From: Candidatus Hydrogenedentota bacterium
GTDB taxonomy: Bacteria > Hydrogenedentota > Hydrogenedentia > Hydrogenedentales > JAJRTN01
Reading direction: 5' to 3'
DNA: 62,134 bases
NCBI GenBank assembly: GCA_024278275.1
Contig: JAJRTN010000167.1
Coordinates: forward strand, 1 to 62,134
The translations under genes were made by a program, and so were the position numbers. This document shows, in pieces, positions 1-62,134 of this stretch (positions are counted from its first letter, which is position 1; each line of letters opens with the position of its first letter). The notes under the pieces are model-generated. The model was not told the origin of the DNA and made no database searches. It saw nothing but the letters and a program-made list of their open reading frames with translations.

Positions 1-438
1 CCGCGCCATTACGTCCAGGCGTTTGCCCGCTTTGCGAAACAGCAGGTTGGCGCCTTCGGCCTGCAAGACGCTGTCGAGTTTCCAGCCCGAATTTTTGCAT
101 TCCCGGATGTAAAACTGCGCCAAGTCGACGACGCGGATCTTAGTGTAATAGACCAACCGACCAATCTGGAGGGAGGCCGACTCGAAGACATAGGGTCGGT
201 CCATGTCTTCCCGAACCTGGAGCGGCACGGGCACGTCGCCGAAACGCGGCTTGCCTGCCACGACCAAATCGTCGGCCTCGGGCGCGTCGGGAAGGGGCGC
301 CGTGGAAACGCTGTCCCCTTCATCCAGAAGTTCAACCGGCGGCAAGTCGTCGCCCCCGTCCTTCTGCCAAGGCAGGGATCCGGTCTGGCATGCCGCCAAC
401 AGAAGCGTGATCGCCAGCAACATTATGATTTTTTTCAC
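1..438 (-). CDS. Small lipoprotein, 3' end cut by the window
   Basis: The reading frame starts at a GTG at 438 (MKKIIMLLAITLLLAAC), with GAGGAG about 8 nt upstream. It runs off the left edge, so the C-terminus is missing. The N-terminus is a classic lipoprotein signal with a lipobox ending in LLAAC, so the mature protein should be lipid-anchored in the envelope. After a linker rich in acidic residues and proline comes a small domain: a strand (SASLQIGRLVYY), a helix (VDLAQFYIREC) and NSGWKLDSVLQ. A paralogous pattern is seen in the lipoprotein at 6152-6598, so both probably have the same fold. No enzymatic motif is visible. The role is unknown. Confidence 0.8.
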   Translation of the reverse strand, partial: MKKIIMLLAITLLLAACQTGSLPWQKDGGDDLPPVELLDEGDSVSTAPLPDAPEADDLVVAGKPRFGDVPVPLQVREDMDRPYVFESASLQIGRLVYYTKIRVVDLAQFYIRECKNSGWKLDSVLQAEGANLLFRKAGKRLDVMAR

Positions 439-588
439 GGTGAATCTCCTCGAATGACGGTGTGCATCACGGCCCGAACCCGGACAAAACCCAAAAGGCT
501 CCCCGCGATACGCCGCCCCAGCAGGGGGAGAATAGCACACCGGTCTTGGATGAAGCCAATCGTGATGCCCCCCGGAGGGGGAGAAGCC

Positions 589-1539
589 CTATCGTTCCAG
601 GTTGAGCCAGGCGCATTCCTCGGGAGAAAGAGAAAGGTCGAGGGCCGCAGCACAGGCTTGAAACTCCCCGGGGGTGTATGCGGCCACCAGGGGGAAAACG
701 GCATAGGGCTGGTTGAGCACCCATGCGAGGGCAATCTGGGTGATGGTGCAACCTTTGATGCCGGCAAGTTGCGCGCAACGTTCGAGGCGCTGCCAGTTGT
801 CCTCGGAACCGTAGCAGCGCATGTAGAGCGTGTCCCGGTGGGCCGCCTCGTTGCTGCGGGTCAGCCTCCCGGAGAACCACCCGCCGGCCAGGCTGGACCA
901 GCAGAAGATCGGGAATTGCCGTTCCTGGTACCACGCGCGCTGCTCCGCGTTGTCGGCACCGGTGATGGAGATGCAGTCCTCCCACGGGGCCTCCAGTTGT
1001 TCCGCCAGGCTGAAATGTGGACTGCTGGCGGCGAAAGGGGTCAGATCGTGAGCCCGGGCGTATTGGTTGGCCTCGGCGATACGGCGGGCGGACCAGTTCG
1101 ACCCGCCGTAGGCGTGAATGCGGCCCGCCTTCCGCAAGTCGTGCAGGGTCTCGACGATGGGCCCCACGGGAACGCTCGGATCATCCCGATGAAGCAGGTA
1201 AAGATCGATGTAATCCATCCCCAGCCGGTCGAGGGACTCGCCCAAGTCGGCGGTGATGTCCGCGGGTGTGACCCGTTTTCCCGCCGCGCCATGGTGTGCG
1301 CCTTTGCCCAAAAGCACGATCCGGTCCCGGAGGCCCCGGTCCTTCACCCAGCGTCCGAATACGCGTTCGCATTCTCCGCCGCCATAGACATGGGCCGTAT
1401 CAAAAGTCGTGCAACCGGCTTCGAAAGCGGCGTCGAGCAAGGTGAAGTTTTCCGCTTCCCTTTCGCCACTGAGCATGACGGTACCTTGCACGATGCGGGA
1501 AACAGGCTTTTCGATACCGGGAACAATGCCGTATTGCAT
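589..1539 (-). CDS. Aldo/keto reductase family oxidoreductase
   Basis: A 316-residue protein of normal length for the family. It shows the aldo/keto reductase pattern: FDTAHVYGGGECE near residue 45 (catalytic Asp and Tyr), a catalytic-Lys region VLLGKGAHH near 77, and DYIDLYLLHRDDP near 115. The C-terminal half has the NADPH-binding barrel strands and the helix rich in acidic residues. The family reduces aldehydes or ketones, or oxidises sugars, with NADP(H) in the cytoplasm; the substrate cannot be told here. The ATG at 1539 has AAGGAAG upstream. The gene lies 22 nt after a Gfo/Idh/MocA gene on the same strand, so the pair probably forms a two-gene operon for sugar or polyol oxidation. Confidence 0.92.
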   Translation of the reverse strand: MQYGIVPGIEKPVSRIVQGTVMLSGEREAENFTLLDAAFEAGCTTFDTAHVYGGGECERVFGRWVKDRGLRDRIVLLGKGAHHGAAGKRVTPADITADLGESLDRLGMDYIDLYLLHRDDPSVPVGPIVETLHDLRKAGRIHAYGGSNWSARRIAEANQYARAHDLTPFAASSPHFSLAEQLEAPWEDCISITGADNAEQRAWYQERQFPIFCWSSLAGGWFSGRLTRSNEAAHRDTLYMRCYGSEDNWQRLERCAQLAGIKGCTITQIALAWVLNQPYAVFPLVAAYTPGEFQACAAALDLSLSPEECAWLNLER

Positions 1540-1561
1540 GGGAATCTTCCTTGGGTTGGAA

Positions 1562-2548
1562 TTACTCGACGGGATACTTCAGTCCCCACTGGCCGCGCAA
1601 CTGGTCCATGGTCTCCATCACCCGGATGGACTCCTCCAGGGGCATGATCTTTGACTCCAGCCTGCCCCCGTTGATGCAGGCGGCCACTTCCTCGGCCTGG
1701 TACTCATAGCCGTTTGCCCGGTGGGGGAACCTGCGTGTTTCCGGGGCTTTTCCGGCAATCGCCAGGGTTGCCTCGGTGGTGCTCCAGAAGGGATTGGGCA
1801 GGCAAATCATGCCTTCGGTGCCGTAGATGCGGGCCGTCTGCTCGGTGGTGGTGCGAATGGCGCAGCTCAACGAGGCCATGCCGCCACCGGGATAGCCAAG
1901 GGCCATGACGGCCTGTTCATCAACGCCCGTTTCCCCCAGGTTGGCCAGCCCCGTCACCCGGTCCGGCGCGGTTCCGAAAACCATGGACGCGAAAGAGATG
2001 ACATAGACGCCCACGTCCAGCAGGCCGCCGCCGCCATAGGCCGGCGCAAAGAGGCGGCCCTCCTCGTTGATCTCCGCGCGAAAGCCGAAATCGGCCTGGA
2101 CCAGGCGTGGATCGCCGATGCGGCCCTCGGTGATCCACCGGCGCGCTTGGGTCACGGCGGGCAGGAAACGGGTCCACATGGCTTCCATGAGAAAACGCTT
2201 CTCCGCCCGGGCCATGGCAACGATCTCCTCGGCCTCGGCGCGGTTGATGGTGAAGGGTTTTTCGCAAAGCACCGCCTTGCCGGATTCGAGGGCCAACAGG
2301 GCGTTGTCCCTGTGCAAGGAATGGGGGGTGGCAATATAGATGACATCCACCTCGGGGTCGCTGACCAGGGCCTCGTAGCTGCCGTGCCGGTTCGGCACAT
2401 CGAATTCCCGTGCGAACTCGTCGGCGCTTCCCTGCCTGCGCGACCCCACGGCCATGACGACCGCGTCATCCAGGACGCGAAGTCCCGTGGTGAACTTCCG
2501 CGCAATGGTACCCGTACCCAGAATGCCCCAACGGATCGTCTTGCCCAT
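1562..2548 (-). CDS. Gfo/Idh/MocA family oxidoreductase
   Basis: About 328 residues. The Rossmann motif IRWGILGTGTIARKF is at the N-terminus, and the family hallmark VLCEKPFTINRAEAEEIV follows near residue 95 (EKP with the catalytic Lys). The C-terminal alpha/beta dimerisation domain contains GGGLLDVGVY. These enzymes oxidise or reduce sugars and inositols with NAD(P). I chose the ATG at 2548 because AGGAGT lies a proper distance upstream; a TTG two codons earlier is possible but less likely. It is transcribed ahead of the aldo/keto reductase and divergently from the sulfatase at 2708. One of three members of this family in the window. Confidence 0.93.
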   Translation of the reverse strand: MGKTIRWGILGTGTIARKFTTGLRVLDDAVVMAVGSRRQGSADEFAREFDVPNRHGSYEALVSDPEVDVIYIATPHSLHRDNALLALESGKAVLCEKPFTINRAEAEEIVAMARAEKRFLMEAMWTRFLPAVTQARRWITEGRIGDPRLVQADFGFRAEINEEGRLFAPAYGGGGLLDVGVYVISFASMVFGTAPDRVTGLANLGETGVDEQAVMALGYPGGGMASLSCAIRTTTEQTARIYGTEGMICLPNPFWSTTEATLAIAGKAPETRRFPHRANGYEYQAEEVAACINGGRLESKIMPLEESIRVMETMDQLRGQWGLKYPVE

Positions 2549-2707
2549 GCTCAAACTCCTTGATATGGTTCGCCATCACAAGCCACATACGGTAGCACCG
2601 ATGGACAAAGGAGTTCCATGACGGGGGACTCCCCATTTCGCGGCGAACGCAACGGTGGGGTATGATGTATCGCGAACGGTTGGGAAGCGTACAGGGGAAG
2701 GAAAAGC

Positions 2708-4266
2708 ATGTCGGCCTATTCGAGACGGGGCTTTCTGGCTGCCGCACTGGCAACGGGCGAGGCGGTCTCGGCCGTTTCCCGGGGGGAGCCCCAACGGCCT
2801 GGTTCACACCAGCGGCCCAACATACTGTTGCTTTTTTCAGACCAGCATAACGCGGGAGTGATGGGTTGCGCGGGGCACCCGGACGTGAAGACGCCCCGCC
2901 TGGACCAACTCGCGGCGGAAGGGGTCCGTTTTGCCCGGGCCTATTGCCAGGACGGCGTGTGCGCCCCTTCCCGCGCGTCCATGCTCACGGGCCACTATCC
3001 GCGTACGACAGGCGTCCTCTACAACCCTGACCGGCCGCCCCGGCCGGAAGCGCTTACGACACTGCACGCACACCTCAAGGCCAACGGCTATCGGACGGCA
3101 GCCTTCGGGAAACGCCATCTCCCCCGGCCCTATGATCCGGGTTTCGATTATACGTGTACCACATTGCAGGACCGGTGGGACCCGAGCGATGAAAACTATT
3201 GGGACTGGATCGAGGAACAGGGGGCGCTGGAAACCTTCGAGCGGGACTGGAATGCCGAATTCGGTCATCGTTTTACCCCGAACCGGGCGGTCGAGATGTG
3301 CTCCCGGTTGTCGGAACTTGACCCGTCCCAGACCATGGAAGCCTATACGGCGCGGAAAACCATGGAATACCTCCGCGACGCCAGGAACCACGACGCGCCC
3401 TTCTTCGCCTGGTGCTCATTTTACCGGCCCCACCAGCCATATACTCCCCTGCCCGGTTACGCCGCGCCCTATCCCCTCTACCAGGTGCATTTGCCCGGCT
3501 CCCTTCATGAACCGGCCGGGCACCTTCCGCCCCTGCTGCGGCGTTTCCGCCGCAACGAGAAGAAGCCCTGGTGCCTGGGGCTCGCGGCGAAGGACGTTAC
3601 GCTTTACCGGCGCTATATCGCCTACTATTACGCGCTGGTGGCCGAGATCGATTACCACATCGGCACGGTGCTCGACACCCTCGACGCAGAGGGGCTCGCG
3701 GACAACACCATCGTCATCTACACGAGCGATCACGGCGATTTCGTGGGCCATCACGGCATGATCGAGAAGATTCATAACGGCCACAACGTGTACGAGGACA
3801 CGTTGCGCGTTCCCTTCATCATGCGCCTTCCCGGCGCCATGACGCCGGGAACGCGGGAAGACCTGGTGGAGTTGGTGGATCTCTACCCCACCCTGTTGGA
3901 GCTCACGGGCATCACACCGCCGGCGGGACCGCCCCTCCCGGGAAAATCGCTGGTGTCGAACCTGCGGCACGGAACGCCCGTCGGTCGCGCCGTGGCTTTC
4001 AGTGAAAACTACATCATGCTTACCGCCATCGCTTCGCGCTACAAATTGGGCGGGTGGATCGAGCGGCCCGAGGATGGCTTCCCCGACCTCTTTTTCGACC
4101 GGGAAAAAGATCCGCTCGAAATGAGGAACCTCCACGATGAGGCGGCGGTTCGGAACGAGCGGGACGCCTTGCGGGCGGCTATGGCCGATTTCGTGGGGAA
4201 CACGCTCAACGTGACGAACAAAGCCCTCCGCCCACAAGCACTGAGGGAGGGCTCCGCGCCGGTCTC

Positions 4267-4270
<4 letters not shown>
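2708..4270 (+). CDS. Sulfatase (arylsulfatase/choline-sulfatase type), Tat-exported
   Basis: A 520-residue sulfatase. The twin-arginine signal (SRRGFLAAALA) covers residues 5-15. The metal-binding motif NILLLFSDQHN is near 38. The modification motif C-A-P-S-R at 85-89, followed by ASMLTG, is where Cys is converted to formylglycine; the Cys form needs an anaerobic-type sulfatase maturase or FGE, neither of which is encoded here. The second metal site VIYTSDHGDFVGHHG is near 340. It should hydrolyse sulfate esters in the periplasm, probably on sulfated sugars. GGGGAAGG precedes the ATG. Its TGA overlaps the ATG of the cardiolipin synthase (ATGA), so the two are translationally coupled, an unusual pairing. 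Confidence 0.93.
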
Positions 4271-5691
<1,421 letters not shown>

Positions 5692-5726
5692 GGGGGGGAG
5701 AAAGGGGAGCGAGTGGACAAGGCATG

Positions 5727-5770
5727 TCCTCGTTCCTACGATCCACCGTGGGGTTGTAGGGCGCGGGCCG
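5727..5770 (+). repeat. Dispersed palindromic repeat, copy 1 (degenerate)
   Basis: The core reads CTCGTTCCTACGATCCACCG followed by TGGGG and then GCGCGGG. It matches copies at 6013 and 6661, whose stems (TTCCCACG/CGTGGGAA) are better kept. It lies in the gene-free stretch 5692-6151, which otherwise holds only the inverted repeat at 5781-5957. Confidence 0.5.
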
Positions 5771-5780
5771 GAACCTTTTT

Positions 5781-5957
5781 TATGTGGTACAGCCGCCCTC
5801 GGCTGTGGAACCCGCAAGGGTTCCATCTCTGGGTTCGCTCAATACATCTTGTCACGAATGAAAGCACGCCCTTCTACGACAAACGGCTTTCAAACCGATA
5901 GCTTGAAGTAAACGGAGGCCTGTCGGCCTCACAGCCGGGGGCGGCTGTGCCACATAA
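5781..5957. repeat. Inverted pair of a GGCTGTG palindrome
   Basis: The left copy (5781-5807, plus) begins TATGTGGTACAGCCGCCCTC and ends GGCTGTG. The right copy (5930-5957) reads almost the same on the minus strand (TATGTGGCACAGCCGCCCCC, then GGCTGTG). Each copy is itself a hairpin (CAGCCG/CGGCTG). The two therefore bound a segment of about 120 bp without a gene. It looks like a small non-autonomous element or a pair of inserted palindromes. Confidence 0.5.
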
Positions 5958-6012
5958 GAGAATAACGTGGACGTTCACGAGCACATTCCCAATGCTTTGA
6001 AAGAGGCTTTTT

Positions 6013-6075
6013 CTCGTTCCCACGATCCGCCGTGGGAATGCAGGGCGCGGGCGTCTCGCACGCATTGACGGACCC
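6013..6075 (+). repeat. Dispersed palindromic repeat, copy 2
   Basis: The sequence is CTCGTTCCCACGATCCGCCG, then TGGGAATGC, then a second part GGGCGTCTCGCACGC. The first part is an inverted repeat TTCCCACG/CGTGGGAA with a short loop. This is the best-kept of three copies within 1 kb. Confidence 0.55.
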
Positions 6076-6151
6076 ATTGGCGTGAAAACGAGGTTTGGTG
6101 TATTCTGGGGATAATAGTGGTGGCATGGGACAAGCAATAGGAGGGCACGGC

Positions 6152-6598
6152 ATGACGCACGTTCAAGGAAGGGGGATCCAGGTACTCACGGTAGTTGGTC
6201 TGGCCGTGCTTGTTCTTGGCGCGGGGTGTACCGACCGGGCGACTGATGAAAAGGTCGAGAAACTGTTTACGGCGATGGATCGGTTCGCGGTGCCTTCCCC
6301 CGCCGAGTATCCGCCCGGTATTCCAACATTCCCGGGATTACGGGGCGTAATGATCATGGGCACTTCTTCGGTCGGCAACCTCAGCGCATCATCCAAGGCC
6401 CCGGTCAAAAAACTGGTGCGTCATTACAAGAAAGCCTTCGAGAATGGGGGTTGGGTGTTCGATAAGGGTGAAAGTGATACGGGAGAAGGCTTGTATTGTT
6501 ATCGCGCCGCATCGGGTTCGGGACGTGCCGCTTTTCTGATCAGCCGGTTTGACAAGTTGCCCGTATCAAATCTGACCATCACTGTCATGGGGCAGTGA
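6152..6598 (+). CDS. Small lipoprotein of unknown function
   Basis: A 148-residue protein starting at the ATG at 6152, directly after a strong AGGAGG (6139-6144). A longer upstream frame has no good ribosome site. The signal ends in a lipobox-like LVLGAGC, so it is probably a lipoprotein. The C-terminal domain holds SSVGNLSASSKAPVKKLVRH, then YKKAFENGGWVFDK, then YCYRA, and ends in a strand rich in hydrophobic residues (NLTITVMG). The pattern strand, then helix, then GGW-F matches the lipoprotein at 1-438. No catalytic motif is seen. It is bracketed by palindromic repeats and appears to be transcribed alone. Confidence 0.8.
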   Translation: MTHVQGRGIQVLTVVGLAVLVLGAGCTDRATDEKVEKLFTAMDRFAVPSPAEYPPGIPTFPGLRGVMIMGTSSVGNLSASSKAPVKKLVRHYKKAFENGGWVFDKGESDTGEGLYCYRAASGSGRAAFLISRFDKLPVSNLTITVMGQ

Positions 6599-6617
6599 TG
6601 GAGCATGCAGAGAAATC

Positions 6618-6635
6618 GGTGCGCTGAAGCGCGCC
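6618..6635. repeat. 18-bp palindromic repeat, copy 1
   Basis: The 18 bases GGTGCGCTGAAGCGCGCC occur here and again, identically, at 7889-7906. The sequence folds as a short hairpin (GGTGCGCT-GA-AGCGCGCC). This copy lies 20 nt after the stop of the lipoprotein gene, so it may act as a 3' stem. Confidence 0.6.
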
Positions 6636-6660
6636 AGCCGATGAAACCGTGCAACGGTTC

Positions 6661-6722
6661 CTCGTTCCCATGGTCTGCCGTGGAAATGCGCATACGCGGG
6701 CGTCTCGCCCGCATCGGCGGGC
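6661..6722 (+). repeat. Dispersed palindromic repeat, copy 3
   Basis: The sequence is CTCGTTCCCATGGTCTGCCG, then TGGAAATGC, then GCGGGCGTCTCGCCCGC. It has the same two-part structure as the copy at 6013-6075. The second part here is a clear GGGCG/CGCCC hairpin. Confidence 0.55.
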
Positions 6723-6781
6723 CGGTGCGTTGCCCGTGGCATGATACGCAACCTGGCTGTCCGTTTCTTGCATACGATGGG

Positions 6782-7852
6782 ATGAACATGAACATGACTG
6801 TGACCGTGCCGACGAAGGCCTACCTCGGCAGACTGAAGCCGAACGCGTTGTCCATCATTCTGCTGTTGGTCATCGTTCTGTTGCAGGGGACTTTCTTCAG
6901 TTCGGCCTCGATAACCTACCCGATGGACGGGGACGACTTTCCCGGTAGAACACAACTGGACTATGGGATTGGAGCCCCGATCCAAATAGCAACGACCGGA
7001 GGAACCTCAACCTGGAGCATCGGTTGGGCAACTTTTGCGGCAAACTTGGTTATATCGTACATCCTGGCCACGCTTCTTTCCGCCTTTCTTACAAAGATAA
7101 CGCGGTTTCGTAGACCGGCGTTCGCCTATGGTCTCGTCGCTATTGCCATGTTCGTTGCTGCTTTCTTGGCTTCGATTGGCATCTCCAAAGTCTACTGGGG
7201 CTACTTCTTCGTGCGGCCACCCGTTCTCAGCGCGATCGACCGTATCGCCAAGGTGACCGCCGTCATCCCTATTGAACCGAAGGCGTATGACGCCGATGAT
7301 TGTTCTCTGGTCGTAAAGACGGACCTCGTTATGGACGAATGCCTTGCCGCGTGTAAGACGGACCCATACTACTGTTTGGATGGACGGCTACTGCTGGCTT
7401 TGGAGCAGCGGGGACTACTCCCCGATGGATATTCGACGACATTCCCGGATCTGCCCGCCTTGTACGCTCTCATCCGTGGGAGTGGTATCCTTGCCAGATC
7501 TCACCAGGGCTACGGAAAACCCGATTGCCTCCGCCGCGGAACAATAGTTGATGCAGTCGATAAAAACGGAAACCGGCTTGTTTTCGTAGGCGTCACGGGC
7601 TGGCAACTGTCAAACGACCACTATCCATACTACGAAATGTTCTTTACCGGGCAACAGGATTCACCGGGGTTGCTCTATGTCCGGGGACAACGATTCTTCT
7701 GCGATTCCGCGGGCATCGAGGGTCTTGAGTGGTACTGCATGCTACCTTTTCTGTCAGTGATGGCATTGTGCATCGGCTTCCCGGTGTTCACGGTCTTCGC
7801 TGCTATCCTGCACGCGGCCGGACGAACAAAGACGGCCCATCAAAGCGCTTGA
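6782..7852 (+). CDS. Unknown integral membrane protein
   Basis: About 356 residues from the ATG at 6782; the frame continues upstream only through a palindromic repeat. Likely membrane helices are SIILLLVIVLLQGTFF (near 25), FAANLVISYILATLLSAFL (near 85), AYGLVAIAMFVAAFLASIG (near 115) and a C-terminal one, FLSVMALCIGFPVFTVFAAI (near 330). The extracytoplasmic middle has several cysteines (DDCS, ECLAACKTDPYYC, DCLRR, FFCDS, YCM), which may form disulfides. I recognise no family. Its base composition looks less GC-rich than its neighbours, and palindromes lie on both sides, so recent acquisition is possible. The ribosome site is weak (GATGGG). Confidence 0.7.
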   Translation: MNMNMTVTVPTKAYLGRLKPNALSIILLLVIVLLQGTFFSSASITYPMDGDDFPGRTQLDYGIGAPIQIATTGGTSTWSIGWATFAANLVISYILATLLSAFLTKITRFRRPAFAYGLVAIAMFVAAFLASIGISKVYWGYFFVRPPVLSAIDRIAKVTAVIPIEPKAYDADDCSLVVKTDLVMDECLAACKTDPYYCLDGRLLLALEQRGLLPDGYSTTFPDLPALYALIRGSGILARSHQGYGKPDCLRRGTIVDAVDKNGNRLVFVGVTGWQLSNDHYPYYEMFFTGQQDSPGLLYVRGQRFFCDSAGIEGLEWYCMLPFLSVMALCIGFPVFTVFAAILHAAGRTKTAHQSA

Positions 7853-7888
7853 GCGAAATTGTGGCAAACTTGGCGATTCTGGGGGAAC

Positions 7889-7906
7889 GGTGCGCTGAAG
7901 CGCGCC
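7889..7906. repeat. 18-bp palindromic repeat, copy 2, between convergent genes
   Basis: This is an exact copy of 6618-6635. It fills the end of the gap between the stop of the membrane protein gene (7852, plus) and the stop of the kinase gene (7907, minus). That position suits a bidirectional hairpin. Confidence 0.6.
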
Positions 7907-10900
7907 CTACGTCAGGCCGCACAGGCGGGCGATGTAGTCGCGGCTGCCGTCGTTGGCCCAGGCGTCGAGGTGATCGGCTTCTTTGAGCTGCTGGCCGCGC
8001 ATGCGGGGCACGGCGAGGTAGCCGCAGGGCATGTCGGGTAGGGCGGTCATGTCGCTCCAGAGCTTCTCGAATTGCGCCACGGGATAGACGTCTTCCTGGC
8101 CGTGGCCCCAGCGGCGTTTCACGTCCTTGATGGTCACGTAGGTGGGCACGCGGCGGCCCATGGCGCGTACCGCCTCGGCGATGCGGGCCTCGGGACCGTG
8201 GAGGTCGTCGCGGGTGAGGCCGAAGCGTGAGAGCAGGTCGTCCACCTGGATCCAGGTGGTCATGGTGTTGTAGTAGCTCAGGCGGAGTTCGTCTTCTTCC
8301 CGGGGCTGGGCGAGGCCCTCCAGCAGGCGGAGTTGGCCGTTCACCCGCGCCAGGCCGCCGCCCCGGTCGTGGATGCGCCGCTGCACGACCTCGAAAGTGA
8401 GCACGTTGCCGCTGTCGAGGTGCTGCCCCAGGGCCGCCGGATCGAGGTCCGCGCCCAGGGTGTCGATGTTGTGAAGCATGATGGTCTCGACGGCGGGGTG
8501 TTCTTTGAGGAGCCTGGCAAGCACGCCGTTTCGCAGGAGGTTGGGAACTTCGTACCAGTGTCCGGGAGGACTGAAGCGCTGGAGCGGCACGTTGTCCACG
8601 TAGTCCGTTCCTTCGCCGAGGGACCGCGCCCAGTCCATGAGGGCGCGGCGCACGGCCTCGCGCACCTTCTGCTTCTGGAGGTCCAGTGTTTCCTGGGGCA
8701 TTTCCTCCCACAGGAAAATCAGGTCGCGCACCATGGGCACGAGGCGCTGGCAGATGGCGCGTCCGGGGGAGCGGTAGAGGGGGCCGTCGTAGCCGAAGTT
8801 GCCGCCGGCGGCGAGGTGCTTCTCGATGGCGCCGTGGGTGAGGTAGCTGGTGGAGATGATATGGGGCGGCGCCACGCCGCATTCGCGGGCCACGCGGGCG
8901 GTCTTAGCGAGGTGCAGTTCGAGGAAACTTCGGTGCCGCCCCCCCATTTGGACGAAGGGGTTGAGTGCCTTGATGACGCCCGCGCCGCTGGTCCAGCGGC
9001 TTCCCACGCCGCCCGCCAGGGAGAGCACGGCCACCTTGCCTTCGCGGAGGGCCGCCTCGCCTGATTTCCTTGCCCCGTCTGTAACCTCGTCCAGGGGCGT
9101 CACGTCGCCTTCCCGCACGTCCTGGATATCCGTGTCGGCGGGCAGACGGTTCCGCGCCAGGCCGATGCGGCCCGCGCGCAGGTCTTCCCGCGTGCGCTCG
9201 TGCTGAATGGCGTCGAAACCGTGGTCCTTCCGAATAGCCTCGGCGGCCTCGTCCCACGCCCGCCGCTCGGGCCGGTCCGTGCCGGCCACGCGGAAGAGGT
9301 GGCCCACCAGGGTACGCAGCACGGGGTAGGCCCTGGCCTCGTCGCCGCATTGCACGGTGAAGCGGTCCAGCTCGACCCGGCGCAGGTAGGGGATGTCCTC
9401 GGGCCGTTCGCGCACCATGGCGGGAATCTGGAGACTGTAGTATTGCGCGGGCATGAGGGCCTCTCCCCCGCGGCGCAGCCGCGCCCGGGTGCCGTGGGGA
9501 TTGATACGGAAGTCATAGACCACGGGGTCCATGGCGAAGGGAAGGGCGTCTTCCAGGGCGCGCTTGGTCTCGCCCATGATATGGAGAATCTCTTCGCGGA
9601 ACTGGTCGCGCTTCTCCGGCGCCACGAGCAGGCCCATCCCGCCGCCGGACATGCCGCCGAGCATGAGAAAGCCCCAGAAATCCTCGCCCAGCCGCTCCCG
9701 GCTGCGGGCGATGATGGTCTCGGTGAAGCGGTTGGTCACCCACGGGATGATGGTCTTGAGGGGCCCTTCCCAGTTCTCCGTGGTGCGTGCGGCAATGGCC
9801 TTCACGTCGCCCGTCTTCAGGCCGTCGAGGATGCCGTCGAAGATGGCGCGCATGGCGTTTCGCGCGTCCCACTCCTTCTCGGCGCGAAGCAGGTATTTCT
9901 CGGTGACCATCTCCAGGATGGGGCCCACGTTCTGTGCCATGCCGCCGTGGACCAGCACGAGTGATTTCGCCAGCCGCCGGGTCACCTCGGGATGGAGTTC
10001 CCCGTCGCCCAGCACGCGATGGCGCGGCAGCAGGCAGCCCCGACTGACGCCGAATTCCGGGTCGCCCTCTTTCGCCAACGCGCCTTGAATAACCTTGAGC
10101 CCCGGCCACACGCCGCCGGAGTCCTGCCAGCCGCCGCCCGAACCGCCGAGCCATTCGCCGAGGATGGCCCGCGAAGCCACGAGCCGGCGCTCGTCCTCGC
10201 CCAGGCCGCCTTCGAGATGGTCGGTCTGTCCCGTGGCCCGCATGAGCGCGCCGATGATGGAGGCGAGGAGGTTGGTGGAGACCGCCAGGCGGGAACCCTT
10301 GGGGATGTCGTTCACATGCGTAACCAGTTCAAGGCCCATGCCCGGGCCGGCCACGCGGGCGAGAATGCGGCCGAGGGGCTGATCCGTGCCCTCAAAGGAG
10401 GGGGGGACGAAGCCCGACGCAATGACCCCCGCCTTCAATAGGCCGAGGTAGTCGTTGCCGAAGTTGAAGAGATCACGCAGGTCGGTAATATCCTTGGTGG
10501 TGTTGAGGTCCACGCTGGTGAGCCGCAGCACCGGCTCGGGGATGACGCGGATGTGGACCGAAACGGGCGGGCGTGTTTCGTCGTCGCGGCCATACACGGC
10601 GAGATCGACGGAGATGTTGAGGACCCGCGCGCATTCCGGGTAGTCCATGCCCAGGAAAAAAATATCCGACCAGCCGCTGTGGCTCAGGTCGAGGCGCACC
10701 GGCGTGTTTTCCGTGAGCACCGGGTAGAGCGGCGTCCCATCCTCGCGGCGCAGCAATTCAGGGCGAATCCGCAGGGGGTGCTCCTCCACGTGGCCCACGC
10801 GGAACATCCACCGGTTACCCCGGCTCGCGCGGACACTTTTTCGCACCTGGTCGCAAAGGGTCTGGAAAGCAAGCTGGTGGTAGGCCTCGGCCAGGGCGCT

Positions 10901-11239
10901 GAAGAGGTTGCCGCTCGGCCCATCCGTGTCGAGGACACGGAGGAAGCGCGCGATGGCCTCCTCGAAACGCCGGTCCAGGAGGTCGGTGAAACCGTCGTAG
11001 GGCACTTCCCCCGCGCGGGCAAAGGCGGGGGATTCGGAGAGATGGAAACGGCAGGCGGCGTAGAGAAAGAGGGTGGCCCGCACCCGTTCGTAGAGGTTCT
11101 CCGCGCCCCGGCGAAAGGTCTCCAATTCACGGCACGCCGCCAGCAGTTCCGAAATCTTCATGGCCTCGCAGAGGGCGCGGAAGGGACGGTTGCGCAGGGT
11201 CGGCTCGTCGCTGGTGATGGTTTCGATGAAGGGATTCAC
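7907..11239 (-). CDS. Fusion of fucokinase-like GHMP kinase and UDPGP-family nucleotidyltransferase
   Basis: About 1110 residues. The N-terminal 170 are helical and unassigned. Residues about 180-560 form a GHMP kinase like the kinase half of fucokinase/GDP-fucose pyrophosphorylase: TPVRLDLSHSGWSD (180-192), DIPKGSRLAVSTNLLA (311-326) and LGGMSGGGMGLLV (527-539). Residues about 735-1110 form a UDPGP-type sugar-1-phosphate uridylyltransferase starting at LSLAGGVGSRW (739-749), with a downstream IKALNPF. Such a protein should phosphorylate a free sugar at C1 and then transfer a nucleotide, giving an NDP-sugar. Oddly, the domain order is the reverse of known FKP enzymes, and the phosphate loop has RLAVST where GLGTSS is usual. 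The GTG at 11239 follows the stop of the GalU-like gene by one base, so they are coupled. The substrate is unknown. Confidence 0.9.
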   Translation of the reverse strand: MNPFIETITSDEPTLRNRPFRALCEAMKISELLAACRELETFRRGAENLYERVRATLFLYAACRFHLSESPAFARAGEVPYDGFTDLLDRRFEEAIARFLRVLDTDGPSGNLFSALAEAYHQLAFQTLCDQVRKSVRASRGNRWMFRVGHVEEHPLRIRPELLRREDGTPLYPVLTENTPVRLDLSHSGWSDIFFLGMDYPECARVLNISVDLAVYGRDDETRPPVSVHIRVIPEPVLRLTSVDLNTTKDITDLRDLFNFGNDYLGLLKAGVIASGFVPPSFEGTDQPLGRILARVAGPGMGLELVTHVNDIPKGSRLAVSTNLLASIIGALMRATGQTDHLEGGLGEDERRLVASRAILGEWLGGSGGGWQDSGGVWPGLKVIQGALAKEGDPEFGVSRGCLLPRHRVLGDGELHPEVTRRLAKSLVLVHGGMAQNVGPILEMVTEKYLLRAEKEWDARNAMRAIFDGILDGLKTGDVKAIAARTTENWEGPLKTIIPWVTNRFTETIIARSRERLGEDFWGFLMLGGMSGGGMGLLVAPEKRDQFREEILHIMGETKRALEDALPFAMDPVVYDFRINPHGTRARLRRGGEALMPAQYYSLQIPAMVRERPEDIPYLRRVELDRFTVQCGDEARAYPVLRTLVGHLFRVAGTDRPERRAWDEAAEAIRKDHGFDAIQHERTREDLRAGRIGLARNRLPADTDIQDVREGDVTPLDEVTDGARKSGEAALREGKVAVLSLAGGVGSRWTSGAGVIKALNPFVQMGGRHRSFLELHLAKTARVARECGVAPPHIISTSYLTHGAIEKHLAAGGNFGYDGPLYRSPGRAICQRLVPMVRDLIFLWEEMPQETLDLQKQKVREAVRRALMDWARSLGEGTDYVDNVPLQRFSPPGHWYEVPNLLRNGVLARLLKEHPAVETIMLHNIDTLGADLDPAALGQHLDSGNVLTFEVVQRRIHDRGGGLARVNGQLRLLEGLAQPREEDELRLSYYNTMTTWIQVDDLLSRFGLTRDDLHGPEARIAEAVRAMGRRVPTYVTIKDVKRRWGHGQEDVYPVAQFEKLWSDMTALPDMPCGYLAVPRMRGQQLKEADHLDAWANDGSRDYIARLCGLT

Positions 11240-11240
11240 G

Positions 11241-12212
11241 TCATGTCCCCGGTGTCGGCGCGCCGCCACGATTGTACTCGGCCATCAGCTCGACCATGGC
11301 GGCCAACATGCCGTCCCGCTCGACGCCCGCCAGTCCCAGGGCCAACTGTGTGCGGAGCAGGCCGAAGGCGGCGCCGATGTCGTGGCGCTCGCCCCGCAGT
11401 TCGGCGGCCAGGTAACGCTCCCGTTGGGCCAGCGCCTGGAGGGCCGGGGTGAGTTGAATGCCGCCGTTCTCCGCGCGGTCGCCGGCCATTTCCTCCTCGA
11501 TGAGGCCGAAGATCCGGTGGGGCAGCACGTGCATGCCGAAGAAACAGAGGTAATGGCCCGACCGCAAGCCCGGCGTTTGCAGCTCCAGCTCGGCCAGGCT
11601 CAACGAGGGCTTCTCGCGGATGGTCTCGATGGTGTAGACCCCGGGAAGATCGGCCATGCGCCGGCCGCTTACCGTGCCGTAATCGCGGATGAGGTGTTCC
11701 CGCGTGGCGCGCACCGCGGCCACGGCGCAATCCTCTTGTGCGGCCAGGTCGATGAGTTGTCCCGCGCAACGCCGGCCCGGGTCATGGGAAAGGTAGAGGT
11801 GATCGCCCAGGAGCAGGAGGAAGGATTCCTCGCCGACGAAGTCTTTCGCGCAATGCACGGCGTGACCGTAGCCCAGGGCTTCCTCCTGCACGGCGAAAGA
11901 CAGGCAGGCCCGCAGTTTGTCGAGGCGCTCGGCCTGTGCCGCCGCCCACTCGACGCCCGCGTGGACGCTCAGCAGGTTTTCCCGAAGCCGGGCGAGTTGG
12001 GCGCGGTAGCGCTCCTCGTCCCCCGGGGCGCAGACGATACAGATTTCCTCGATCCCGCTGTCGAGCGCCTCTTCCGCGATAATCTGGATAACCGGCTTGG
12101 TCAAGCCGTCGCGGTCGATGAGGGGCAGCATGCTCTTCTGCACCGTATCGGCCACGGGATAGAGCCTGACCCCGCGTCCCGCCGCCGTGATGACGGCCTT
12201 GCGAATTGCCAC
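11241..12212 (-). CDS. GalU-like sugar-1-phosphate nucleotidyltransferase
   Basis: A 323-residue protein from the GTG at 12212, with GGGAGG 9 nt upstream; a longer frame upstream lacks a ribosome site. The signature AIRKAVITAAGRGVRLYPVA at the N-terminus, then KSMLPLIDRDGLTKPVIQII, is that of glucose-1-phosphate uridylyl/thymidylyltransferases. LLLLGDHLYL near 115 holds the metal-binding Asp. A GalU reading is supported by the spacing and the later FGMHVLPHRIF. It should make UDP-glucose or a related NDP-sugar in the cytoplasm. It is first in an operon with the kinase fusion, so the two probably feed one sugar-nucleotide pool. Confidence 0.9.
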   Translation of the reverse strand: MAIRKAVITAAGRGVRLYPVADTVQKSMLPLIDRDGLTKPVIQIIAEEALDSGIEEICIVCAPGDEERYRAQLARLRENLLSVHAGVEWAAAQAERLDKLRACLSFAVQEEALGYGHAVHCAKDFVGEESFLLLLGDHLYLSHDPGRRCAGQLIDLAAQEDCAVAAVRATREHLIRDYGTVSGRRMADLPGVYTIETIREKPSLSLAELELQTPGLRSGHYLCFFGMHVLPHRIFGLIEEEMAGDRAENGGIQLTPALQALAQRERYLAAELRGERHDIGAAFGLLRTQLALGLAGVERDGMLAAMVELMAEYNRGGAPTPGT

Positions 12213-12558
12213 GATGTCGTCCTCCCTGCATGATGGATTTTCGCCAGAATAATGGATGGCCGCCGAAAGGGGCAAACCGGTCCGCCTCAGCCAACAGGAA
12301 GATTTCCCCTGCCGCGAATCGTACCCCTTCGCGACATCCCGCCCTCGCCTTTTCGCAAATGGCACTCAAAATCCTTCAACCTGCGTCGTTGGAGCCCAAA
12401 AGCCGTTATTGCGAGGGAGCCTCGAGTGACCGTGGCGATCTGGATTCCCGTGTTCGCGGGAATGGCGGAAGTAATGGGAATCCTCGCGGGATGGCAAGCG
12501 GGGACGATACGGGCGTACACTTAAAGCGGATAAACCAACAGAAAAAGGAGAAGGACCA
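12213..12558. other. Intergenic region with an upstream-element half and a palindromic repeat
   Basis: There is no gene in these 346 bases between divergent genes. At 12347-12362 lies CCTTTTCGCAAATGG, the downstream half of the element found at 15916, 44345 and 55233. At 12440-12470 lies CTGGATTCCCGTGTTCGCGG followed by GAATGGCGGAA, a palindrome (TTCCCGTG/CGCGGGAA) related to the copies at 50588 and 61809. The ribosome site for the next gene, AAAAAGGAGAAGG, is at its right end. Confidence 0.6.
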
Positions 12559-13881
12559 ATGAGACTCACCCAGGCAACTCGCGTGGCATGGAGCATTTCC
12601 CTGGCATTCCTGGTCTGCTTTTTTGGCACGGTGCCCTGTGCCGCGGGAGAGGAAAACATCATGAACGGCAACACGCTGGACCCCGCCATTTTCACACAAG
12701 ACTTCTATCCCGTCCTCACGTGGGACCCGCAGCATGGCTGGAAACAGGATACCAAAGAACACAAACACGGCCTGGCTTCGATCCAGGCCTGCAACTTCAC
12801 CCTCGGTGGATTCGTGTTGCCCCGTGACCTGCCGGAATGCGAGCGGCTGGGTTTGAAGGTGCTCATGGCGCCGGACGTGCCGGACCTGGGCATTTGGATG
12901 CGGGAATGGAAACAATTGTCGGATGAGGAAATCGACGCGCGGGTGAAGGCTTATGTTGAATCGGCGGGGGACAGTCCGGCGGTGGCGGGTTTTTTCCTGA
13001 CCGACGAGCCGGGGGCTTCGGCCTTTTCCGCCTTGGGCAAAGCCGTGGCGGCGGTAAAGAAATATGCACCGGGCAAACTGGCCTATATCAACCTCTTTCC
13101 CGGCTACGCCACCATCGGCGCGCCGGATCAGTCGCAGCTTGAGACAAAGAGCTTCACCGAGTACCTGGAACGTTACGTGGCCGAGGTAAATCCCCAATTC
13201 ATCAGCTACGATGACTACCAAGTGCAATACTCGAACGACCTCGTGATGAAGAACCGCGTCACCGTTTATTTCCGGGATCTCCTTGAAGTACGGCGCGTGG
13301 CCATGAAACACGGGCTTCCTTTCTGGAACATAGTGTCGTCGAACCAGATCCGGCCTTTCACCACGATCCCCTCCCCGGCAAACCTGCGCTTCCAGGCCTA
13401 TACCACGCTGGCGGCGGGCTATTCCGGACTCACCTGGTACACCTATTACAGCCGGGGTTACGGCTACGCGCCCATCGCGCCGGATGGGGAAAAGAACGTC
13501 ACGTGGAATTATCTGCGGGCGGTGAACCACGAAGTGAAGGCCCTTGGCCCACTGATGAACCGGCTCACTTCCACGGGGGTCTATTTCACCAAACCGGCTT
13601 TTGTGCCGAAGGGGCCCACGCTGCCCGGCCATTTCATCGAGTCGGTGGAATGCGACGTCCCCCTCATGGTCGGCGAGTTCGTCCACGACGACGGTACGCC
13701 CTACGCAATGGTGGTAAACCTGAGCCTGGCGCGGTCGGCCAGGGTGACGCCCATGCACGGCGGAGAGGCTGTCAAAGGCGTCTGCTTCTCCGCGCAGGAC
13801 GGCCGGCCGCTGCCCATCGACTACGATCATGGCCTGTGGCTCATCGCCGGGCAGGGCGTGCTGATCCGGCCGGGGACGTGA
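12559..13881 (+). CDS. Secreted glycoside-hydrolase-like protein (TIM barrel)
   Basis: A 440-residue protein with an N-terminal signal (VAWSISLAFLVCFFGTVPCAAG), so it is exported. The body resembles a GH42/DUF4434-like (beta/alpha)8 barrel: GLKVLMAPDVPDLG, VAGFFLTDEPGA near 155 (a DEP strand end where an acid/base Glu would sit), INPF-type strands, NPQFISYDDYQ near 215, and YSGLTWYTYYSRG near 300. A small beta domain ends the protein (AMVVNLSLARSARVTP). A polysaccharide or glycoside substrate is likely but cannot be named. AAGGAGAAGG lies just ahead of the ATG. It seems to be a single gene, with a promoter for the next gene starting 20 nt after its stop. Confidence 0.8.
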   Translation: MRLTQATRVAWSISLAFLVCFFGTVPCAAGEENIMNGNTLDPAIFTQDFYPVLTWDPQHGWKQDTKEHKHGLASIQACNFTLGGFVLPRDLPECERLGLKVLMAPDVPDLGIWMREWKQLSDEEIDARVKAYVESAGDSPAVAGFFLTDEPGASAFSALGKAVAAVKKYAPGKLAYINLFPGYATIGAPDQSQLETKSFTEYLERYVAEVNPQFISYDDYQVQYSNDLVMKNRVTVYFRDLLEVRRVAMKHGLPFWNIVSSNQIRPFTTIPSPANLRFQAYTTLAAGYSGLTWYTYYSRGYGYAPIAPDGEKNVTWNYLRAVNHEVKALGPLMNRLTSTGVYFTKPAFVPKGPTLPGHFIESVECDVPLMVGEFVHDDGTPYAMVVNLSLARSARVTPMHGGEAVKGVCFSAQDGRPLPIDYDHGLWLIAGQGVLIRPGT

Positions 13882-13900
13882 TAGCCGGTGCTGTCGGTGC

Positions 13901-13929
13901 TTGTTACATCGGTATTCATGCACTATAAT
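13901..13929 (+). promoter_or_regulatory. Sigma-70 type promoter for the Helicase_C_3 gene
   Basis: TTGTTA at 13901-13906 and a perfect TATAAT at 13924-13929 are separated by 17 nt. The start codon follows 61 nt after the -10 box. Confidence 0.7.
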
Positions 13930-13990
13930 GCTTTCTTTCGTTTGTTCGCGGGCGGGAGTATGCCCATAAACGCCGGGAGAAGGATGAGGT

Positions 13991-15826
13991 ATGCGACACG
14001 GCGCCAGCTTGTTGGCTTCGCTGGAAGGGATGAGCCGGCCCGCGTATCTGGTGGCCAAAGAGCTTTCCGCGAACAGTCGTTCGGGCCTTACCATTCGGTT
14101 CCTTTCAAAAAAACTGGAACTCCCCGAGGAGGAAATCGAGTACCTCGTTGACATAAACCCGCGTCTCATCTACACGGATATCACGAAAATACGGCTGGTG
14201 GCGGAAGGGCAGAGCGCCATCAGGCGCATTGCGGAGGGCCTTGAGAACCACGGCGACGTGCCTTCCCTCTTTCGTCGCGTGAAAGCCCTTGTCCCCCACG
14301 ACTTCCGCCGCCTGGAAGAACAGGTGGGCATCGAGCAGCCCAGCACCAAGAAGGCCCTGGCCGAGGCCCTGGTAAACCGCTATCATAGACATCCCGATTC
14401 CGTGGTGAGCTATGTGGCGACACGCGGATTCTCCGAGACCGCCCGCGAGGTTTTTGACGTGCTGTGGCAGTCGAAGAAGGGGATCATGTCCGTTTCCCAG
14501 GTCCGCGTTGCCCATGGCGGAACGGAGTTCGACGTGGAGCAGGCGCTGTGGGAATTATTCCGCGGCTTCGCCCTTTTTGAGATGTTCCGCTTCGATGCCG
14601 AGGATCGCTTGGTTCGCGTCGCGGGGTTGCTTTCCGAGTTACGTCAGTACCGTGAAACGGCGTCGCGTGTCAAGGAACGCAAGGTTTGCCTCAAGCCATT
14701 ACGCAAAGCGCCCCGCGATACCATCAGCCTCGGCCTCTCCTTCTCGGATACCATCTGTCGGCTTATCGCCGCCATTGCAGCGCGGCCGGTCCGTCTTCGC
14801 GGCGACGGTGAACTGTTCCGTGAGGACCGCCGGCGCCTGGCCGAAGTCTGCCCGGAGGAAGACGAGCCGTCACTTAACACCTGTCTCTGGGTGGCCGAGG
14901 GGGTGGGATGGCTGGTGCGGGTGGACAACCTTCTCCGTGCCGGCGAGTTGGAGCCCCTCATCAAGCTGGATCGGGTGGGTCGTCACCGTATTCTTTTCGA
15001 GCACCTTTGCACGCACGGGGATGAGGCCCATTCCCGGGCCTCCATGAACGCCCTGCTGGAGGAAAGCAAGGTGGGTGACTGGTTTTCCGTGATTGAGGTG
15101 GCCCGGCACATCGGGCGGCGACAGGCGGAAAACGTGCAGCCCGTGCTGAGGTCCCAGGGCGCCCATTGGGCCTACATCAACCCGGCCGTGGCGAGCCAGG
15201 CCGAAACGCGGATAGCACGGTCGCTTGAAGGCACGCTTTTCTGGCTCGGCGTGGTGGATCGCGCTTATCCCGATGGAGAAGCTCATTTTTCCATCACCCC
15301 GTTGGGCGCGTCCCTGCTCACCGGGGAACCGTCGGCGGCCTTGGACGAGGCCTTTCCGCCGCGGCGGGGCGAGTTCGTGGTGCAGCCGAATTTCGACATT
15401 GTAGTGCCCACGCGGGACATGGATCCGCTTCTCACGGTTCCGCTGGACCAGTTTGCCGTGCGGGTCAGTACGGGACAGGCCACGGTTTACAACGTGACCC
15501 GGGACTCTTTCACCCAGGCCATGCAGGATGGGCATGATCCCAATGGCTTTGTTGACTTCCTGCTAAGTCACAATCGGGGCGGTACTTTGCCCTCGAACGT
15601 GATGATGACCCTGGATGATTGGCGCGGCGCCATGAAGCGTGTTCGGCTGCGCACCATACACGTGCTGGAGACCGACGACCCCCTGGTTATGGTGGACCTG
15701 ATGCACCGGCGTCGTTTTACCAAGCACCTCGAGCATATCGATCCCGGAAAGCTTGTGGCCTACCGTGATATTTCGAGGGCCGACCTGACCAAGGCGCTTG
15801 AGAAAAACGGGTTTATCGTGGAATAG
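13991..15826 (+). CDS. Helicase_C_3-type (XPB/Ssl2-associated) protein
   Basis: A 611-residue protein without a helicase core (no Walker A or DEAH box). The N-terminal half looks like a row of winged-helix segments (SGLTIRFLSKKLELPEEEIE; KKGIMSVSQVRVAHGG; IEVARHIGRRQAENVQPVLR). The C-terminal part, from about residue 455, fits the Helicase_C_3 family: EFVVQPNFDIVVPTRDMDP, then YNVTRDSFTQAMQDGHDPNG, then LPSNVMMTLDDW. In Actinobacteria such proteins are encoded beside XPB helicase and are thought to be its partner; here XPB lies about 9 kb away. It is probably a DNA-binding accessory factor in repair. The start ATG has GGATGAGG upstream. Confidence 0.78.
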   Translation: MRHGASLLASLEGMSRPAYLVAKELSANSRSGLTIRFLSKKLELPEEEIEYLVDINPRLIYTDITKIRLVAEGQSAIRRIAEGLENHGDVPSLFRRVKALVPHDFRRLEEQVGIEQPSTKKALAEALVNRYHRHPDSVVSYVATRGFSETAREVFDVLWQSKKGIMSVSQVRVAHGGTEFDVEQALWELFRGFALFEMFRFDAEDRLVRVAGLLSELRQYRETASRVKERKVCLKPLRKAPRDTISLGLSFSDTICRLIAAIAARPVRLRGDGELFREDRRRLAEVCPEEDEPSLNTCLWVAEGVGWLVRVDNLLRAGELEPLIKLDRVGRHRILFEHLCTHGDEAHSRASMNALLEESKVGDWFSVIEVARHIGRRQAENVQPVLRSQGAHWAYINPAVASQAETRIARSLEGTLFWLGVVDRAYPDGEAHFSITPLGASLLTGEPSAALDEAFPPRRGEFVVQPNFDIVVPTRDMDPLLTVPLDQFAVRVSTGQATVYNVTRDSFTQAMQDGHDPNGFVDFLLSHNRGGTLPSNVMMTLDDWRGAMKRVRLRTIHVLETDDPLVMVDLMHRRRFTKHLEHIDPGKLVAYRDISRADLTKALEKNGFIVE

Positions 15827-15915
15827 TGGACACTTTCGAGGCAATGGTGAAATAGAGGAATTTTTACGTGCCATTCGCGGGACCGCGTTCGGGTCCAATG
15901 TTTGTTCATCGCGGT

Positions 15916-15989
15916 TTCGTTGGAAATCACCTTTTCGCAAATGGCCTTCAAAGTGTTTGTTGCACCGCTTTCCACCGGCTCCCTATAAT
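15916..15989 (+). promoter_or_regulatory. Promoter with conserved upstream element, PilZ gene
   Basis: The element TTCGTTGGAAATCACC followed by TTTTCGCAAATGG lies at 15916-15944. Then come TTGCAC (15960-15965), an 18-nt spacer and a perfect TATAAT (15984-15989). The gap between element and -10 box is 39 nt. The same arrangement stands ahead of dusB and the glycosyltransferase. Confidence 0.6.
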
Positions 15990-16094
15990 CCGCGCACCAT
16001 GCGGATCGTTTGAATGGGGCCAACAGCAAAGGGATATCGGCTCTTGCCTGAAGAATTCACGGGGATGACCATTCCCCAGCAGTTGGAGGGGCCC

Positions 16095-17141
16095 ATGCGT
16101 TGCGTTGCCCTGGGCATGCTGGGGTTGTTTCTCCTGGCGGTTCTGGTCGTTATTGTGCGCCGGAAGCGTGAGCGCATGCTTCGATTACGTGCCGAGTGGC
16201 AGGCCATCGCCGTACTTTCCGCCGAAAAGGATCTTCCGGAAAAAGACCGGGACGCACTGCTTCAACTCCTGCAGCGTCACGCTCCTGATCATCCGTTGCG
16301 TGCGGCCACCGTGAGGCAGCACTTCGATGCCGCCGTTGACGCCGAACTGGCCGACGCCCTGGAAGGCCCTGTCACGCCGGAGTTGGAGGAGCGGGGGCTG
16401 GTACTTCGCGATCTTCGAACCCATTTGGGCCTGGACTACCTGCCCCTCGGCCAACGGATTTACAGCACCCGCGATCTGCATCGGGGACAGGCCGTGTGGA
16501 TATCGGCCACCGAGGAAGATGAGGCGCAATGGCAGCGCATGACCGTGGCCGCGGTGGACGAAGTTTCCTTTCGCCTTTCCGCCGCGCTGGACGCCGCCCC
16601 GCCGCGTCTGACGCCGGGGGCCATGCCTCATTTCCGCATCTGGCGCGATGAAGACGCCCGTTATATGTTTACGGCGCCGTTTATTCGCCAGGAAGAACGC
16701 CCTCCATTGTGGGTTTTCCGCCATACCACCGCGTTGCACCGCACCCAGGCACGGGCGCACTTCCGCATCCACTACGATCAGACCACGAACGTGGGCGTTC
16801 TGGACGCGCCCCTCGACGATGATTATTCGGACCTGGCTTCGCGAGAGCCGGTCACCCGGTTACGAGGACGCGTCAGCAGTCTCAGCGGCGGCGGATTGGC
16901 CCTGCTGCTTCCCCAGCCCGTTCCCAGACAAATACTGCTTCGGGTCGAACTGGATATCACCGACGGAGCCGGCCCCATCAAGGTGGAGCTCCGTCCCGTC
17001 GAGGTTACCGCGCTCCCCGGCGGCCATCATCTCGTCCGCGGGTGTTTTGTCGGCATCAGCGACAAAGTGCGCGAGTCCCTGACTCACTTTGTTTTTCACG
17101 AACAACAGCGCCAATCACGTATGGCGGAGATGGCGGAGTAA
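16095..17141 (+). CDS. Membrane-anchored PilZ-domain protein (YcgR-like)
   Basis: About 348 residues from the ATG at 16095, which has GGAGGGG directly upstream. In-frame ATGs at 16014 and 16065 are possible; the -10 box at 15984 would leave only a short leader for 16014. One membrane helix (MLGLFLLAVLVVIV) lies at the very N-terminus, then a helical linker. A YcgR-like N-domain (LGLDYLPLGQRIYSTRDLHR and the following beta strands) precedes a PilZ domain near residue 250 (TRLRGRVSSLSGGGLALLL). PilZ proteins bind cyclic di-GMP through RxxxR and (D/N)xSxxG; here the second motif is SLSGGG, lacking the Asp. It may therefore bind weakly, or act in pilus or surface control. It is followed 5 nt later by a membrane protein gene. 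Confidence 0.82.
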   Translation: MRCVALGMLGLFLLAVLVVIVRRKRERMLRLRAEWQAIAVLSAEKDLPEKDRDALLQLLQRHAPDHPLRAATVRQHFDAAVDAELADALEGPVTPELEERGLVLRDLRTHLGLDYLPLGQRIYSTRDLHRGQAVWISATEEDEAQWQRMTVAAVDEVSFRLSAALDAAPPRLTPGAMPHFRIWRDEDARYMFTAPFIRQEERPPLWVFRHTTALHRTQARAHFRIHYDQTTNVGVLDAPLDDDYSDLASREPVTRLRGRVSSLSGGGLALLLPQPVPRQILLRVELDITDGAGPIKVELRPVEVTALPGGHHLVRGCFVGISDKVRESLTHFVFHEQQRQSRMAEMAE

Positions 17142-17146
17142 GTCGT

Positions 17147-17887
17147 TTGCCCATCCTCAAAGAAGCCTGGGCCTCCCTCAAGCGCAACCAGCCCCCCGTG
17201 TATGCCTATGTACTCGTCACCATGCTGTTCATTTCAATAAGCAGTGGTGTGGACTGGGCGGTGACGGCCTGGACGAACCAGGACAGCCCGCCCGCCTGGC
17301 TGGGGCTCTACAATGCCGCCAGGCAGGTTGCGCTTTCCGCCCTGGTGGCCGGTCTCCAGGCCTGTGTGTTCGCCATCCTCGGCAGGGAGATGGACAAGCC
17401 TTTGTGGAAGTGTGAGGGCGCGCGCGCGGCGTTGCGCCGGTTCTTCCTGCCTTGGTTTCTCATCAACCTCCTGGCCTATCTCGTGATCATGGTGGAGGTT
17501 CGTGCGGTGGCGGCCGGGTTGGACGGCGTGGTCGTCCTGGTGGAGCTTCTTTTCATGCTGCTCTTTATTCTTGCCGTTCCCATGGGCGCCTGTGTCATGT
17601 TTTGGGGACGGTTCCGGTGGCCGGAGTTGGGCGAGGCGCTGCGGCCCCTGGTCACGCAGTTGCGCCATACCCTGGCTATTGCCCTGATCGGTCTGTTCGG
17701 GTACTTCCTTCAGGCATTTTTCACCGAACTTGCCTACCGTGGGGATATGAAGCCTGTCATTGGCCCTGTCTTGACGGTGCTCCCTCTCACCGTCATTGAA
17801 CTGCTCCAGTTTGCCGCGACCTGGCACCTCTGCCGGCTCCATCGCGACTCGGATCCCCTCACCGATTCCGATCCCTTCGACTTCTGA
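17147..17887 (+). CDS. Unknown multi-spanning membrane protein
   Basis: About 246 residues from a TTG at 17147, chosen because GGAG lies 8 nt upstream and the frame further upstream overlaps the PilZ gene. Around five hydrophobic helices are visible (VYAYVLVTMLFISISSGVDW; QVALSALVAGLQACVFAIL; WFLINLLAYLVIMVEV; VVLVELLFMLLFILAVPMG; TLAIALIGLFGYFLQAFF). The C-terminus is short and acidic (DSDPLTDSDPFDF). No family is recognised. It is co-transcribed with the PilZ protein, so it may be a partner of it. The next 160 nt up to the addA stop hold only an imperfect hairpin (TATACCCG/CGCGGGAA type). Confidence 0.75.
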   Translation: MPILKEAWASLKRNQPPVYAYVLVTMLFISISSGVDWAVTAWTNQDSPPAWLGLYNAARQVALSALVAGLQACVFAILGREMDKPLWKCEGARAALRRFFLPWFLINLLAYLVIMVEVRAVAAGLDGVVVLVELLFMLLFILAVPMGACVMFWGRFRWPELGEALRPLVTQLRHTLAIALIGLFGYFLQAFFTELAYRGDMKPVIGPVLTVLPLTVIELLQFAATWHLCRLHRDSDPLTDSDPFDF

Positions 17888-18047
17888 CGACTTCTGGCGC
17901 CTGTTTGCGAAGTCCCTGTTCATTGACCGTATACCCGTTTTTCATACGCGGGAATATCACAGGCGCTCTCACGAGTGCGTTCGGGATGACAATCCGGCGG
18001 CATGCCTCTCCGCAGGGAGGGCACCCGGAAGGGCTGCCGCAGGCCGT

Positions 18048-21000
18048 TCAGCGGCTGGCCTGGCCCATGGCAGCAATAACGTCACGCGCGTGGCGAACGG
18101 CTTCCGCTACTTGGGCCTCCTCCAGCCTCACGGGATAGGTCACGCCGCTATCCACGTAGCAGAGGTAGCCCCTTTCCGGGACGCGACCGAAAAGGGCCTT
18201 TACCGCGGCGGCGTAGAGCAGCAACTGCCATTCGTAGCGCTCATGACAATCTTCGTGGTGGGCGCCGGTCTTGTAGTCGATAATGGTACCGTCCGCAAGC
18301 AGGGCGTCGATGGTGCCGGCCACGAGGGCATCGTCGATCCGGAGGATGAAGGGCGCTTCCCGCAGGATTCCGCCCTCGGAGGCCATGCGTATCCCCAACT
18401 CGGTCTGGCAAAAGCGCCGGGCGATGTTACGCAGGTCTTCCATGGCGGCCTCCTGTTTCCCCAGGGGCAATCCCGCTTCGGTCACCAGCTCCGCCAGCAG
18501 CGGTTCGGGGTCGCGGGCGAAGTGCCAGCGTTCGAAAAGGCGATGCACCAGGGTGCCCCGCGTCATGGCCACCACCCGTGTTTCAGGAGATGCTTTCCCG
18601 TCGCGCGGACGCTCTTCCTCCGTGTCCAGCCCGTCGGCCAGGTGATCGAGGATGGCGGAGACAGACCAGGTCTTTCGGGGCGTGGAGGCCAGCGTGGGCG
18701 GCCCGAGCCGTTCAGGGAGGACTTCCGGTACGATGATTTTCGCCGGCGTGGAGCGATCATCACCGTCCACGTCTTCGATCTTCCGGCGCACGGAGGCCTG
18801 CCAGCCTTGCCCCACGATCATGCCGCCGTCGCCGCGGGCGCACACGCCAAAGGCCTCGTTCATCATGGCCAACCAGCTTTTTTTTCCGATCCGGGTCGAG
18901 CCGCTCATGATGAGATAATCCCGCGCGCGCGTCAGTGCGACATAAAGCAGGCGGACATGTTCGGCCTGCTCTTCATCCGTTACGCGCCGGTCGATGACAT
19001 CGGCCAGGGGCGGCTTAACCACGTCTCCCCGGTCGTTGACGCACTTCATGGCCAGGCCCAATGCGCGATGGGCAAAAAGGTCGTCCGCCTTCGAGCCCTG
19101 CCGGTCGTTGGACATGTCGGCCGTGATGACCACGGGGAACTCCAGCCCCTTGGAGCGGTGGATGGTCATGATGGTGACCGCCCCTTCGGCCTGCAAGAGC
19201 GCTTCGCCCTCGCGAAGATCGTGCCGGCGCACCTCTTCGAGGTAGCGTACAAAGGCGCGAACGGAAGGGGTGCGGCTCGCGGCGAAGGCCTCGGCCTGCT
19301 CGATCAGTTTGCGGATATTGGACACCTTCTGCACGCCCAGGTATTGTCCAAGCAGCACGGCCTCGAATTGGGTCGCTTCCAGCATGCGGCGCAGAAAGGC
19401 GGAAGGCGGCCATTCCAGGTGCGCCCGCAGGTCGGCCACCAGTGCGCGCGCGCGCGTCAGCGTCGCTTCGTCGGCAAAGGATCCGGGGATCACGGTTCCG
19501 GCGAAGGCCTTCGCCACGCCACCCGCCTGCGCCAGGCGCAACAGGTCTTCGTCGGAAAGGCCGGCCAGGGGCCCGCGCAGGAAGGCCGTTACCGCCGGTT
19601 CGTCCAGCGGGTCCAGCACGGCCCGTGTCAGGCTGATTACATCCATCACTTCCCGGCAGGCATAAAAGCCCGCGCCCGCCACGAGGGCGTGGGGAATGCC
19701 CAGGCGGCGCAGCTCATTCTCGTAGAGATGAACATTCGACATGCCCCGCAGGAGAATGGCCACATCTCCATAGCCCGCCGGGCGGAAGGCCTCCGCCGTC
19801 GCGTCCCAGACGAGGGGCGGCGCGTCGTCCCGGCATAACTCGGCGATACGCCGCGCGATAAGTTCCGCTTCCCGCCGTCTTCCCCCTTCCGCCGACGGCT
19901 TAGGTTCGTCGTCCTGTTGCTCCGGCACGAGGAACTCGACGCGCCCTTCGGGAGCCGCCTCCCGGTGCGCGGCCAGTCGTTTGAAAGGGTGCTCCACGCG
20001 ATGGAGCGCGCCCGTTTTCTCGAAAAAATCGTTGATGAAATCGAGCACGTTCGGCAAGGTCCGGAAGTTCACGTCAAGGGGAATCACCTCGTCGGCCGTC
20101 TTGCGTTCCCCGGCGAAAACCTCTACCTCGGCGCCCCGGAAATAGTAGATGGATTGCTTGGCGTCGCCCACAATGAAGAGGGCGGGGCCGCCGGGGGCCT
20201 CGCTCAGGGCCCGGGCGATGGCCAACTGGTTCGCGTCGGTATCCTGAAACTCGTCCATCAACAGGAATCGAATGCCCCCCGCCACGTGCCGGCAAAGGAC
20301 GTCATCCTGCTCCAGCAGGCGGCGCGTCCGGTCGATGAGGTCGTCGAAATCGACCGTGTTCGCCTCGTTCCGGGTCTTGTCCCAGGCCGCCGCCACCCGG
20401 CGGTAGACCCCGCACAGGGCGGTGGTCAGCCGCGCCGCCTGCCACGTCTCGCCGGGGTCGTATTTTTTTTCGAGAAGGTTCCGTTCCAGCCAGTCTTTCA
20501 CCCTCTCCTGCACCGCCTTGACGGCGTCCGCCGTGTTCACCCCGATCCAGTTCTTCCGCTTCGTTCCCCTTGCGGAGGTTCCCATGGCGATACGGGCCAG
20601 CGCGTTGATCTCGCCGGGCGGTTTTCCATCGACGATGGCCGTCAGGACGTCAAGCTGCACCCGGCGAAGAACCTCGCGGCTGTCCTCGGGCTTTTCACAG
20701 GCATTCTCGAAGGACCGCAGTTTCGTGATGAGTTTGGCCACTTCCGGGTCGTGACGAAACGCGGCCAGGCGCCGGCGCGATTCCTCCGCCACGGCATCAC
20801 GCCAATGGGCCAGGAGCGTTTCCGCGTCACCCGACCAGTGGGCTTCATCGGCCCGTTCCACCACGCTCCGTTTTCGCGCCATGGTTTTGAGCGTGGCCAT
20901 GACGCGCGCCGCGCCGAAGGTTTCGCCCAGCAGCATGGCCTGTTCATCCTCCGCGTCGAGCAGGGCAAGGAAGGTTTCCGTCACCACCTGGTGCAACAGC

Positions 21001-21395
21001 AGCGCCCCGTCCGCATCGGCGAGCACGGCGAAGTCCGGGTCCATGCCCTGGCGCAGGGCGTTCTCGCGCAGGAGGTTTACGCAGAAACCGTGGATGGTGG
21101 AAATGCGGGCCGATTCCACCCGCCGCTCCCGTTCCCGCCATTGGCTCATGGTCTCGGCATCGTCCGGCGTGGCCTTGGCGCGGAAGGCCTGGCGCAGCCG
21201 CGCCTTCATCTCGCCCGCCGCCTTGTCCGTGAAGGTGATGGCCACGATGTCATCGAGTTGGGCATGGCCCTCCTCGATGAGGTACACCATGCGGTCGATA
21301 AGCACGCGGGTCTTGCCCGAGCCGGCGCCCGCGTCCACGCAGATGCGCGGTGCGAGGGAGGTGACGGCTCGGCGTTGTTCAGGGGTCCAGTTCAT
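18048..21395 (-). CDS. addA: AddA-type helicase-nuclease subunit (UvrD/RecB superfamily)
   Basis: About 1115 residues from the ATG at 21395. The superfamily 1A helicase motifs are all present: Walker A DAGAGSGKTRVL (21-32), AITFTDKAAGEMK, motif II LLMDEFQDTDANQ (378-390), motif III FIVGDAKQSIYYFRGA, the TIHRSKGLEFPVV motif and LLYVALTRARDYL. A C-terminal RecB-type PD-(D/E)XK nuclease follows, with GTIDALLADGTIIDYKTG near 1025-1043. With AddB it should process double-strand DNA ends to make 3' overhangs for RecA. The ATG overlaps the AddB stop (ATGA), giving coupled 1:1 synthesis. An alternative name is a UvrD-helicase domain protein, but the pairing supports AddA. Confidence 0.92.
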   Translation of the reverse strand: MNWTPEQRRAVTSLAPRICVDAGAGSGKTRVLIDRMVYLIEEGHAQLDDIVAITFTDKAAGEMKARLRQAFRAKATPDDAETMSQWRERERRVESARISTIHGFCVNLLRENALRQGMDPDFAVLADADGALLLHQVVTETFLALLDAEDEQAMLLGETFGAARVMATLKTMARKRSVVERADEAHWSGDAETLLAHWRDAVAEESRRRLAAFRHDPEVAKLITKLRSFENACEKPEDSREVLRRVQLDVLTAIVDGKPPGEINALARIAMGTSARGTKRKNWIGVNTADAVKAVQERVKDWLERNLLEKKYDPGETWQAARLTTALCGVYRRVAAAWDKTRNEANTVDFDDLIDRTRRLLEQDDVLCRHVAGGIRFLLMDEFQDTDANQLAIARALSEAPGGPALFIVGDAKQSIYYFRGAEVEVFAGERKTADEVIPLDVNFRTLPNVLDFINDFFEKTGALHRVEHPFKRLAAHREAAPEGRVEFLVPEQQDDEPKPSAEGGRRREAELIARRIAELCRDDAPPLVWDATAEAFRPAGYGDVAILLRGMSNVHLYENELRRLGIPHALVAGAGFYACREVMDVISLTRAVLDPLDEPAVTAFLRGPLAGLSDEDLLRLAQAGGVAKAFAGTVIPGSFADEATLTRARALVADLRAHLEWPPSAFLRRMLEATQFEAVLLGQYLGVQKVSNIRKLIEQAEAFAASRTPSVRAFVRYLEEVRRHDLREGEALLQAEGAVTIMTIHRSKGLEFPVVITADMSNDRQGSKADDLFAHRALGLAMKCVNDRGDVVKPPLADVIDRRVTDEEQAEHVRLLYVALTRARDYLIMSGSTRIGKKSWLAMMNEAFGVCARGDGGMIVGQGWQASVRRKIEDVDGDDRSTPAKIIVPEVLPERLGPPTLASTPRKTWSVSAILDHLADGLDTEEERPRDGKASPETRVVAMTRGTLVHRLFERWHFARDPEPLLAELVTEAGLPLGKQEAAMEDLRNIARRFCQTELGIRMASEGGILREAPFILRIDDALVAGTIDALLADGTIIDYKTGAHHEDCHERYEWQLLLYAAAVKALFGRVPERGYLCYVDSGVTYPVRLEEAQVAEAVRHARDVIAAMGQASR

Positions 21396-24300
21396 GAGGC
21401 CGGTTCTTCCTGCTTTCGTTCCACGCGGCGCCGGTCGTAGCGACAGATACTTCGCTGTCCGCACAGGGCGCAGGTCTTCTTTTCGTCGGCGGGCGTGGGT
21501 GGAAAGACGCCCGCGCGGATGCCTGCCACGGCGTTGCTCACGGCATGGATCAAGACCTCGCGCCGGGTGTGACGATCCACGTATTTCTTCGGGATCACGT
21601 CGCGCCGCGCGGTTCGTCCGGGCACTAGGTACACGGCGCTTGCGCAGGTTTTCCCGGGGAAAAGAAGTTGCTCCACCACCTCCAGGTAAAGGCTCAACTG
21701 TATGTCGCGGGCCTTCACCACGTCGCCCGCCGTGGGCACGGCGCCGCTCTTGTAGTCGATGATGCGCAGGGTATCCTCCGCGCCCGCGTCGATTCGGTCC
21801 ACCACGCCCGCGAAAAGCACCTCGCCGGCGGGGGTGTCCAGGACATGGGGTTTTTCCACGCTCGCGGGGTCGGCCTCTTCGCGCGGGGTTCGTCCGAAGG
21901 CGACTTCAAAATGGCGGGGCGCCCATTCCGCGTCGTCCCCGTCGTTTTGCGCCATGAGCAGGTAGCGCGACAGCCGCGCCGCCATGGCGCGTTCTTCCAT
22001 GGCCATGAGCCCGTCGGTACAGGTAATGGTACGCCACCGGTTGTCGGAGAACACGGTATGGACGATCTCCTCCAGGGCCTCCGTGGCCTCCTCCGTCGGG
22101 ATCGCCGCAATGGCCCGGCCCTGGAAACGCCGGTGAAACTGCTGAAGAATGGCATGGAGCATGGAGCCCCGTGTGCGCGCGTCGAGTTCTTCCGCGGGGG
22201 CTTCGTATTCTTCAACGTGCAACACGCGGTCGAGGAAAAACCGGAACGGGCAGGCCCGGTGGGTCTCGACCTGGTTGGCGCTGAAATGGTGGGCGTTATC
22301 GTAATGCGCGGCGAGGCCATTGACAAGCGCCGGGTCCGCCAAGACGCCGTCCCACGAGTCGAATCCATTGGGATCCTGCCGCCGCGATTCCACCGTGAGA
22401 GCATGGGCGGCTTGCGGGAAAAGCCCGGCCAGGTCATCGGGCTTCGCCCCGGCATGGGCCAGGGCCGCGCCGAATTCCCGCGCCGAGGCCGCCTGGTCCG
22501 CCTCGGGCAGCATGGTCTCCGACCGGGGCACGGGGGCTTCAATCTCGGCACGGTCCGCGAAGATCTCCCGCACATCGGCCAGGAACGGACTGGGCATGGC
22601 CTCGCGTCCGCCCTCCTTCATCGCGCGCCAGCTCAGGGTGAGCGTTTCCGTGGCCGATTCGAGGACATGGTGAAAGAGCAAGCGCTCCCGCGCGTGGTGC
22701 GCCCATGTCCCCTCCAGGGGAATGCCCGCTCGTCGCAACCGCTCCAGGTCACGCTCGGAATAGACCGCGTTGACGGGCACGGGGGCCGGAAGCACGCCCT
22801 CGTTCATGGCCACCAGGAAAACATGGCGGAAGGTGAGGCCCCGCACGGCGCTGGGGTCCGTAAGAATCACGCCCCGGGAAGGACCGGGTGGTGTGTAGGA
22901 CGTGGCGCCCAGACCTTCTTCGAAGCGGCGCAGGAAGACCGCCCAGGGGATCGGGGCCGCGCCAGAAGCGGATGCCATGGTGACGAGCATGCCCCGCAGG
23001 GCCGTGAGGGCCGTCTCTTCACCTTCGGGGTGGTGGGCCCTCCGCGCTGTTTGCTCCAGTTGGAGCGTGTCCATGAGGCGGTCCACCGCGATGGCGAAGT
23101 CCCTCTGCGTGGCCTCCCGGGGAAGGGCCGCGTGACAACCCGCCAACCCGGCGATCCGCTCCAGGAGGCGGGCGGCCCGCTCGGCGGCATGGGGCATGCG
23201 CGCCAGCAGCCGCTCTGCGTCCTTTCCGCGCCGGGCCTCCAGGGCGTCGTGCAGCTTCTCCAGCCGGGTCTTCCACGCGCGCGCCCCGCGGACAATGCCC
23301 GCGGCCCGGGCCAAGGCGGGCGTTCCGTCGTCGGGTTTCCCGCCCGGATGGGCCCAGGGCGACATGAGCACCTCGAGCATGTCCTCCCGCGACCAGGTTT
23401 GCATGGCCTCGAAAAAGCGAAGCAGGAAGCCGCCCACGCTGCTTCGGCGCAGGGGCCGCCCCTGCCGCGCGGAGAGGGGAATCCCGTACCCCGCGAAGAC
23501 CTCCGTGAACCGGTCCACGGCTTCGGCGGGGTTGCGGTGGATGATGGCGATCTCCTCGGGCGGCACGCCTTCGAGCAGCAGGGTCTTTATCCGCCGGCCG
23601 ACACATTCCGTTTCGTGGGCCGCGTCCACGCAGGGTAACACCGCGAGATTCTCCGTCAGCCCATCGGGGTAGGGCCGGAGATCGCGCCAGAATATCCGTG
23701 ACGCCAGCCAGGAGCGCTGACACCGTGGGGCGGGTTCCGCCGCCACCTCCTCGGCGGCGTCGAAGCGGGAAAGAATCGATTCCGTGGTTTGCCGGGGCAG
23801 GGCGAAGAGGTCCTGCCGGTCCGGCGCGACATCGTGGTTGAGGCCGAAGACCAGTTGGTCCACGTGCCGGCCCAGCCCCTCGACGAAGCGCAACTCCGAC
23901 GGCGTGAAATCGTCGAAACCATCCAGCGCGACCAGGTTGATGTCGTCCAGTGCGCGGGGCTTCCCTTCGAGACAGGTGAGGTGGGCCTGCCAGAAGAGGC
24001 CGGGCACGTCGTAGGCGTCCGCCGCGACGAGGGCGTCGTGGTAGTCCTCGTAGACCCGCGCCACGATCCTGTCGAAGGGAGCTGGTTCTTTCAGCCGCTT
24101 GCGGAAGGCCTCCGGTTCAATGGCGGCCTGTTTCAACTGGACGATGACCTGGAGGAGGTGCCGCGCGAGACCGGGCGCGGTGTCCGGATTGGGCATTCCG
24201 GGGATCGCATCCTCCCGTTGGAGGGCGTCCAGGACCCGCCCCAACAACAGCCCCCGCTCCAAATCGTCCATGCGGCGCAAGGGCTTACCCTCCATTACGA

Positions 24301-24514
24301 GGAGGTGTTCCGCGAAATCGGTCAGGGCCGACACCGGGCGTCCCCAGGCTCCCCTCAGGTCCGTGCTCAGGAGGAGCGATTCCGTGCGCTCGGCGGCCTG
24401 GGTCCGGGTGGGCACCAGGAGCAAGGCCCGTCCCCAATGATCCCGCACCAGCCCGTCCACGCGACGTGACCGGTCCGACCGGTGGGTTCCCTGGATTAGT
24501 CGCGTTTTTGCCAT
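21392..24514 (-). CDS. addB: AddB-type nuclease subunit with Fe-S cluster
   Basis: A 1040-residue protein. The C-terminal RecB-like nuclease shows LFAGVVDRIDAGAEDTLRII followed by DYKSG, near 905-924. Four cysteines fit the AddB [4Fe-4S] clasp: C755 (HRACPFRF) and C1015, C1018, C1024 (CALCGQRSIC). The middle keeps inactive helicase-like segments (RGLTFRHVFLVAMNEGVLPA). No Walker A is seen at the N-terminus (IQGTHRSDRSRRVDGL), unlike Bacillus AddB, as in many lineages where AddA alone is the motor. It is the first gene of the addB-addA operon and starts 128 nt downstream of the XPB stop on the same strand, so the three may share transcripts. Confidence 0.9.
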   Translation of the reverse strand: MAKTRLIQGTHRSDRSRRVDGLVRDHWGRALLLVPTRTQAAERTESLLLSTDLRGAWGRPVSALTDFAEHLLVMEGKPLRRMDDLERGLLLGRVLDALQREDAIPGMPNPDTAPGLARHLLQVIVQLKQAAIEPEAFRKRLKEPAPFDRIVARVYEDYHDALVAADAYDVPGLFWQAHLTCLEGKPRALDDINLVALDGFDDFTPSELRFVEGLGRHVDQLVFGLNHDVAPDRQDLFALPRQTTESILSRFDAAEEVAAEPAPRCQRSWLASRIFWRDLRPYPDGLTENLAVLPCVDAAHETECVGRRIKTLLLEGVPPEEIAIIHRNPAEAVDRFTEVFAGYGIPLSARQGRPLRRSSVGGFLLRFFEAMQTWSREDMLEVLMSPWAHPGGKPDDGTPALARAAGIVRGARAWKTRLEKLHDALEARRGKDAERLLARMPHAAERAARLLERIAGLAGCHAALPREATQRDFAIAVDRLMDTLQLEQTARRAHHPEGEETALTALRGMLVTMASASGAAPIPWAVFLRRFEEGLGATSYTPPGPSRGVILTDPSAVRGLTFRHVFLVAMNEGVLPAPVPVNAVYSERDLERLRRAGIPLEGTWAHHARERLLFHHVLESATETLTLSWRAMKEGGREAMPSPFLADVREIFADRAEIEAPVPRSETMLPEADQAASAREFGAALAHAGAKPDDLAGLFPQAAHALTVESRRQDPNGFDSWDGVLADPALVNGLAAHYDNAHHFSANQVETHRACPFRFFLDRVLHVEEYEAPAEELDARTRGSMLHAILQQFHRRFQGRAIAAIPTEEATEALEEIVHTVFSDNRWRTITCTDGLMAMEERAMAARLSRYLLMAQNDGDDAEWAPRHFEVAFGRTPREEADPASVEKPHVLDTPAGEVLFAGVVDRIDAGAEDTLRIIDYKSGAVPTAGDVVKARDIQLSLYLEVVEQLLFPGKTCASAVYLVPGRTARRDVIPKKYVDRHTRREVLIHAVSNAVAGIRAGVFPPTPADEKKTCALCGQRSICRYDRRRVERKQEEPAS

Positions 24515-24641
24515 CGAGTGATTGCCCCTCTACTATTTGGAGCGAGGCCGCACGTGCAAACCGGGTACAATTCGCTTGCCGTCAAGCTCCACGCGATCCC
24601 GCCCTTTTTCACACCGCCATGCCCCGCCCTGTACCGGTTCC

Positions 24642-26324
24642 TCACAGTTCATCCTCGGAGATGATTTCGTAGCGGTAGCCCTGCTCGGTGAGGAAGAGTT
24701 GGCGCTTCACGCTGAAATCCTGGTCGCAGGTTTCACGGGAAACCAGCGAGTAGAAGTGGGCCACCACGGTGGAATCGCTCTTGGGCCGAAGTATGCGCCC
24801 GAGCCGCTGGGCCTCCTCCTGGCGTGAGCCGAAGGTGCCCGACACCTGGATTGCCACGCTGGCATCGGGCAGGTCAATGGCGAAATTGGCCACCTTCGAC
24901 ACGATGAGCAGTTTTTCTTTCCCTTCACGGAACGCCTTGTAGAGCCGTTCGCGTTCCCCCGTGGCCGTTCGACCCGTGATGATGGGCGCCTTGAAATGTT
25001 TCGCGAGCACCTTCAACTGGTCAAGAAACTGGCCGATAATCAGCACATTCTCCTCCCGGTGCCGATTCACCAGTATTTCGGCCACGCGGATCTTCGAAGG
25101 GTTGGTCGAGGCGATGCGAAACTTGGCGCGCTTCGTGGCGATGGCGTATTCATACCGCGCCTCGTGGGGCATGGCGACGCGCACTTCCGTACACAACGCC
25201 TGCGCGATCCACCCCTGCTTCTCCAGTACCTTCCACGGCACGTCGTATTTCTTGGGGCCGATGAGGCTGAACACGTCGTCCTCGCGGGCGTCCTCGCGCA
25301 CCAGTGTGGCCGTCAGCCCGAGACGCCGCCGCGTTTGCAGGGAAGCCGTGGCGCGAAACACCGGCGCGGGCAGCAGGTGTACCTCGTCATAGACCACGAG
25401 GCCCCAGCGGCCCTTGTCGAAAAGGCTGAAATGGACGAACTCGCTGTCCTTCGTTTTGCGGTAGGTGAGCACCTGGTAGGTAGCGAGGGTAATCGGGCGG
25501 ATTTCCTTCGAGTCGCCGCTGTACTCGCCGATATCTTCTTCCTTGACGTCCGTCTTGTCGAGGAGTTCCTGCTTCCATTGGCGCAGGGCCACCGTGTTGG
25601 TGGTCAGCACCAGCGTATGGGCTTTCACCGTGCAGATGGCGCCAATGGCCACCACCGTCTTCCCCGCGCCGCAGGGCAGCACCACCACGCCGCTCCCGCC
25701 CCGGTTCGACCCGCCCGCGTAGAAGGCGTCCACCGATTCCCGCTGATACTTGCGCAGGCCGAAAGGCTTGCCGCTCCGGCAGGTCTTGCGCGCCTTGATA
25801 TCAAACGGCGTACCCTCCACGTAGCCCGCCAGATCCTCGACCGGGAAGCCCAGCTTGATGAGTGCGCATTTGACATTGCCCCGGTCGGCCGCCGACACGA
25901 AGATCCGCTTCATGTCCGGCGACCCTGTCACGTATTCCTGGAGCGAAGGCTGATTCAGCAATTCCATGATGAGCATGGAGTCGTCCGATTCGAGCACCAG
26001 TTGGTCATCGTCGCCCCGGTAGAGCTTGAGCCGCCCGTACCGCGACATGTTGTCTTCGATTTCCGCCACGATGTTCTGGGGGATCTCGTACTTGCTGATG
26101 GCCTCCAGCCCCTTGAGCACCGATTGCGAGGTCAGCCCCGCCGCCGCGGCATTCCACAGCGACAGTGGCGTGATACGGTAGGTGTGGATATGTTCCGGCG
26201 ATTTCACCAGTTCGGCGAAGCCCGCCAGGCAATCCCGCGCGTCTTCAAAGGCGGGCCCGTCGGTTTCGAGCAGAATGGATCGGTCGGATTGAACAATCGC
26301 GGGTTTGTCGGTGGTGATGGCCAT
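24642..26324 (-). CDS. XPB/Ssl2-type DNA repair helicase
   Basis: About 560 residues from the ATG at 26324; an upstream extension enters repeat sequence. An N-terminal damage-recognition-like region covers residues 1-190. The superfamily 2 helicase follows: LPCGAGKTVVAIGAI (Walker A, 217-223), VVYDEVHLLP (313-316) and GLTATLVRED (336-345, including the RED motif of XPB). After it come thumb-like residues and FRASEG-type motifs (AIDLPDASVAIQVSGTFGSR, EAQRLGRILRPK). Bacterial XPB is a 3'-5' helicase with uncertain cellular function in repair or transcription-linked repair. It is placed upstream of addBA, with the Helicase_C_3 protein 9 kb away; these may act together. Confidence 0.93.
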   Translation of the reverse strand: MAITTDKPAIVQSDRSILLETDGPAFEDARDCLAGFAELVKSPEHIHTYRITPLSLWNAAAAGLTSQSVLKGLEAISKYEIPQNIVAEIEDNMSRYGRLKLYRGDDDQLVLESDDSMLIMELLNQPSLQEYVTGSPDMKRIFVSAADRGNVKCALIKLGFPVEDLAGYVEGTPFDIKARKTCRSGKPFGLRKYQRESVDAFYAGGSNRGGSGVVVLPCGAGKTVVAIGAICTVKAHTLVLTTNTVALRQWKQELLDKTDVKEEDIGEYSGDSKEIRPITLATYQVLTYRKTKDSEFVHFSLFDKGRWGLVVYDEVHLLPAPVFRATASLQTRRRLGLTATLVREDAREDDVFSLIGPKKYDVPWKVLEKQGWIAQALCTEVRVAMPHEARYEYAIATKRAKFRIASTNPSKIRVAEILVNRHREENVLIIGQFLDQLKVLAKHFKAPIITGRTATGERERLYKAFREGKEKLLIVSKVANFAIDLPDASVAIQVSGTFGSRQEEAQRLGRILRPKSDSTVVAHFYSLVSRETCDQDFSVKRQLFLTEQGYRYEIISEDEL

Positions 26325-26403
26325 GGCCCGCGATTGTAGCAAATTACCCCGAGGGATGGCACTGGGAAAGGCGGATAAAGGACGTGGATTCCGTATTCTC
26401 CTG

Positions 26404-26480
26404 GTGAACCCCGTGGACAAAGTGGACCCAGTGGACAAACATCCCGGTCCACTGAGTCCACTCGGTCCACTTCGCCCACT
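26404..26480. repeat. Inverted array with 9-nt period at a gene 3' end
   Basis: GTGAAC/GTGGAC units start at 26404, 26413, 26422 and 26431. Reverse-complement GTCCAC-type units start at 26447, 26456, 26465 and 26474. Every step within an arm is 9 nt. The whole can fold into one long stem and lies 9 nt beyond the stop of the VWA gene. Related structures are at 29524 and 48024. Confidence 0.7.
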
Positions 26481-26488
26481 ATCCGCTT

Positions 26489-28882
26489 CTACCGCGCAGC
26501 GGCGATGCGCTTGGCCTTCTTCACCAGGTCGATGAACTCGGCACGATACCCATGGACATCCTCGCCACGGCCTTCTTCCGCCAGTTCCAGCACGGAGTCG
26601 AAGCTGGCCCGGCCCGCGAACTTCGAGTGGCGGAGGATCATGCCGAAGCTGGCCACGCTCGCCGCGAACTTGAAGTCCGGCTCCGCCTGCGCGTAGCCCA
26701 GGCCCGGGTCCACCACGGGGAACACGAGCAGCTTGCTCTTGTCACCGTCGGGCGCCTTGTAGCGCAGCTTGAGCGTCATCAACTCGCCTGTCCGTGCCGT
26801 CTCCGACAGCGCGGGCTTGGGCTGCTGATACTTGAGCGGGTCCACGCCCCGGGGCGTAAAGCTTACGCCCGCCGGAACGATCTCGTAGAGCGCCGTCACC
26901 GTGTGGCCCGCGCCGATTTCACCGGCGTCCTTTGTGTCATCGTTGAAATCTTCCGCGGCCAGCATGCGGTTTTCGTAGCCGATGAGCCGGTAGGCCCGCA
27001 CCTCGGCGGGATTGAACTCGACCTGGATCTTCACGTCCTTCGCGATGGTCACCAGGTTCGCGCCCATCTCCTCGACGAGTACCTTCCTGGCTTCTTTCAG
27101 CGTGTCGATGTAGGCGTAGTTGCCGTTGCCCTTGTTCGAGAGTTCCTCCAGCGTGGCGTCTTTCACGTTCCCCATGCCGAAGCCGAGGATGGTGAGGAAG
27201 ACGCCGCTCTTGGCCTTCTTCTCGACCATCCGTGTTAAATCGCCGCGATTGGTGACGCCCACGTTGAAGTCGCCGTCCGTCGCCAGGATGACCCGGTTCA
27301 CGCCGCCCTCGATGTAGTTCGCGATAGCCACGTTGTAGGCCAGCTCGATCCCTTCGCCGCCATTGGTCGAACCGCCCGATTGCAGCCGGTCCAGCGCGCC
27401 CAGGATGGCCTGGCGGTTGTCGCCGCTGGTCGACGGCAACACCAGCCCGGAGCTGCCCGCGTAGACCACGATGGCCACGCGGTCGCTTTCGCCGAGTCGC
27501 TGGGCGAGGAGTTTCATCGCCTCCTTGAGCAACGGCAGCTTGTTTCGCGGTCCCATGGAACCGGAGACATCGACGAGAAACACCAGGTTCGTCGGCGGCC
27601 GTTCCCCCGCGGGGATTTCCCAGCCCTTCAGGCCGATACGCACCAGGCGATGCTCCGGCGTCCAGGGGCAGCCCGCCACGGTGACGTGGGAGGCAAAGGG
27701 CGCTTTTTCCAGGTCGCGGGGCGGCGCATAATCGTAGGCAAAGTAATTCACCAACTCCTCGATGCGCACCGCGTCCGGCGGCGGCAACGTTCCCTGGTTC
27801 AGGAAGCGCCGCATGTTCGCGTAGGACGCCGTGTCCACGTCGATGGAGAAGGTCGATAGCGGCTCCTGCGTCACCGCCTTGAATTCGTTCTCCACGATGC
27901 TGTCGTAGCTCTCCGTATTGTGTCCCGGCCAATAGACCTGGTACGGGTCGTCGTGGGGCGGTCCGGGCGCCGGAAGCCTGCGCACGGAATCCATGCGTCC
28001 TTCCAATGCCGCGCTTTTTCCTGCGGCAACAGGCATGGGTTGCCCGATGGTAATCTGGTTGCCGGCGTCGTAGCCGAAGGCTTCCGGTTGAACCTCCTGT
28101 CGTGGCGCTTCCTTCAGGTCCAGGTCGGTTGCCACCCCAAGGCGTGCGCGCTCCGTGCCGGACACACGGCCGCGCCGGGAAACACTTGGAGAAACCGGGC
28201 TGCCGGCAGCGGCTTTCCAGGTCAATCCCTCTGTTTCCACCAGTGGCACGGGCGACGATTGTGCCGGACTCTCCGAAGGCACCGCCGGGTGTTTCATCTT
28301 GTCAGCGGTGGGCACTCCTTCGGCACCGGCCTGCTCGTAGGCAATTCTCGCAATATGCTCCGGGACAACGTTGCTGTCGGGGTTGTTCACGTCGGCAATG
28401 AAGAAACGTTGGATGGGCTCCCGCCGAACACCCTCCTCCCGCATGGTTTGCACCAACTCGTCAACCTGCGCCTGTTTTTCAGGTGGAAGCATCTTTTTCT
28501 CTGCCAACCACATCGGCCCCTTGGTCACGAACCCGCGCGTGCGGGAAAGCGCCGGCAGGAGTACCATCGCACCGCCCGCGATGACCACCAAAGTCGCCGC
28601 TACCGCCAGCCAGGGCCGCCAGCGGCGTATGGGCGGTTTCACCACGTTCCCCGGCGCTTCCGCCCGGGCGTGGATTGCTTCCCGCTGTTCCTCGCTCAGG
28701 GCGATGGCCGGCTCCGCAAAGCCCGCCTCGCCCATGAGCTTCGCCGTGGCACGGAGTTCCTCCACCATGCAGCGGGCGGTGTCGTTGGCTTTCAACGCTT
28801 CCTTTACCGCTGCGACCTGGTCGGCTTCCAATTCCCCGAGCACGTAGGCGGTGAGGGTTTCCTCGTTCAGTTTGATAGTCAT
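26489..28882 (-). CDS. Membrane anti-sigma-like protein with YfbK-type VWA domain
   Basis: 797 residues from the ATG at 28882, after GGGAGG and 2 nt beyond the sigma-factor stop. The first 80 residues (KLNEETLTAYVLGELEADQV) look like a zinc-less anti-sigma domain. A membrane helix follows at about 90-110, then a long linker. The YfbK-type module comprises a VWA N-terminal region (TFSIDVDTASYANMRRFL), a VWA domain with the MIDAS DVSGSMG (438-444), TDGDFNVGV, and a C-terminal DUF3520-like region. It should hold the ECF sigma at the membrane and sense a ligand or protein outside the cytoplasm with the VWA part. The hairpin array at 26404 closes the transcript. Confidence 0.88.
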   Translation of the reverse strand: MTIKLNEETLTAYVLGELEADQVAAVKEALKANDTARCMVEELRATAKLMGEAGFAEPAIALSEEQREAIHARAEAPGNVVKPPIRRWRPWLAVAATLVVIAGGAMVLLPALSRTRGFVTKGPMWLAEKKMLPPEKQAQVDELVQTMREEGVRREPIQRFFIADVNNPDSNVVPEHIARIAYEQAGAEGVPTADKMKHPAVPSESPAQSSPVPLVETEGLTWKAAAGSPVSPSVSRRGRVSGTERARLGVATDLDLKEAPRQEVQPEAFGYDAGNQITIGQPMPVAAGKSAALEGRMDSVRRLPAPGPPHDDPYQVYWPGHNTESYDSIVENEFKAVTQEPLSTFSIDVDTASYANMRRFLNQGTLPPPDAVRIEELVNYFAYDYAPPRDLEKAPFASHVTVAGCPWTPEHRLVRIGLKGWEIPAGERPPTNLVFLVDVSGSMGPRNKLPLLKEAMKLLAQRLGESDRVAIVVYAGSSGLVLPSTSGDNRQAILGALDRLQSGGSTNGGEGIELAYNVAIANYIEGGVNRVILATDGDFNVGVTNRGDLTRMVEKKAKSGVFLTILGFGMGNVKDATLEELSNKGNGNYAYIDTLKEARKVLVEEMGANLVTIAKDVKIQVEFNPAEVRAYRLIGYENRMLAAEDFNDDTKDAGEIGAGHTVTALYEIVPAGVSFTPRGVDPLKYQQPKPALSETARTGELMTLKLRYKAPDGDKSKLLVFPVVDPGLGYAQAEPDFKFAASVASFGMILRHSKFAGRASFDSVLELAEEGRGEDVHGYRAEFIDLVKKAKRIAAAR

Positions 28883-28884
28883 GG

Positions 28885-29418
28885 CTATACCTCCCGGGCC
28901 AGGTCGAGCCGGGCGCCGAGTTCGGCGCGCACGTGGCTCATGGCCCGCGTAATCAGGTTGCTGACGGTACCGAGCGAGACGTCCATCACCTGGCTGATCT
29001 CGCGGTACGACAGGTTGTCCTGGAACTTGAGGCGACAGGCCTCGCGCTGGTCTTGCGGCAGGCCCGCCATGGCGGACATGACAAGGCGTTGCGTCTCCTT
29101 TTGCGTCGCCACGTCGCCCGGCCCCGCGGCGGAATCCGCGAGCGCCTCGGCCTGGCCTTCGGCTAAGGGGTTCATACGACCCTCCTTCTTCCGGACATCC
29201 AGGGCGCGGTTGCGGCACACGGTGTAGAGCCACGGAGCGAGGTGACCTTCCACCTTCGCTCGGTCGGCCGCGCAGAGCCGCAGGAACGTGTCCTGCACCA
29301 CGTCGCGGGCCAAATCGGCATTGCCCGTGATACTGGTCGCGTAGCGCAGCAGCCGCGCCTCGAATTCAGCCAGCGCCGCCCGGATCCACGCCGGCCTGGA
29401 TAGCTTGTGTTGCGTCAT
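28885..29418 (-). CDS. ECF RNA polymerase sigma factor
   Basis: A 177-residue sigma-70 family ECF protein. Region 2 covers about 20-85 (YATSITGNADLARDVVQDTF, then APWLYTVCRNRALDVRKKEG), with a linker (NPLAEGQAEALADSAAG). Region 4 lies near 115-165 (MAGLPQDQREACRLKFQDNL, then SYREISQVMDVSLGTVSNLI), with the helix-turn-helix. It directs RNA polymerase to its own promoter set and is presumably kept inactive by the membrane VWA protein encoded 2 nt downstream. Autoregulation is typical for such pairs; a palindrome GTTCGCGAAC lies just upstream of the ATG. Confidence 0.92.
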   Translation of the reverse strand: MTQHKLSRPAWIRAALAEFEARLLRYATSITGNADLARDVVQDTFLRLCAADRAKVEGHLAPWLYTVCRNRALDVRKKEGRMNPLAEGQAEALADSAAGPGDVATQKETQRLVMSAMAGLPQDQREACRLKFQDNLSYREISQVMDVSLGTVSNLITRAMSHVRAELGARLDLAREV

Positions 29419-29431
29419 TCGACTGTTTTCC

Positions 29432-29458
29432 CTTCGAGGTGTTCGCGAACCACCTTCG
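29432..29458 (-). promoter_or_regulatory. Palindrome in the leader of the ECF sigma gene
   Basis: A perfect 10-bp palindrome GTTCGCGAAC (29441-29450) is flanked by nearly complementary GAGGT and CACCTTC. It lies 14-40 nt upstream of the sigma ATG; TTATATA lies slightly further upstream. It could be an operator or an mRNA hairpin. Confidence 0.4.
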
Positions 29459-29523
29459 CCCTATATAACGCCCGAAGGCGGGCGGCGTTCAAGGGGGCAA
29501 GAGAGGGGCGTGGGGGGGCACAA

Positions 29524-29585
29524 CACGAATAGGCACGGACCGCGCCATTGTCCGTGCAGTCCGTGCCTGTCCGTGTTCGTCCGTG
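29524..29585. repeat. Inverted array with 9-10 nt period, GTCCGTG type
   Basis: CACGAAT (29524) and CACGGAC (29534) face four GTCCGTG units at 29550, 29559, 29569 and 29579. The design is that of the arrays at 26404 and 48024, but with a different core word. It lies 38 nt beyond the stop of the DUF1080 gene. Confidence 0.65.
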
Positions 29586-29622
29586 TTATGCCAGCGATTG
29601 ATTCCGCGCCCCCGGGCCGAAT

Positions 29623-30471
29623 TCAATCTTCCAGTTCCCGCACCCAGATGTTGCGGAAACGCACGGGATTCCCGTGGTCCTGAAGCTGGAGAGGGCCCTT
29701 GTCGCCATGGGGCTCGTAATGGCTCACGGCGTGGCCCCCGCGCCACCCCGTGCCGCCGCTCAATTCCACGTGATCATGGACCAACACGCCGTTGTGCAGC
29801 ACGGTGAAGGTGGCGCGCTTCACCACTTTGCCATCCCTGAACTCGGGCCGATGAAAGATGATGTCGTAGGTCTGCCATTCGCCCGGCTTCCGGCAGGCGT
29901 TCACCAGCGGCTTTTGGCGGCCATAAAGGGCGGCCGCCTGGCCATCGGGGTAGGTGCTGTTTTCGTAGGAATCCAGGATTTGGATCTCGTATTGGCCCAT
30001 GAGAAACACGCCGCTGTTGCCCCGGCCCTGTCCCGCGCCTTCCACCTTGGCGGGCGTGGCCCATTCCAGGTGCAACTGACACGAACCGAACTCCTGGCGG
30101 CTTTGGATCATGCCGGAGTGGGGGGTGGGCATAAGCGCGCCGTCCCGGATAATCCATCGGGTTTCCTCGCCCGCTTCGGTGGAGGTCCACGCATCCAGGC
30201 TGATGCCGTCGAAGAGTACCACCGCGTCCGACGGCGGCTGCGTGGAATCGGTTCCGGGTGTCACCACGGGCGGCGGCGGCTGAATGGCGGGATCGGTTTC
30301 ATGCACCATGATCCCGTCAATGGTCATGTAGGTGACCTCCTTTGTTTTGCCGGGGCCGTCCGCTTCCATGACCGTCCACTCCCTGATGACCGGCGTCTTG
30401 AAGGCGGCCGCGGCGGGGAAGGCAATGAGCACGATAAGCACGAGGGACAATGCAACAGGATTCATGGTCAT
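29623..30471 (-). CDS. Secreted DUF1080 (3-keto-disaccharide hydrolase) protein
   Basis: A 282-residue protein with a signal peptide (PVALSLVLIVLIAFPAAAA). The DUF1080 domain covers about 85-280: VLFDGISLDAWTSTEAGEET, then WIIRDGALMP, SCQLHLEWATP, GNSGVFLMGQYEIQILDSY, WQTYDIIFHRP and RFRNIWVRELE. This concanavalin-like fold is now known as a 3-keto-glucoside hydrolase in several bacteria; others bind glycans. It fits with the Gfo/Idh/MocA enzymes in the window, some of which make 3-keto sugars. GGAGGAAG precedes the ATG. It seems to be a single gene. Confidence 0.9.
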   Translation of the reverse strand: MTMNPVALSLVLIVLIAFPAAAAFKTPVIREWTVMEADGPGKTKEVTYMTIDGIMVHETDPAIQPPPPVVTPGTDSTQPPSDAVVLFDGISLDAWTSTEAGEETRWIIRDGALMPTPHSGMIQSRQEFGSCQLHLEWATPAKVEGAGQGRGNSGVFLMGQYEIQILDSYENSTYPDGQAAALYGRQKPLVNACRKPGEWQTYDIIFHRPEFRDGKVVKRATFTVLHNGVLVHDHVELSGGTGWRGGHAVSHYEPHGDKGPLQLQDHGNPVRFRNIWVRELED

Positions 30472-30552
30472 GACATTCTTCCTCCGGTGAAGGTTCCGGT
30501 GCGTACTGCGCCTGATTCTACCCCGTGCCCCCGCCGCAATGCATGCCGGTTA

Positions 30553-31266
30553 TCACGTGTCCAATGGCTGCACGTCGCCCACCTCTTCCTCGATACGTTG
30601 GTGCAGGGCGTTCAGGGCTTCCTGGAGCCGCACCCGCGTCTCGTCGATGTGGGCGCGCGTGTCCGAAACGGGCGGGGGAATGGGCGCTCCGTAGGCGCTG
30701 ATGACGCGGCAAAAGGGTCGGGGTACGGGGAAGCGATCCCAGGAGCGCAGCCGCTTGCAGGCGGTCATGGCGAAGGCGTGGGGGACAATGGGCACGCCCG
30801 TGCGGGCGGACAATATGGCGGCGCCGGGCTTGGAGACGCGGCGCGGTCCGCGTGGTCCGTCGAGGGTGTAGGCGATGCAGGGGACCAGGTCCAGGGCCTT
30901 TTGCATCTGCATGAGTGAATTCGAACCGCCCCGGGAGGAAGAACCCCGAACGGCCTCGCATCCAAAGTAACGGATGACGCGCGCGGCCATCTCGCCGTCG
31001 AAACTGTAGCTTGTACTGGTGTGGTAGTTCTTCCCGCGATAGATCCAGGCCGCCAGCGCCATGCTCTCATGCCAGAAACCCAGGATAACACGCCCCTCCC
31101 GGTCCATCACGCCGTCGAAGTGTTCCCGGTCGCGCACCTCGATGTGACAGGTACGCATGAGGAGTTTGAATACCGTTGACGCCACCGGCGGGAGGACACC
31201 CAGAAGAAACCGCTGTTTGGGCGTAAAGGTGTTGGGGCTGTCGTATCGGAGTCCGGAAAGCTTCAC
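30553..31266 (-). CDS. DUF374 lysophospholipid acyltransferase family protein
   Basis: A 237-residue protein of the DUF374 family. The acyltransferase-like motif GFWHESMALAAW is near residue 63, and SFDGEMAARVIRYFG, VRGSSSRGG and AYTLDGPRGPRR follow in the usual order. Members are thought to acylate lipid A or phospholipids at the inner membrane; a short hydrophobic N-terminus (FLLGVLPPVASTVFKLLM) supports membrane contact. The start is a GTG whose GTGA overlaps the stop of the PanE-like gene, so the two are translationally coupled. Confidence 0.88.
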   Translation of the reverse strand: MKLSGLRYDSPNTFTPKQRFLLGVLPPVASTVFKLLMRTCHIEVRDREHFDGVMDREGRVILGFWHESMALAAWIYRGKNYHTSTSYSFDGEMAARVIRYFGCEAVRGSSSRGGSNSLMQMQKALDLVPCIAYTLDGPRGPRRVSKPGAAILSARTGVPIVPHAFAMTACKRLRSWDRFPVPRPFCRVISAYGAPIPPPVSDTRAHIDETRVRLQEALNALHQRIEEEVGDVQPLDT

Positions 31267-32138
31267 CGGTTTTCAAGGCCCTTGACCAACTGGTGAATAA
31301 CGCGGGTCCTGGGTGTGGGCAGCGAGGCCAATTGGGCGCGATGGAGAATTTCGCCACTGATGGCGTCAATCTCGGTAGGCCGCGAAGCGCGGATATCCTG
31401 AAGCATGGAGGAGATGTTTTCGCTCGTATCCGCGCAGGTTTGCTCCGCCACTTCAACAAGGCTGTGATCGAAGCGGTAGCCTTCGGCGGCGGCGACTTTT
31501 GCCGCCTCCACCACCAGGTCCCGCATGAGCTGTCGTACCTCCACCAGCTCGAGGAGCTTGCCGTTGGGCACGTCCATGAGTGCCGTCAGGGGATTGATGG
31601 CCGCGCATACGGCCGTCTTTTCCCAGATGATCTGGCCGGGAGAATCGGTCAGAGCCACCTCGAAGCCCGCGGCGCGCAGGCATTGACCGGCTACAGTCGG
31701 ATCGCAGGAAGTCCAGCCTCCGAAACGCGTCAGGCCGGCGGCGGTGTGGCGCACGAGGCCCACGTCCAACTGGGTGCAGGCTTCCGACGTGGTGCCCGCC
31801 AGCACCCGGGCGCTGCCCACCAGGGAACACAGGGTTTCCACGTTGCCCAATCCATTCTGGAGCGTGAGTACGGGCACTTCGGGCGGGAAGCGCAGCGCTT
31901 CCGTGGCGTAGGCCTTGGTAAGCACCAGGATGAAGTCCATTCCCGTGGGCACGTGGAGGGAAACGGAAGGGTGCGCGGTCAGGACTTCTCCGGCGCTTTC
32001 CACCGTGATCCCCTGCTGTTCCAGGCGCTCGGCCCGTTCCTTCCGGTGGTCAATCAGGGTGACCTTGGTGCCGCTCCTGGCCATGCGCGCCGCGAAGAGA
32101 CAGCCTAACGCCCCTGGTCCGATTACCGCCACCTTCAT
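31263..32138 (-). CDS. Ketopantoate reductase family protein (PanE-like)
   Basis: A 291-residue protein with an N-terminal Rossmann domain (MKVAVIGPGALGCLFAARMA) and a C-terminal helical ApbA/PanE domain (WEKTAVCAAINPLTALMDVP near 190, and EIDAISGEILHRAQ near 258). The conserved catalytic Lys (EKT) and the Asn-Pro are present. It probably reduces 2-dehydropantoate to pantoate with NADPH in CoA synthesis. Paralogues act on other 2-keto acids, so the gene name is withheld. It is first in a pair with the DUF374 gene. Confidence 0.88.
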   Translation of the reverse strand: MKVAVIGPGALGCLFAARMARSGTKVTLIDHRKERAERLEQQGITVESAGEVLTAHPSVSLHVPTGMDFILVLTKAYATEALRFPPEVPVLTLQNGLGNVETLCSLVGSARVLAGTTSEACTQLDVGLVRHTAAGLTRFGGWTSCDPTVAGQCLRAAGFEVALTDSPGQIIWEKTAVCAAINPLTALMDVPNGKLLELVEVRQLMRDLVVEAAKVAAAEGYRFDHSLVEVAEQTCADTSENISSMLQDIRASRPTEIDAISGEILHRAQLASLPTPRTRVIHQLVKGLENR

Positions 32139-32247
32139 TGTGATGTGTCCTCAGTCCGTTACGCCCGTTCAACCGCGGGCTTTGCCCAACCGTACCGGCC
32201 CATTCCCTACTGCAAACCCGGCTCCATCTTAAAGCGTGTCGGACTTC

Positions 32248-33015
32248 CTACGGCAACTTCCGCACCCACGCTTCCTCAAAAGAAGGCTTTTTTTTCAACA
32301 CCGCGCAGGCGGCCTTTGCCGCCGCTTCATCATTATACCCAACCAGCACGACTTTACACCATGACTTCTCATGGAGAATTCGGGCACGCAAGCCCGCATT
32401 GTCGCGAAGGCGCCGCCGGTAGGCCTCCGCGTCCTCCTGACGCTTGTCACCACTGAACGCGGCAAGCTGAATGACCCAACCGCGCAACGGGACGACTTCG
32501 TCCCGCTTCGGTGTTGGTGTCGGTGCGGGGGACGTGGACTCAACGGCGGGAGCAGCCGGCGGTTTCGTCCTTTTCGGCGGAACGGGCGCCGTTTTCTTCG
32601 GGACCGTTGGCGTTTCTTTTTTCGTTGCCTTTAGGGGCGCCGTTGGCTTTTTCGGGGGAGTCTTGACCGGCGGTGGGGGTTTGAGACGCGTGCGTCGGGG
32701 TTCGTTGGTGCGCTCGTTCGGGCGCGTGTAAGGGCGCACGTCTTTTGCGGGAGCAGCGGGGCGCGGCGAAGGGAGCGCCTGCTGTTCGCGCGACCGCACG
32801 GGAGGGGGCATGGTCGCTTCTTGCGTCCCCGGCGTGGCCGCTGTCTTCTCCTGGTGAAGAGAAGGATCGAGTTTCCCCACAAGAATGCCCACCAGGAAAC
32901 CGCACAGAACGACCAGCAGGCACACCACCATGCCGATGACCAGTTGTCCCGAGGTGAACTCCTCGGTAAGCCGGCCAATGCCCCTGCCCGTCGATTTTTT
33001 ACGTGGCGCTGCCAT
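32248..33015 (-). CDS. SPOR-domain membrane protein
   Basis: About 255 residues from the ATG at 33015 (MAAPRKKSTGRG). A single membrane helix (QLVIGMVVCLLVVLCGFLVG) lies near residues 23-45. A long proline/lysine-rich periplasmic linker follows, then a C-terminal SPOR domain (GWVIQLAAFSGDKRQEDAEA, then ARILHEKSWCKVVLVGY, ending CAVLKKKPSFEEAWV). SPOR domains bind denuded peptidoglycan at the septum, so a cell-division role is likely. Its start overlaps the end of the zinc-ribbon gene by 17 nt. Confidence 0.88.
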   Translation of the reverse strand: MAAPRKKSTGRGIGRLTEEFTSGQLVIGMVVCLLVVLCGFLVGILVGKLDPSLHQEKTAATPGTQEATMPPPVRSREQQALPSPRPAAPAKDVRPYTRPNERTNEPRRTRLKPPPPVKTPPKKPTAPLKATKKETPTVPKKTAPVPPKRTKPPAAPAVESTSPAPTPTPKRDEVVPLRGWVIQLAAFSGDKRQEDAEAYRRRLRDNAGLRARILHEKSWCKVVLVGYNDEAAAKAACAVLKKKPSFEEAWVRKLP

Positions 33016-33586
33016 CGTTGGTTGCGGTTCCTTCTCGTGTGATCGCCGTATCACGGCTGTCGCCGGAATCTTCCTTCGATTCCGGTGGCGCCTCAAGCGC
33101 CCGCAGCCGTTCGAGCAAAAGACCTCGGGCCGTCTCCAGTTCGGCATAGGTAAAGTTCGGATCAATCACCTCGATCAGCCGGTTCCCGATACGATCCGAG
33201 TATAACAGGGTTTTGGCCTGGCCGTCGGCTTCATCCGACTCCTTGACCATGCGGAAAACCTTCTGCCGACGCAAAAGCTGGGCGGCAAGAAAAGCCTTGG
33301 CCAACTCAAGCCGATCCTCCGAGCTGACCGCCTCGTAAAAAAGCTGGCGCAGGGGGGAGAAGACCTCCGGTGGCTCCTGCTCCGCCACTTTCGGATCATA
33401 ATACTCCACGGTCCAGACCGAATACGCCCCGGATTGATCGGCACGCTCACGGCATGCGCCGCAGTAATCCTCCCGAACCAGGGTGCCCTCCTCGATTCGT
33501 ACCAGGGACAAGAGGGATTCTTCGTGCTCGAAGGATTTCTCGCACCGGATGCATCCATGAGCGCTTCGGCCTATCTTGATCTCCAT
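32999..33586 (-). CDS. Conserved protein with N-terminal zinc-ribbon-like cysteines
   Basis: A 195-residue protein. The N-terminus holds C12IRC15 and a second pair, CGAC (42-45), spaced as in a zinc ribbon. The rest is helical (FSPLRQLFYEAVSSEDRLEL, then AKAFLAAQLLRRQKVFRMVK), with an acidic C-terminal tail (PPESKEDSGDS). No enzymatic motif is visible and I do not recognise the family. The spacing suggests co-transcription with the SPOR gene and perhaps with the AsmA-like gene upstream (57 nt gap). Confidence 0.78.
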   Translation of the reverse strand: MEIKIGRSAHGCIRCEKSFEHEESLLSLVRIEEGTLVREDYCGACRERADQSGAYSVWTVEYYDPKVAEQEPPEVFSPLRQLFYEAVSSEDRLELAKAFLAAQLLRRQKVFRMVKESDEADGQAKTLLYSDRIGNRLIEVIDPNFTYAELETARGLLLERLRALEAPPESKEDSGDSRDTAITREGTATNDGSAT

Positions 33587-33642
33587 ACTATCTCGTTATC
33601 CTGAAAGCACTTCGGGGGTTGAAACCTACCACACGGCGCGGC

Positions 33643-36600
33643 CTACTTTCTGCCACCCGCCGGTTTGGCCACGCCCACCGCGCCGCCAATGATTTTAAAC
33701 AGATCGATGAGTATTTGTCTAGGCGTGTCAATAATCTTTACCACTTCCCCTCCCACGGTGAAGGCACCGTTTACCAGGGTTACCCCCACCGGTGGAAGAC
33801 CGGCCACGCGCCCACTGGGACTGAAGGTGGGTCCGGTAATGTGGAATGCCAGCTTTATATCGGTTTGTGTGGCTTTGTGGCCGGATATATTCAGGTTTGC
33901 CGCCAATACCGGGATGCGCGCCGCCGTCTTCGGAGAAATCGAAACATCGATCATATAATCCATATCGCCGTCAAGAATAAAGTAACCGCCGCCGGAAATC
34001 TCAATTCCCTCGGATTCCAACAGGATATCCGACGTGGTGATTTTGTCCCCGTCGAAGGCGACATCCGCACGCAACTGTTCGAAGGCCAGCGAAGGCGGAA
34101 GGGCCGACAAATCGGCGTCGAGTTGGGATGCGAGCAGTTGCACCACGAAATCAGCGCTGAACTGGCCCTTGCGTATATCGAACCGGCCGCCCCCCTCCAG
34201 GGTGCCGGGATCGTCGCGATCCATGGAATAGTGGACCTCGCCCGTCATGGTGCCCGTCAGTAATTCGGGGAACTTCATGTGCCGGAGGAGGTAGATGGCA
34301 GGTATCTCCGTCCAGGAGACATCCAGCGTACCGATATTCTCGGCCCGCTTCACGCCATAGGAACCCTCCAGACGTCCCCCCCCTTCGATATCGGCCGCGA
34401 AATGGCGGATCACGTTCTGCTCTTTGGAAAAGAATCCCGTGCCCTCGAAGTTTGTGCCCCGCCAGGGCGGCAAGCTGATGCGGTCCGCCCGGAGTTCATA
34501 CCGGGTCACCATGGGCCGCCTTGGAAACCGCGCGTCCAGCTCCTTATCCTCGGGTCGGAAGGGGGGCAGCCAGGGCGAGGAGAGGGCGGGCACCCGCGCT
34601 TCCCTGGCTTCCACCCGGAGCGAAACCGTGCCGGGGTCGGGGCCGTTGTCAAATTGGGCGGTAAGCCGCGCGTCGTTACAAACTATCGGCGCAAGGTTGT
34701 TGCCGGGCTCCAGGGAGATCCTGGGAAAAAAGACGGAAGTAGTGATTTCGCCCTTTCCCGGCTTGCCGGTGGGCGAGGGACGCCAGGCGAAGGTCCCCTC
34801 CGTGGCGTTTTCGCCGCTCAACCTGTAAGGAAGCCGCAGGCATTCACCCGTAGTCAACACATTCACCGCATCCGACCGCGCCGTGACTGTCTGAGGTTTC
34901 CAAGTCCCGTCGCGGTAGGCCAGGGCGGCGTCAAATGCCACCGTGCTCGTGGCGGCCGAGAGGATTCCCGCCACGGTGAGCGATTGTTTCGCTTTCAAGT
35001 CAATGTGGAGGTCGCGGACGGACGCTCCCATGCCTTTCGGCTTGAGGAAGAACCAATCATATTCGACCTCCGCCTGCGTGAGGTCAACCGTTGCCTGCAC
35101 CACCACCTGGTCCGGGGCGGCAGTTCCTTTACACGACAGGTGAACCGCTCCCTTCACCCCCCCTTTCCCAAGCTTGTCCATGAAATTAAGGCGTTCCACG
35201 TCGGCCAGCACCCCCGTGAGCCCGAAAGCAGCGGTCTTGGTGCTGAAGTCATAGGTGACATCTCCCGCCATCTCGTTTCCTGCCACCGTTGCCGTCAGGG
35301 GATCGAGGATGGCTTTGCCGGGCCTCAGCACCAGGGTGCCCGTAATATCATCCGCGGCCAGGCCCAGGGCGCCATGCCGCAAGGTGCCGCCCGTGATGTT
35401 CAGCGTACCCACGGGCTGGCGCAGCGTTGAGTCCCAGCTAAGCGCGACCATGCCGACCCGGAGATCGGCGGCCGGATACCGTTGATCAATCGGCTTGAAG
35501 GTCACGCTGCCCTGTTCCATCTTGGCCTTCACGCTCAGGGTGGGTGTGTCGAGCGTGCCCCGCAGGGCCAGGGCGATGGTGTATGGATCGTCAATCTCGA
35601 AATCCACCTCACCATATTGCCCAAGCGCCGCCTGAACGGCCTGGCGCGCCATTTCCTTGAGGGGAAACTGCTCCACGGAAAGACGCAGGTCGAGAACGCC
35701 CGGCGGTTGGGCCACCGACAGGGTTCCACTCACATCACCGCTCATTTGCGCCGATTCCAGGCGCGCCGACGTGAGTTTCACCTCATGCGTGTCCAGTTGA
35801 TAGCTGGCCAGCGTGCTAAGTGTACCGGTCAGCGGCGGCAACAGGGACGAATCAGCCAGGGCCAGGTTCGTGAAGGGCGCATGGACCGAGATCACCAGGG
35901 TATGGTCGGGATAACCGGACAGGCGGATGGCCGGCGCCATGGTGCTTTCTTCCGCCAGGCGCGCACCGGCGGGAAGCAGGGCATTCACATCGGCCGCGAC
36001 AAGCCCCGCCCCCGACACGCGCAAATCAAAATCCTCCAGGGCGCCGTAGCGGAAGGTGGATTGGACGGGCCGTCCCCTTCCCTTGCCAAGCAGCCCATGA
36101 ATGCGCCCCACCGTGTCGGGGGACTGGGGGAGCCGGGAAACATCGAAAGCAAGTTCCCGGAGTTCCAGGGCCGTTTCCTCTTGACTGCCCGCGATGCGCA
36201 GCGTGCAATGACGCCCCGTCACCCGGAAAGAAAGCGTCTTGGGCATCAATCCACCGCCGCGGGGCGCGTTGAACCAGGGCTGTCCCGCCTCGCGACTGAG
36301 GGTAAAGGAAGCCCCCTCCACCAGGACGCGCTTAACGGTCATCTGACCGTAGAACAGGTCGATAAGGTCGATATCAATAAAGGTCTCAGGCGCCTGAACG
36401 CGCAGCCGCGGGCCGAGGGGCGTGGTGAACAGGGCGTCGAAGCCCTCAACACGGAGTCCCCGGAGTCCGTTGACCTCCACCGCCTTCGCACCGAAACGCA
36501 GGCCAAGCCGCTCCTCAGCCTGCTTCGCCACCGTATCCCGGAAAGACTCGAGCTTATACTTGATGAAGAGTAAACCCGCCGCGGCCACCACCGGCAAAAG

Positions 36601-36714
36601 GAGCAGAACCAGCAGCGCTGCACGTGTCCGCCGTCCGTAAATGGGGACCCCGGGACCGATCCTGGATGGCTTACTCTGCTTCAGTGCCGGCCTCTTCTTG
36701 CTCCACTTTGCCAT
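33643..36714 (-). CDS. Large AsmA/TamB-like envelope protein
   Basis: A 1023-residue protein. After a basic cytoplasmic tail ([15 protein letters not shown]) a membrane helix ([20 protein letters not shown]) lies near 30-52. The remainder is a long series of beta-rich repeats, like AsmA and Tam[21 protein letters not shown] at the start, and an AsmA-like C-terminal part ([20 protein letters not shown] near 935). Such proteins bridge the inner and outer membranes and carry phospholipids. The start ATG lies 44 nt inside the recA coding end, so it is in the recA transcript. The product should be a periplasmic bridge anchored in the inner membrane. Confidence 0.82.
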
Positions 36715-37732
36715 GGCCTGCCCACACCACCTCTCGCACTTTCAGCACCGTGTCCCGTATGTTCGCGGCGATGTCCGGGTTGTCCCGGAGATACTGTCGC
36801 GTGGTCTCACGGCCCTGCCCCAGGTTCTCACCGTTCATGGAGAACCAGGCACCGCTCTTCTGGATGATTTTCTCCGCCAGGGCCAAATCGAGCAAATCCC
36901 CCTCGCGTGAAATGCCTTCATTGAAAAGAATATCAAACTCCGCCTGCTTAAAAGGTGCGCTTACCTTGTTTTTGACCACCTTCACCCGGACCCGGTTGCC
37001 CACGTTTTCCTCTTTGTCCTTGATGCTTCCAATCCGGCGGATATCCAACCGCATAGTCGAATAGAACTTCAACGCCCGGCCGCCCGTGGTCGTCTCCGGG
37101 CTGCCAAACATGACCCCGATCTTCTCCCGAATCTGGTTGATGAAAATTACCAGCGTGTTCGACCGGCTGATCACCGCCGTAAGCTTGCGCAGGGCCTGCG
37201 ACATAAGCCGCGCCTGGAGTCCCATGTGGGAATCCCCCATATCCCCTTCAATTTCCGCCTTCGGCACCAGCGCCGCCACCGAATCAACCACGATAACATC
37301 CACGGCATTACTGCGCACCAGGCTTTCACAGATTTCAAGGGCCTGCTCCGCCGTATCGGGCTGAGAAACCAGCAGATTGTCTATGTCCACGCCGATCTTG
37401 GTTGCGAACTGGGGATCCAGCGCATGCTCCGCGTCGATAAAGCACGCGATCCCGCCCTCCCGCTGCGCGTTCGCCACCACGTGCAGACTGAGCGTCGTTT
37501 TTCCCGAGGATTCCGGGCCGAAGATTTCCACCACCCGTCCCCGCGGAAGCCCGCCCACCCCCGTGGCCAAATCCAACGAAAGACTGCCCGTGGAAATACC
37601 CGCGATTCCCGCCGTGGACGTCCTGTCGCCCAAGCGCACCAGCGTTCCCCGCCCAAACTGTTTTTCCAACTGGGAGACCGCAATATCCAGGGCTTTCGAT
37701 TTTCCCGCATCATCGGCTTTCTTCGCGCACAT
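36671..37732 (-). CDS. recA: RecA recombinase
   Basis: A 353-residue RecA of normal length. Seen are the Walker [10 protein letters not shown] (72-80), [11 protein letters not shown], the Walker [21 protein letters not shown], loop 1 and loop 2 ([20 protein letters not shown]) and a short acidic C-terminus ([10 protein letters not shown]). It forms filaments on single-strand DNA and drives strand exchange and SOS induction. It is preceded by its own promoter (37783-37811). The 3' end overlaps the AsmA-like gene by 44 nt. In the same window AddAB would provide its substrate. Confidence 0.97.
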
Positions 37733-37782
37733 GGGCTTCCTATCCTTCCTGAGGTACTGAATAAACGTTCACCAGTTGCGCT

Positions 37783-37811
37783 ATTCTGCCAAATCCCGCG
37801 CGACATGTCAA
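37783..37811 (-). promoter_or_regulatory. recA promoter
   Basis: On the minus strand a perfect TTGACA (37806-37811) and CAGAAT (37783-37788) are separated by 17 nt. About 20 nt downstream of the -10 box lies TGAA-CGTTTA-TTCA, a candidate operator; it is not a classic LexA box. The rest of the gap up to about 38110 shows no gene or clear structure. Confidence 0.65.
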
Positions 37812-38114
37812 GTGATCGTCAAAAGCCGGCCATTCCCCAAGAGACGCTCCCCCCTTACATGGCCGCAATTGTAATAACTCCCACCAAAAATGTCCACCGC
37901 TTATTCCACATGAGCGCGTGGATATCGCCACGTTAATAAACCAGCGGGACTCACAGGGACTTCCTGGAGAAAAAGCTTTCCCCATCCTCCATGCAAGCCC
38001 GGATTAAACGGTGTCAAGGTTCCAATCGCGCCCCCTCCCGTTTCGATTAGCCTACCTCAGATTTGGAACCAAGGCAAAGCGCTTGGAGAGAGGCTCGTTA
38101 GGGGGTTGGTGAAA

Positions 38115-38171
38115 GTGCGAGTGCATGAAGGTGCGAGTGCGGTTGTTTTCGATGAAAGGGAATGCTAGCAT
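38115..38171 (+). promoter_or_regulatory. Promoter with a direct repeat, gene at 38230
   Basis: TTGTTT (38143-38148) and TAGCAT (38166-38171) lie 17 nt apart. Directly upstream, GTGCGAGTGC occurs twice (38115-38124 and 38131-38140), 16 nt apart. Such a placement would suit an activator or repressor, but the boxes are imperfect. Confidence 0.4.
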
Positions 38172-38229
38172 CAGGTGGTGTAAAGGGAAGCTGAGTGTTT
38201 TTACCAGAACGATAGCGGGGATTGCCTCC

Positions 38230-40311
38230 ATGGAAAAAACTTTGTTTATTTTGCTGCTCATGTTCTTGATGGCCGCTTCGGGGGTCGCGCTGGCGGAGCC
38301 TGTCGATGCGTCCCCGACGATTCTTCCGGAGGCGGCCCGTGCGCTGATCCAGCAGGCGGGGAACGCGGATGATGACAAGGTCCGGCTGGCATTGCTTAAG
38401 GAAGTTCAAGAACTTCCCGATTTGGCGCCTGATTTCCAGTCGGACTTGGCCAGTATGATTGACCAGGTGGATCAGTGGATCAATTGCGATAAGCTGATGT
38501 ATTTCTATCATCGGGTCTGGCAGGATGGGGACTGGGACTTCGGGATTTCCGAGGATTCGCCCCTCTATCCGCTGACTTATCTCTACCGGGGGCGCATGTT
38601 GGCGTGGACCGCGGTAGAGTATTCCGGGATCTTTTTTTACCCGGAGCGTTGCCGGCAGGTTTTTGAAAAGGCAAGAAGGAACTTTGAACTGGCGAAACGG
38701 CATTTCCCCGGGAACCGCATCGCCGGCATGTATCTTGGCGAGCCCATACCGCCACGCAAGCACTATTACCCGGTTCCGGGCGCCCCGAAGTGGGCGGTCT
38801 ATCAGCGGGAGGGCATTGAGCGGCTCCTCGATATTGTCGAGTGGTGGATTGATAACCGGCAGCAGGAGGACGGCGAGTTTGGCGGGCGTTGGGGCGACGA
38901 CTGTGAAATGTGGGGGTGGTGGGCGCCGATGATGATTGGCTTCGAGTGTCCGAAGCTTGCCAGGGCCCAGGCTTTCTTCTCCAAGTCCCTCATGAGTCAG
39001 CCCCACATGGAGCCAGGCTACACCAATATCATTTCAGACGTGGAGCACTCCGCCGAGCCTTCGGCCTATGCCATTTTGCCCATGATGTATCTTGATCCGG
39101 AGGACCCCCAGTGGGGCGCCATGGCCTTGCGCCTGGCGGACCTGATGGAAAACCTCTGGACCGGCCGGAACGAACGGGGCTTTCTCCAGTTCAAGAGCAC
39201 CTTTATCTCGGGCAGCGAGGTGGATGCGTCGCCCCAACGGGCCTGCGACACGAACATGCACCCCCGGGTCATGATCCCTGCCCTGCTGTATTGGCAACGC
39301 ACGGGCGACGAACGGTTGACCAAGTTGTTCAGCGATTGGATGGATACGTGGGTCGACGCAACCGCCCGAAGCGACCGGGGCAAACCGGCGGGTATCCTGC
39401 CCAGCGCCCTCCATTGGCCCGACGGGCATGTGGGTGGCGTCGGGGAAAACTGGTGGTATCCCGAAAATTATCCTTACGGAAAGTTCTATTCCTGGCCGGG
39501 CAGCCTGGGCGTTATGAGCACCACGCTCCTTTTGACGTGGCACATGACGGGTGATGACAAGTACCTGGAACCGATTTTCTCCATGATTCGCATTCACGAT
39601 GAATACCTGGCTTCACCGCCGAAAGAGGAGCCGAAGCCGGGGACAAAGGCGTGGTGCGCGGCACAACTGGGCGGGATAGGCGGGGTGTTGGCAAAATACC
39701 GGTTTCTGACGGGCGATACGACCTACGACGAAATTATCGGCAAGGGGGCCGCGCCTTACGTGCATTTTCGCCTGACCGGAGACCGCGAGCCCATGGTCGA
39801 GGCGTTGCGGAACAATGCCGAAGCGCTGCGCGGCAATTTCGAGGCCTATACCAGTGAACCCCGCTACACGGACCGGATGATGAAGTTCAACCGCTTTTTC
39901 ATGTTTCCGAATATGATGTTTCGCCGCCCTATCACCACGCTTTACTATCCCGACGGCGGTATCCTGTACCGCATGATCAGTGGCGAGCCCGGTTCGCTGA
40001 CCTATTTCCCGACCAATGCCGTGCGCTGGTTGACCAATCCCCGCAAGATCGCCGCGCTGGTAACCAAGTCCGACAAGCAGCATTTCGAGGCGGAGGTCTT
40101 CACCTTTGACGACAAGCCACGGGACATGGGCGCCGAGTTTTACCTGCTGGAGCCCGGAAACTACGAACTCATGATCGCGGTCGGCGATGGCACCTGGGAC
40201 GCCTATGAACCGATGATGCACCAGAAGTTTACGGTGGATTCCCCCCGAACGCGGGTTTCCTTTGTTCTGCCGCCACGCAGGCTCAGCACCTTGAAAGTGT
40301 ATCCCAAGTGA
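38230..40311 (+). CDS. Secreted protein, probable alpha/alpha-barrel carbohydrate-active fold
   Basis: About 693 residues from the ATG at 38230, chosen because the signal peptide (KTLFILLLMFLMAASGVALA) begins there. The middle has repeated helical pairs rich in Trp and Tyr (YLYRGRMLAWTAVEYSG; REGIERLLDIVEWWIDNRQQ; PRVMIPALLYWQRTGDERLT; LGVMSTTLLLTWHMTGDDKY), like an (alpha/alpha)6 barrel of glycoside hydrolases or polysaccharide lyases. Possible active-site clusters are GGRWGDDCEMWGWW (near 225) and HWPDGHVGGVGENWWYPENY. A beta-sandwich ends the protein. The substrate and family cannot be named from the sequence alone. Confidence 0.8.
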   Translation: MEKTLFILLLMFLMAASGVALAEPVDASPTILPEAARALIQQAGNADDDKVRLALLKEVQELPDLAPDFQSDLASMIDQVDQWINCDKLMYFYHRVWQDGDWDFGISEDSPLYPLTYLYRGRMLAWTAVEYSGIFFYPERCRQVFEKARRNFELAKRHFPGNRIAGMYLGEPIPPRKHYYPVPGAPKWAVYQREGIERLLDIVEWWIDNRQQEDGEFGGRWGDDCEMWGWWAPMMIGFECPKLARAQAFFSKSLMSQPHMEPGYTNIISDVEHSAEPSAYAILPMMYLDPEDPQWGAMALRLADLMENLWTGRNERGFLQFKSTFISGSEVDASPQRACDTNMHPRVMIPALLYWQRTGDERLTKLFSDWMDTWVDATARSDRGKPAGILPSALHWPDGHVGGVGENWWYPENYPYGKFYSWPGSLGVMSTTLLLTWHMTGDDKYLEPIFSMIRIHDEYLASPPKEEPKPGTKAWCAAQLGGIGGVLAKYRFLTGDTTYDEIIGKGAAPYVHFRLTGDREPMVEALRNNAEALRGNFEAYTSEPRYTDRMMKFNRFFMFPNMMFRRPITTLYYPDGGILYRMISGEPGSLTYFPTNAVRWLTNPRKIAALVTKSDKQHFEAEVFTFDDKPRDMGAEFYLLEPGNYELMIAVGDGTWDAYEPMMHQKFTVDSPRTRVSFVLPPRRLSTLKVYPK

Positions 40312-40341
40312 TGTGAAAGACATCCATGCCCCGCCTCGCCG

Positions 40342-42396
40342 TTACCCGTCGGTAAAGCGGATGCTGTCGATGCGGATGGTGCCAGTTACGGCGTCCCCGC
40401 CGGTCAGGTTGATGCGCAGTTGCTCCACCGTGCCTTTCCAGGAAGGTTTCGCGGACAAATCCACCACGGTCTCCATGACCTGGTCATGGGCGGAGGCCGT
40501 CTCGATACGCAGGGATTTGGCGTCATCCCATGTGGAATCCCCGGTGGTGATGAAGTGGAGCTTCATGGCCGTCGCGGCGGTGTGATTCTGAAAACGCAGG
40601 CGAAGCACCTTGCAGGCCCCGGCGGGTAAACCCAGGTCGCCGGGGGAAAGGATGTGGGCGTTGGGCGCCTCTTTCACGGCGAGAATGTAGTAGCCACCGG
40701 CCACGTAATGGACCGGCAGGGCCGTGCCGACCTGCTTCTTGTATTCGGGGGCCGTTCCCAGGTCCGCCTCGGTCCATCCTTCTTTGTCGAGCACGCCGTT
40801 GAATTCCCAGGTTTTCACCGGGGAGACGCCCCCGGGCAATAGGCCGACATACATGAGGTCACTGGTCCAAAGCTCTCCGTCATCTGCCACCAAACGCAAC
40901 AGGTAGTCGCCGGGCGTGCTGAAGACCGCTCCCGTCCCCGGGGAATCGGCATCGGCAAAGTTGACGGTACCCGGGCCTTCGAGCAGTTCCCAACGAGACT
41001 TCAGGGATTTCCCGGCGGGCCTCTTGTCGTCGGAGACCGTTCCCCGCAACCCTACGCGGGATTTGCCGGTCACCTGGTCCGGTCCGGCCGACACCACGGG
41101 TGGATTATTGAGCGGCATGGCACGGTCCAGTGCTTCCCGCGAGGCAAAGGCCGTGTTGTCGCGAAGCGTCCATTGCGTGGTGTCGGGGGCCTGGTTGACG
41201 AAGAACGCGACGCCCGGCGCCAACACGTAGCCGTTGTCGTGGATGGTCCCCGTGCTGCACGCCACCGCCGGATCGGGCTTTTTCCCGCCCCAGACGAATA
41301 TCTCCGCCGGCCCGAGCTTTTTCGCCCCGTTGTTCTTGATGAAGCGTGAATTACGGATCTCGATATTTTTCGCCTGGGGCGAGCGAAGCCCCAGGACCTC
41401 GATGGCGGCCCCCGCGTTGTTCATGAAGGTGCAACCGTCGATCAGGCAGCCGTCGCCATTCGCCTCGAAATCGATGGCCCCTTCGTCATGGCTTCCCGAA
41501 TCGGGCTGGTTGCGGAAGGTGCAGTTCCGAATGGCCAGGCCCAGGGGATTGCCCAGCATGATGCCCATGGTCCCGGCGAAGGCATGATACCCCGGCGCGT
41601 CGAAGACGCAGTTCTCCATGACCGAGTCGATGGCGGTGATGAGCGCCGGGTGGGGCGACGTGTTGTACACGTAGCAGTCGTGGACGTTGACCCGGTCCAG
41701 CCTGACCCGCTCGCCCGTGACGAAAAAGCCCCAGGAGGTCTGAAAGATATCGCAATTCCGGATGGTGATGTCCCGTCCACGCCCGGTAACCGCGATGCCC
41801 GAGGAGGCCCGAAAACCGTCGTCGAAAGATCCCTTGTAACCGGTCCACTCGGGAATGCCGCTGAGATTTCCCCACTCCCGGTAAATGCCCTCGATATGAT
41901 GGGCCACGCAGTCTTCGATCAAGAGCCCGCCGTGTCCCGGCTCGGCGTAGTAGACCACCATGCCCTTGCCCGCGTAGCTGAAAGTAAGCCCGAAAATGCG
42001 CAGGAAGTCGGGATTCCTGATTAATCCACAGCGCTCGTGTATTTGCCAATTTCGCCGGAGTATGGGCCGCGCACCCTCGCCGTAGGCCCCGATCTCCGCC
42101 CATTGTTCGGGTGTCCCTTTCGCGCCGATGCGCAGTTCCTGGCAGATCACGCTGCCCCGCTTGATCAACAGACGCTCCCCGGGACCAAGCACCTTGCCGT
42201 TCACGTTGGTGAAGTCCCGCCACGGCGCTTCGACGGACGTGCCCGGATTGGCGTTGCTTCCATTGAGGCTGTCCACGTAATAGGTCACCGCCTTCTGCGC
42301 GGCCACGGGGCCATGGAGCAGGGAGGTGAACACCAGGAGACAGATCGGTGTCCATCTTCCAGCGCGAACAAAACGTGTGAACTTGTAGCCGTGCAT
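40342..42396 (-). CDS. Secreted right-handed beta-helix protein with PKD-like and C-terminal beta domains
   Basis: About 684 residues from the ATG at 42396 (GAGGAGAC upstream). The signal peptide ends near HGPVAAQ. A parallel beta-helix covers about 35-430: YYVDSLNGSNANPGTSVEAP, RPILRRNWQIHERCGL, then stacked coils such as IRNCDIFQTSWGFF and IRNCTFRNQPDSG. A PKD/REJ-like domain follows (NPPVVSAGPDQVTGKSRVGL, then YLLRLVADDGELW). The last 150 residues form a carbohydrate-binding-like sandwich. Beta-helix proteins of this kind are often lyases or hydrolases for pectin, alginate or sulfated glycans; the catalytic type cannot be told. It is convergent with the gene ending at 40311. Confidence 0.85.
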   Translation of the reverse strand: MHGYKFTRFVRAGRWTPICLLVFTSLLHGPVAAQKAVTYYVDSLNGSNANPGTSVEAPWRDFTNVNGKVLGPGERLLIKRGSVICQELRIGAKGTPEQWAEIGAYGEGARPILRRNWQIHERCGLIRNPDFLRIFGLTFSYAGKGMVVYYAEPGHGGLLIEDCVAHHIEGIYREWGNLSGIPEWTGYKGSFDDGFRASSGIAVTGRGRDITIRNCDIFQTSWGFFVTGERVRLDRVNVHDCYVYNTSPHPALITAIDSVMENCVFDAPGYHAFAGTMGIMLGNPLGLAIRNCTFRNQPDSGSHDEGAIDFEANGDGCLIDGCTFMNNAGAAIEVLGLRSPQAKNIEIRNSRFIKNNGAKKLGPAEIFVWGGKKPDPAVACSTGTIHDNGYVLAPGVAFFVNQAPDTTQWTLRDNTAFASREALDRAMPLNNPPVVSAGPDQVTGKSRVGLRGTVSDDKRPAGKSLKSRWELLEGPGTVNFADADSPGTGAVFSTPGDYLLRLVADDGELWTSDLMYVGLLPGGVSPVKTWEFNGVLDKEGWTEADLGTAPEYKKQVGTALPVHYVAGGYYILAVKEAPNAHILSPGDLGLPAGACKVLRLRFQNHTAATAMKLHFITTGDSTWDDAKSLRIETASAHDQVMETVVDLSAKPSWKGTVEQLRINLTGGDAVTGTIRIDSIRFTDG

Positions 42397-42454
42397 GTAC
42401 CGTCTCCTCTGGTAAGAACAATAGAGCGGTGGAAGGATGAACCGTTTTCCTGTT

Positions 42455-43282
42455 TCAAGGTTTCTTTTCGGGAACGGCCTCCACGTCTTGTATGAAAGCC
42501 TCCCACGCTTGCCGGTATACGGGTTCCGACTCGACGAAACCCTGGTTGTGATCACCGGTGATTTCGATGAAGCGCTTGGGCTGGGGCGCCAGTTCATAGA
42601 GCTTCCGTCCGTGCCGGTAGGGGATTACCGTGTCCTGTGGGCTGTGTATGACCATCACGGGGGCGCGGATGTCCCCTACTTTGCGGTCCGACTCGAAGCG
42701 GTGTTTCAGGAGCATGCCCATGGGAAGCCAGGGGTAGATCGCCCGTCCCATGGCCACGGTGGAGAGAAAGGTGCTTTCGAGCACCACGCCCGCGGGAACC
42801 ACGCGGGAGGCGAGATCCGCCGTTACGGCGCCCCCGAGAGAACGACCAAAGAGGATGACCTCCCTCGGGTCAATGTGCCGTGTCTCGGTGAGATACTGCC
42901 AGACCGCCCGTGCATCCGCGCAGGCACGCGCCTCGGAAGGGCTCCCCGTGCTTCGTCCGTAGCCGCCGTAGTCGTAGGCCGCGACGGAGAGTCCAAAGGA
43001 ACGCAGCAGCCCGATGGATTCCAGGCGGTCGGCCATGTTGCCCGCGTTGCCGTGGGAGAAGAGCACCACGCCCCGGGCATTTTCGAGTGGGATGAACCAG
43101 GCATGGGTCTTTTCGCCCTGCACGGGGAGGAAAACCTCGTCAAAGTCCCACCCATAAGCGCTTGGATCGCGGTACACGTCACGCGTGGCGGGAAAGAGGA
43201 TGCGTTCCTGGAAAACATAGAGCAAGGCGACCAGGACCACGTAGGCCACCACCACCACGCCCGGAATGAGTAGAAGACTCAC
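42455..43282 (-). CDS. Membrane-anchored alpha/beta hydrolase (BEM46/FrsA-like)
   Basis: About 275 residues from a GTG at 43282. One N-terminal membrane helix (SLLLIPGVVVVAYVVLVALL) anchors the enzyme. The hydrolase domain shows VVLFSHGNAGNMADRLE (oxyanion HGN), AAYDYGGYGRSTG, the nucleophile FGRSLGGA, then HSPQDTVIPYRHG (Asp) and TGDHNQGF (His). Serine esterases like this act on unknown small esters or lipids. Its GTGA overlaps the dusB stop, so the two are translationally coupled. Confidence 0.88.
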   Translation of the reverse strand: MSLLLIPGVVVVAYVVLVALLYVFQERILFPATRDVYRDPSAYGWDFDEVFLPVQGEKTHAWFIPLENARGVVLFSHGNAGNMADRLESIGLLRSFGLSVAAYDYGGYGRSTGSPSEARACADARAVWQYLTETRHIDPREVILFGRSLGGAVTADLASRVVPAGVVLESTFLSTVAMGRAIYPWLPMGMLLKHRFESDRKVGDIRAPVMVIHSPQDTVIPYRHGRKLYELAPQPKRFIEITGDHNQGFVESEPVYRQAWEAFIQDVEAVPEKKP

Positions 43283-44256
43283 GCGGCGTCCTCGGACTCG
43301 TATTCTTCGTAAAACCGCCACAGTCGCTCCACGATGGGTTCCACTTCCGTGAACTGCATAAGGTCTTTCCGCAGGTTGGCGATATTGCGGACGCCCTTGA
43401 GATAGCCCGCGTAGTGCTTGCGAAACGACGGCACTCCCCGTGCCGCGCCACGAAAGGCCACGGAGTCGGTCAGGTGACGAATGCACATTTCGATACGGCG
43501 CTTGAGACCGGGATCGGGCAGGCGTTCGCCCGTGTCCAGGTAATGCCGGGCGTGCCGGAAAATCCACGGGCTGTGAATCGCACCACGACCAATCATCACG
43601 CCGTCACAGCCCAAATCGAAACAGGTCTTCACGTCCTCCGGCGTCTTGATGTCCCCGTTGGCAATGAGCTGAATACCGCTCGCTTCCCGGATGCGGGGCA
43701 GCCACGACCAGTCGGCGGCGCCCGTGTAGCCCTGCCTGCGCGTGCGGCAATGAACCGTGAGGGCCTGCACGCCCAAGTCCTCCAACATACGGGCCACGTC
43801 GAGGATGACGATACTGTCTTCGTCCCAACCCAAACGGGTCTTGATCGTCACGGGGAGCTTCGTGCCGCGCATGACCGAACGCACGACGGCCTCGAAGCGT
43901 TTCAGGTCGCGCAGGAGCCCCGCGCCGTCGCCCCGGTTGGCAACCTTTTTCACCCAGCACCCGCAATTAATATCGATGAAATCAGCCCCGGCCTTTTCGG
44001 CCAGGGCGGCGGCCCGCTCCATGGAGGCCTCGGCACTGCCATAAAGTTGAATGGCGATGGGCCGTTCATTATCGTCCACGAGGATCTTGCGCCGGGCGTT
44101 CTTCACATTGCGAATAAGCGCCTCGCAACTGGTGAACTCCGTGTAGAGGAGGTCCGCCCCCTGCTCCTTGCAAATGGCGCGAAACGGCCGGTCCGTTACG
44201 TCCTCCATGGGCGCCAGGCACAGGGGCCGGTCAATGTTGATATTACCGATTCGCAT
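43279..44256 (-). CDS. dusB: tRNA-dihydrouridine synthase
   Basis: A 325-residue FMN enzyme of the Dus family: APMEDVTDRPFRAICKEQGA at the N-terminus, FTSCEAL, DFIDINCGCWVKKVANRGDG (catalytic Cys region), VTIKTRLGWDE, ALTVHCRTRRQGYTGAADW, LIANGDIKTPEDV and DGVMIGRGAIHSPWIF. It reduces uridine in tRNA to dihydrouridine. The symbol dusB is by best likeness; DusA and DusC are less likely. The promoter at 44301-44372 carries the conserved upstream element. The cotranscribed hydrolase overlaps its stop. Confidence 0.92.
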   Translation of the reverse strand: MRIGNINIDRPLCLAPMEDVTDRPFRAICKEQGADLLYTEFTSCEALIRNVKNARRKILVDDNERPIAIQLYGSAEASMERAAALAEKAGADFIDINCGCWVKKVANRGDGAGLLRDLKRFEAVVRSVMRGTKLPVTIKTRLGWDEDSIVILDVARMLEDLGVQALTVHCRTRRQGYTGAADWSWLPRIREASGIQLIANGDIKTPEDVKTCFDLGCDGVMIGRGAIHSPWIFRHARHYLDTGERLPDPGLKRRIEMCIRHLTDSVAFRGAARGVPSFRKHYAGYLKGVRNIANLRKDLMQFTEVEPIVERLWRFYEEYESEDAA

Positions 44257-44300
44257 GAGGTGTCTCTTGTGGACATAATGACGGGGGGATCAGCGCGTCC

Positions 44301-44372
44301 ATTATATCACTCCCTTTTGTTTCCCCCCAATGTTGCATACCTGCCCATTTGCGAAAAAACGATTTTCAGCAA
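44301..44372 (-). promoter_or_regulatory. dusB promoter with conserved upstream element
   Basis: On the minus strand TTGCTGAAAATCGTTTTTTC followed by GCAAATGG (44345-44372) lies 38 nt upstream of a perfect TATAAT (44301-44306). The -35 box is poor (TTGGGG, 44325-44330, 18-nt spacer). It matches the arrangement ahead of the PilZ and glycosyltransferase genes. Confidence 0.65.
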
Positions 44373-44477
44373 GGTTGTTCTACAATCCTGCATAATGCGT
44401 TTTCCTGGACCGCAACATCAGACTTCCTGATTCCGGCCGGGACAGGGATTTAATGCAAGACGTGTCAAAATCGCGGA

Positions 44478-46574
44478 TCATGATGATCTCCCTTTTCGTA
44501 CCCATCCGCGAATGGTTTTCTCGTCCACTTCGCCCCAGTAGAGTTCCAGAGCGCCCAACTCACCGCGCCAGGGGAAGGCCTCCGCATAGTCCCCCACGGC
44601 GCTCGCGGGGTCGCCGCCGAGGGTGAGACCCTCGTTGGGGCGGGCGTTGACGAAGCCGGGCGTGGAGGCTTCGCCCGCGAGCTTGCCATTGACATAAAGG
44701 CGGAGCTTGGGATCGCCGGTCAGAACACAGGCCACATGGGTGCGGTGGCCCAAGGTAAGGGGCTTGTTCCCTCGCACCACCGACGGCGCACCGGAACTGC
44801 GGATGGCAAAGCAGGGGACGCCACGGTCGAGATAGAGGGCGAAACCGTGGGACTGGCCACCCACGGACAGGGCGACCCCGTTTGGCGTTTCCGGCGAGAG
44901 CCACAGGCCGAAACTCAAGGGGTTGGCCTTCGGGTCGAAGGCCTTCGGCAGGGGTTCGAGGCCGATGCGTTCTTCGCCCGTGAAGCGCAGGCCCGTCGCG
45001 GCTGATTCGGGTGCCTTACCCCGTACCCGCGCATCCCAGCCGTGGCCGGAATGGTCGGGAAGCACGCCATCCTTCAGGTCGGTCATGGCGTAGGACAGGG
45101 CGAGGGTAAGCAGTATTTTCATGCGCGGCGGCACGGGGTCGTCGTAGCCGGCTTCCCGCTTGAGCCGCTTGAGTTCAGCACGCATCCGGCCCAAGGTCCG
45201 CGCATGGGCGGGATCCTGCGCCAGGTTGTGCATTTCGATGGGATCGTGTACGAGGTCGTAGAGTTCCTCGCCTTCCCCGGGCCGGTCGGGGTAGGTGATG
45301 TATTTCCATTGGGGCGTGCGCACGGCGAGCATGGTGGGAATGCCCGGCAGCCAGGCCTCCTCGAAATACTCGTAGAGAAAGGACTTCCGCCACCGGGGTG
45401 TGCCACCCCGCAGCAACGGCGCGAGGGACCGGCCCTGCATTTCCCCGGGCACCGGCTCCCCGGCCAGGTCGATCAACGTGGGCGCCACGTCGATGTTCAA
45501 CACCATCTCCTCCCGCGCGGTCCCGGGCTTCGCCCGCTTCGGGAAGCGCACCAGCAAGGGGATGCGCATGGACTCTTCATAGGCCAGGCGCTTGTCGCCC
45601 CGCCGGTGTTCGCCGAGAAAAAAGCCGTTGTCGCTGGTGAAAATGATACACGTGTTGTCCAGTTGGCCCTGCGCTTCGAGCAGGTCAAATATCCGCCCGA
45701 GGCCCTCGTCGATGGCCTGGATGCTGCGCAGGTAATTCATGCGGTTCCGGTCGCGCCCGTTCCACGGATAGGGCGGGATGCGCTCGGGAACCGGCATACC
45801 CTCCGACGCCTGCCAGGGCTCGCGGCGCGCGCCATACTTCGTGCTCCTCCGAATCCACGGCGGCTTGTCGGCGTAGTCGTCGTCCCAGTTCGGCGGCTGG
45901 GGCAGGGTTTCGCCGAGGAAGGCGTTCCGGTCCCGGTCGGGCGGCGTGAAAGGGCCATGTACCGCCTTGTGCCACAGGTTGAGGCAGAAGGGTTTGTCCC
46001 GCGCTTGTTTCAGCCACGCCACCGCGTAGTCCGACAGGATATCCGTCATGTAGCCTTTGGCCTGGAATTCGCGGCCATTCTCGTTGAGCGTGGGATCGGT
46101 ATACACGCCCTGCCCCCGGAAACTGAGCCAATAGTCGAATCCCGGCCGGGGCTCGGCGGTGGGCCGCATGTGCCATTTCCCCACGTGGGCCGTGGCGTAG
46201 CCCGCTTCCTGGAGTACTTGCGGGTAGGTGGGCAGGCCGGGGTGGGAGTCCCGGCCCTCGTTGGTGCGCACGTCGTGCTTGTGGGCGTAACAGCCCGTGA
46301 GGGAGCAGGCCCGGCTTGGGGAACACAGGGAAATGGTGACGAAGGCATTCTTGAAATCCACGCCCTCGCGGGCAATGCGGTCGATGTTGGGGGTTTTCAG
46401 AAACGGGAAACGCCCCGTGAATCCCATGGCGTTCCAGGCCAGGTCGTCGATATTGATGAAGAGGAAATTGGGGCGGTCCCCGGCGGCCCGTGCCCGGGAA
46501 GGCAGCGCCAGCGCGGCCCCCAGGGCGGACCCCAATCCAAAACGAAGCAGGTCACGGCGTGACAGGTGGTTCAT
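44478..46574 (-). CDS. Sulfatase with C-terminal LamG-like domain, Tat-exported
   Basis: 698 residues from the ATG at 46574 (GGGAGAAG upstream). The twin-arginine signal SRRDLLRFGLGSALGAALAL covers 5-24. The sulfatase core (about 35-480) has NFLFINIDDLAW, the formylglycine motif C-S-P-S-R at 84-88, GKWHM and IIFTSDNGFFLGEHR. From about 515 on, a jelly-roll LamG-like module follows (LSFGLWLSPETPNGVALSVG, then LRLYVNGKLAGEAST and LGALELYWGEVDEKTIRGWV), which probably binds the glycan. It is likely an exo- or endo-sulfatase on sulfated polysaccharide. Maturase genes are not in the window. Confidence 0.93.
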   Translation of the reverse strand: MNHLSRRDLLRFGLGSALGAALALPSRARAAGDRPNFLFINIDDLAWNAMGFTGRFPFLKTPNIDRIAREGVDFKNAFVTISLCSPSRACSLTGCYAHKHDVRTNEGRDSHPGLPTYPQVLQEAGYATAHVGKWHMRPTAEPRPGFDYWLSFRGQGVYTDPTLNENGREFQAKGYMTDILSDYAVAWLKQARDKPFCLNLWHKAVHGPFTPPDRDRNAFLGETLPQPPNWDDDYADKPPWIRRSTKYGARREPWQASEGMPVPERIPPYPWNGRDRNRMNYLRSIQAIDEGLGRIFDLLEAQGQLDNTCIIFTSDNGFFLGEHRRGDKRLAYEESMRIPLLVRFPKRAKPGTAREEMVLNIDVAPTLIDLAGEPVPGEMQGRSLAPLLRGGTPRWRKSFLYEYFEEAWLPGIPTMLAVRTPQWKYITYPDRPGEGEELYDLVHDPIEMHNLAQDPAHARTLGRMRAELKRLKREAGYDDPVPPRMKILLTLALSYAMTDLKDGVLPDHSGHGWDARVRGKAPESAATGLRFTGEERIGLEPLPKAFDPKANPLSFGLWLSPETPNGVALSVGGQSHGFALYLDRGVPCFAIRSSGAPSVVRGNKPLTLGHRTHVACVLTGDPKLRLYVNGKLAGEASTPGFVNARPNEGLTLGGDPASAVGDYAEAFPWRGELGALELYWGEVDEKTIRGWVRKGRSS

Positions 46575-46698
46575 GGTGCTTCTCCCGGCAAGTCCACGCA
46601 AAGAAAGAGACAGACCCGTCTACGCTTTCGCAAGATAGTAATCTTGCTCTCGCGCGGCGGCTCGTTCCTTGCTTCGCTGGCGTCAGTCCCTTTTAAAC

Positions 46699-47964
46699 TC
46701 ATACCGGCCGGTCGTAGATCACCTTCGGACCGGCGTATGGATCCTGGATCGTGATGCCGTCCTCGTTGAAGAGGGCGGTCACGGGGGCGCCCCGGCTGCT
46801 TTCGAGGTATTCCGTGTTGCGGCGCATGACTTCGCGGGCGGCGTGGATGATGAGCGTGGAGAGACGGCCTTCCTCGGCGTTGGGACATTCGGCCTGGGCC
46901 TCCGCCAGGGACTTGCCGAGAAACTTCATCTCGGCCACCTTCTCGATGCAGACCACGAGACTGTCCACGCCGTAACCCACGTAGGCGTCCGTACCGTCTT
47001 CGCGGCGCACGTCGCGGGTGAAGTGATTGTTGGCCGTTTGCGTGCCCTTTTCGGTGGTGGCGAAGCGGAAACCCCGGTACTGGCTGTCCGATTCGACGAG
47101 GCCTTCCGTGCCGAAGATACGGCTCTCCTGGTTCACGGGAGCTTCGAATCGGTTAGGTACGATCCAGTTGTTGACGAAATCGATGCTCATGCCGTTATCG
47201 AACTGGACCTTCACCTGCACGGCGTCGTAGGCGTCCATGTCGTACTCTTCCCGGAGCTTTACCTTCTGCCCCACGGCGTGGAGCGATACGGGCTTCACGC
47301 CGTAGTAAGCGACAAAGAGGTCGGTCCAGTGACAGCCCACATAGCTGAAGGGGTCGCTCTTTTCGGCCCATTTGCGGAAGACCTTGGTGGAAATATCGAG
47401 GGGTTCCTCCAGGAGGGCCATGCCATAAAGAGGCTTGCCAATGCGCGTGGCGAGGTCGTCGCGAATACGGAGATGGTCGGGGTCGTAGCGCTTATGCATG
47501 TCCACGCCCACCAGGCACCCGGCGGCATCGGCCGCCGCGATGATGGCATCCGCCTCGCGTGCGTCGAGGGCCATGGGCTTCTCGGTGATGACGTGGACAC
47601 CCCGCTCCAAAGCGGCGAGTATGGGCGGGGTGTGGAGGTGATCGGGTGTGGCCACGGCCAGGATGTCCAGGTCGGGAACCCCGTCGAGCAGGTCAATCCA
47701 GGGGGTGTCGCCGTGGTAGGTGGCGAAGTCCATGCCGAGCGCGCCGTATTGTTTCAACTTGGCGGAGCCGGAGGCCTCGGTATGCGTGGCAAGGGCGGCG
47801 AAGTCAATCTTGATATCGCCCAGGGGCCGGGCCATGTTGTCGAGGCCCAACCGTCCGAGCCACGGCAGCAGGCCGTTGGCCTCCAACTGGCAGAAGGAGC
47901 GAAGATGCACATCCCCGCCAAACATGCCCGCGCCCACCAATCCAATCTTCAGTACACGATCCAT
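46699..47964 (-). CDS. Gfo/Idh/MocA family oxidoreductase (long form)
   Basis: A 421-residue member with KIGLVGAGMFGGDVHLRSFC at the start, LAVATPDHLHTPPILAALER and VHVITEKPMALDAREADAII (EKP catalytic region) near 130, then VDMHKRYDP. It is longer than the 330-350 typical for the family, with inserted loops near 35-75 and in the C-terminal domain. It probably acts on a sugar or sugar acid with NAD(P). It lies downstream of the PpiC gene, separated by the hairpin array at 48024-48098, and upstream of the sulfatase on the same strand. Confidence 0.92.
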   Translation of the reverse strand: MDRVLKIGLVGAGMFGGDVHLRSFCQLEANGLLPWLGRLGLDNMARPLGDIKIDFAALATHTEASGSAKLKQYGALGMDFATYHGDTPWIDLLDGVPDLDILAVATPDHLHTPPILAALERGVHVITEKPMALDAREADAIIAAADAAGCLVGVDMHKRYDPDHLRIRDDLATRIGKPLYGMALLEEPLDISTKVFRKWAEKSDPFSYVGCHWTDLFVAYYGVKPVSLHAVGQKVKLREEYDMDAYDAVQVKVQFDNGMSIDFVNNWIVPNRFEAPVNQESRIFGTEGLVESDSQYRGFRFATTEKGTQTANNHFTRDVRREDGTDAYVGYGVDSLVVCIEKVAEMKFLGKSLAEAQAECPNAEEGRLSTLIIHAAREVMRRNTEYLESSRGAPVTALFNEDGITIQDPYAGPKVIYDRPV

Positions 47965-48023
47965 GGGTCAAAATCTCCTGCCTGTGGTACACGCCTCATG
48001 GGGTTTCAGCCAATAGGGGTAAA

Positions 48024-48098
48024 GTGGACACAGTAGACCAAGTGGACCTGAGCGTGTCCACGCGCATCCACTATGTCCACTGGGTCCACCGGGTCCAC
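48024..48098. repeat. Inverted array with 9-nt period at the PpiC gene 3' end
   Basis: GTGGAC, GTAGAC, GTGGAC start at 48024, 48033 and 48042. GTCCAC-type units start at 48056, 48066, 48075, 48084 and 48093. It is the same core word and period as at 26404, and it lies 6 nt beyond the stop of the PpiC gene. Confidence 0.7.
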
Positions 48099-48103
48099 AA
48101 CCC

Positions 48104-49213
48104 TCAACTTCCATCCTTCTCCGCTGTCGCGTCGGGTTCTTCCTTCTCCGCGGGCGGCGGCAGGGGCACGGGCGTCCCGTCGGCGGCGTAGATCTCGACG
48201 GGAATACGGGCGCGGGCCTCCGCCACAAGCCGGGCGATGCGGGCGCTTTTCTTGGCGTTTATCAGCCCGTGACGCAGCATGGGTTCCAGTTGCTCAAAGG
48301 AAATGATGCCGGGATTGTGCAGGGCCACCACCTTGACAAGATGCCAGCCGGTGTTGCTGCGGATGGGCTCGGAAACCTCGCCGAGAGGCAGTGAAAACAG
48401 GGTGTCCACGAGGGGTTCGGGCGCGTCCTCCTTGCGTACTTCGTAGTACATGCCGCCGCGCGGGGCGGACCGGGGGTCGTCGGAAAACTCACGTGCGAGG
48501 TCTTCCATGGATTCCCCCGCCACGATGCGTTCGCGGATGGACTCGATGCGTTCGCGGGCCGCGCCCCAGTCGGCAATGTCGGTGCCCCGGACGCGGACAA
48601 AGAAGTGTATGAAGTCCAAGGTCTTGGTGCGTCGGTAGACCGCGCCCTGTTCGCGTACTTTTTCGTATTGTGCGCGGAGTTCCGCCTCCGTCAGGGTGAT
48701 ATCCGCGGTTTCCTGCTCAATATAGGCTTCCTTCAAAAGCCGTGCGCGGATATCTTCGAGAAGCTGTCCTTCATCGGTTCCCATGTTTTCGAGATAGACC
48801 GTGTAGTCCTCGTCGGACGCGAAGCCTTCCCGGCCCCGGTCAAATTCCTCTTGCACCTTGGCCCTGTCCACGGTCAGCCCCGATTCCTGGGCGAGCATCC
48901 GCAGAATAGCGCTCTCGATGAGTTCCATGAGGGTGTCGCGCTGAAAGCCGGGGCCCGGCTTGTAGTCCGCGCCCCGTTCCATGCGCAGGCGTGTGAGCCG
49001 GTAGTGTAGGGCACGCAGAAAGGCATCACCGGTGATGATTTGGTCTCCGACCCGCGCCACCGTCTCGGGGATGGGGGGCGCTTCGGGTTTGGCCGCCCCG
49101 GGTTGAGCCGTGTCCTCCCTGGCCGTGTCCACGGGCGCCTTGTCCTGAACGGATGCGGTTCCGAATGGGGCAACCATCAGGATCGCGAAAAACATAGGCA
49201 AGAAAAACTTCAT
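48104..49213 (-). CDS. Periplasmic PpiC/SurA-type peptidyl-prolyl isomerase
   Basis: 369 residues from the ATG at 49213, with GGAGTG upstream. A signal peptide (KFFLPMFFAILMVAPFGTAS) is followed by a SurA_N-like helical chaperone part (GDAFLRALHYRLTRLRMERG, then ESAILRMLAQESGLTVDRAK) and a rotamase domain near 225-320 (IHFFVRVRGTDIADWGAARE, then SDDPRSAPRGGMYYEVRKED, EVSEPIRSNTGWHLVKVVAL). It should fold outer-membrane or secreted proteins in the periplasm. The C-terminus ends in an acidic tail. Confidence 0.92.
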   Translation of the reverse strand: MKFFLPMFFAILMVAPFGTASVQDKAPVDTAREDTAQPGAAKPEAPPIPETVARVGDQIITGDAFLRALHYRLTRLRMERGADYKPGPGFQRDTLMELIESAILRMLAQESGLTVDRAKVQEEFDRGREGFASDEDYTVYLENMGTDEGQLLEDIRARLLKEAYIEQETADITLTEAELRAQYEKVREQGAVYRRTKTLDFIHFFVRVRGTDIADWGAARERIESIRERIVAGESMEDLAREFSDDPRSAPRGGMYYEVRKEDAPEPLVDTLFSLPLGEVSEPIRSNTGWHLVKVVALHNPGIISFEQLEPMLRHGLINAKKSARIARLVAEARARIPVEIYAADGTPVPLPPPAEKEEPDATAEKDGS

Positions 49214-49237
49214 AAAAGGGCACTCCATAAAATGGGA

Positions 49238-50284
49238 TCAGACCCTGACCGCGCGCCCGGTGGTGGCGGCCCGGTAGATCATCTCGATAAGGTGGACCGC
49301 CTGCCGACCTTCGCGACCGTCGATAAGCGGGGGCGTTCCGGTGCGTATGGCGCGCACGAAATCCTTGATCTGGCGCAGATGGCCGTCGGCCCGAAGGTTG
49401 CTCATGGGGTCGCCCGCGCCGGAACCCAGCTCCGATTCCTGCTCCAGCAGTTTGCCCGCCTTGCGATCCCAGGGCTTCTTCTTCTGAAACCCCCACATAA
49501 CGAGCTTGCCGTCCTCGATAACGGCGCTGCCCTCGCTGCCATGCACCTCGACCCGTGCCGCGTGCCCGGGCCAGATGGCGGTACTGCCCTCGATGACTCC
49601 GAAGGCGCCGTTCTCGAACTCCAGCATGGCCGTGGCGATGTCCTCCACCTCCAGACCCCGGTGGGCGATGCAGGCCTTTTGCGCCCGCACCCGTGACACG
49701 GGGCCCATGAACCACAAAAGCAGGTCAATCTGGTGGATGCCCTGGTTCATCAACGCGCCGCCGCCGTCGAGCTTTCGTGTGCCGCGCCAGGCGTCCCGCC
49801 GGTAATAGTCGGGCGAGCGATACCACTTGATATAGGCATCGCCAAGGACGAGCTTGCCGAAACGGCCTTCCTCCACCGCGCGCCGTACCAGCCGGGGGCC
49901 TTCGGCGAAACGGCTCTGGAAGATGCAGCCCAGCAGGACCCCGGCCTTGTCCGTGGCACGGATAATACGGTCGATACGCTTCGAACTTACCTCCAGGGGC
50001 TTCTCGGCCAGGATGTGCTTGCCCGCCGCCGCGCAGACCTCGGCAATCTCCGCGCGCATTCCGCTGGGCACGCAGAGCGACACCGCCTGGATGTCGTCAC
50101 GCGCCAGCAGGACACGGTAGTCGGTGTAGGGAATCGCCCCGTATTCCGAGGCAATACGCTTAACGTTTGCTTCCGACAGGTCCGCGGCGGCCACCAGCTT
50201 CGCCCCGCGAATACGTTGGAGGCTTTCCGCGTGTAACGGCGCAATCGCGCCACAGCCAATGATACCGAATCCGATGGTTCTCAT
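49238..50284 (-). CDS. Gfo/Idh/MocA family oxidoreductase
   Basis: 348 residues from the ATG at 50284, with GGGAG upstream. IGFGIIGCGAIAPLHAESLQ opens the Rossmann domain, HILAEKPLEVSSKRIDRIIR gives the EKP catalytic region near 95, and WRGTRKLDGGGALMNQGIHQ with the conserved His-Gln follows near 165-185. The C-terminal domain is complete. It probably belongs with the sugar-oxidising enzymes of the window. It precedes the PpiC gene on the same strand by 24 nt, and may be cotranscribed with it. Confidence 0.93.
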   Translation of the reverse strand: MRTIGFGIIGCGAIAPLHAESLQRIRGAKLVAAADLSEANVKRIASEYGAIPYTDYRVLLARDDIQAVSLCVPSGMRAEIAEVCAAAGKHILAEKPLEVSSKRIDRIIRATDKAGVLLGCIFQSRFAEGPRLVRRAVEEGRFGKLVLGDAYIKWYRSPDYYRRDAWRGTRKLDGGGALMNQGIHQIDLLLWFMGPVSRVRAQKACIAHRGLEVEDIATAMLEFENGAFGVIEGSTAIWPGHAARVEVHGSEGSAVIEDGKLVMWGFQKKKPWDRKAGKLLEQESELGSGAGDPMSNLRADGHLRQIKDFVRAIRTGTPPLIDGREGRQAVHLIEMIYRAATTGRAVRV

Positions 50285-50337
50285 GGGTCTCCCGTGTGTC
50301 AGATTAAGGGCCTGGATCCCGCCCTTCCCCAAGCAAG

Positions 50338-50400
50338 AGTATAGCATAGGGGCCATGGGAGGAGTTATCGAGGCATTGGTGATTGCTGATTTCGCAAACG
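50338..50400 (-). promoter_or_regulatory. Possible promoter with the upstream element in inverted form
   Basis: On the minus strand TATACT (50338-50343) lies 54 nt upstream of the ATG at 50284. The related sequence TTGCTGATTTCGCAAACG lies on the plus strand at 50383-50400, a gap of 39 nt. No clear -35 box is seen. The element is shorter and in the other orientation than at 44345. Confidence 0.35.
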
Positions 50401-50711
50401 CCTGGCCCGGTCAAGCCGGAAGCGGAATCGTTTCCACGGAGAACCGTGGTTCCAATGAGAAACAGCCACCATTCCCGGTCATTCGGCAGGGTCGTGCTCC
50501 CCGCGCGATCGTTGGCGGCGAAGGCCCCACGCCAAGAGAAGGAGCGCCCTCCCCGGGGGAAGCACCTTCATCCAGGGTACAAACGGACGCTTGCCCTTTC
50601 CCGTGGATTCCGCGTTTGCGACGGGCAGTAAACAGGCTGTCGGCTCATGAAAGCGGTGGCAACCGTCGTACTCCCAACCCAGGTCAACCGGATGATGGGC
50701 GGGTCCGGGTA
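50401..50711. other. Gene-free stretch with a degenerate palindromic repeat
   Basis: No convincing gene. At 50588-50629 lies CGCTTGCCCTTTCCCGTGGA followed by TTCCGCGTTTGCGACGGGCAG, sharing a 20-base run with the better copy at 61809. The rest shows nothing I can name. Confidence 0.5.
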
Positions 50712-52970
50712 CTACAGCGGGGAAAGCTTGAACAGGCGGGTCTCGCCGGCCTTCATGGGGAGGGTGAAGCGGTCTTTCTGGGGCCAGCCGATTTGCTCGT
50801 TGAAGAGATCCCGCACGTTCATGTAGCTCCCCAGATCGATGGAGCGTTCGCCGATGGTGCGGCCGTGTATGGCCAGCAGTCCGTTCCCTTCATGGGTCAG
50901 GTCGTAGTGGTTGGGGCGCGTCGGTTCGAAGAGCAGGGGCTGTTCGAGGATATTAAGCACCTCGCGAAGGAGTCCGGGGATGAAGGCCGGCTCGGCCACG
51001 TAAACGGAGGTCCAACCGGCGTCCATGCTGCGCATGGCGACACTGGTTTTGCCACTGCCACGGTACTTGGCAAGTTCGAAGGCCTCCTCGTCATCAATGT
51101 AGAACAGGGGGAACCAGGTTTGCGGCGCGCCGATACTCGTGCCTTCGGGAACATATTGTTGCCCGGCGACGGAGAAAACCGATCCCGCTTCGGTGGGTGC
51201 CTCAAAGGCCTTGACCGACATGCCGGTGAGAGCCCGAACGTTATCCACCCCGGACGTTTCACCGATGTAGCCGGGGGCGTAAAGCCAGATGGCGCAGGTC
51301 TGATCGCGCTCGAAACGGTTGAACAGTTTTTCCCGTTCCTCCTTCGTGATGTGAAACGCATTGAGGAAAAGGCATACCGGGGCCGGGGGCGCCACATCGT
51401 CAAGTACGTCCTGGAGCAGACAAAACTGCGTTGAAACACCCGCCCGCAAGGCTGCGTCGCGCGCTCCGGTGAGAATCCGACGGTTAAGCGGTTCGGCGCA
51501 ACGCTGATAAAAGCGGGCGCTCTCATCCACGACCACCAGGACATCGGGAAGAAAATCCGAGGGAGAAGGGGGGGGCGTGGCCTCCTGTCGCGAAGCACCC
51601 GGGTAAAACTGCGTGTAAATATCGCGCATTTTCGCGAACTCGGCCCACTGGTTTTCGTCGTGCAGCCACCCCAGTCCCTGGGGATCGGCCCATGTAAGGC
51701 CCAATCCCTGTACCAGCGCCAAGGTGAAATTGCGCCGTTGTACGTTATACACATCACCGGGGCGGATGCCCTGGATGGGCGAGGCCGTGCCGGACACGGC
51801 GTCAAACGTGATGTGCGTGCGCGTGTCGTCCACGATGAACCACTGTTTTCCGTGGTAGACCGCGCTATTGACGGGGCCCATCATTCCTCCCACGCCGCCC
51901 AGGCCGCGATCCACGTAGGACACGGGACTGAAGAAACCGTCCAGGTCGCTGTCGAGGAGCAGTCCAAGGGCGTAATGGCCTGCATCGTTTCCAGGAAGTT
52001 CGAAGCAGAAGCCATAAGGCGCCAGCAACCGGCAGGTCTCGGGCACTTTGGGGGCCGTGTAGGCGCACAAGGCGGCGAGGGCATCCGCCGTATTTTCCGA
52101 GGTGAAGCGCAGATAATCCACCACGGGCTGCTCCTCGGGGAGTCGGAAGAAGACGCTCTTGGTGTCGGACGTGTCCGGCGCCGGAGGAATGGCCGCCGTG
52201 GCGAAGGAAATGTCCTTGATGCCCCAGGCTGCGCCCAGGGCCTCATCGGTCTTGTAGCGGGTTTTCAGCCAGGCGCGGAATCCGGCCAACGTCGCGGGGG
52301 ATTCATCGAACCCCGCGCCCCGATACCATTGGCCATGGGCGACGGCCTCGAAAACGTAACCCGTGACCCGCGGGGCGAGGCCGCTTTTTTCGACCATGTT
52401 CAGCACGGTGTCAATGGCGTCGGTGGCCGCCTTCAGCCAAGCGGCCGAGGCGGTGCTCGCGTAAGGTTGGGGCGCGCCGCCCACTTGCATGGTATCGCCC
52501 GGATGCTCGTCCAGCCATGACTTGGGCGGGTTGAGGTTCAGCCGCAGTATGAGACGGGCCTGCGGATCCACGTCCGTAATACGGCGGATAACCTCCTCGG
52601 GAGGGTCACGATCTTCCGCGCCGGGCCACGGCGGTTGCAGGGGCACGACAAAGGTGTGGAAACCCCGCTTGGCGGCAAGAGCGATTTCGCCCAAGGCGGG
52701 CGTCCAATCGCCCCCCGCCGGATTAACCGCCAGGAGCAACGGAGGCGGTTCGACCGTCTTCCCCGTATTTTCAGGGGCGGTGTTCTCCCGTGGCGGGTTG
52801 GTGGCGGCGATGGGGCCGGCGGCTTTCGGTGGCGTGACCAAACGTGGTACGTCGGGCACCGAGAGACCGCCCAGCCAGAAGCCCCCACCCGCCGCGCCGG
52901 CGAGTATCAATACCACCAGGAGCAGCGTGCGCAACAGGGGCCGTCCCTCACCGCGTTCGTGAACCGACAT
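50712..52970 (-). CDS. Membrane-anchored GH42-like protein
   Basis: A 752-residue protein with an N-terminal membrane helix (LLRTLLLVVLILAGAAGGGF) and a proline-rich linker. From about 75 on it resembles a beta-galactosidase-type TIM barrel: GFHTFVVPLQPPWPGAEDRD, then ARLILRLNLNPPKSWLDEHP (typical of GH42 proteins), VTGYVFEAVAHGQWY (acid/base region near 205) and LGAAWGIKD. The second half has a Rossmann-like trimerisation-like domain (PDVLVVVDESARFYQRCAEP, then FLNAFHITKEEREKLF) and a beta-sandwich. The catalytic residues are not certain. It is last in an operon after the glycosyltransferase and polyprenyl synthase; its start overlaps the latter by 23 nt. Confidence 0.8.
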   Translation of the reverse strand: MSVHERGEGRPLLRTLLLVVLILAGAAGGGFWLGGLSVPDVPRLVTPPKAAGPIAATNPPRENTAPENTGKTVEPPPLLLAVNPAGGDWTPALGEIALAAKRGFHTFVVPLQPPWPGAEDRDPPEEVIRRITDVDPQARLILRLNLNPPKSWLDEHPGDTMQVGGAPQPYASTASAAWLKAATDAIDTVLNMVEKSGLAPRVTGYVFEAVAHGQWYRGAGFDESPATLAGFRAWLKTRYKTDEALGAAWGIKDISFATAAIPPAPDTSDTKSVFFRLPEEQPVVDYLRFTSENTADALAALCAYTAPKVPETCRLLAPYGFCFELPGNDAGHYALGLLLDSDLDGFFSPVSYVDRGLGGVGGMMGPVNSAVYHGKQWFIVDDTRTHITFDAVSGTASPIQGIRPGDVYNVQRRNFTLALVQGLGLTWADPQGLGWLHDENQWAEFAKMRDIYTQFYPGASRQEATPPPSPSDFLPDVLVVVDESARFYQRCAEPLNRRILTGARDAALRAGVSTQFCLLQDVLDDVAPPAPVCLFLNAFHITKEEREKLFNRFERDQTCAIWLYAPGYIGETSGVDNVRALTGMSVKAFEAPTEAGSVFSVAGQQYVPEGTSIGAPQTWFPLFYIDDEEAFELAKYRGSGKTSVAMRSMDAGWTSVYVAEPAFIPGLLREVLNILEQPLLFEPTRPNHYDLTHEGNGLLAIHGRTIGERSIDLGSYMNVRDLFNEQIGWPQKDRFTLPMKAGETRLFKLSPL

Positions 52971-53829
52971 ACCGCGCCAACTCCATCAGCCGTTGTGCCT
53001 GGTCGCCAAAGGGGGCCAACGCCGCTTCCGCTTCGCGCGTGAGGGCCGCAAGCCGTTGCCGTGCGGCGGGATGGGCGGCCTGGTCCGCGAAATTCGGACG
53101 ACCTGCGTCTTCCCCCTCCGACCGCGCGTCAATCACGTCATCGCCTATTTGGAAGGCCAGCCCCACCGACCGGGCGAAGGATTCGAGGGCCGATTGCTCA
53201 ACGGGGGGGATATCCAGCAGGATGGCGGGAAGACGTGCCGCCAGAACGAAAAGGGCGCCGGCTTTGAGGTGATGCACTCGCTCCACCGTTTCACATGCCA
53301 TGGCGGCATCACCCAGGGTAAGGTCCAGGTGTTGTCCCATGACCAGGCCGGAGGTGCCCAGGGCCTCGGAAAGGGCGGTCGCGGCTTCACCGGCGCGGTT
53401 GCCGCCCCGGGCATCCGCGTTGCGGGCCACCAGCCGGTAGGCTTCGGAGAGCAGGCCGACACAGGCCAACAGGGCGGTGGCCACGCCGTAGCGCACATGC
53501 GTACAGGGCTGGCCGCGCCGGAGCTCGGCATTGTCCATACAGGGGAGGTCGTCAAGTATAAGCGAAGCGGCGTGGGCCATTTCCACGGCACAAGCGGCGT
53601 CGATCACCGTGGACGGCGGGGCGTTGCGGAGTTCGGCGATGGCCAAGCTAAACACGGGGCGAAGCCGTTTCCCCCCGCTCAGAACGGCGTTCCGCATGGC
53701 TTCCTGGAGTTGCGCGCCCTCGCCGGAAGGCATGGGGAGACGCGCGGCGAGCGCGTCATTGACCATGGCTGTCTGTTTCACCAAGTAGGTGTCTGGTTGA
53801 GACATTATCTTAACCAAGGCCCCTCTCAT
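52948..53829 (-). CDS. Polyprenyl diphosphate synthase (farnesyl/geranylgeranyl type)
   Basis: About 293 residues from the ATG at 53829; the ATG at 53805 is an alternative, and neither has a good ribosome site. It shows the trans-prenyltransferase motifs GGKRLRPVFSLAIAEL, the first Asp-rich motif DDLPCMD, RRGQPCTHVRYG, and the second motif FQIGDDVID. The chain-length region before DDLPCMD (VEMAHAASLIL) fits short products (C15-C20). It condenses isopentenyl diphosphate with allylic primers. It sits between a glycosyltransferase and a GH42-like gene on the same strand. Confidence 0.92.
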   Translation of the reverse strand: MRGALVKIMSQPDTYLVKQTAMVNDALAARLPMPSGEGAQLQEAMRNAVLSGGKRLRPVFSLAIAELRNAPPSTVIDAACAVEMAHAASLILDDLPCMDNAELRRGQPCTHVRYGVATALLACVGLLSEAYRLVARNADARGGNRAGEAATALSEALGTSGLVMGQHLDLTLGDAAMACETVERVHHLKAGALFVLAARLPAILLDIPPVEQSALESFARSVGLAFQIGDDVIDARSEGEDAGRPNFADQAAHPAARQRLAALTREAEAALAPFGDQAQRLMELARYVGSRTR

Positions 53830-53855
53830 GCCTGCTTCGGTGCGCGTCGGGGCTG

Positions 53856-55178
53856 TCAATCCGCAGGCTGCACGGCGATCCAGCCGCCCAAATCCGCCAG
53901 CGCACCCGTTTCGTCCGCATCAAAGATGCGTCCTGCTTCAAACTCCAGTCTGCCCGCTGTCACCGAAAGCATGGTTTCATCAAGACCGTCCGACGCCAGC
54001 GTGGCAAGCGCGCGGCCGTTCATGGAGACCCGTATCTCTGTCGGACCCAGGCGAGGATAACAATTGCCATGGGTGAGCCGCAATGGTCCCGTATCCACGT
54101 CGAGCCAGGCGTGCCGGCTCATGGGGCGAAGCCCCTTCCCGGAGACCATCACCTCCGGGTACCATCCTTGCTCCGGCATGAGAAATCCCGGGCAGTAAAG
54201 GGGCGTTCGCCGCATAAGGGGCCAAAAAGCGCACTTACCCGGCCGGGTCTTGCGTTGCCGGAACCGCGTTGCCAGGGCGCGGGGCATAAAGGCGATTCCT
54301 GCGGCCCAGGCCCTCGCGTGCGCCCATACACGCCATGGCGCCCCGTCGAGCAATGCCCGCCCCACGGCTCGGCATTCCCCGAGGACGATGGCCACATTCA
54401 ACTGCGGAAAGCGACGCAGGGGCATGTTGCGCAGCAAAAGGTAAAGACGGTTGCGCGTGTTCAAATAGTATTTGTGGCGTGCCCGGCGGCCTTGCCCCAA
54501 GGTGGCGCTGAATTTGTGGCGAAACACGGCCTCGGGACAGGTCCGGATGGTGTAGCCTGCGTTCCAGATGCGGAGACAGAGATCCAGGTCATCGAGATAC
54601 TGTTCGAAGAAATCCGGCAGCAGACCCGTCTTGCGCAGGGCTGCGGCGCGCAACAGCACGGCGCCGCCGCAGGCACCGATGGTTTCAACCGGTTCATTCC
54701 ACCGAGGCCCATCCAGCCGCCCTATCCCGCGGTCCCAACTGGCGCAGGCCCAAGAACATTCCAGCCCAATACTGTTGAGAATGTCGGGGGCGTCGAACAT
54801 AACCATCTTTGGCGCGAGCGCTCCCGCCTCGGGCCGCGCCTCCGCGGCCGCCACCAGGCGGCGCAGGGCATCCGGGGCGGTCCAGGTGTCGTTGTTGAGC
54901 AGCACGAGATAGTCGGCCCCGGCCGCGAGGCTTCGTTCCATGGCCAAATTGTTGCCTCCGGACCATCCCAGGTTCCGGGGACACACCAGGATGTCGACAC
55001 GGGGATCATGGCCGTAATGGGCCCGCACGAAAGCCACGGAATCGTCCTCGCTGGCGTTGTCCACCAGGATCAGCTTGACATTCGGGTAGTCCGAGGCCAA
55101 CAGTGAATCAAAACAAACCTCGAGATGTTCGAGGCCATTCCAGTTGATGACAAGCACGTGCAACAAGGGCATGGACAT
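53856..55178 (-). CDS. Family 2 glycosyltransferase with C-terminal beta domain
   Basis: A 440-residue protein. The GT-A domain covers about 1-260: LHVLVINWNGLEHLEVCFDS, ILVDNASEDDSV, NLGWSGGNNLAMER, DYLVLLNNDTW (donor/metal site), GACGGAVLLRAAAL and YLDDLDLCLRIWNAGY (acceptor-side acid region). It resembles rhamnosyl/galactofuranosyl-type GT2 enzymes. The last 120 residues add a beta-sandwich (SRHAWLDVDTGPLRLTHGNC and following) not usual for the family. The -10 box at 55188-55193 lies only 10 nt from the ATG, so the mRNA could be nearly leaderless. It is first of three genes. Confidence 0.9.
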   Translation of the reverse strand: MSMPLLHVLVINWNGLEHLEVCFDSLLASDYPNVKLILVDNASEDDSVAFVRAHYGHDPRVDILVCPRNLGWSGGNNLAMERSLAAGADYLVLLNNDTWTAPDALRRLVAAAEARPEAGALAPKMVMFDAPDILNSIGLECSWACASWDRGIGRLDGPRWNEPVETIGACGGAVLLRAAALRKTGLLPDFFEQYLDDLDLCLRIWNAGYTIRTCPEAVFRHKFSATLGQGRRARHKYYLNTRNRLYLLLRNMPLRRFPQLNVAIVLGECRAVGRALLDGAPWRVWAHARAWAAGIAFMPRALATRFRQRKTRPGKCAFWPLMRRTPLYCPGFLMPEQGWYPEVMVSGKGLRPMSRHAWLDVDTGPLRLTHGNCYPRLGPTEIRVSMNGRALATLASDGLDETMLSVTAGRLEFEAGRIFDADETGALADLGGWIAVQPAD

Positions 55179-55187
55179 GATGGCGCA

Positions 55188-55260
55188 AGTATATCAGTGT
55201 CCTCCCGGTGGGCAAAAGGCAACCCTGGCTTGTCATGCGCGAAAAGGTGTTTTTCAGCGA
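55188..55260 (-). promoter_or_regulatory. Glycosyltransferase promoter with conserved upstream element
   Basis: On the minus strand TCGCTGAAAAACACCTTTTC followed by GCGCATGA (55233-55260) lies 39 nt upstream of TATACT (55188-55193). A weak TTGCCC (55210-55215, 16-nt spacer) is between them. Confidence 0.6.
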
Positions 55261-55572
55261 GATCGCCCAAGTGCCCCGGTATAGGCGCTTCTTTGGGGCG
55301 CGACATACCGGCCGACATGTAAAAAGCACCCGATTTCGCCATTTCTCTTGTAAAGTAAACACTGGACAAACTGGCGATAGATGCGTATAATTTCATCAAG
55401 AAAGACGAGCGCCCTTTCGTCGGCCCTGTTGAAGTGGCGTGGGCGCACACGGGATCAGGCCGGAAAACAAAAGGTGCCGGAACGTACAATACCTTTCAAA
55501 TCGGTGGTTCGAGACGATTCAGTGTCCGATTTGGGCGGCCTTTGACAAAACGGAAAGCCGCGCAATAAAGTG

Positions 55573-55601
55573 TTGACAGAAAGTCATATTTTTGATATCA
55601 T
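55573..55601 (+). promoter_or_regulatory. Promoter of the type IV pilus operon
   Basis: A perfect TTGACA (55573-55578) and TATCAT (55596-55601) are separated by 17 nt, with an AT-rich spacer that stands out from the surroundings. The start codon follows 120 nt later, leaving an untranslated leader. The stretch 55261-55572 holds no gene that I can support. Confidence 0.8.
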
Positions 55602-55721
55602 CGTAAAAAGTAATAGGATAGGTGGAGCAGAGGGGATGAGCGCACCCCGCCATTGGGGCGAGCCGAGGGTTCCCTTTGAACCATTCGGCTGTCGAGGCAT
55701 GGGCCAAGGAGTCTGACTTCA

Positions 55722-55958
55722 GTGCTGTTCACCAAGCCAAAGAAAGCCATCGGACTCGATATCGGCACGCATTCCATCAAAGCAGTGCAGCTATGCCGGT
55801 CCGGTGGGCGCCTGTTCGCCGAGGAAGTGGGCTACGCCCAGGTGGATCGCAACCAGGTGAACGCCGACCCGGTCGCGGCACATGCGGACGCCGTGCGTGA
55901 ATGCCTTCGCCATTTATCCGTGCAACAGTCCTGCCTTGTCACGGGGTTGCCCGGCTAA
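55722..55958 (+). CDS. pilM: PilM, N-terminal part, ended by an in-frame TAA
   Basis: A GTG at 55722, with AAGGAG about 10 nt upstream, starts LFTKPKKAIGLDIGTHSIKA, the actin-like ATPase opening of PilM (GLDIGTHSIK is phosphate loop 1). The frame ends after SCLVTGLPG at TAA (55956-55958). The next codons in the same frame, TVVIRYPRLDESAKANLDEA, are exactly the PilM continuation, so a Gln or similar codon seems to have become a stop. The whole would be about 415 residues. See 55962-56966 for the rest. PilM is the cytoplasmic actin-like protein that links PilN to the pilus motor. Confidence 0.85.
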   Translation: MLFTKPKKAIGLDIGTHSIKAVQLCRSGGRLFAEEVGYAQVDRNQVNADPVAAHADAVRECLRHLSVQQSCLVTGLPG

Positions 55959-55961
55959 ACC

Positions 55962-56966
55962 GTGGTGATCCGGTATCCCCGACTTGATGAAAGCGCCAAG
56001 GCCAACCTGGATGAGGCCGTTGAGCAGGAGGCGGGGCAGAGTATTCCCTACGATCTGAGCGAGGTTTCTCTCGACTGGACGTTACTGGACGAGGTGGACG
56101 AAGGCGAAGCGAAACAGCTCAAGATACTGCTGGTAGCGGCCAAGCACGAGATTATCGATTCCCGGGTACAAATTCTTGAAGTGGCGGATCTGCAAAGTTC
56201 TATTCTGGGTGTTGACTCTCTGGCCCTGGCGGACGCGGCGGAGGCCTGTGATTTCCTGCGGGTGGGGGAGACGGTGGCGCTGGTCAACATTGGGCTTACC
56301 TCGGCCAGCATCCATTTCGTGAAGGACGGCATATCCAATTTCATTCGCTACGTGAATTGGGGTGCCCGTGAAATGATCCAGGCCATTGCCAAGGAGCATC
56401 GGTGCGAATACGAAGAGGCCGAGCAAATCCTTGTTGATATCTGTTCAAATACGGAGGTCACGCCGCCGGCGGTGGAAGAGGAAAGCGCGGCAGACACGGT
56501 TGCCGAGGCCGCGTCGGCGGTGGAGGCCCTGGATGATGATCCTTTCGGTGTGCCCGACGCTTTGGGCACCGATTCCCTGCTTGATCCCCTGGGGGAAGAC
56601 CTCGGGGACGTGGGGGCAAGCCAGGGCGCGCTTCCGGGCCAAGGGGCTTCGCGGGGTCCGCGGGACATACTTTCGGTTCCCCTTCAGCGGATGGCATCCG
56701 AAATTCGGCGATCATTCGATTATTACGAACACCAGTTGTATGAACGTCCCGTTGATCGGCTGGTGCTCAGTGGCGGCGTCGCCGAACTGCCTGTCATCTC
56801 CGAGATCCTGGTGGAAGAATTGGGTGTTGAAAGTGTGGAAGTGGCCAATCCGGCCGCCTCGGCGCTCGTCCTGGGAGACGATGTTGCCATGGGTCCCATG
56901 CTTGAGCACCCGTCGAAGTTCATGGTGGCCCTTGGCCTGGCCGCAAGGGGAATGGCGGACCTATGA
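55962..56966 (+). CDS. pilM: PilM, C-terminal part, same frame after the stop
   Basis: Reading resumes in frame 3 nt after the TAA. A GTG pair at 55962 and 55965 could allow reinitiation (VVIRYPRLDESAKANLDEAV). Features of PilM: GQSIPYDLSEVSLDWTLLDE, KQLKILLVAAKHEIIDSRVQ, ADLQSSILGVDSLALADAAE, VALVNIGLTSASIHFVKDG (second phosphate loop) and DRLVLSGGVAELPVISEILV near the end. An acidic insertion near 175-225 (VEEESAADTVAEAASAVEAL and following) is unusual. Without the N-terminal quarter the ATP site would be incomplete. It overlaps pilN by 4 nt (ATGA). Confidence 0.85.
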   Translation: MVIRYPRLDESAKANLDEAVEQEAGQSIPYDLSEVSLDWTLLDEVDEGEAKQLKILLVAAKHEIIDSRVQILEVADLQSSILGVDSLALADAAEACDFLRVGETVALVNIGLTSASIHFVKDGISNFIRYVNWGAREMIQAIAKEHRCEYEEAEQILVDICSNTEVTPPAVEEESAADTVAEAASAVEALDDDPFGVPDALGTDSLLDPLGEDLGDVGASQGALPGQGASRGPRDILSVPLQRMASEIRRSFDYYEHQLYERPVDRLVLSGGVAELPVISEILVEELGVESVEVANPAASALVLGDDVAMGPMLEHPSKFMVALGLAARGMADL

Positions 56967-57688
56967 TTCTAATCAATCTCCTGCCACAGCATTTGCGCCC
57001 CCTCAAGCGCACACCACTGCCCTACATCGGGGTGTTTATCGTCATGTTGGCGGCCTTTTTCGTCATGGCCAGCATGTTCTTGAGCGTGTCGGCCCAAATA
57101 GGGGAGATCAATCAGAAAAAGGCCAAGACGCAAAACAGCCTTAATGAGTTGGCCGACGTGGTGAAGCGTTATGAAGATTTGGACAAGAAAAAGGCTCGCC
57201 TCGTTGACAAGACGATTGCCATCGAGGAGATCCTCAAGGATCGCATCCTCTGGTCCGAGCAGCTTTTCCACCTGGATCGGCTCAAGCCCGACAATATGTG
57301 GTACAGCCGGATTCGCGTGACCCAGCTTCCCTTCAAACAGCGCGTGCGCAAAGTTGATCCCAAAACGAAGAAGGCCATGAAAGACAAGAACGGGAAGGAC
57401 TTGTGGGAAAACAAAACCATTAAGCGGCCCGTGCTTGAAGTGAGCGGCTACGTGGTACCCAGTGAAGAGGAATCCAACTATATCGCGCCCCTTACCCGCA
57501 GCACCACCGAAGACCCCGACTTTTCCAAGCTCTTCACCCTGTACCGATTCCGCCTTGAAGACACCGTTTTCAACGATCAGCCCGTCCGCAAATTCGTGTT
57601 GGAATACGTTATAGAGCCTTCCAAAAAGGATGGCGACGCCCCTAGTGAAGGCGGGAAGAAACCCGCGCAACCCAAGGGGAAAGCATAG
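56963..57688 (+). CDS. pilN: Type IV pilus assembly protein PilN
   Basis: A 241-residue protein with the family opening ILINLLPQHLRPLKR (the INLLP motif that binds PilM), a membrane helix (YIGVFIVMLAAFFVMASMFL), a coiled coil (INQKKAKTQNSLNELADVVK, then RYEDLDKKKARLVDKTIAIE) and a beta-rich periplasmic end. It is longer than Pseudomonas PilN (about 200) because of an extra charged segment (KVDPKTKKAMKDKNGKDLWE) and a lysine-rich tail. It links PilM to PilO in the inner-membrane alignment complex. Confidence 0.9.
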   Translation: MILINLLPQHLRPLKRTPLPYIGVFIVMLAAFFVMASMFLSVSAQIGEINQKKAKTQNSLNELADVVKRYEDLDKKKARLVDKTIAIEEILKDRILWSEQLFHLDRLKPDNMWYSRIRVTQLPFKQRVRKVDPKTKKAMKDKNGKDLWENKTIKRPVLEVSGYVVPSEEESNYIAPLTRSTTEDPDFSKLFTLYRFRLEDTVFNDQPVRKFVLEYVIEPSKKDGDAPSEGGKKPAQPKGKA

Positions 57689-58261
57689 ATGTTCGAGTTC
57701 TTCAAGGGTACCGTCACGCCAAAGGACTGGGCTATCGTTGGGATTCTCCTCGCTGTGACAGCGGTGATTTTCGCCGCCTTTTACTTCGTCGTGCTGGACA
57801 ACAGGAAGCAGCAGGTTGAGGTGTTAAGCGCTGAACTCAAGGATATCGAGGCGCAGCTCCGGATAGCCACGCAATACAAGCAGAATCTCCCCCAACTCGA
57901 ACGGGATGAACTTCAAATGGGGAAGCTCGTGGAGGGCTTCCAGAGTCGATTGCCCGACAAGCGTGAGATCCAGGGGCTTCTCGAAAAGTTCGAACGCTAT
58001 GGCGATTCCCTGGGGCTTCGCATTGTTCTTACCTATCTGCCCACGACGACCGACAAGCACAAGCAAACGCTCCCGTACAAGATTACCGCTTACGGGAACT
58101 ACCACCAGATTGCCAGTTTCATCAATCTGCTTGAGCGTGAACAGCGCTACCTGAAGATATCCGATGTGGATATCGGTGAAGAAGAGGAAGGCGTCGCTGA
58201 AGCCACGTTTGTTCTCAGCACCTTCATCTTTATTCAACAGCCGGAAGGGGCCGCCACATGA
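57689..58261 (+). CDS. pilO: Type IV pilus assembly protein PilO
   Basis: A 190-residue protein starting directly after the pilN stop. A membrane helix (WAIVGILLAVTAVIFAAFYF) is followed by a coiled coil (NRKQQVEVLSAELKDIEAQL) and the typical PilO motifs (LPQLERDELQMGKLVEGFQS, LPDKREIQGLLEKFE) and ferredoxin-like domain (YHQIASFINLLEREQRYLKI). It pairs with PilN in the periplasm. The stop overlaps the next ATG (ATGA). Confidence 0.92.
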   Translation: MFEFFKGTVTPKDWAIVGILLAVTAVIFAAFYFVVLDNRKQQVEVLSAELKDIEAQLRIATQYKQNLPQLERDELQMGKLVEGFQSRLPDKREIQGLLEKFERYGDSLGLRIVLTYLPTTTDKHKQTLPYKITAYGNYHQIASFINLLEREQRYLKISDVDIGEEEEGVAEATFVLSTFIFIQQPEGAAT

Positions 58262-58770
58262 ACCCCGAAAACAGAAAGCAGATGATTATTCTCGGCGTAT
58301 TGGTGGGCGCCCTGGCCCTGGTGGGGGCCTACCAGTTCCTTGGCGCCGGCAGCCCGCCCAAAACGCCCCGGAAATCCACGGCCACCAAGAAAGCAACGAC
58401 CGATACCAGGATCAATCAACCCAAGTTCGAGGGCGATCTGGATCAGCTTTTGGCCGGCATTGCCGAGGTAACGTTCGACTACCGCCGTGCAACGGGGGAT
58501 CGCCCCAGTCCCATGCAACCCAAGATCGCCACCCGCGTCATGATTGACGACACGAGCGGAACCCAGCAACTTCGTTCCTATGACGTGGAACGACTGCATG
58601 TGAGTGGTATTGTTTGGGATGAGACGGACCCCTACGCCGTGGTTGAAGGGGAAGTGGTCTCGAATGGGTACGACTATGGCAACGGTCTCAAAGTCCTTTC
58701 CATCGAGCCAGACCGCGTTATCTTCGATCTGGACGGCTTTGCCATCCCGGTTGAAATGGAGGAGCTGTAG
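58258..58770 (+). CDS. Probable PilP-position protein of the pilus operon
   Basis: A 170-residue protein between pilO and pilQ, the place of pilP. It has an N-terminal membrane helix (MIILGVLVGALALVGAYQFL) instead of a lipobox, a basic linker, a beta domain from about 60 on (QLLAGIAEVTFDYRRATGDR), and a C-terminal strand region that fits the PilP-type beta-sandwich (GIVWDETDPYAVVEGEVVSN, then LKVLSIEPDRVIFDLDGFAI). The role would be to link PilN/PilO to the secretin. Likeness to PilP is by position and fold pattern only. Confidence 0.75.
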   Translation: MNPENRKQMIILGVLVGALALVGAYQFLGAGSPPKTPRKSTATKKATTDTRINQPKFEGDLDQLLAGIAEVTFDYRRATGDRPSPMQPKIATRVMIDDTSGTQQLRSYDVERLHVSGIVWDETDPYAVVEGEVVSNGYDYGNGLKVLSIEPDRVIFDLDGFAIPVEMEEL

Positions 58771-58773
58771 ACC

Positions 58774-60957
58774 ATGAGCCCTATTAAACCCATCACGATG
58801 GCCGTGATCGCTCTGCTCTGCGCGACGACGCTTTCACTGCTTTGGGTCTCCGCCCCGGTGCAGGCGCAACGCGCGACGGTGCCACACTCGCCTTTGGCCC
58901 GGCAACTCGGCGATATTGCCGCCCTCTCGGTCCCTCGCATTAAACCCGCGGGGGGCGCGGCCTCCGCCCCCTCCACCCCTTTGCTCCCGGTCGATCAACT
59001 CCAGGCCGCAATCAGCACCCGAACACTTCCCAAGGCCGAACGTCAACGCGTGTCCAGGCTTGTAGAAGACCTCGAGGCGGTGGCCACTCCCGCCATTCTT
59101 CTTCCCCGTGACAACGTCGCCCTCCAGGCCGCGCAGGGGGAAGAAGACACGGCCACATCCAACACCGGGGAAGAAGCCCCGGGAATCACGCCTCCCCTTG
59201 ACGTGGCGGAAGACGAACAGGTCAAGCCCGCTCCGCCACGGGAACGGGCCGCCCCTGTCGAGCCCCCCGTGAAAAGAGAAGTAAAAGCCCGTCTTTCATC
59301 GGACAGCAACACGGCCATCGCCAGTGTTCAGCATGCCCTCGACAAAGACGCGGCCGCCGGCCGGGATATTCTTGCCGCCAGCGGCCTCTCCGATGGCACG
59401 ATGCAGGCCGGGGCCGCGGGCACGTACCACGGCGACCCCATGGAACAGCCCGTCAATGTGGATTTCCGCGAGATGCAGCTTAGCAACGCCATTGCTCTCC
59501 TCGCGCACAAAGCGGGTATCAATGTGATAGCCGGTACCGACCTCGATACGCCGATAACCATGTACCTCCGCAATGTTCCGCTTCGCCAGGCCATAAAGAC
59601 CGTTCTTCGGAGCAAGGGACTGGGCCTGCTCGAACAGGAAGGCATCTATCACGTCGTGACCTACGAAGAGGCCATTTCCGCGGAACGCGAAACCATCATG
59701 ATTCCCCTTGAGAATGCCAAGGCGAGCGAATTGGCCACTGTGGTGACGGACATCATCAAGGGCACGCCCGAAGACACATTGACAAATGTATCGACCAACG
59801 ACGCCGCCAATATCCTCGTCATCAACGGCCCTAAATCCAAGCTGGGTGATTTGGCGCGGATGGTCCATGATCTGGACGTGGCGGAGCAGGTCCTGCCCAC
59901 TGTTACCGAAGCGATCAAACTGAACTATGCCGACGCGGCCTTGCTTGTTCCCATGGTTGAGAAACTCCTCACGCCCGAGATAGGCAACGTGACCGCTGAT
60001 GAGCGCGCCCGTCACCTGGTTGTCACCGATGTGCCGGTTGTCCTCGCCCAGATCCGCGACCTGGTCGCCCAACTCGATATCCCTGTCAAACAAGTACTCA
60101 TTGACGCCATGGTGGTGGATGCCGTCCTTGAAGATGGTGCGGATACCGGTGTGGATTGGATCCTTGATACGGTGCGCAGCCAAAGCCGGCGCCAGGCCGC
60201 CTTGGGTCAGAATGGAAGGTTCCAAGGCAATTTGCAGGAACTTGGTTTGAACGCCAACATGAACGTGGGCAATGCCGCCGGCATTCTTAATTTTGGCGTT
60301 CTCACCGATAACTTTGACTGGCGCGGCATTATTCAGGCCGAAGTGCGCAACAGCGACAGCCGCCTTCTTTCCAACCCCCGGTTGCGCACCATCGAGAACA
60401 AGCCCGCGACCATCACCATCTCCCAGGAGATTCCCTATGTGGAATTGACGGAAACCAATTTGGGCGGTTCCCAGACTTCCACGAAGTTCAAGGACATCGG
60501 CACCCTCCTGGAGGTGACACCGCGTGTTACCCATGATAATCACGTCATCGTGGACATCCTCGGCAAGGAAAGCGGCACGCAGGGCGTATTCAACAATGTA
60601 CCCATCGAGGATAAGCGCCAGATTGAGACCACGGCCCGTATGATGAGTGGACAGACAATCTATATTGGCGGGCTGCGTAAGAATGATGAGAACTCCACCA
60701 TTCGCAAGATCCCGGTCCTCGGGAATATCCCTGTCGTGAATTTCCTCTTCCGCTCCAACCAGCGCAAAGAGACGGCCACCGAACTGCTCATTTTCCTGAC
60801 GTGTACGGTGGTTGAGGAAGATGAATCCCTCACCCCCCATGAAAACGCGAAATACGAAGAGGCCCTGAACGAAGACTTTGATGTGAATGCGGAGCGTACC
60901 GTACTCCAGAGCATAGTTCACCCCAATCAGCCGCGAACAAAGATCGGCGGTGAGTAG
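58774..60957 (+). CDS. pilQ: Type IV pilus secretin PilQ
   Basis: A 727-residue secretin. A signal peptide (MAVIALLCATTLSLLWVSAP) and a low-complexity linker of about 170 residues precede an STN/secretin N0-type domain (NVDFREMQLSNAIALLAHKA, then GINVIAGTDLDTPITMYLRN), N1-type domains (IMIPLENAKASELATVVTDI; AIKLNYADAALLVPMVEKLL) and the secretin barrel from about 480 on (RLLSNPRLRTIENKPATITI, IPYVELTETNLGGSQTSTKF, TIYIGGLRKNDENSTIRKIP, VLGNIPVVNFLFRS). It forms the outer-membrane gate through which the pilus leaves. The terminator at 60980 follows its stop. Confidence 0.94.
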   Translation: MSPIKPITMAVIALLCATTLSLLWVSAPVQAQRATVPHSPLARQLGDIAALSVPRIKPAGGAASAPSTPLLPVDQLQAAISTRTLPKAERQRVSRLVEDLEAVATPAILLPRDNVALQAAQGEEDTATSNTGEEAPGITPPLDVAEDEQVKPAPPRERAAPVEPPVKREVKARLSSDSNTAIASVQHALDKDAAAGRDILAASGLSDGTMQAGAAGTYHGDPMEQPVNVDFREMQLSNAIALLAHKAGINVIAGTDLDTPITMYLRNVPLRQAIKTVLRSKGLGLLEQEGIYHVVTYEEAISAERETIMIPLENAKASELATVVTDIIKGTPEDTLTNVSTNDAANILVINGPKSKLGDLARMVHDLDVAEQVLPTVTEAIKLNYADAALLVPMVEKLLTPEIGNVTADERARHLVVTDVPVVLAQIRDLVAQLDIPVKQVLIDAMVVDAVLEDGADTGVDWILDTVRSQSRRQAALGQNGRFQGNLQELGLNANMNVGNAAGILNFGVLTDNFDWRGIIQAEVRNSDSRLLSNPRLRTIENKPATITISQEIPYVELTETNLGGSQTSTKFKDIGTLLEVTPRVTHDNHVIVDILGKESGTQGVFNNVPIEDKRQIETTARMMSGQTIYIGGLRKNDENSTIRKIPVLGNIPVVNFLFRSNQRKETATELLIFLTCTVVEEDESLTPHENAKYEEALNEDFDVNAERTVLQSIVHPNQPRTKIGGE

Positions 60958-60979
60958 CCCATAACCATCCTGGCACACG

Positions 60980-61010
60980 GCCGCAAGCGGATTCGCTTGC
61001 GGCTCTTTTT
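60980..61010 (+). terminator. Intrinsic terminator after pilQ
   Basis: A perfect 10-bp stem, GCCGCAAGCG (60980-60989) with CGCTTGCGGC (60994-61003), a 4-nt loop and the T-rich run TCTTTTT. This ends the pilus operon 23 nt after the pilQ stop. Confidence 0.9.
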
Positions 61011-61011
61011 C

Positions 61012-61734
61012 ATGGAGTCCGCCCACCTCGTGAAGGAGAAAAAGACGCAAGAGGCCGTGGATACCTTGGTCGATCATTGGACCACATCCATGCGTGTTAC
61101 CACGCGGTGCGTGACCTGTGCGCCTCGAGACGTGGGCACCCCTCCCCTGCTGGTGGTAATCCACGGCTGGGGACAGACGGCCACGGCCTTTCTCGATGCT
61201 TTTAAACCCCTTGCGCGGCAAGGTTGGCTGATTGCCGCGCCGCAGGCACCGCACCCGTTCTATGTCACTCCCAGGGGCGCCCGCGTGGGATATAGCTGGC
61301 TCACCCGCGAAAACCGCGATGCGGCCGTCCGGGATATCAATCTCTATCTAACGGAGACCCTGGATATGATCGCCCGGCGTTTTTCCCCCGACGAAAAGCG
61401 GGTTTGCCTGCTGGGTTTCAGCCAGGGCTCTTCCGTGGCCTACCGTTACCTGGCTGCGCATCCCGAGCGCATCGGGGCACTCGCCTCCTGTTGCGCGGAC
61501 CTTCCGGCCGATGTGCGTTCCCCGCTTCTGGACATGAAACCCCGTTCCGCTTTTGTCGCCTATTGCCCCGAGGACCGAATTGCACCGTCCCGGGTGTCCC
61601 GTGAAGCCGCGGCGATGTTGAGACAATACGGATGGCCCACCACGGAGTACTCCTTCCGTGGCGGCCACCGCATCACGCCAGCCCTGATTACACGCTTGGG
61701 CGCATGGCTCCAGAAAGCGTTTCCGTCCCGCTGA
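61012..61734 (+). CDS. Carboxylesterase/phospholipase-like alpha/beta hydrolase
   Basis: About 240 residues if it starts at the ATG at 61012. That ATG sits directly behind the terminator T-run and has no ribosome site, so a later start (GTG 61057 or ATG 61090) is possible. The enzyme shows VVIHGWGQTATAFLDAF (oxyanion loop), APQAPHPFYV, the nucleophile LLGFSQGSSVAYR, CPEDRIAPS (Asp) and GGHRITP (His), a complete Ser-Asp-His set of the lysophospholipase/carboxylesterase family. The substrate is unknown. It probably has its own promoter inside the pilQ end or depends on read-through. Confidence 0.85.
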   Translation: MESAHLVKEKKTQEAVDTLVDHWTTSMRVTTRCVTCAPRDVGTPPLLVVIHGWGQTATAFLDAFKPLARQGWLIAAPQAPHPFYVTPRGARVGYSWLTRENRDAAVRDINLYLTETLDMIARRFSPDEKRVCLLGFSQGSSVAYRYLAAHPERIGALASCCADLPADVRSPLLDMKPRSAFVAYCPEDRIAPSRVSREAAAMLRQYGWPTTEYSFRGGHRITPALITRLGAWLQKAFPSR

Positions 61735-61762
61735 CACCTGTCGGAGGTACGCCTGTATTTAA

Positions 61763-61849
61763 TGGTTCTCCCGCGAAGGCGGGGCTCCATGATTCGTGGG
61801 CGATGCCTTGCCCTTTCCCGTGGATTCCCGCGTTCGCGGGAATGACGGA
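61763..61849 (+). repeat. Dispersed palindromic repeat, fullest copy
   Basis: TTCTCCCGCGAAGGCGGGGC is followed by GCCCTTTCCCGTGGATTCCC and GCGTTCGCGGGAATGACGGAA. The stem TTCCCGCG/CGCGGGAA is perfect. Degenerate copies lie at 12440-12470 and 50588-50629. Confidence 0.6.
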
Positions 61850-61862
61850 AGAAAGTTTTGTG

Positions 61863-61949
61863 GGGTGGGCCTTGGCCCACCATGGTTATGTTTTTATGAC
61901 ATGGCGGTCTCGTCATCAACATTTGCGATTGGTACGCCAAGGCCCACCC
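61863..61949. repeat. 87-bp element with 14-bp perfect inverted ends
   Basis: GGGTGGGCCTTGGC (61863-61876) and GCCAAGGCCCACCC (61936-61949) are exact reverse complements, enclosing about 60 bases with no gene. The left end also folds on itself (GGTGGGCC-TT-GGCCCACC). No clear target-site duplication is seen. Confidence 0.55.
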
Positions 61950-62134
61950 TGATATGGACCGACCTTTTCAACCCCTTATTCCAAAGCCGATTTTATTGAT
62001 TGATTGATTTCTATGGAGGTGGCTTGAAGGGGAGCCTGGAGAAGGCGGACGAGGACGGTTGCTTCGACGACGTGTCACTCTGATATGCGCGGGTTACGTC
62101 TGAAATCAGACGCAGTGCCGCATGACAGTGCTCC
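61950..62134. other. Right end of the window, nothing recognised
   Basis: The last 185 bases hold a short AT-rich run with TGATTGATTGATT and a GGAGGTGG, but no supported gene reaches the edge on either strand. Confidence 0.5.

Follow-up and report, generated by a model that had tools for sequence, protein, structure and literature searches.

An isolated in-frame stop codon in an otherwise intact pilM gene of a Candidatus Hydrogenedentota draft genome

In type IV pilus loci the genes pilM, pilN, pilO, pilP and pilQ usually follow one another as an operon in that order (PMC3724824). A pilM gene heading such a pilMNOPQ cluster is found in a draft metagenome assembly of a Candidatus Hydrogenedentota bacterium, but its frame is interrupted at codon 79 by a TAA. 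This raises the question of whether the organism has lost its PilM, makes it in two parts, reads through the stop, or has a normal gene that is misread in the assembly. Among the papers searched, none treats Hydrogenedentota together with type IV pili. The window analysed here, 62,134 nucleotides long, is contig C138 of the draft (5.35 Mb in 200 contigs, 96.2% complete), and the features of its pilus cluster, all on the plus strand, are the following.

55722 to 55955, plus strand: 5' piece of pilM (78 codons), carrying the GLDIGTHSIKAV phosphate loop and the first half of the presumed actin-like subdomain
55956 to 55958, plus strand: in-frame TAA as codon 79, where 33 of 34 relatives have Gln
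55959 to 56966, plus strand: 3' piece of pilM, 335 codons and a TGA, presumed SHS2-like subdomain and remaining actin-like fold, fully open
55962 to 55967, plus strand: GTG GTG, proposed restart, Val-Val codons also present in eight stop-free relatives
56963 to 57688, plus strand: pilN, intact, its ATG overlapping the pilM TGA (ATGA); NF045709 matched weakly in its PilN-like part, and synteny
57689 to 58261, plus strand: pilO, intact; PF04350 (E 3.9e-15), and synteny
58258 to 58770, plus strand: pilP, assigned by position and by its match to relatives, with no Pfam or NCBIfam hit
58774 to 60957, plus strand: pilQ secretin, intact; PF00263 (E 8.4e-39) and TIGR02515 (E 2.4e-71, 241 bits, below the cut-off of 284)

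The pilM gene as a whole extends from 55722 to 56966, and the TAA shares its frame both with the GTG at 55722 and with the downstream open frame of 334 codons that closes at 56966. The lesion consists of this one stop, with no frameshift and no second lesion, and it cuts the 414-codon gene into 78 and 335 codons. The four genes downstream, which an earlier note on this DNA had described as looking intact, are indeed open and in frame, and pilN, pilO, pilP and pilQ follow in the same order in each of the 12 relatives whose locus is long.

The two sides of the stop belong to one PilM. When read through, the 414-residue product matches TIGR01175 with 174.5 bits (cut-off 133), its residues 8-411 aligning to profile positions 4-348 of 348, and PF11104 with 162.3 bits (cut-off 27), bearing out the proposal that a single protein continues across the TAA without a shift of frame. 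Neither piece alone covers the whole family: residues 1-78 score 21.6 bits against PF11104, where 27 would be needed, and for the 3' piece the best-matching stretch starts at profile position 88 of 340. The gene thus resembles type IVa PilM (TIGR01175/PF11104; solved relatives 3jc8, 5eou, 5eox and 2ych) in its whole-length match when read through, in the gene order of its cluster and, in an AlphaFold2 model (mean pLDDT 84), in an actin-like fold with an SHS2-like insert, these subdomain names being assigned from general knowledge of PilM and FtsA; it differs from it in the nonsense codon at residue 79 and in a stretch of low model confidence at residues 245-308. Residue 79 lies in the model between a strand at 70-76 and a strand at 81-84, which would place it at the entry to what we take for the SHS2-like subdomain. 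Since the break falls at this entry, the half of the actin-like domain that carries the phosphate loop would be cut off from all else.

Is the stop shared by relatives, and has the rest of the gene decayed? We aligned 34 homologues codon by codon, their source records being almost all Candidatus Hydrogenedentota metagenome assemblies, with the closest genomes compared belonging to the same order only. Codon 79 encodes Gln in 33 of them (25 CAG and 8 CAA) and Asn in one, and none of the 34 has a stop there; a search among them for a relative that shares the stop and still has intact pili found none. A single change from CAA, as had been suggested, is therefore plausible given the Gln codons of the relatives. 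That the stop sits inside a conserved stretch was confirmed: the flanking LPGQTVVIRYPR motif is among the best-conserved parts of the alignment, and the columns G78, V82, R84, Y85 and P86 are invariant. Identity to the nearest relatives is the same on both sides of the stop or nearly so (65% before and 64% after it to L008; 59% and 59% to L009). Only 2 of 69 near-invariant columns deviate in this pilM, compared with 0-14 in intact homologues (0-3 in most); one of the two is at codon 75, four codons upstream of the stop, where Gly (GGG) stands here versus Ala in 33 relatives and Ser in one. By these alignments the rest of pilM is as conserved as in its relatives.

The absence of further damage also limits how far the gene could have drifted. 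In a pilM frame evolving neutrally, each unit of substitutions per site is expected to bring some 30-38 new stops. Because no second stop or frameshift is present, neutral drift would be limited to about 0.03 substitutions per site or less if 0.1 indel per substitution is assumed, or to 0.08-0.10 when stops alone are counted. With so little drift possible, the lesion would be either recent or not real. In every relative in which it was found whole, pilM is intact. For two genomes (G003 and G022) no close pilM match turned up; as the contigs that carry their PilQ are short (8-9 kb), an assembly gap is likely, and pilM loss in these relatives was dropped as an explanation.

Taken together, the stop is very probably an isolated nonsense lesion without evolved function, in a pilM that is otherwise intact and ordinary. 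As the sequence stands, translation would stop after residue 78, and the pilMNOPQ operon would not be expected to yield a working PilM; the TAA would be a consensus error or else a real mutation so young that no further decay has followed. Like a single-lesion pseudogene or a base error in a draft metagenome assembly, it is one point lesion in an otherwise open frame, is absent from relatives and is accompanied by several similar lesions in the assembly, and no difference from such cases was observed. Among the four readings offered by the earlier note, recent loss by point mutation and an assembly or base-call error survive, while reinitiation and read-through found no support.

The other lesions of the draft bear on the choice between the two surviving readings. 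Family searches of the draft gave the genes listed below, each with an isolated lesion.

Contig C22 (L119): sulfatase, in-frame TAG in an otherwise open gene
Contig C186 (L120): sulfatase, in-frame TAA in an otherwise open gene
Contig C75 (L131): Gfo/Idh-type protein, in-frame TAA in an otherwise open gene
Contig C88: membrane transporter, in-frame TAG in an otherwise open gene, at a position that is Glu in 11 of 11 relatives
Contigs C80 (L121) and C48 (L122): sulfatases split by a frameshift

One of these lesions falls in a gene that has matches in all 20 relatives searched. No internal stop was seen in 65 ABC-ATPase matches or in 18 secretion-ATPase matches of the same draft, nor in 134 sulfatase places of three relatives. 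Sulfatase lesions number 4 in about 60 genes here versus 0 in about 128 in relatives (Fisher p = 0.0097; 2 versus 0 and p = 0.10 for in-frame stops alone), a comparison that is non-random, the family having been picked for its large size, and in which gene numbers are approximate. A coding-potential scan of 276 kb gave 18 split-gene candidates including pilM, and no other stop was shown to interrupt a single gene with 7 of the 17 others tested against Pfam: five of the seven join unrelated families across the stop and are adjacent genes, while for the remaining two Pfam gave nothing useful. Stops that seemed to lie inside MFS matches on contigs C178 and C154 had the look of normal boundaries between genes and were set aside. 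A lower accuracy of the assembly and the presence of several young pseudogenes would each be compatible with this number of lesions. The transporter on C88 (L133, contig positions 60500-63500, match at 772-2070 on the minus strand) is an MFS-like membrane protein that also carries, in the loop between its halves, an MshEN domain of about 80 residues (Pfam E 6.6e-10) that is absent from the two relatives inspected, L135 and L138.

That the base is wrong in the assembly, whether through a consensus or base-call error or a promoted minority variant, and that the organism's pilM is intact, has in our view a chance only just short of even. It would agree with the status of pilM as a phylum-wide, syntenic core gene with no other decay, with the presence of more isolated lesions in the same draft (including the one in a gene matched in every relative searched) and with the stop-free sulfatases of the three relatives. 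If all lesions were base errors, however, the family survey, with roughly 5 stops over some 140 kb of domain sequence, would imply that close to 0.1% of bases are wrong. This is a high rate for a consensus built from short reads, and for this reason we keep the estimate near even. The sulfatases and the Gfo/Idh-type protein may, in addition, be real pseudogenes; 2-3% of broken genes is normal in real bacterial genomes.

To a genuine and very recent nonsense mutation, by which no full PilM would be made from the pilMNOPQ operon and PilM-dependent pili would probably be lost, we give a chance somewhat below even. In nature, pilus genes often carry loss-of-function alleles, several isolated lesions are present in this genome, and a second, intact PilM-like gene exists elsewhere in it. 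Against such a mutation stands the intact pilM of all relatives in which the gene was found whole, the two apparent absences being possible assembly gaps. We lean very slightly towards the wrong base over the real mutation, because the lesions also hit genes that are intact throughout the order.

It is improbable that both pieces are made, the second by reinitiation at the GTG at 55962, and that they assemble into a split PilM. A start-type codon does lie 3 nt past the stop, both pilM frames and the downstream genes are open, and in the model the break falls between two strands at the presumed SHS2-like entry. The GTG pair nevertheless encodes the Val-Val of TVVI, and the same GTGGTG is found in 8 of the 34 relatives, all of them stop-free, which speaks against an evolved restart at this site. 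The best Shine-Dalgarno-like match before it (GGGGTTG, 12 nt away) is marginal, being weaker than those of pilM, pilN, pilO and pilQ and similar in strength to that of pilP, so that a restart site specific to the split gene and provided with a ribosome-binding site was not found. No split pilM was seen in relatives, and the break would part the phosphate loop from the remaining protein. Nothing points to an evolved restart, and an accidental reinitiation at 55962 may occur. The stronger form of the proposal, in which a stop and a coupled GTG restart at the SHS2-like entry yield PilM as two proteins and the pilus still works, seems to us very improbable.

Least probable of all is a read-through or recoding of the TAA, for instance as Gln. 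In its favour are the Gln of the relatives at codon 79 and the share of TAA among the isolated internal stops, three of five, even though genes of the window end in TAA less often than in either of the other stop codons. Against it, the genome holds four RF-1-domain genes, two of which are as long as release factors, with open frames of 363 and 413 codons, no suppressor anticodon was found among 41 tRNAs (a tRNA may be missed in a genome 96.2% complete), TAA terminates 5 of 35 likely window genes, and the stop is conserved in none of the 34 homologues. Past the terminal TAA of those five genes the open frame is short in four (9-38 codons) and longer in one. Systems with a suppressor tRNA or a reassigned stop resemble this case in having an in-frame stop at a conserved sense position; here, in contrast, release factors are present, no suppressor tRNA was found, the stop is not conserved, and another internal stop replaces a different amino acid. 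Indeed, because the TAG on C88 stands at a Glu position, the internal stops of this genome do not mean one amino acid. This rules out Gln at all of them, and together with the release factors, the tRNAs and the use of TAA as a terminator it led us to reject a genome-wide recoding of TAA.

Other pilus-type genes are present in the draft. The second PilM-like gene (L100, contig C193, 3280-5676 on the minus strand) is intact, and its 799 codons encode a PilM-PilN-like fusion that has a long tail rich in Gly and Met; its nearest NCBIfam model is the Amuc_1101 family, far below cut-off, and it has matches in similarly long frames in most relatives. At least eight strong matches to PilB/GspE-type ATPases lie on contigs C1, C193, C30, C129 and C144, and several pilus or type II secretion systems therefore appear to coexist in this genome.

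To conclude, the pilM stop is best regarded as an isolated lesion, and it is a caution that, in a draft metagenome assembly, a lone in-frame stop in a core gene calls for a look at the reads before it is given a biological meaning. Should the mutation be real, the strain would be one without the PilM of its pilMNOPQ operon that yet keeps a PilM-PilN-like fusion elsewhere in its genome.
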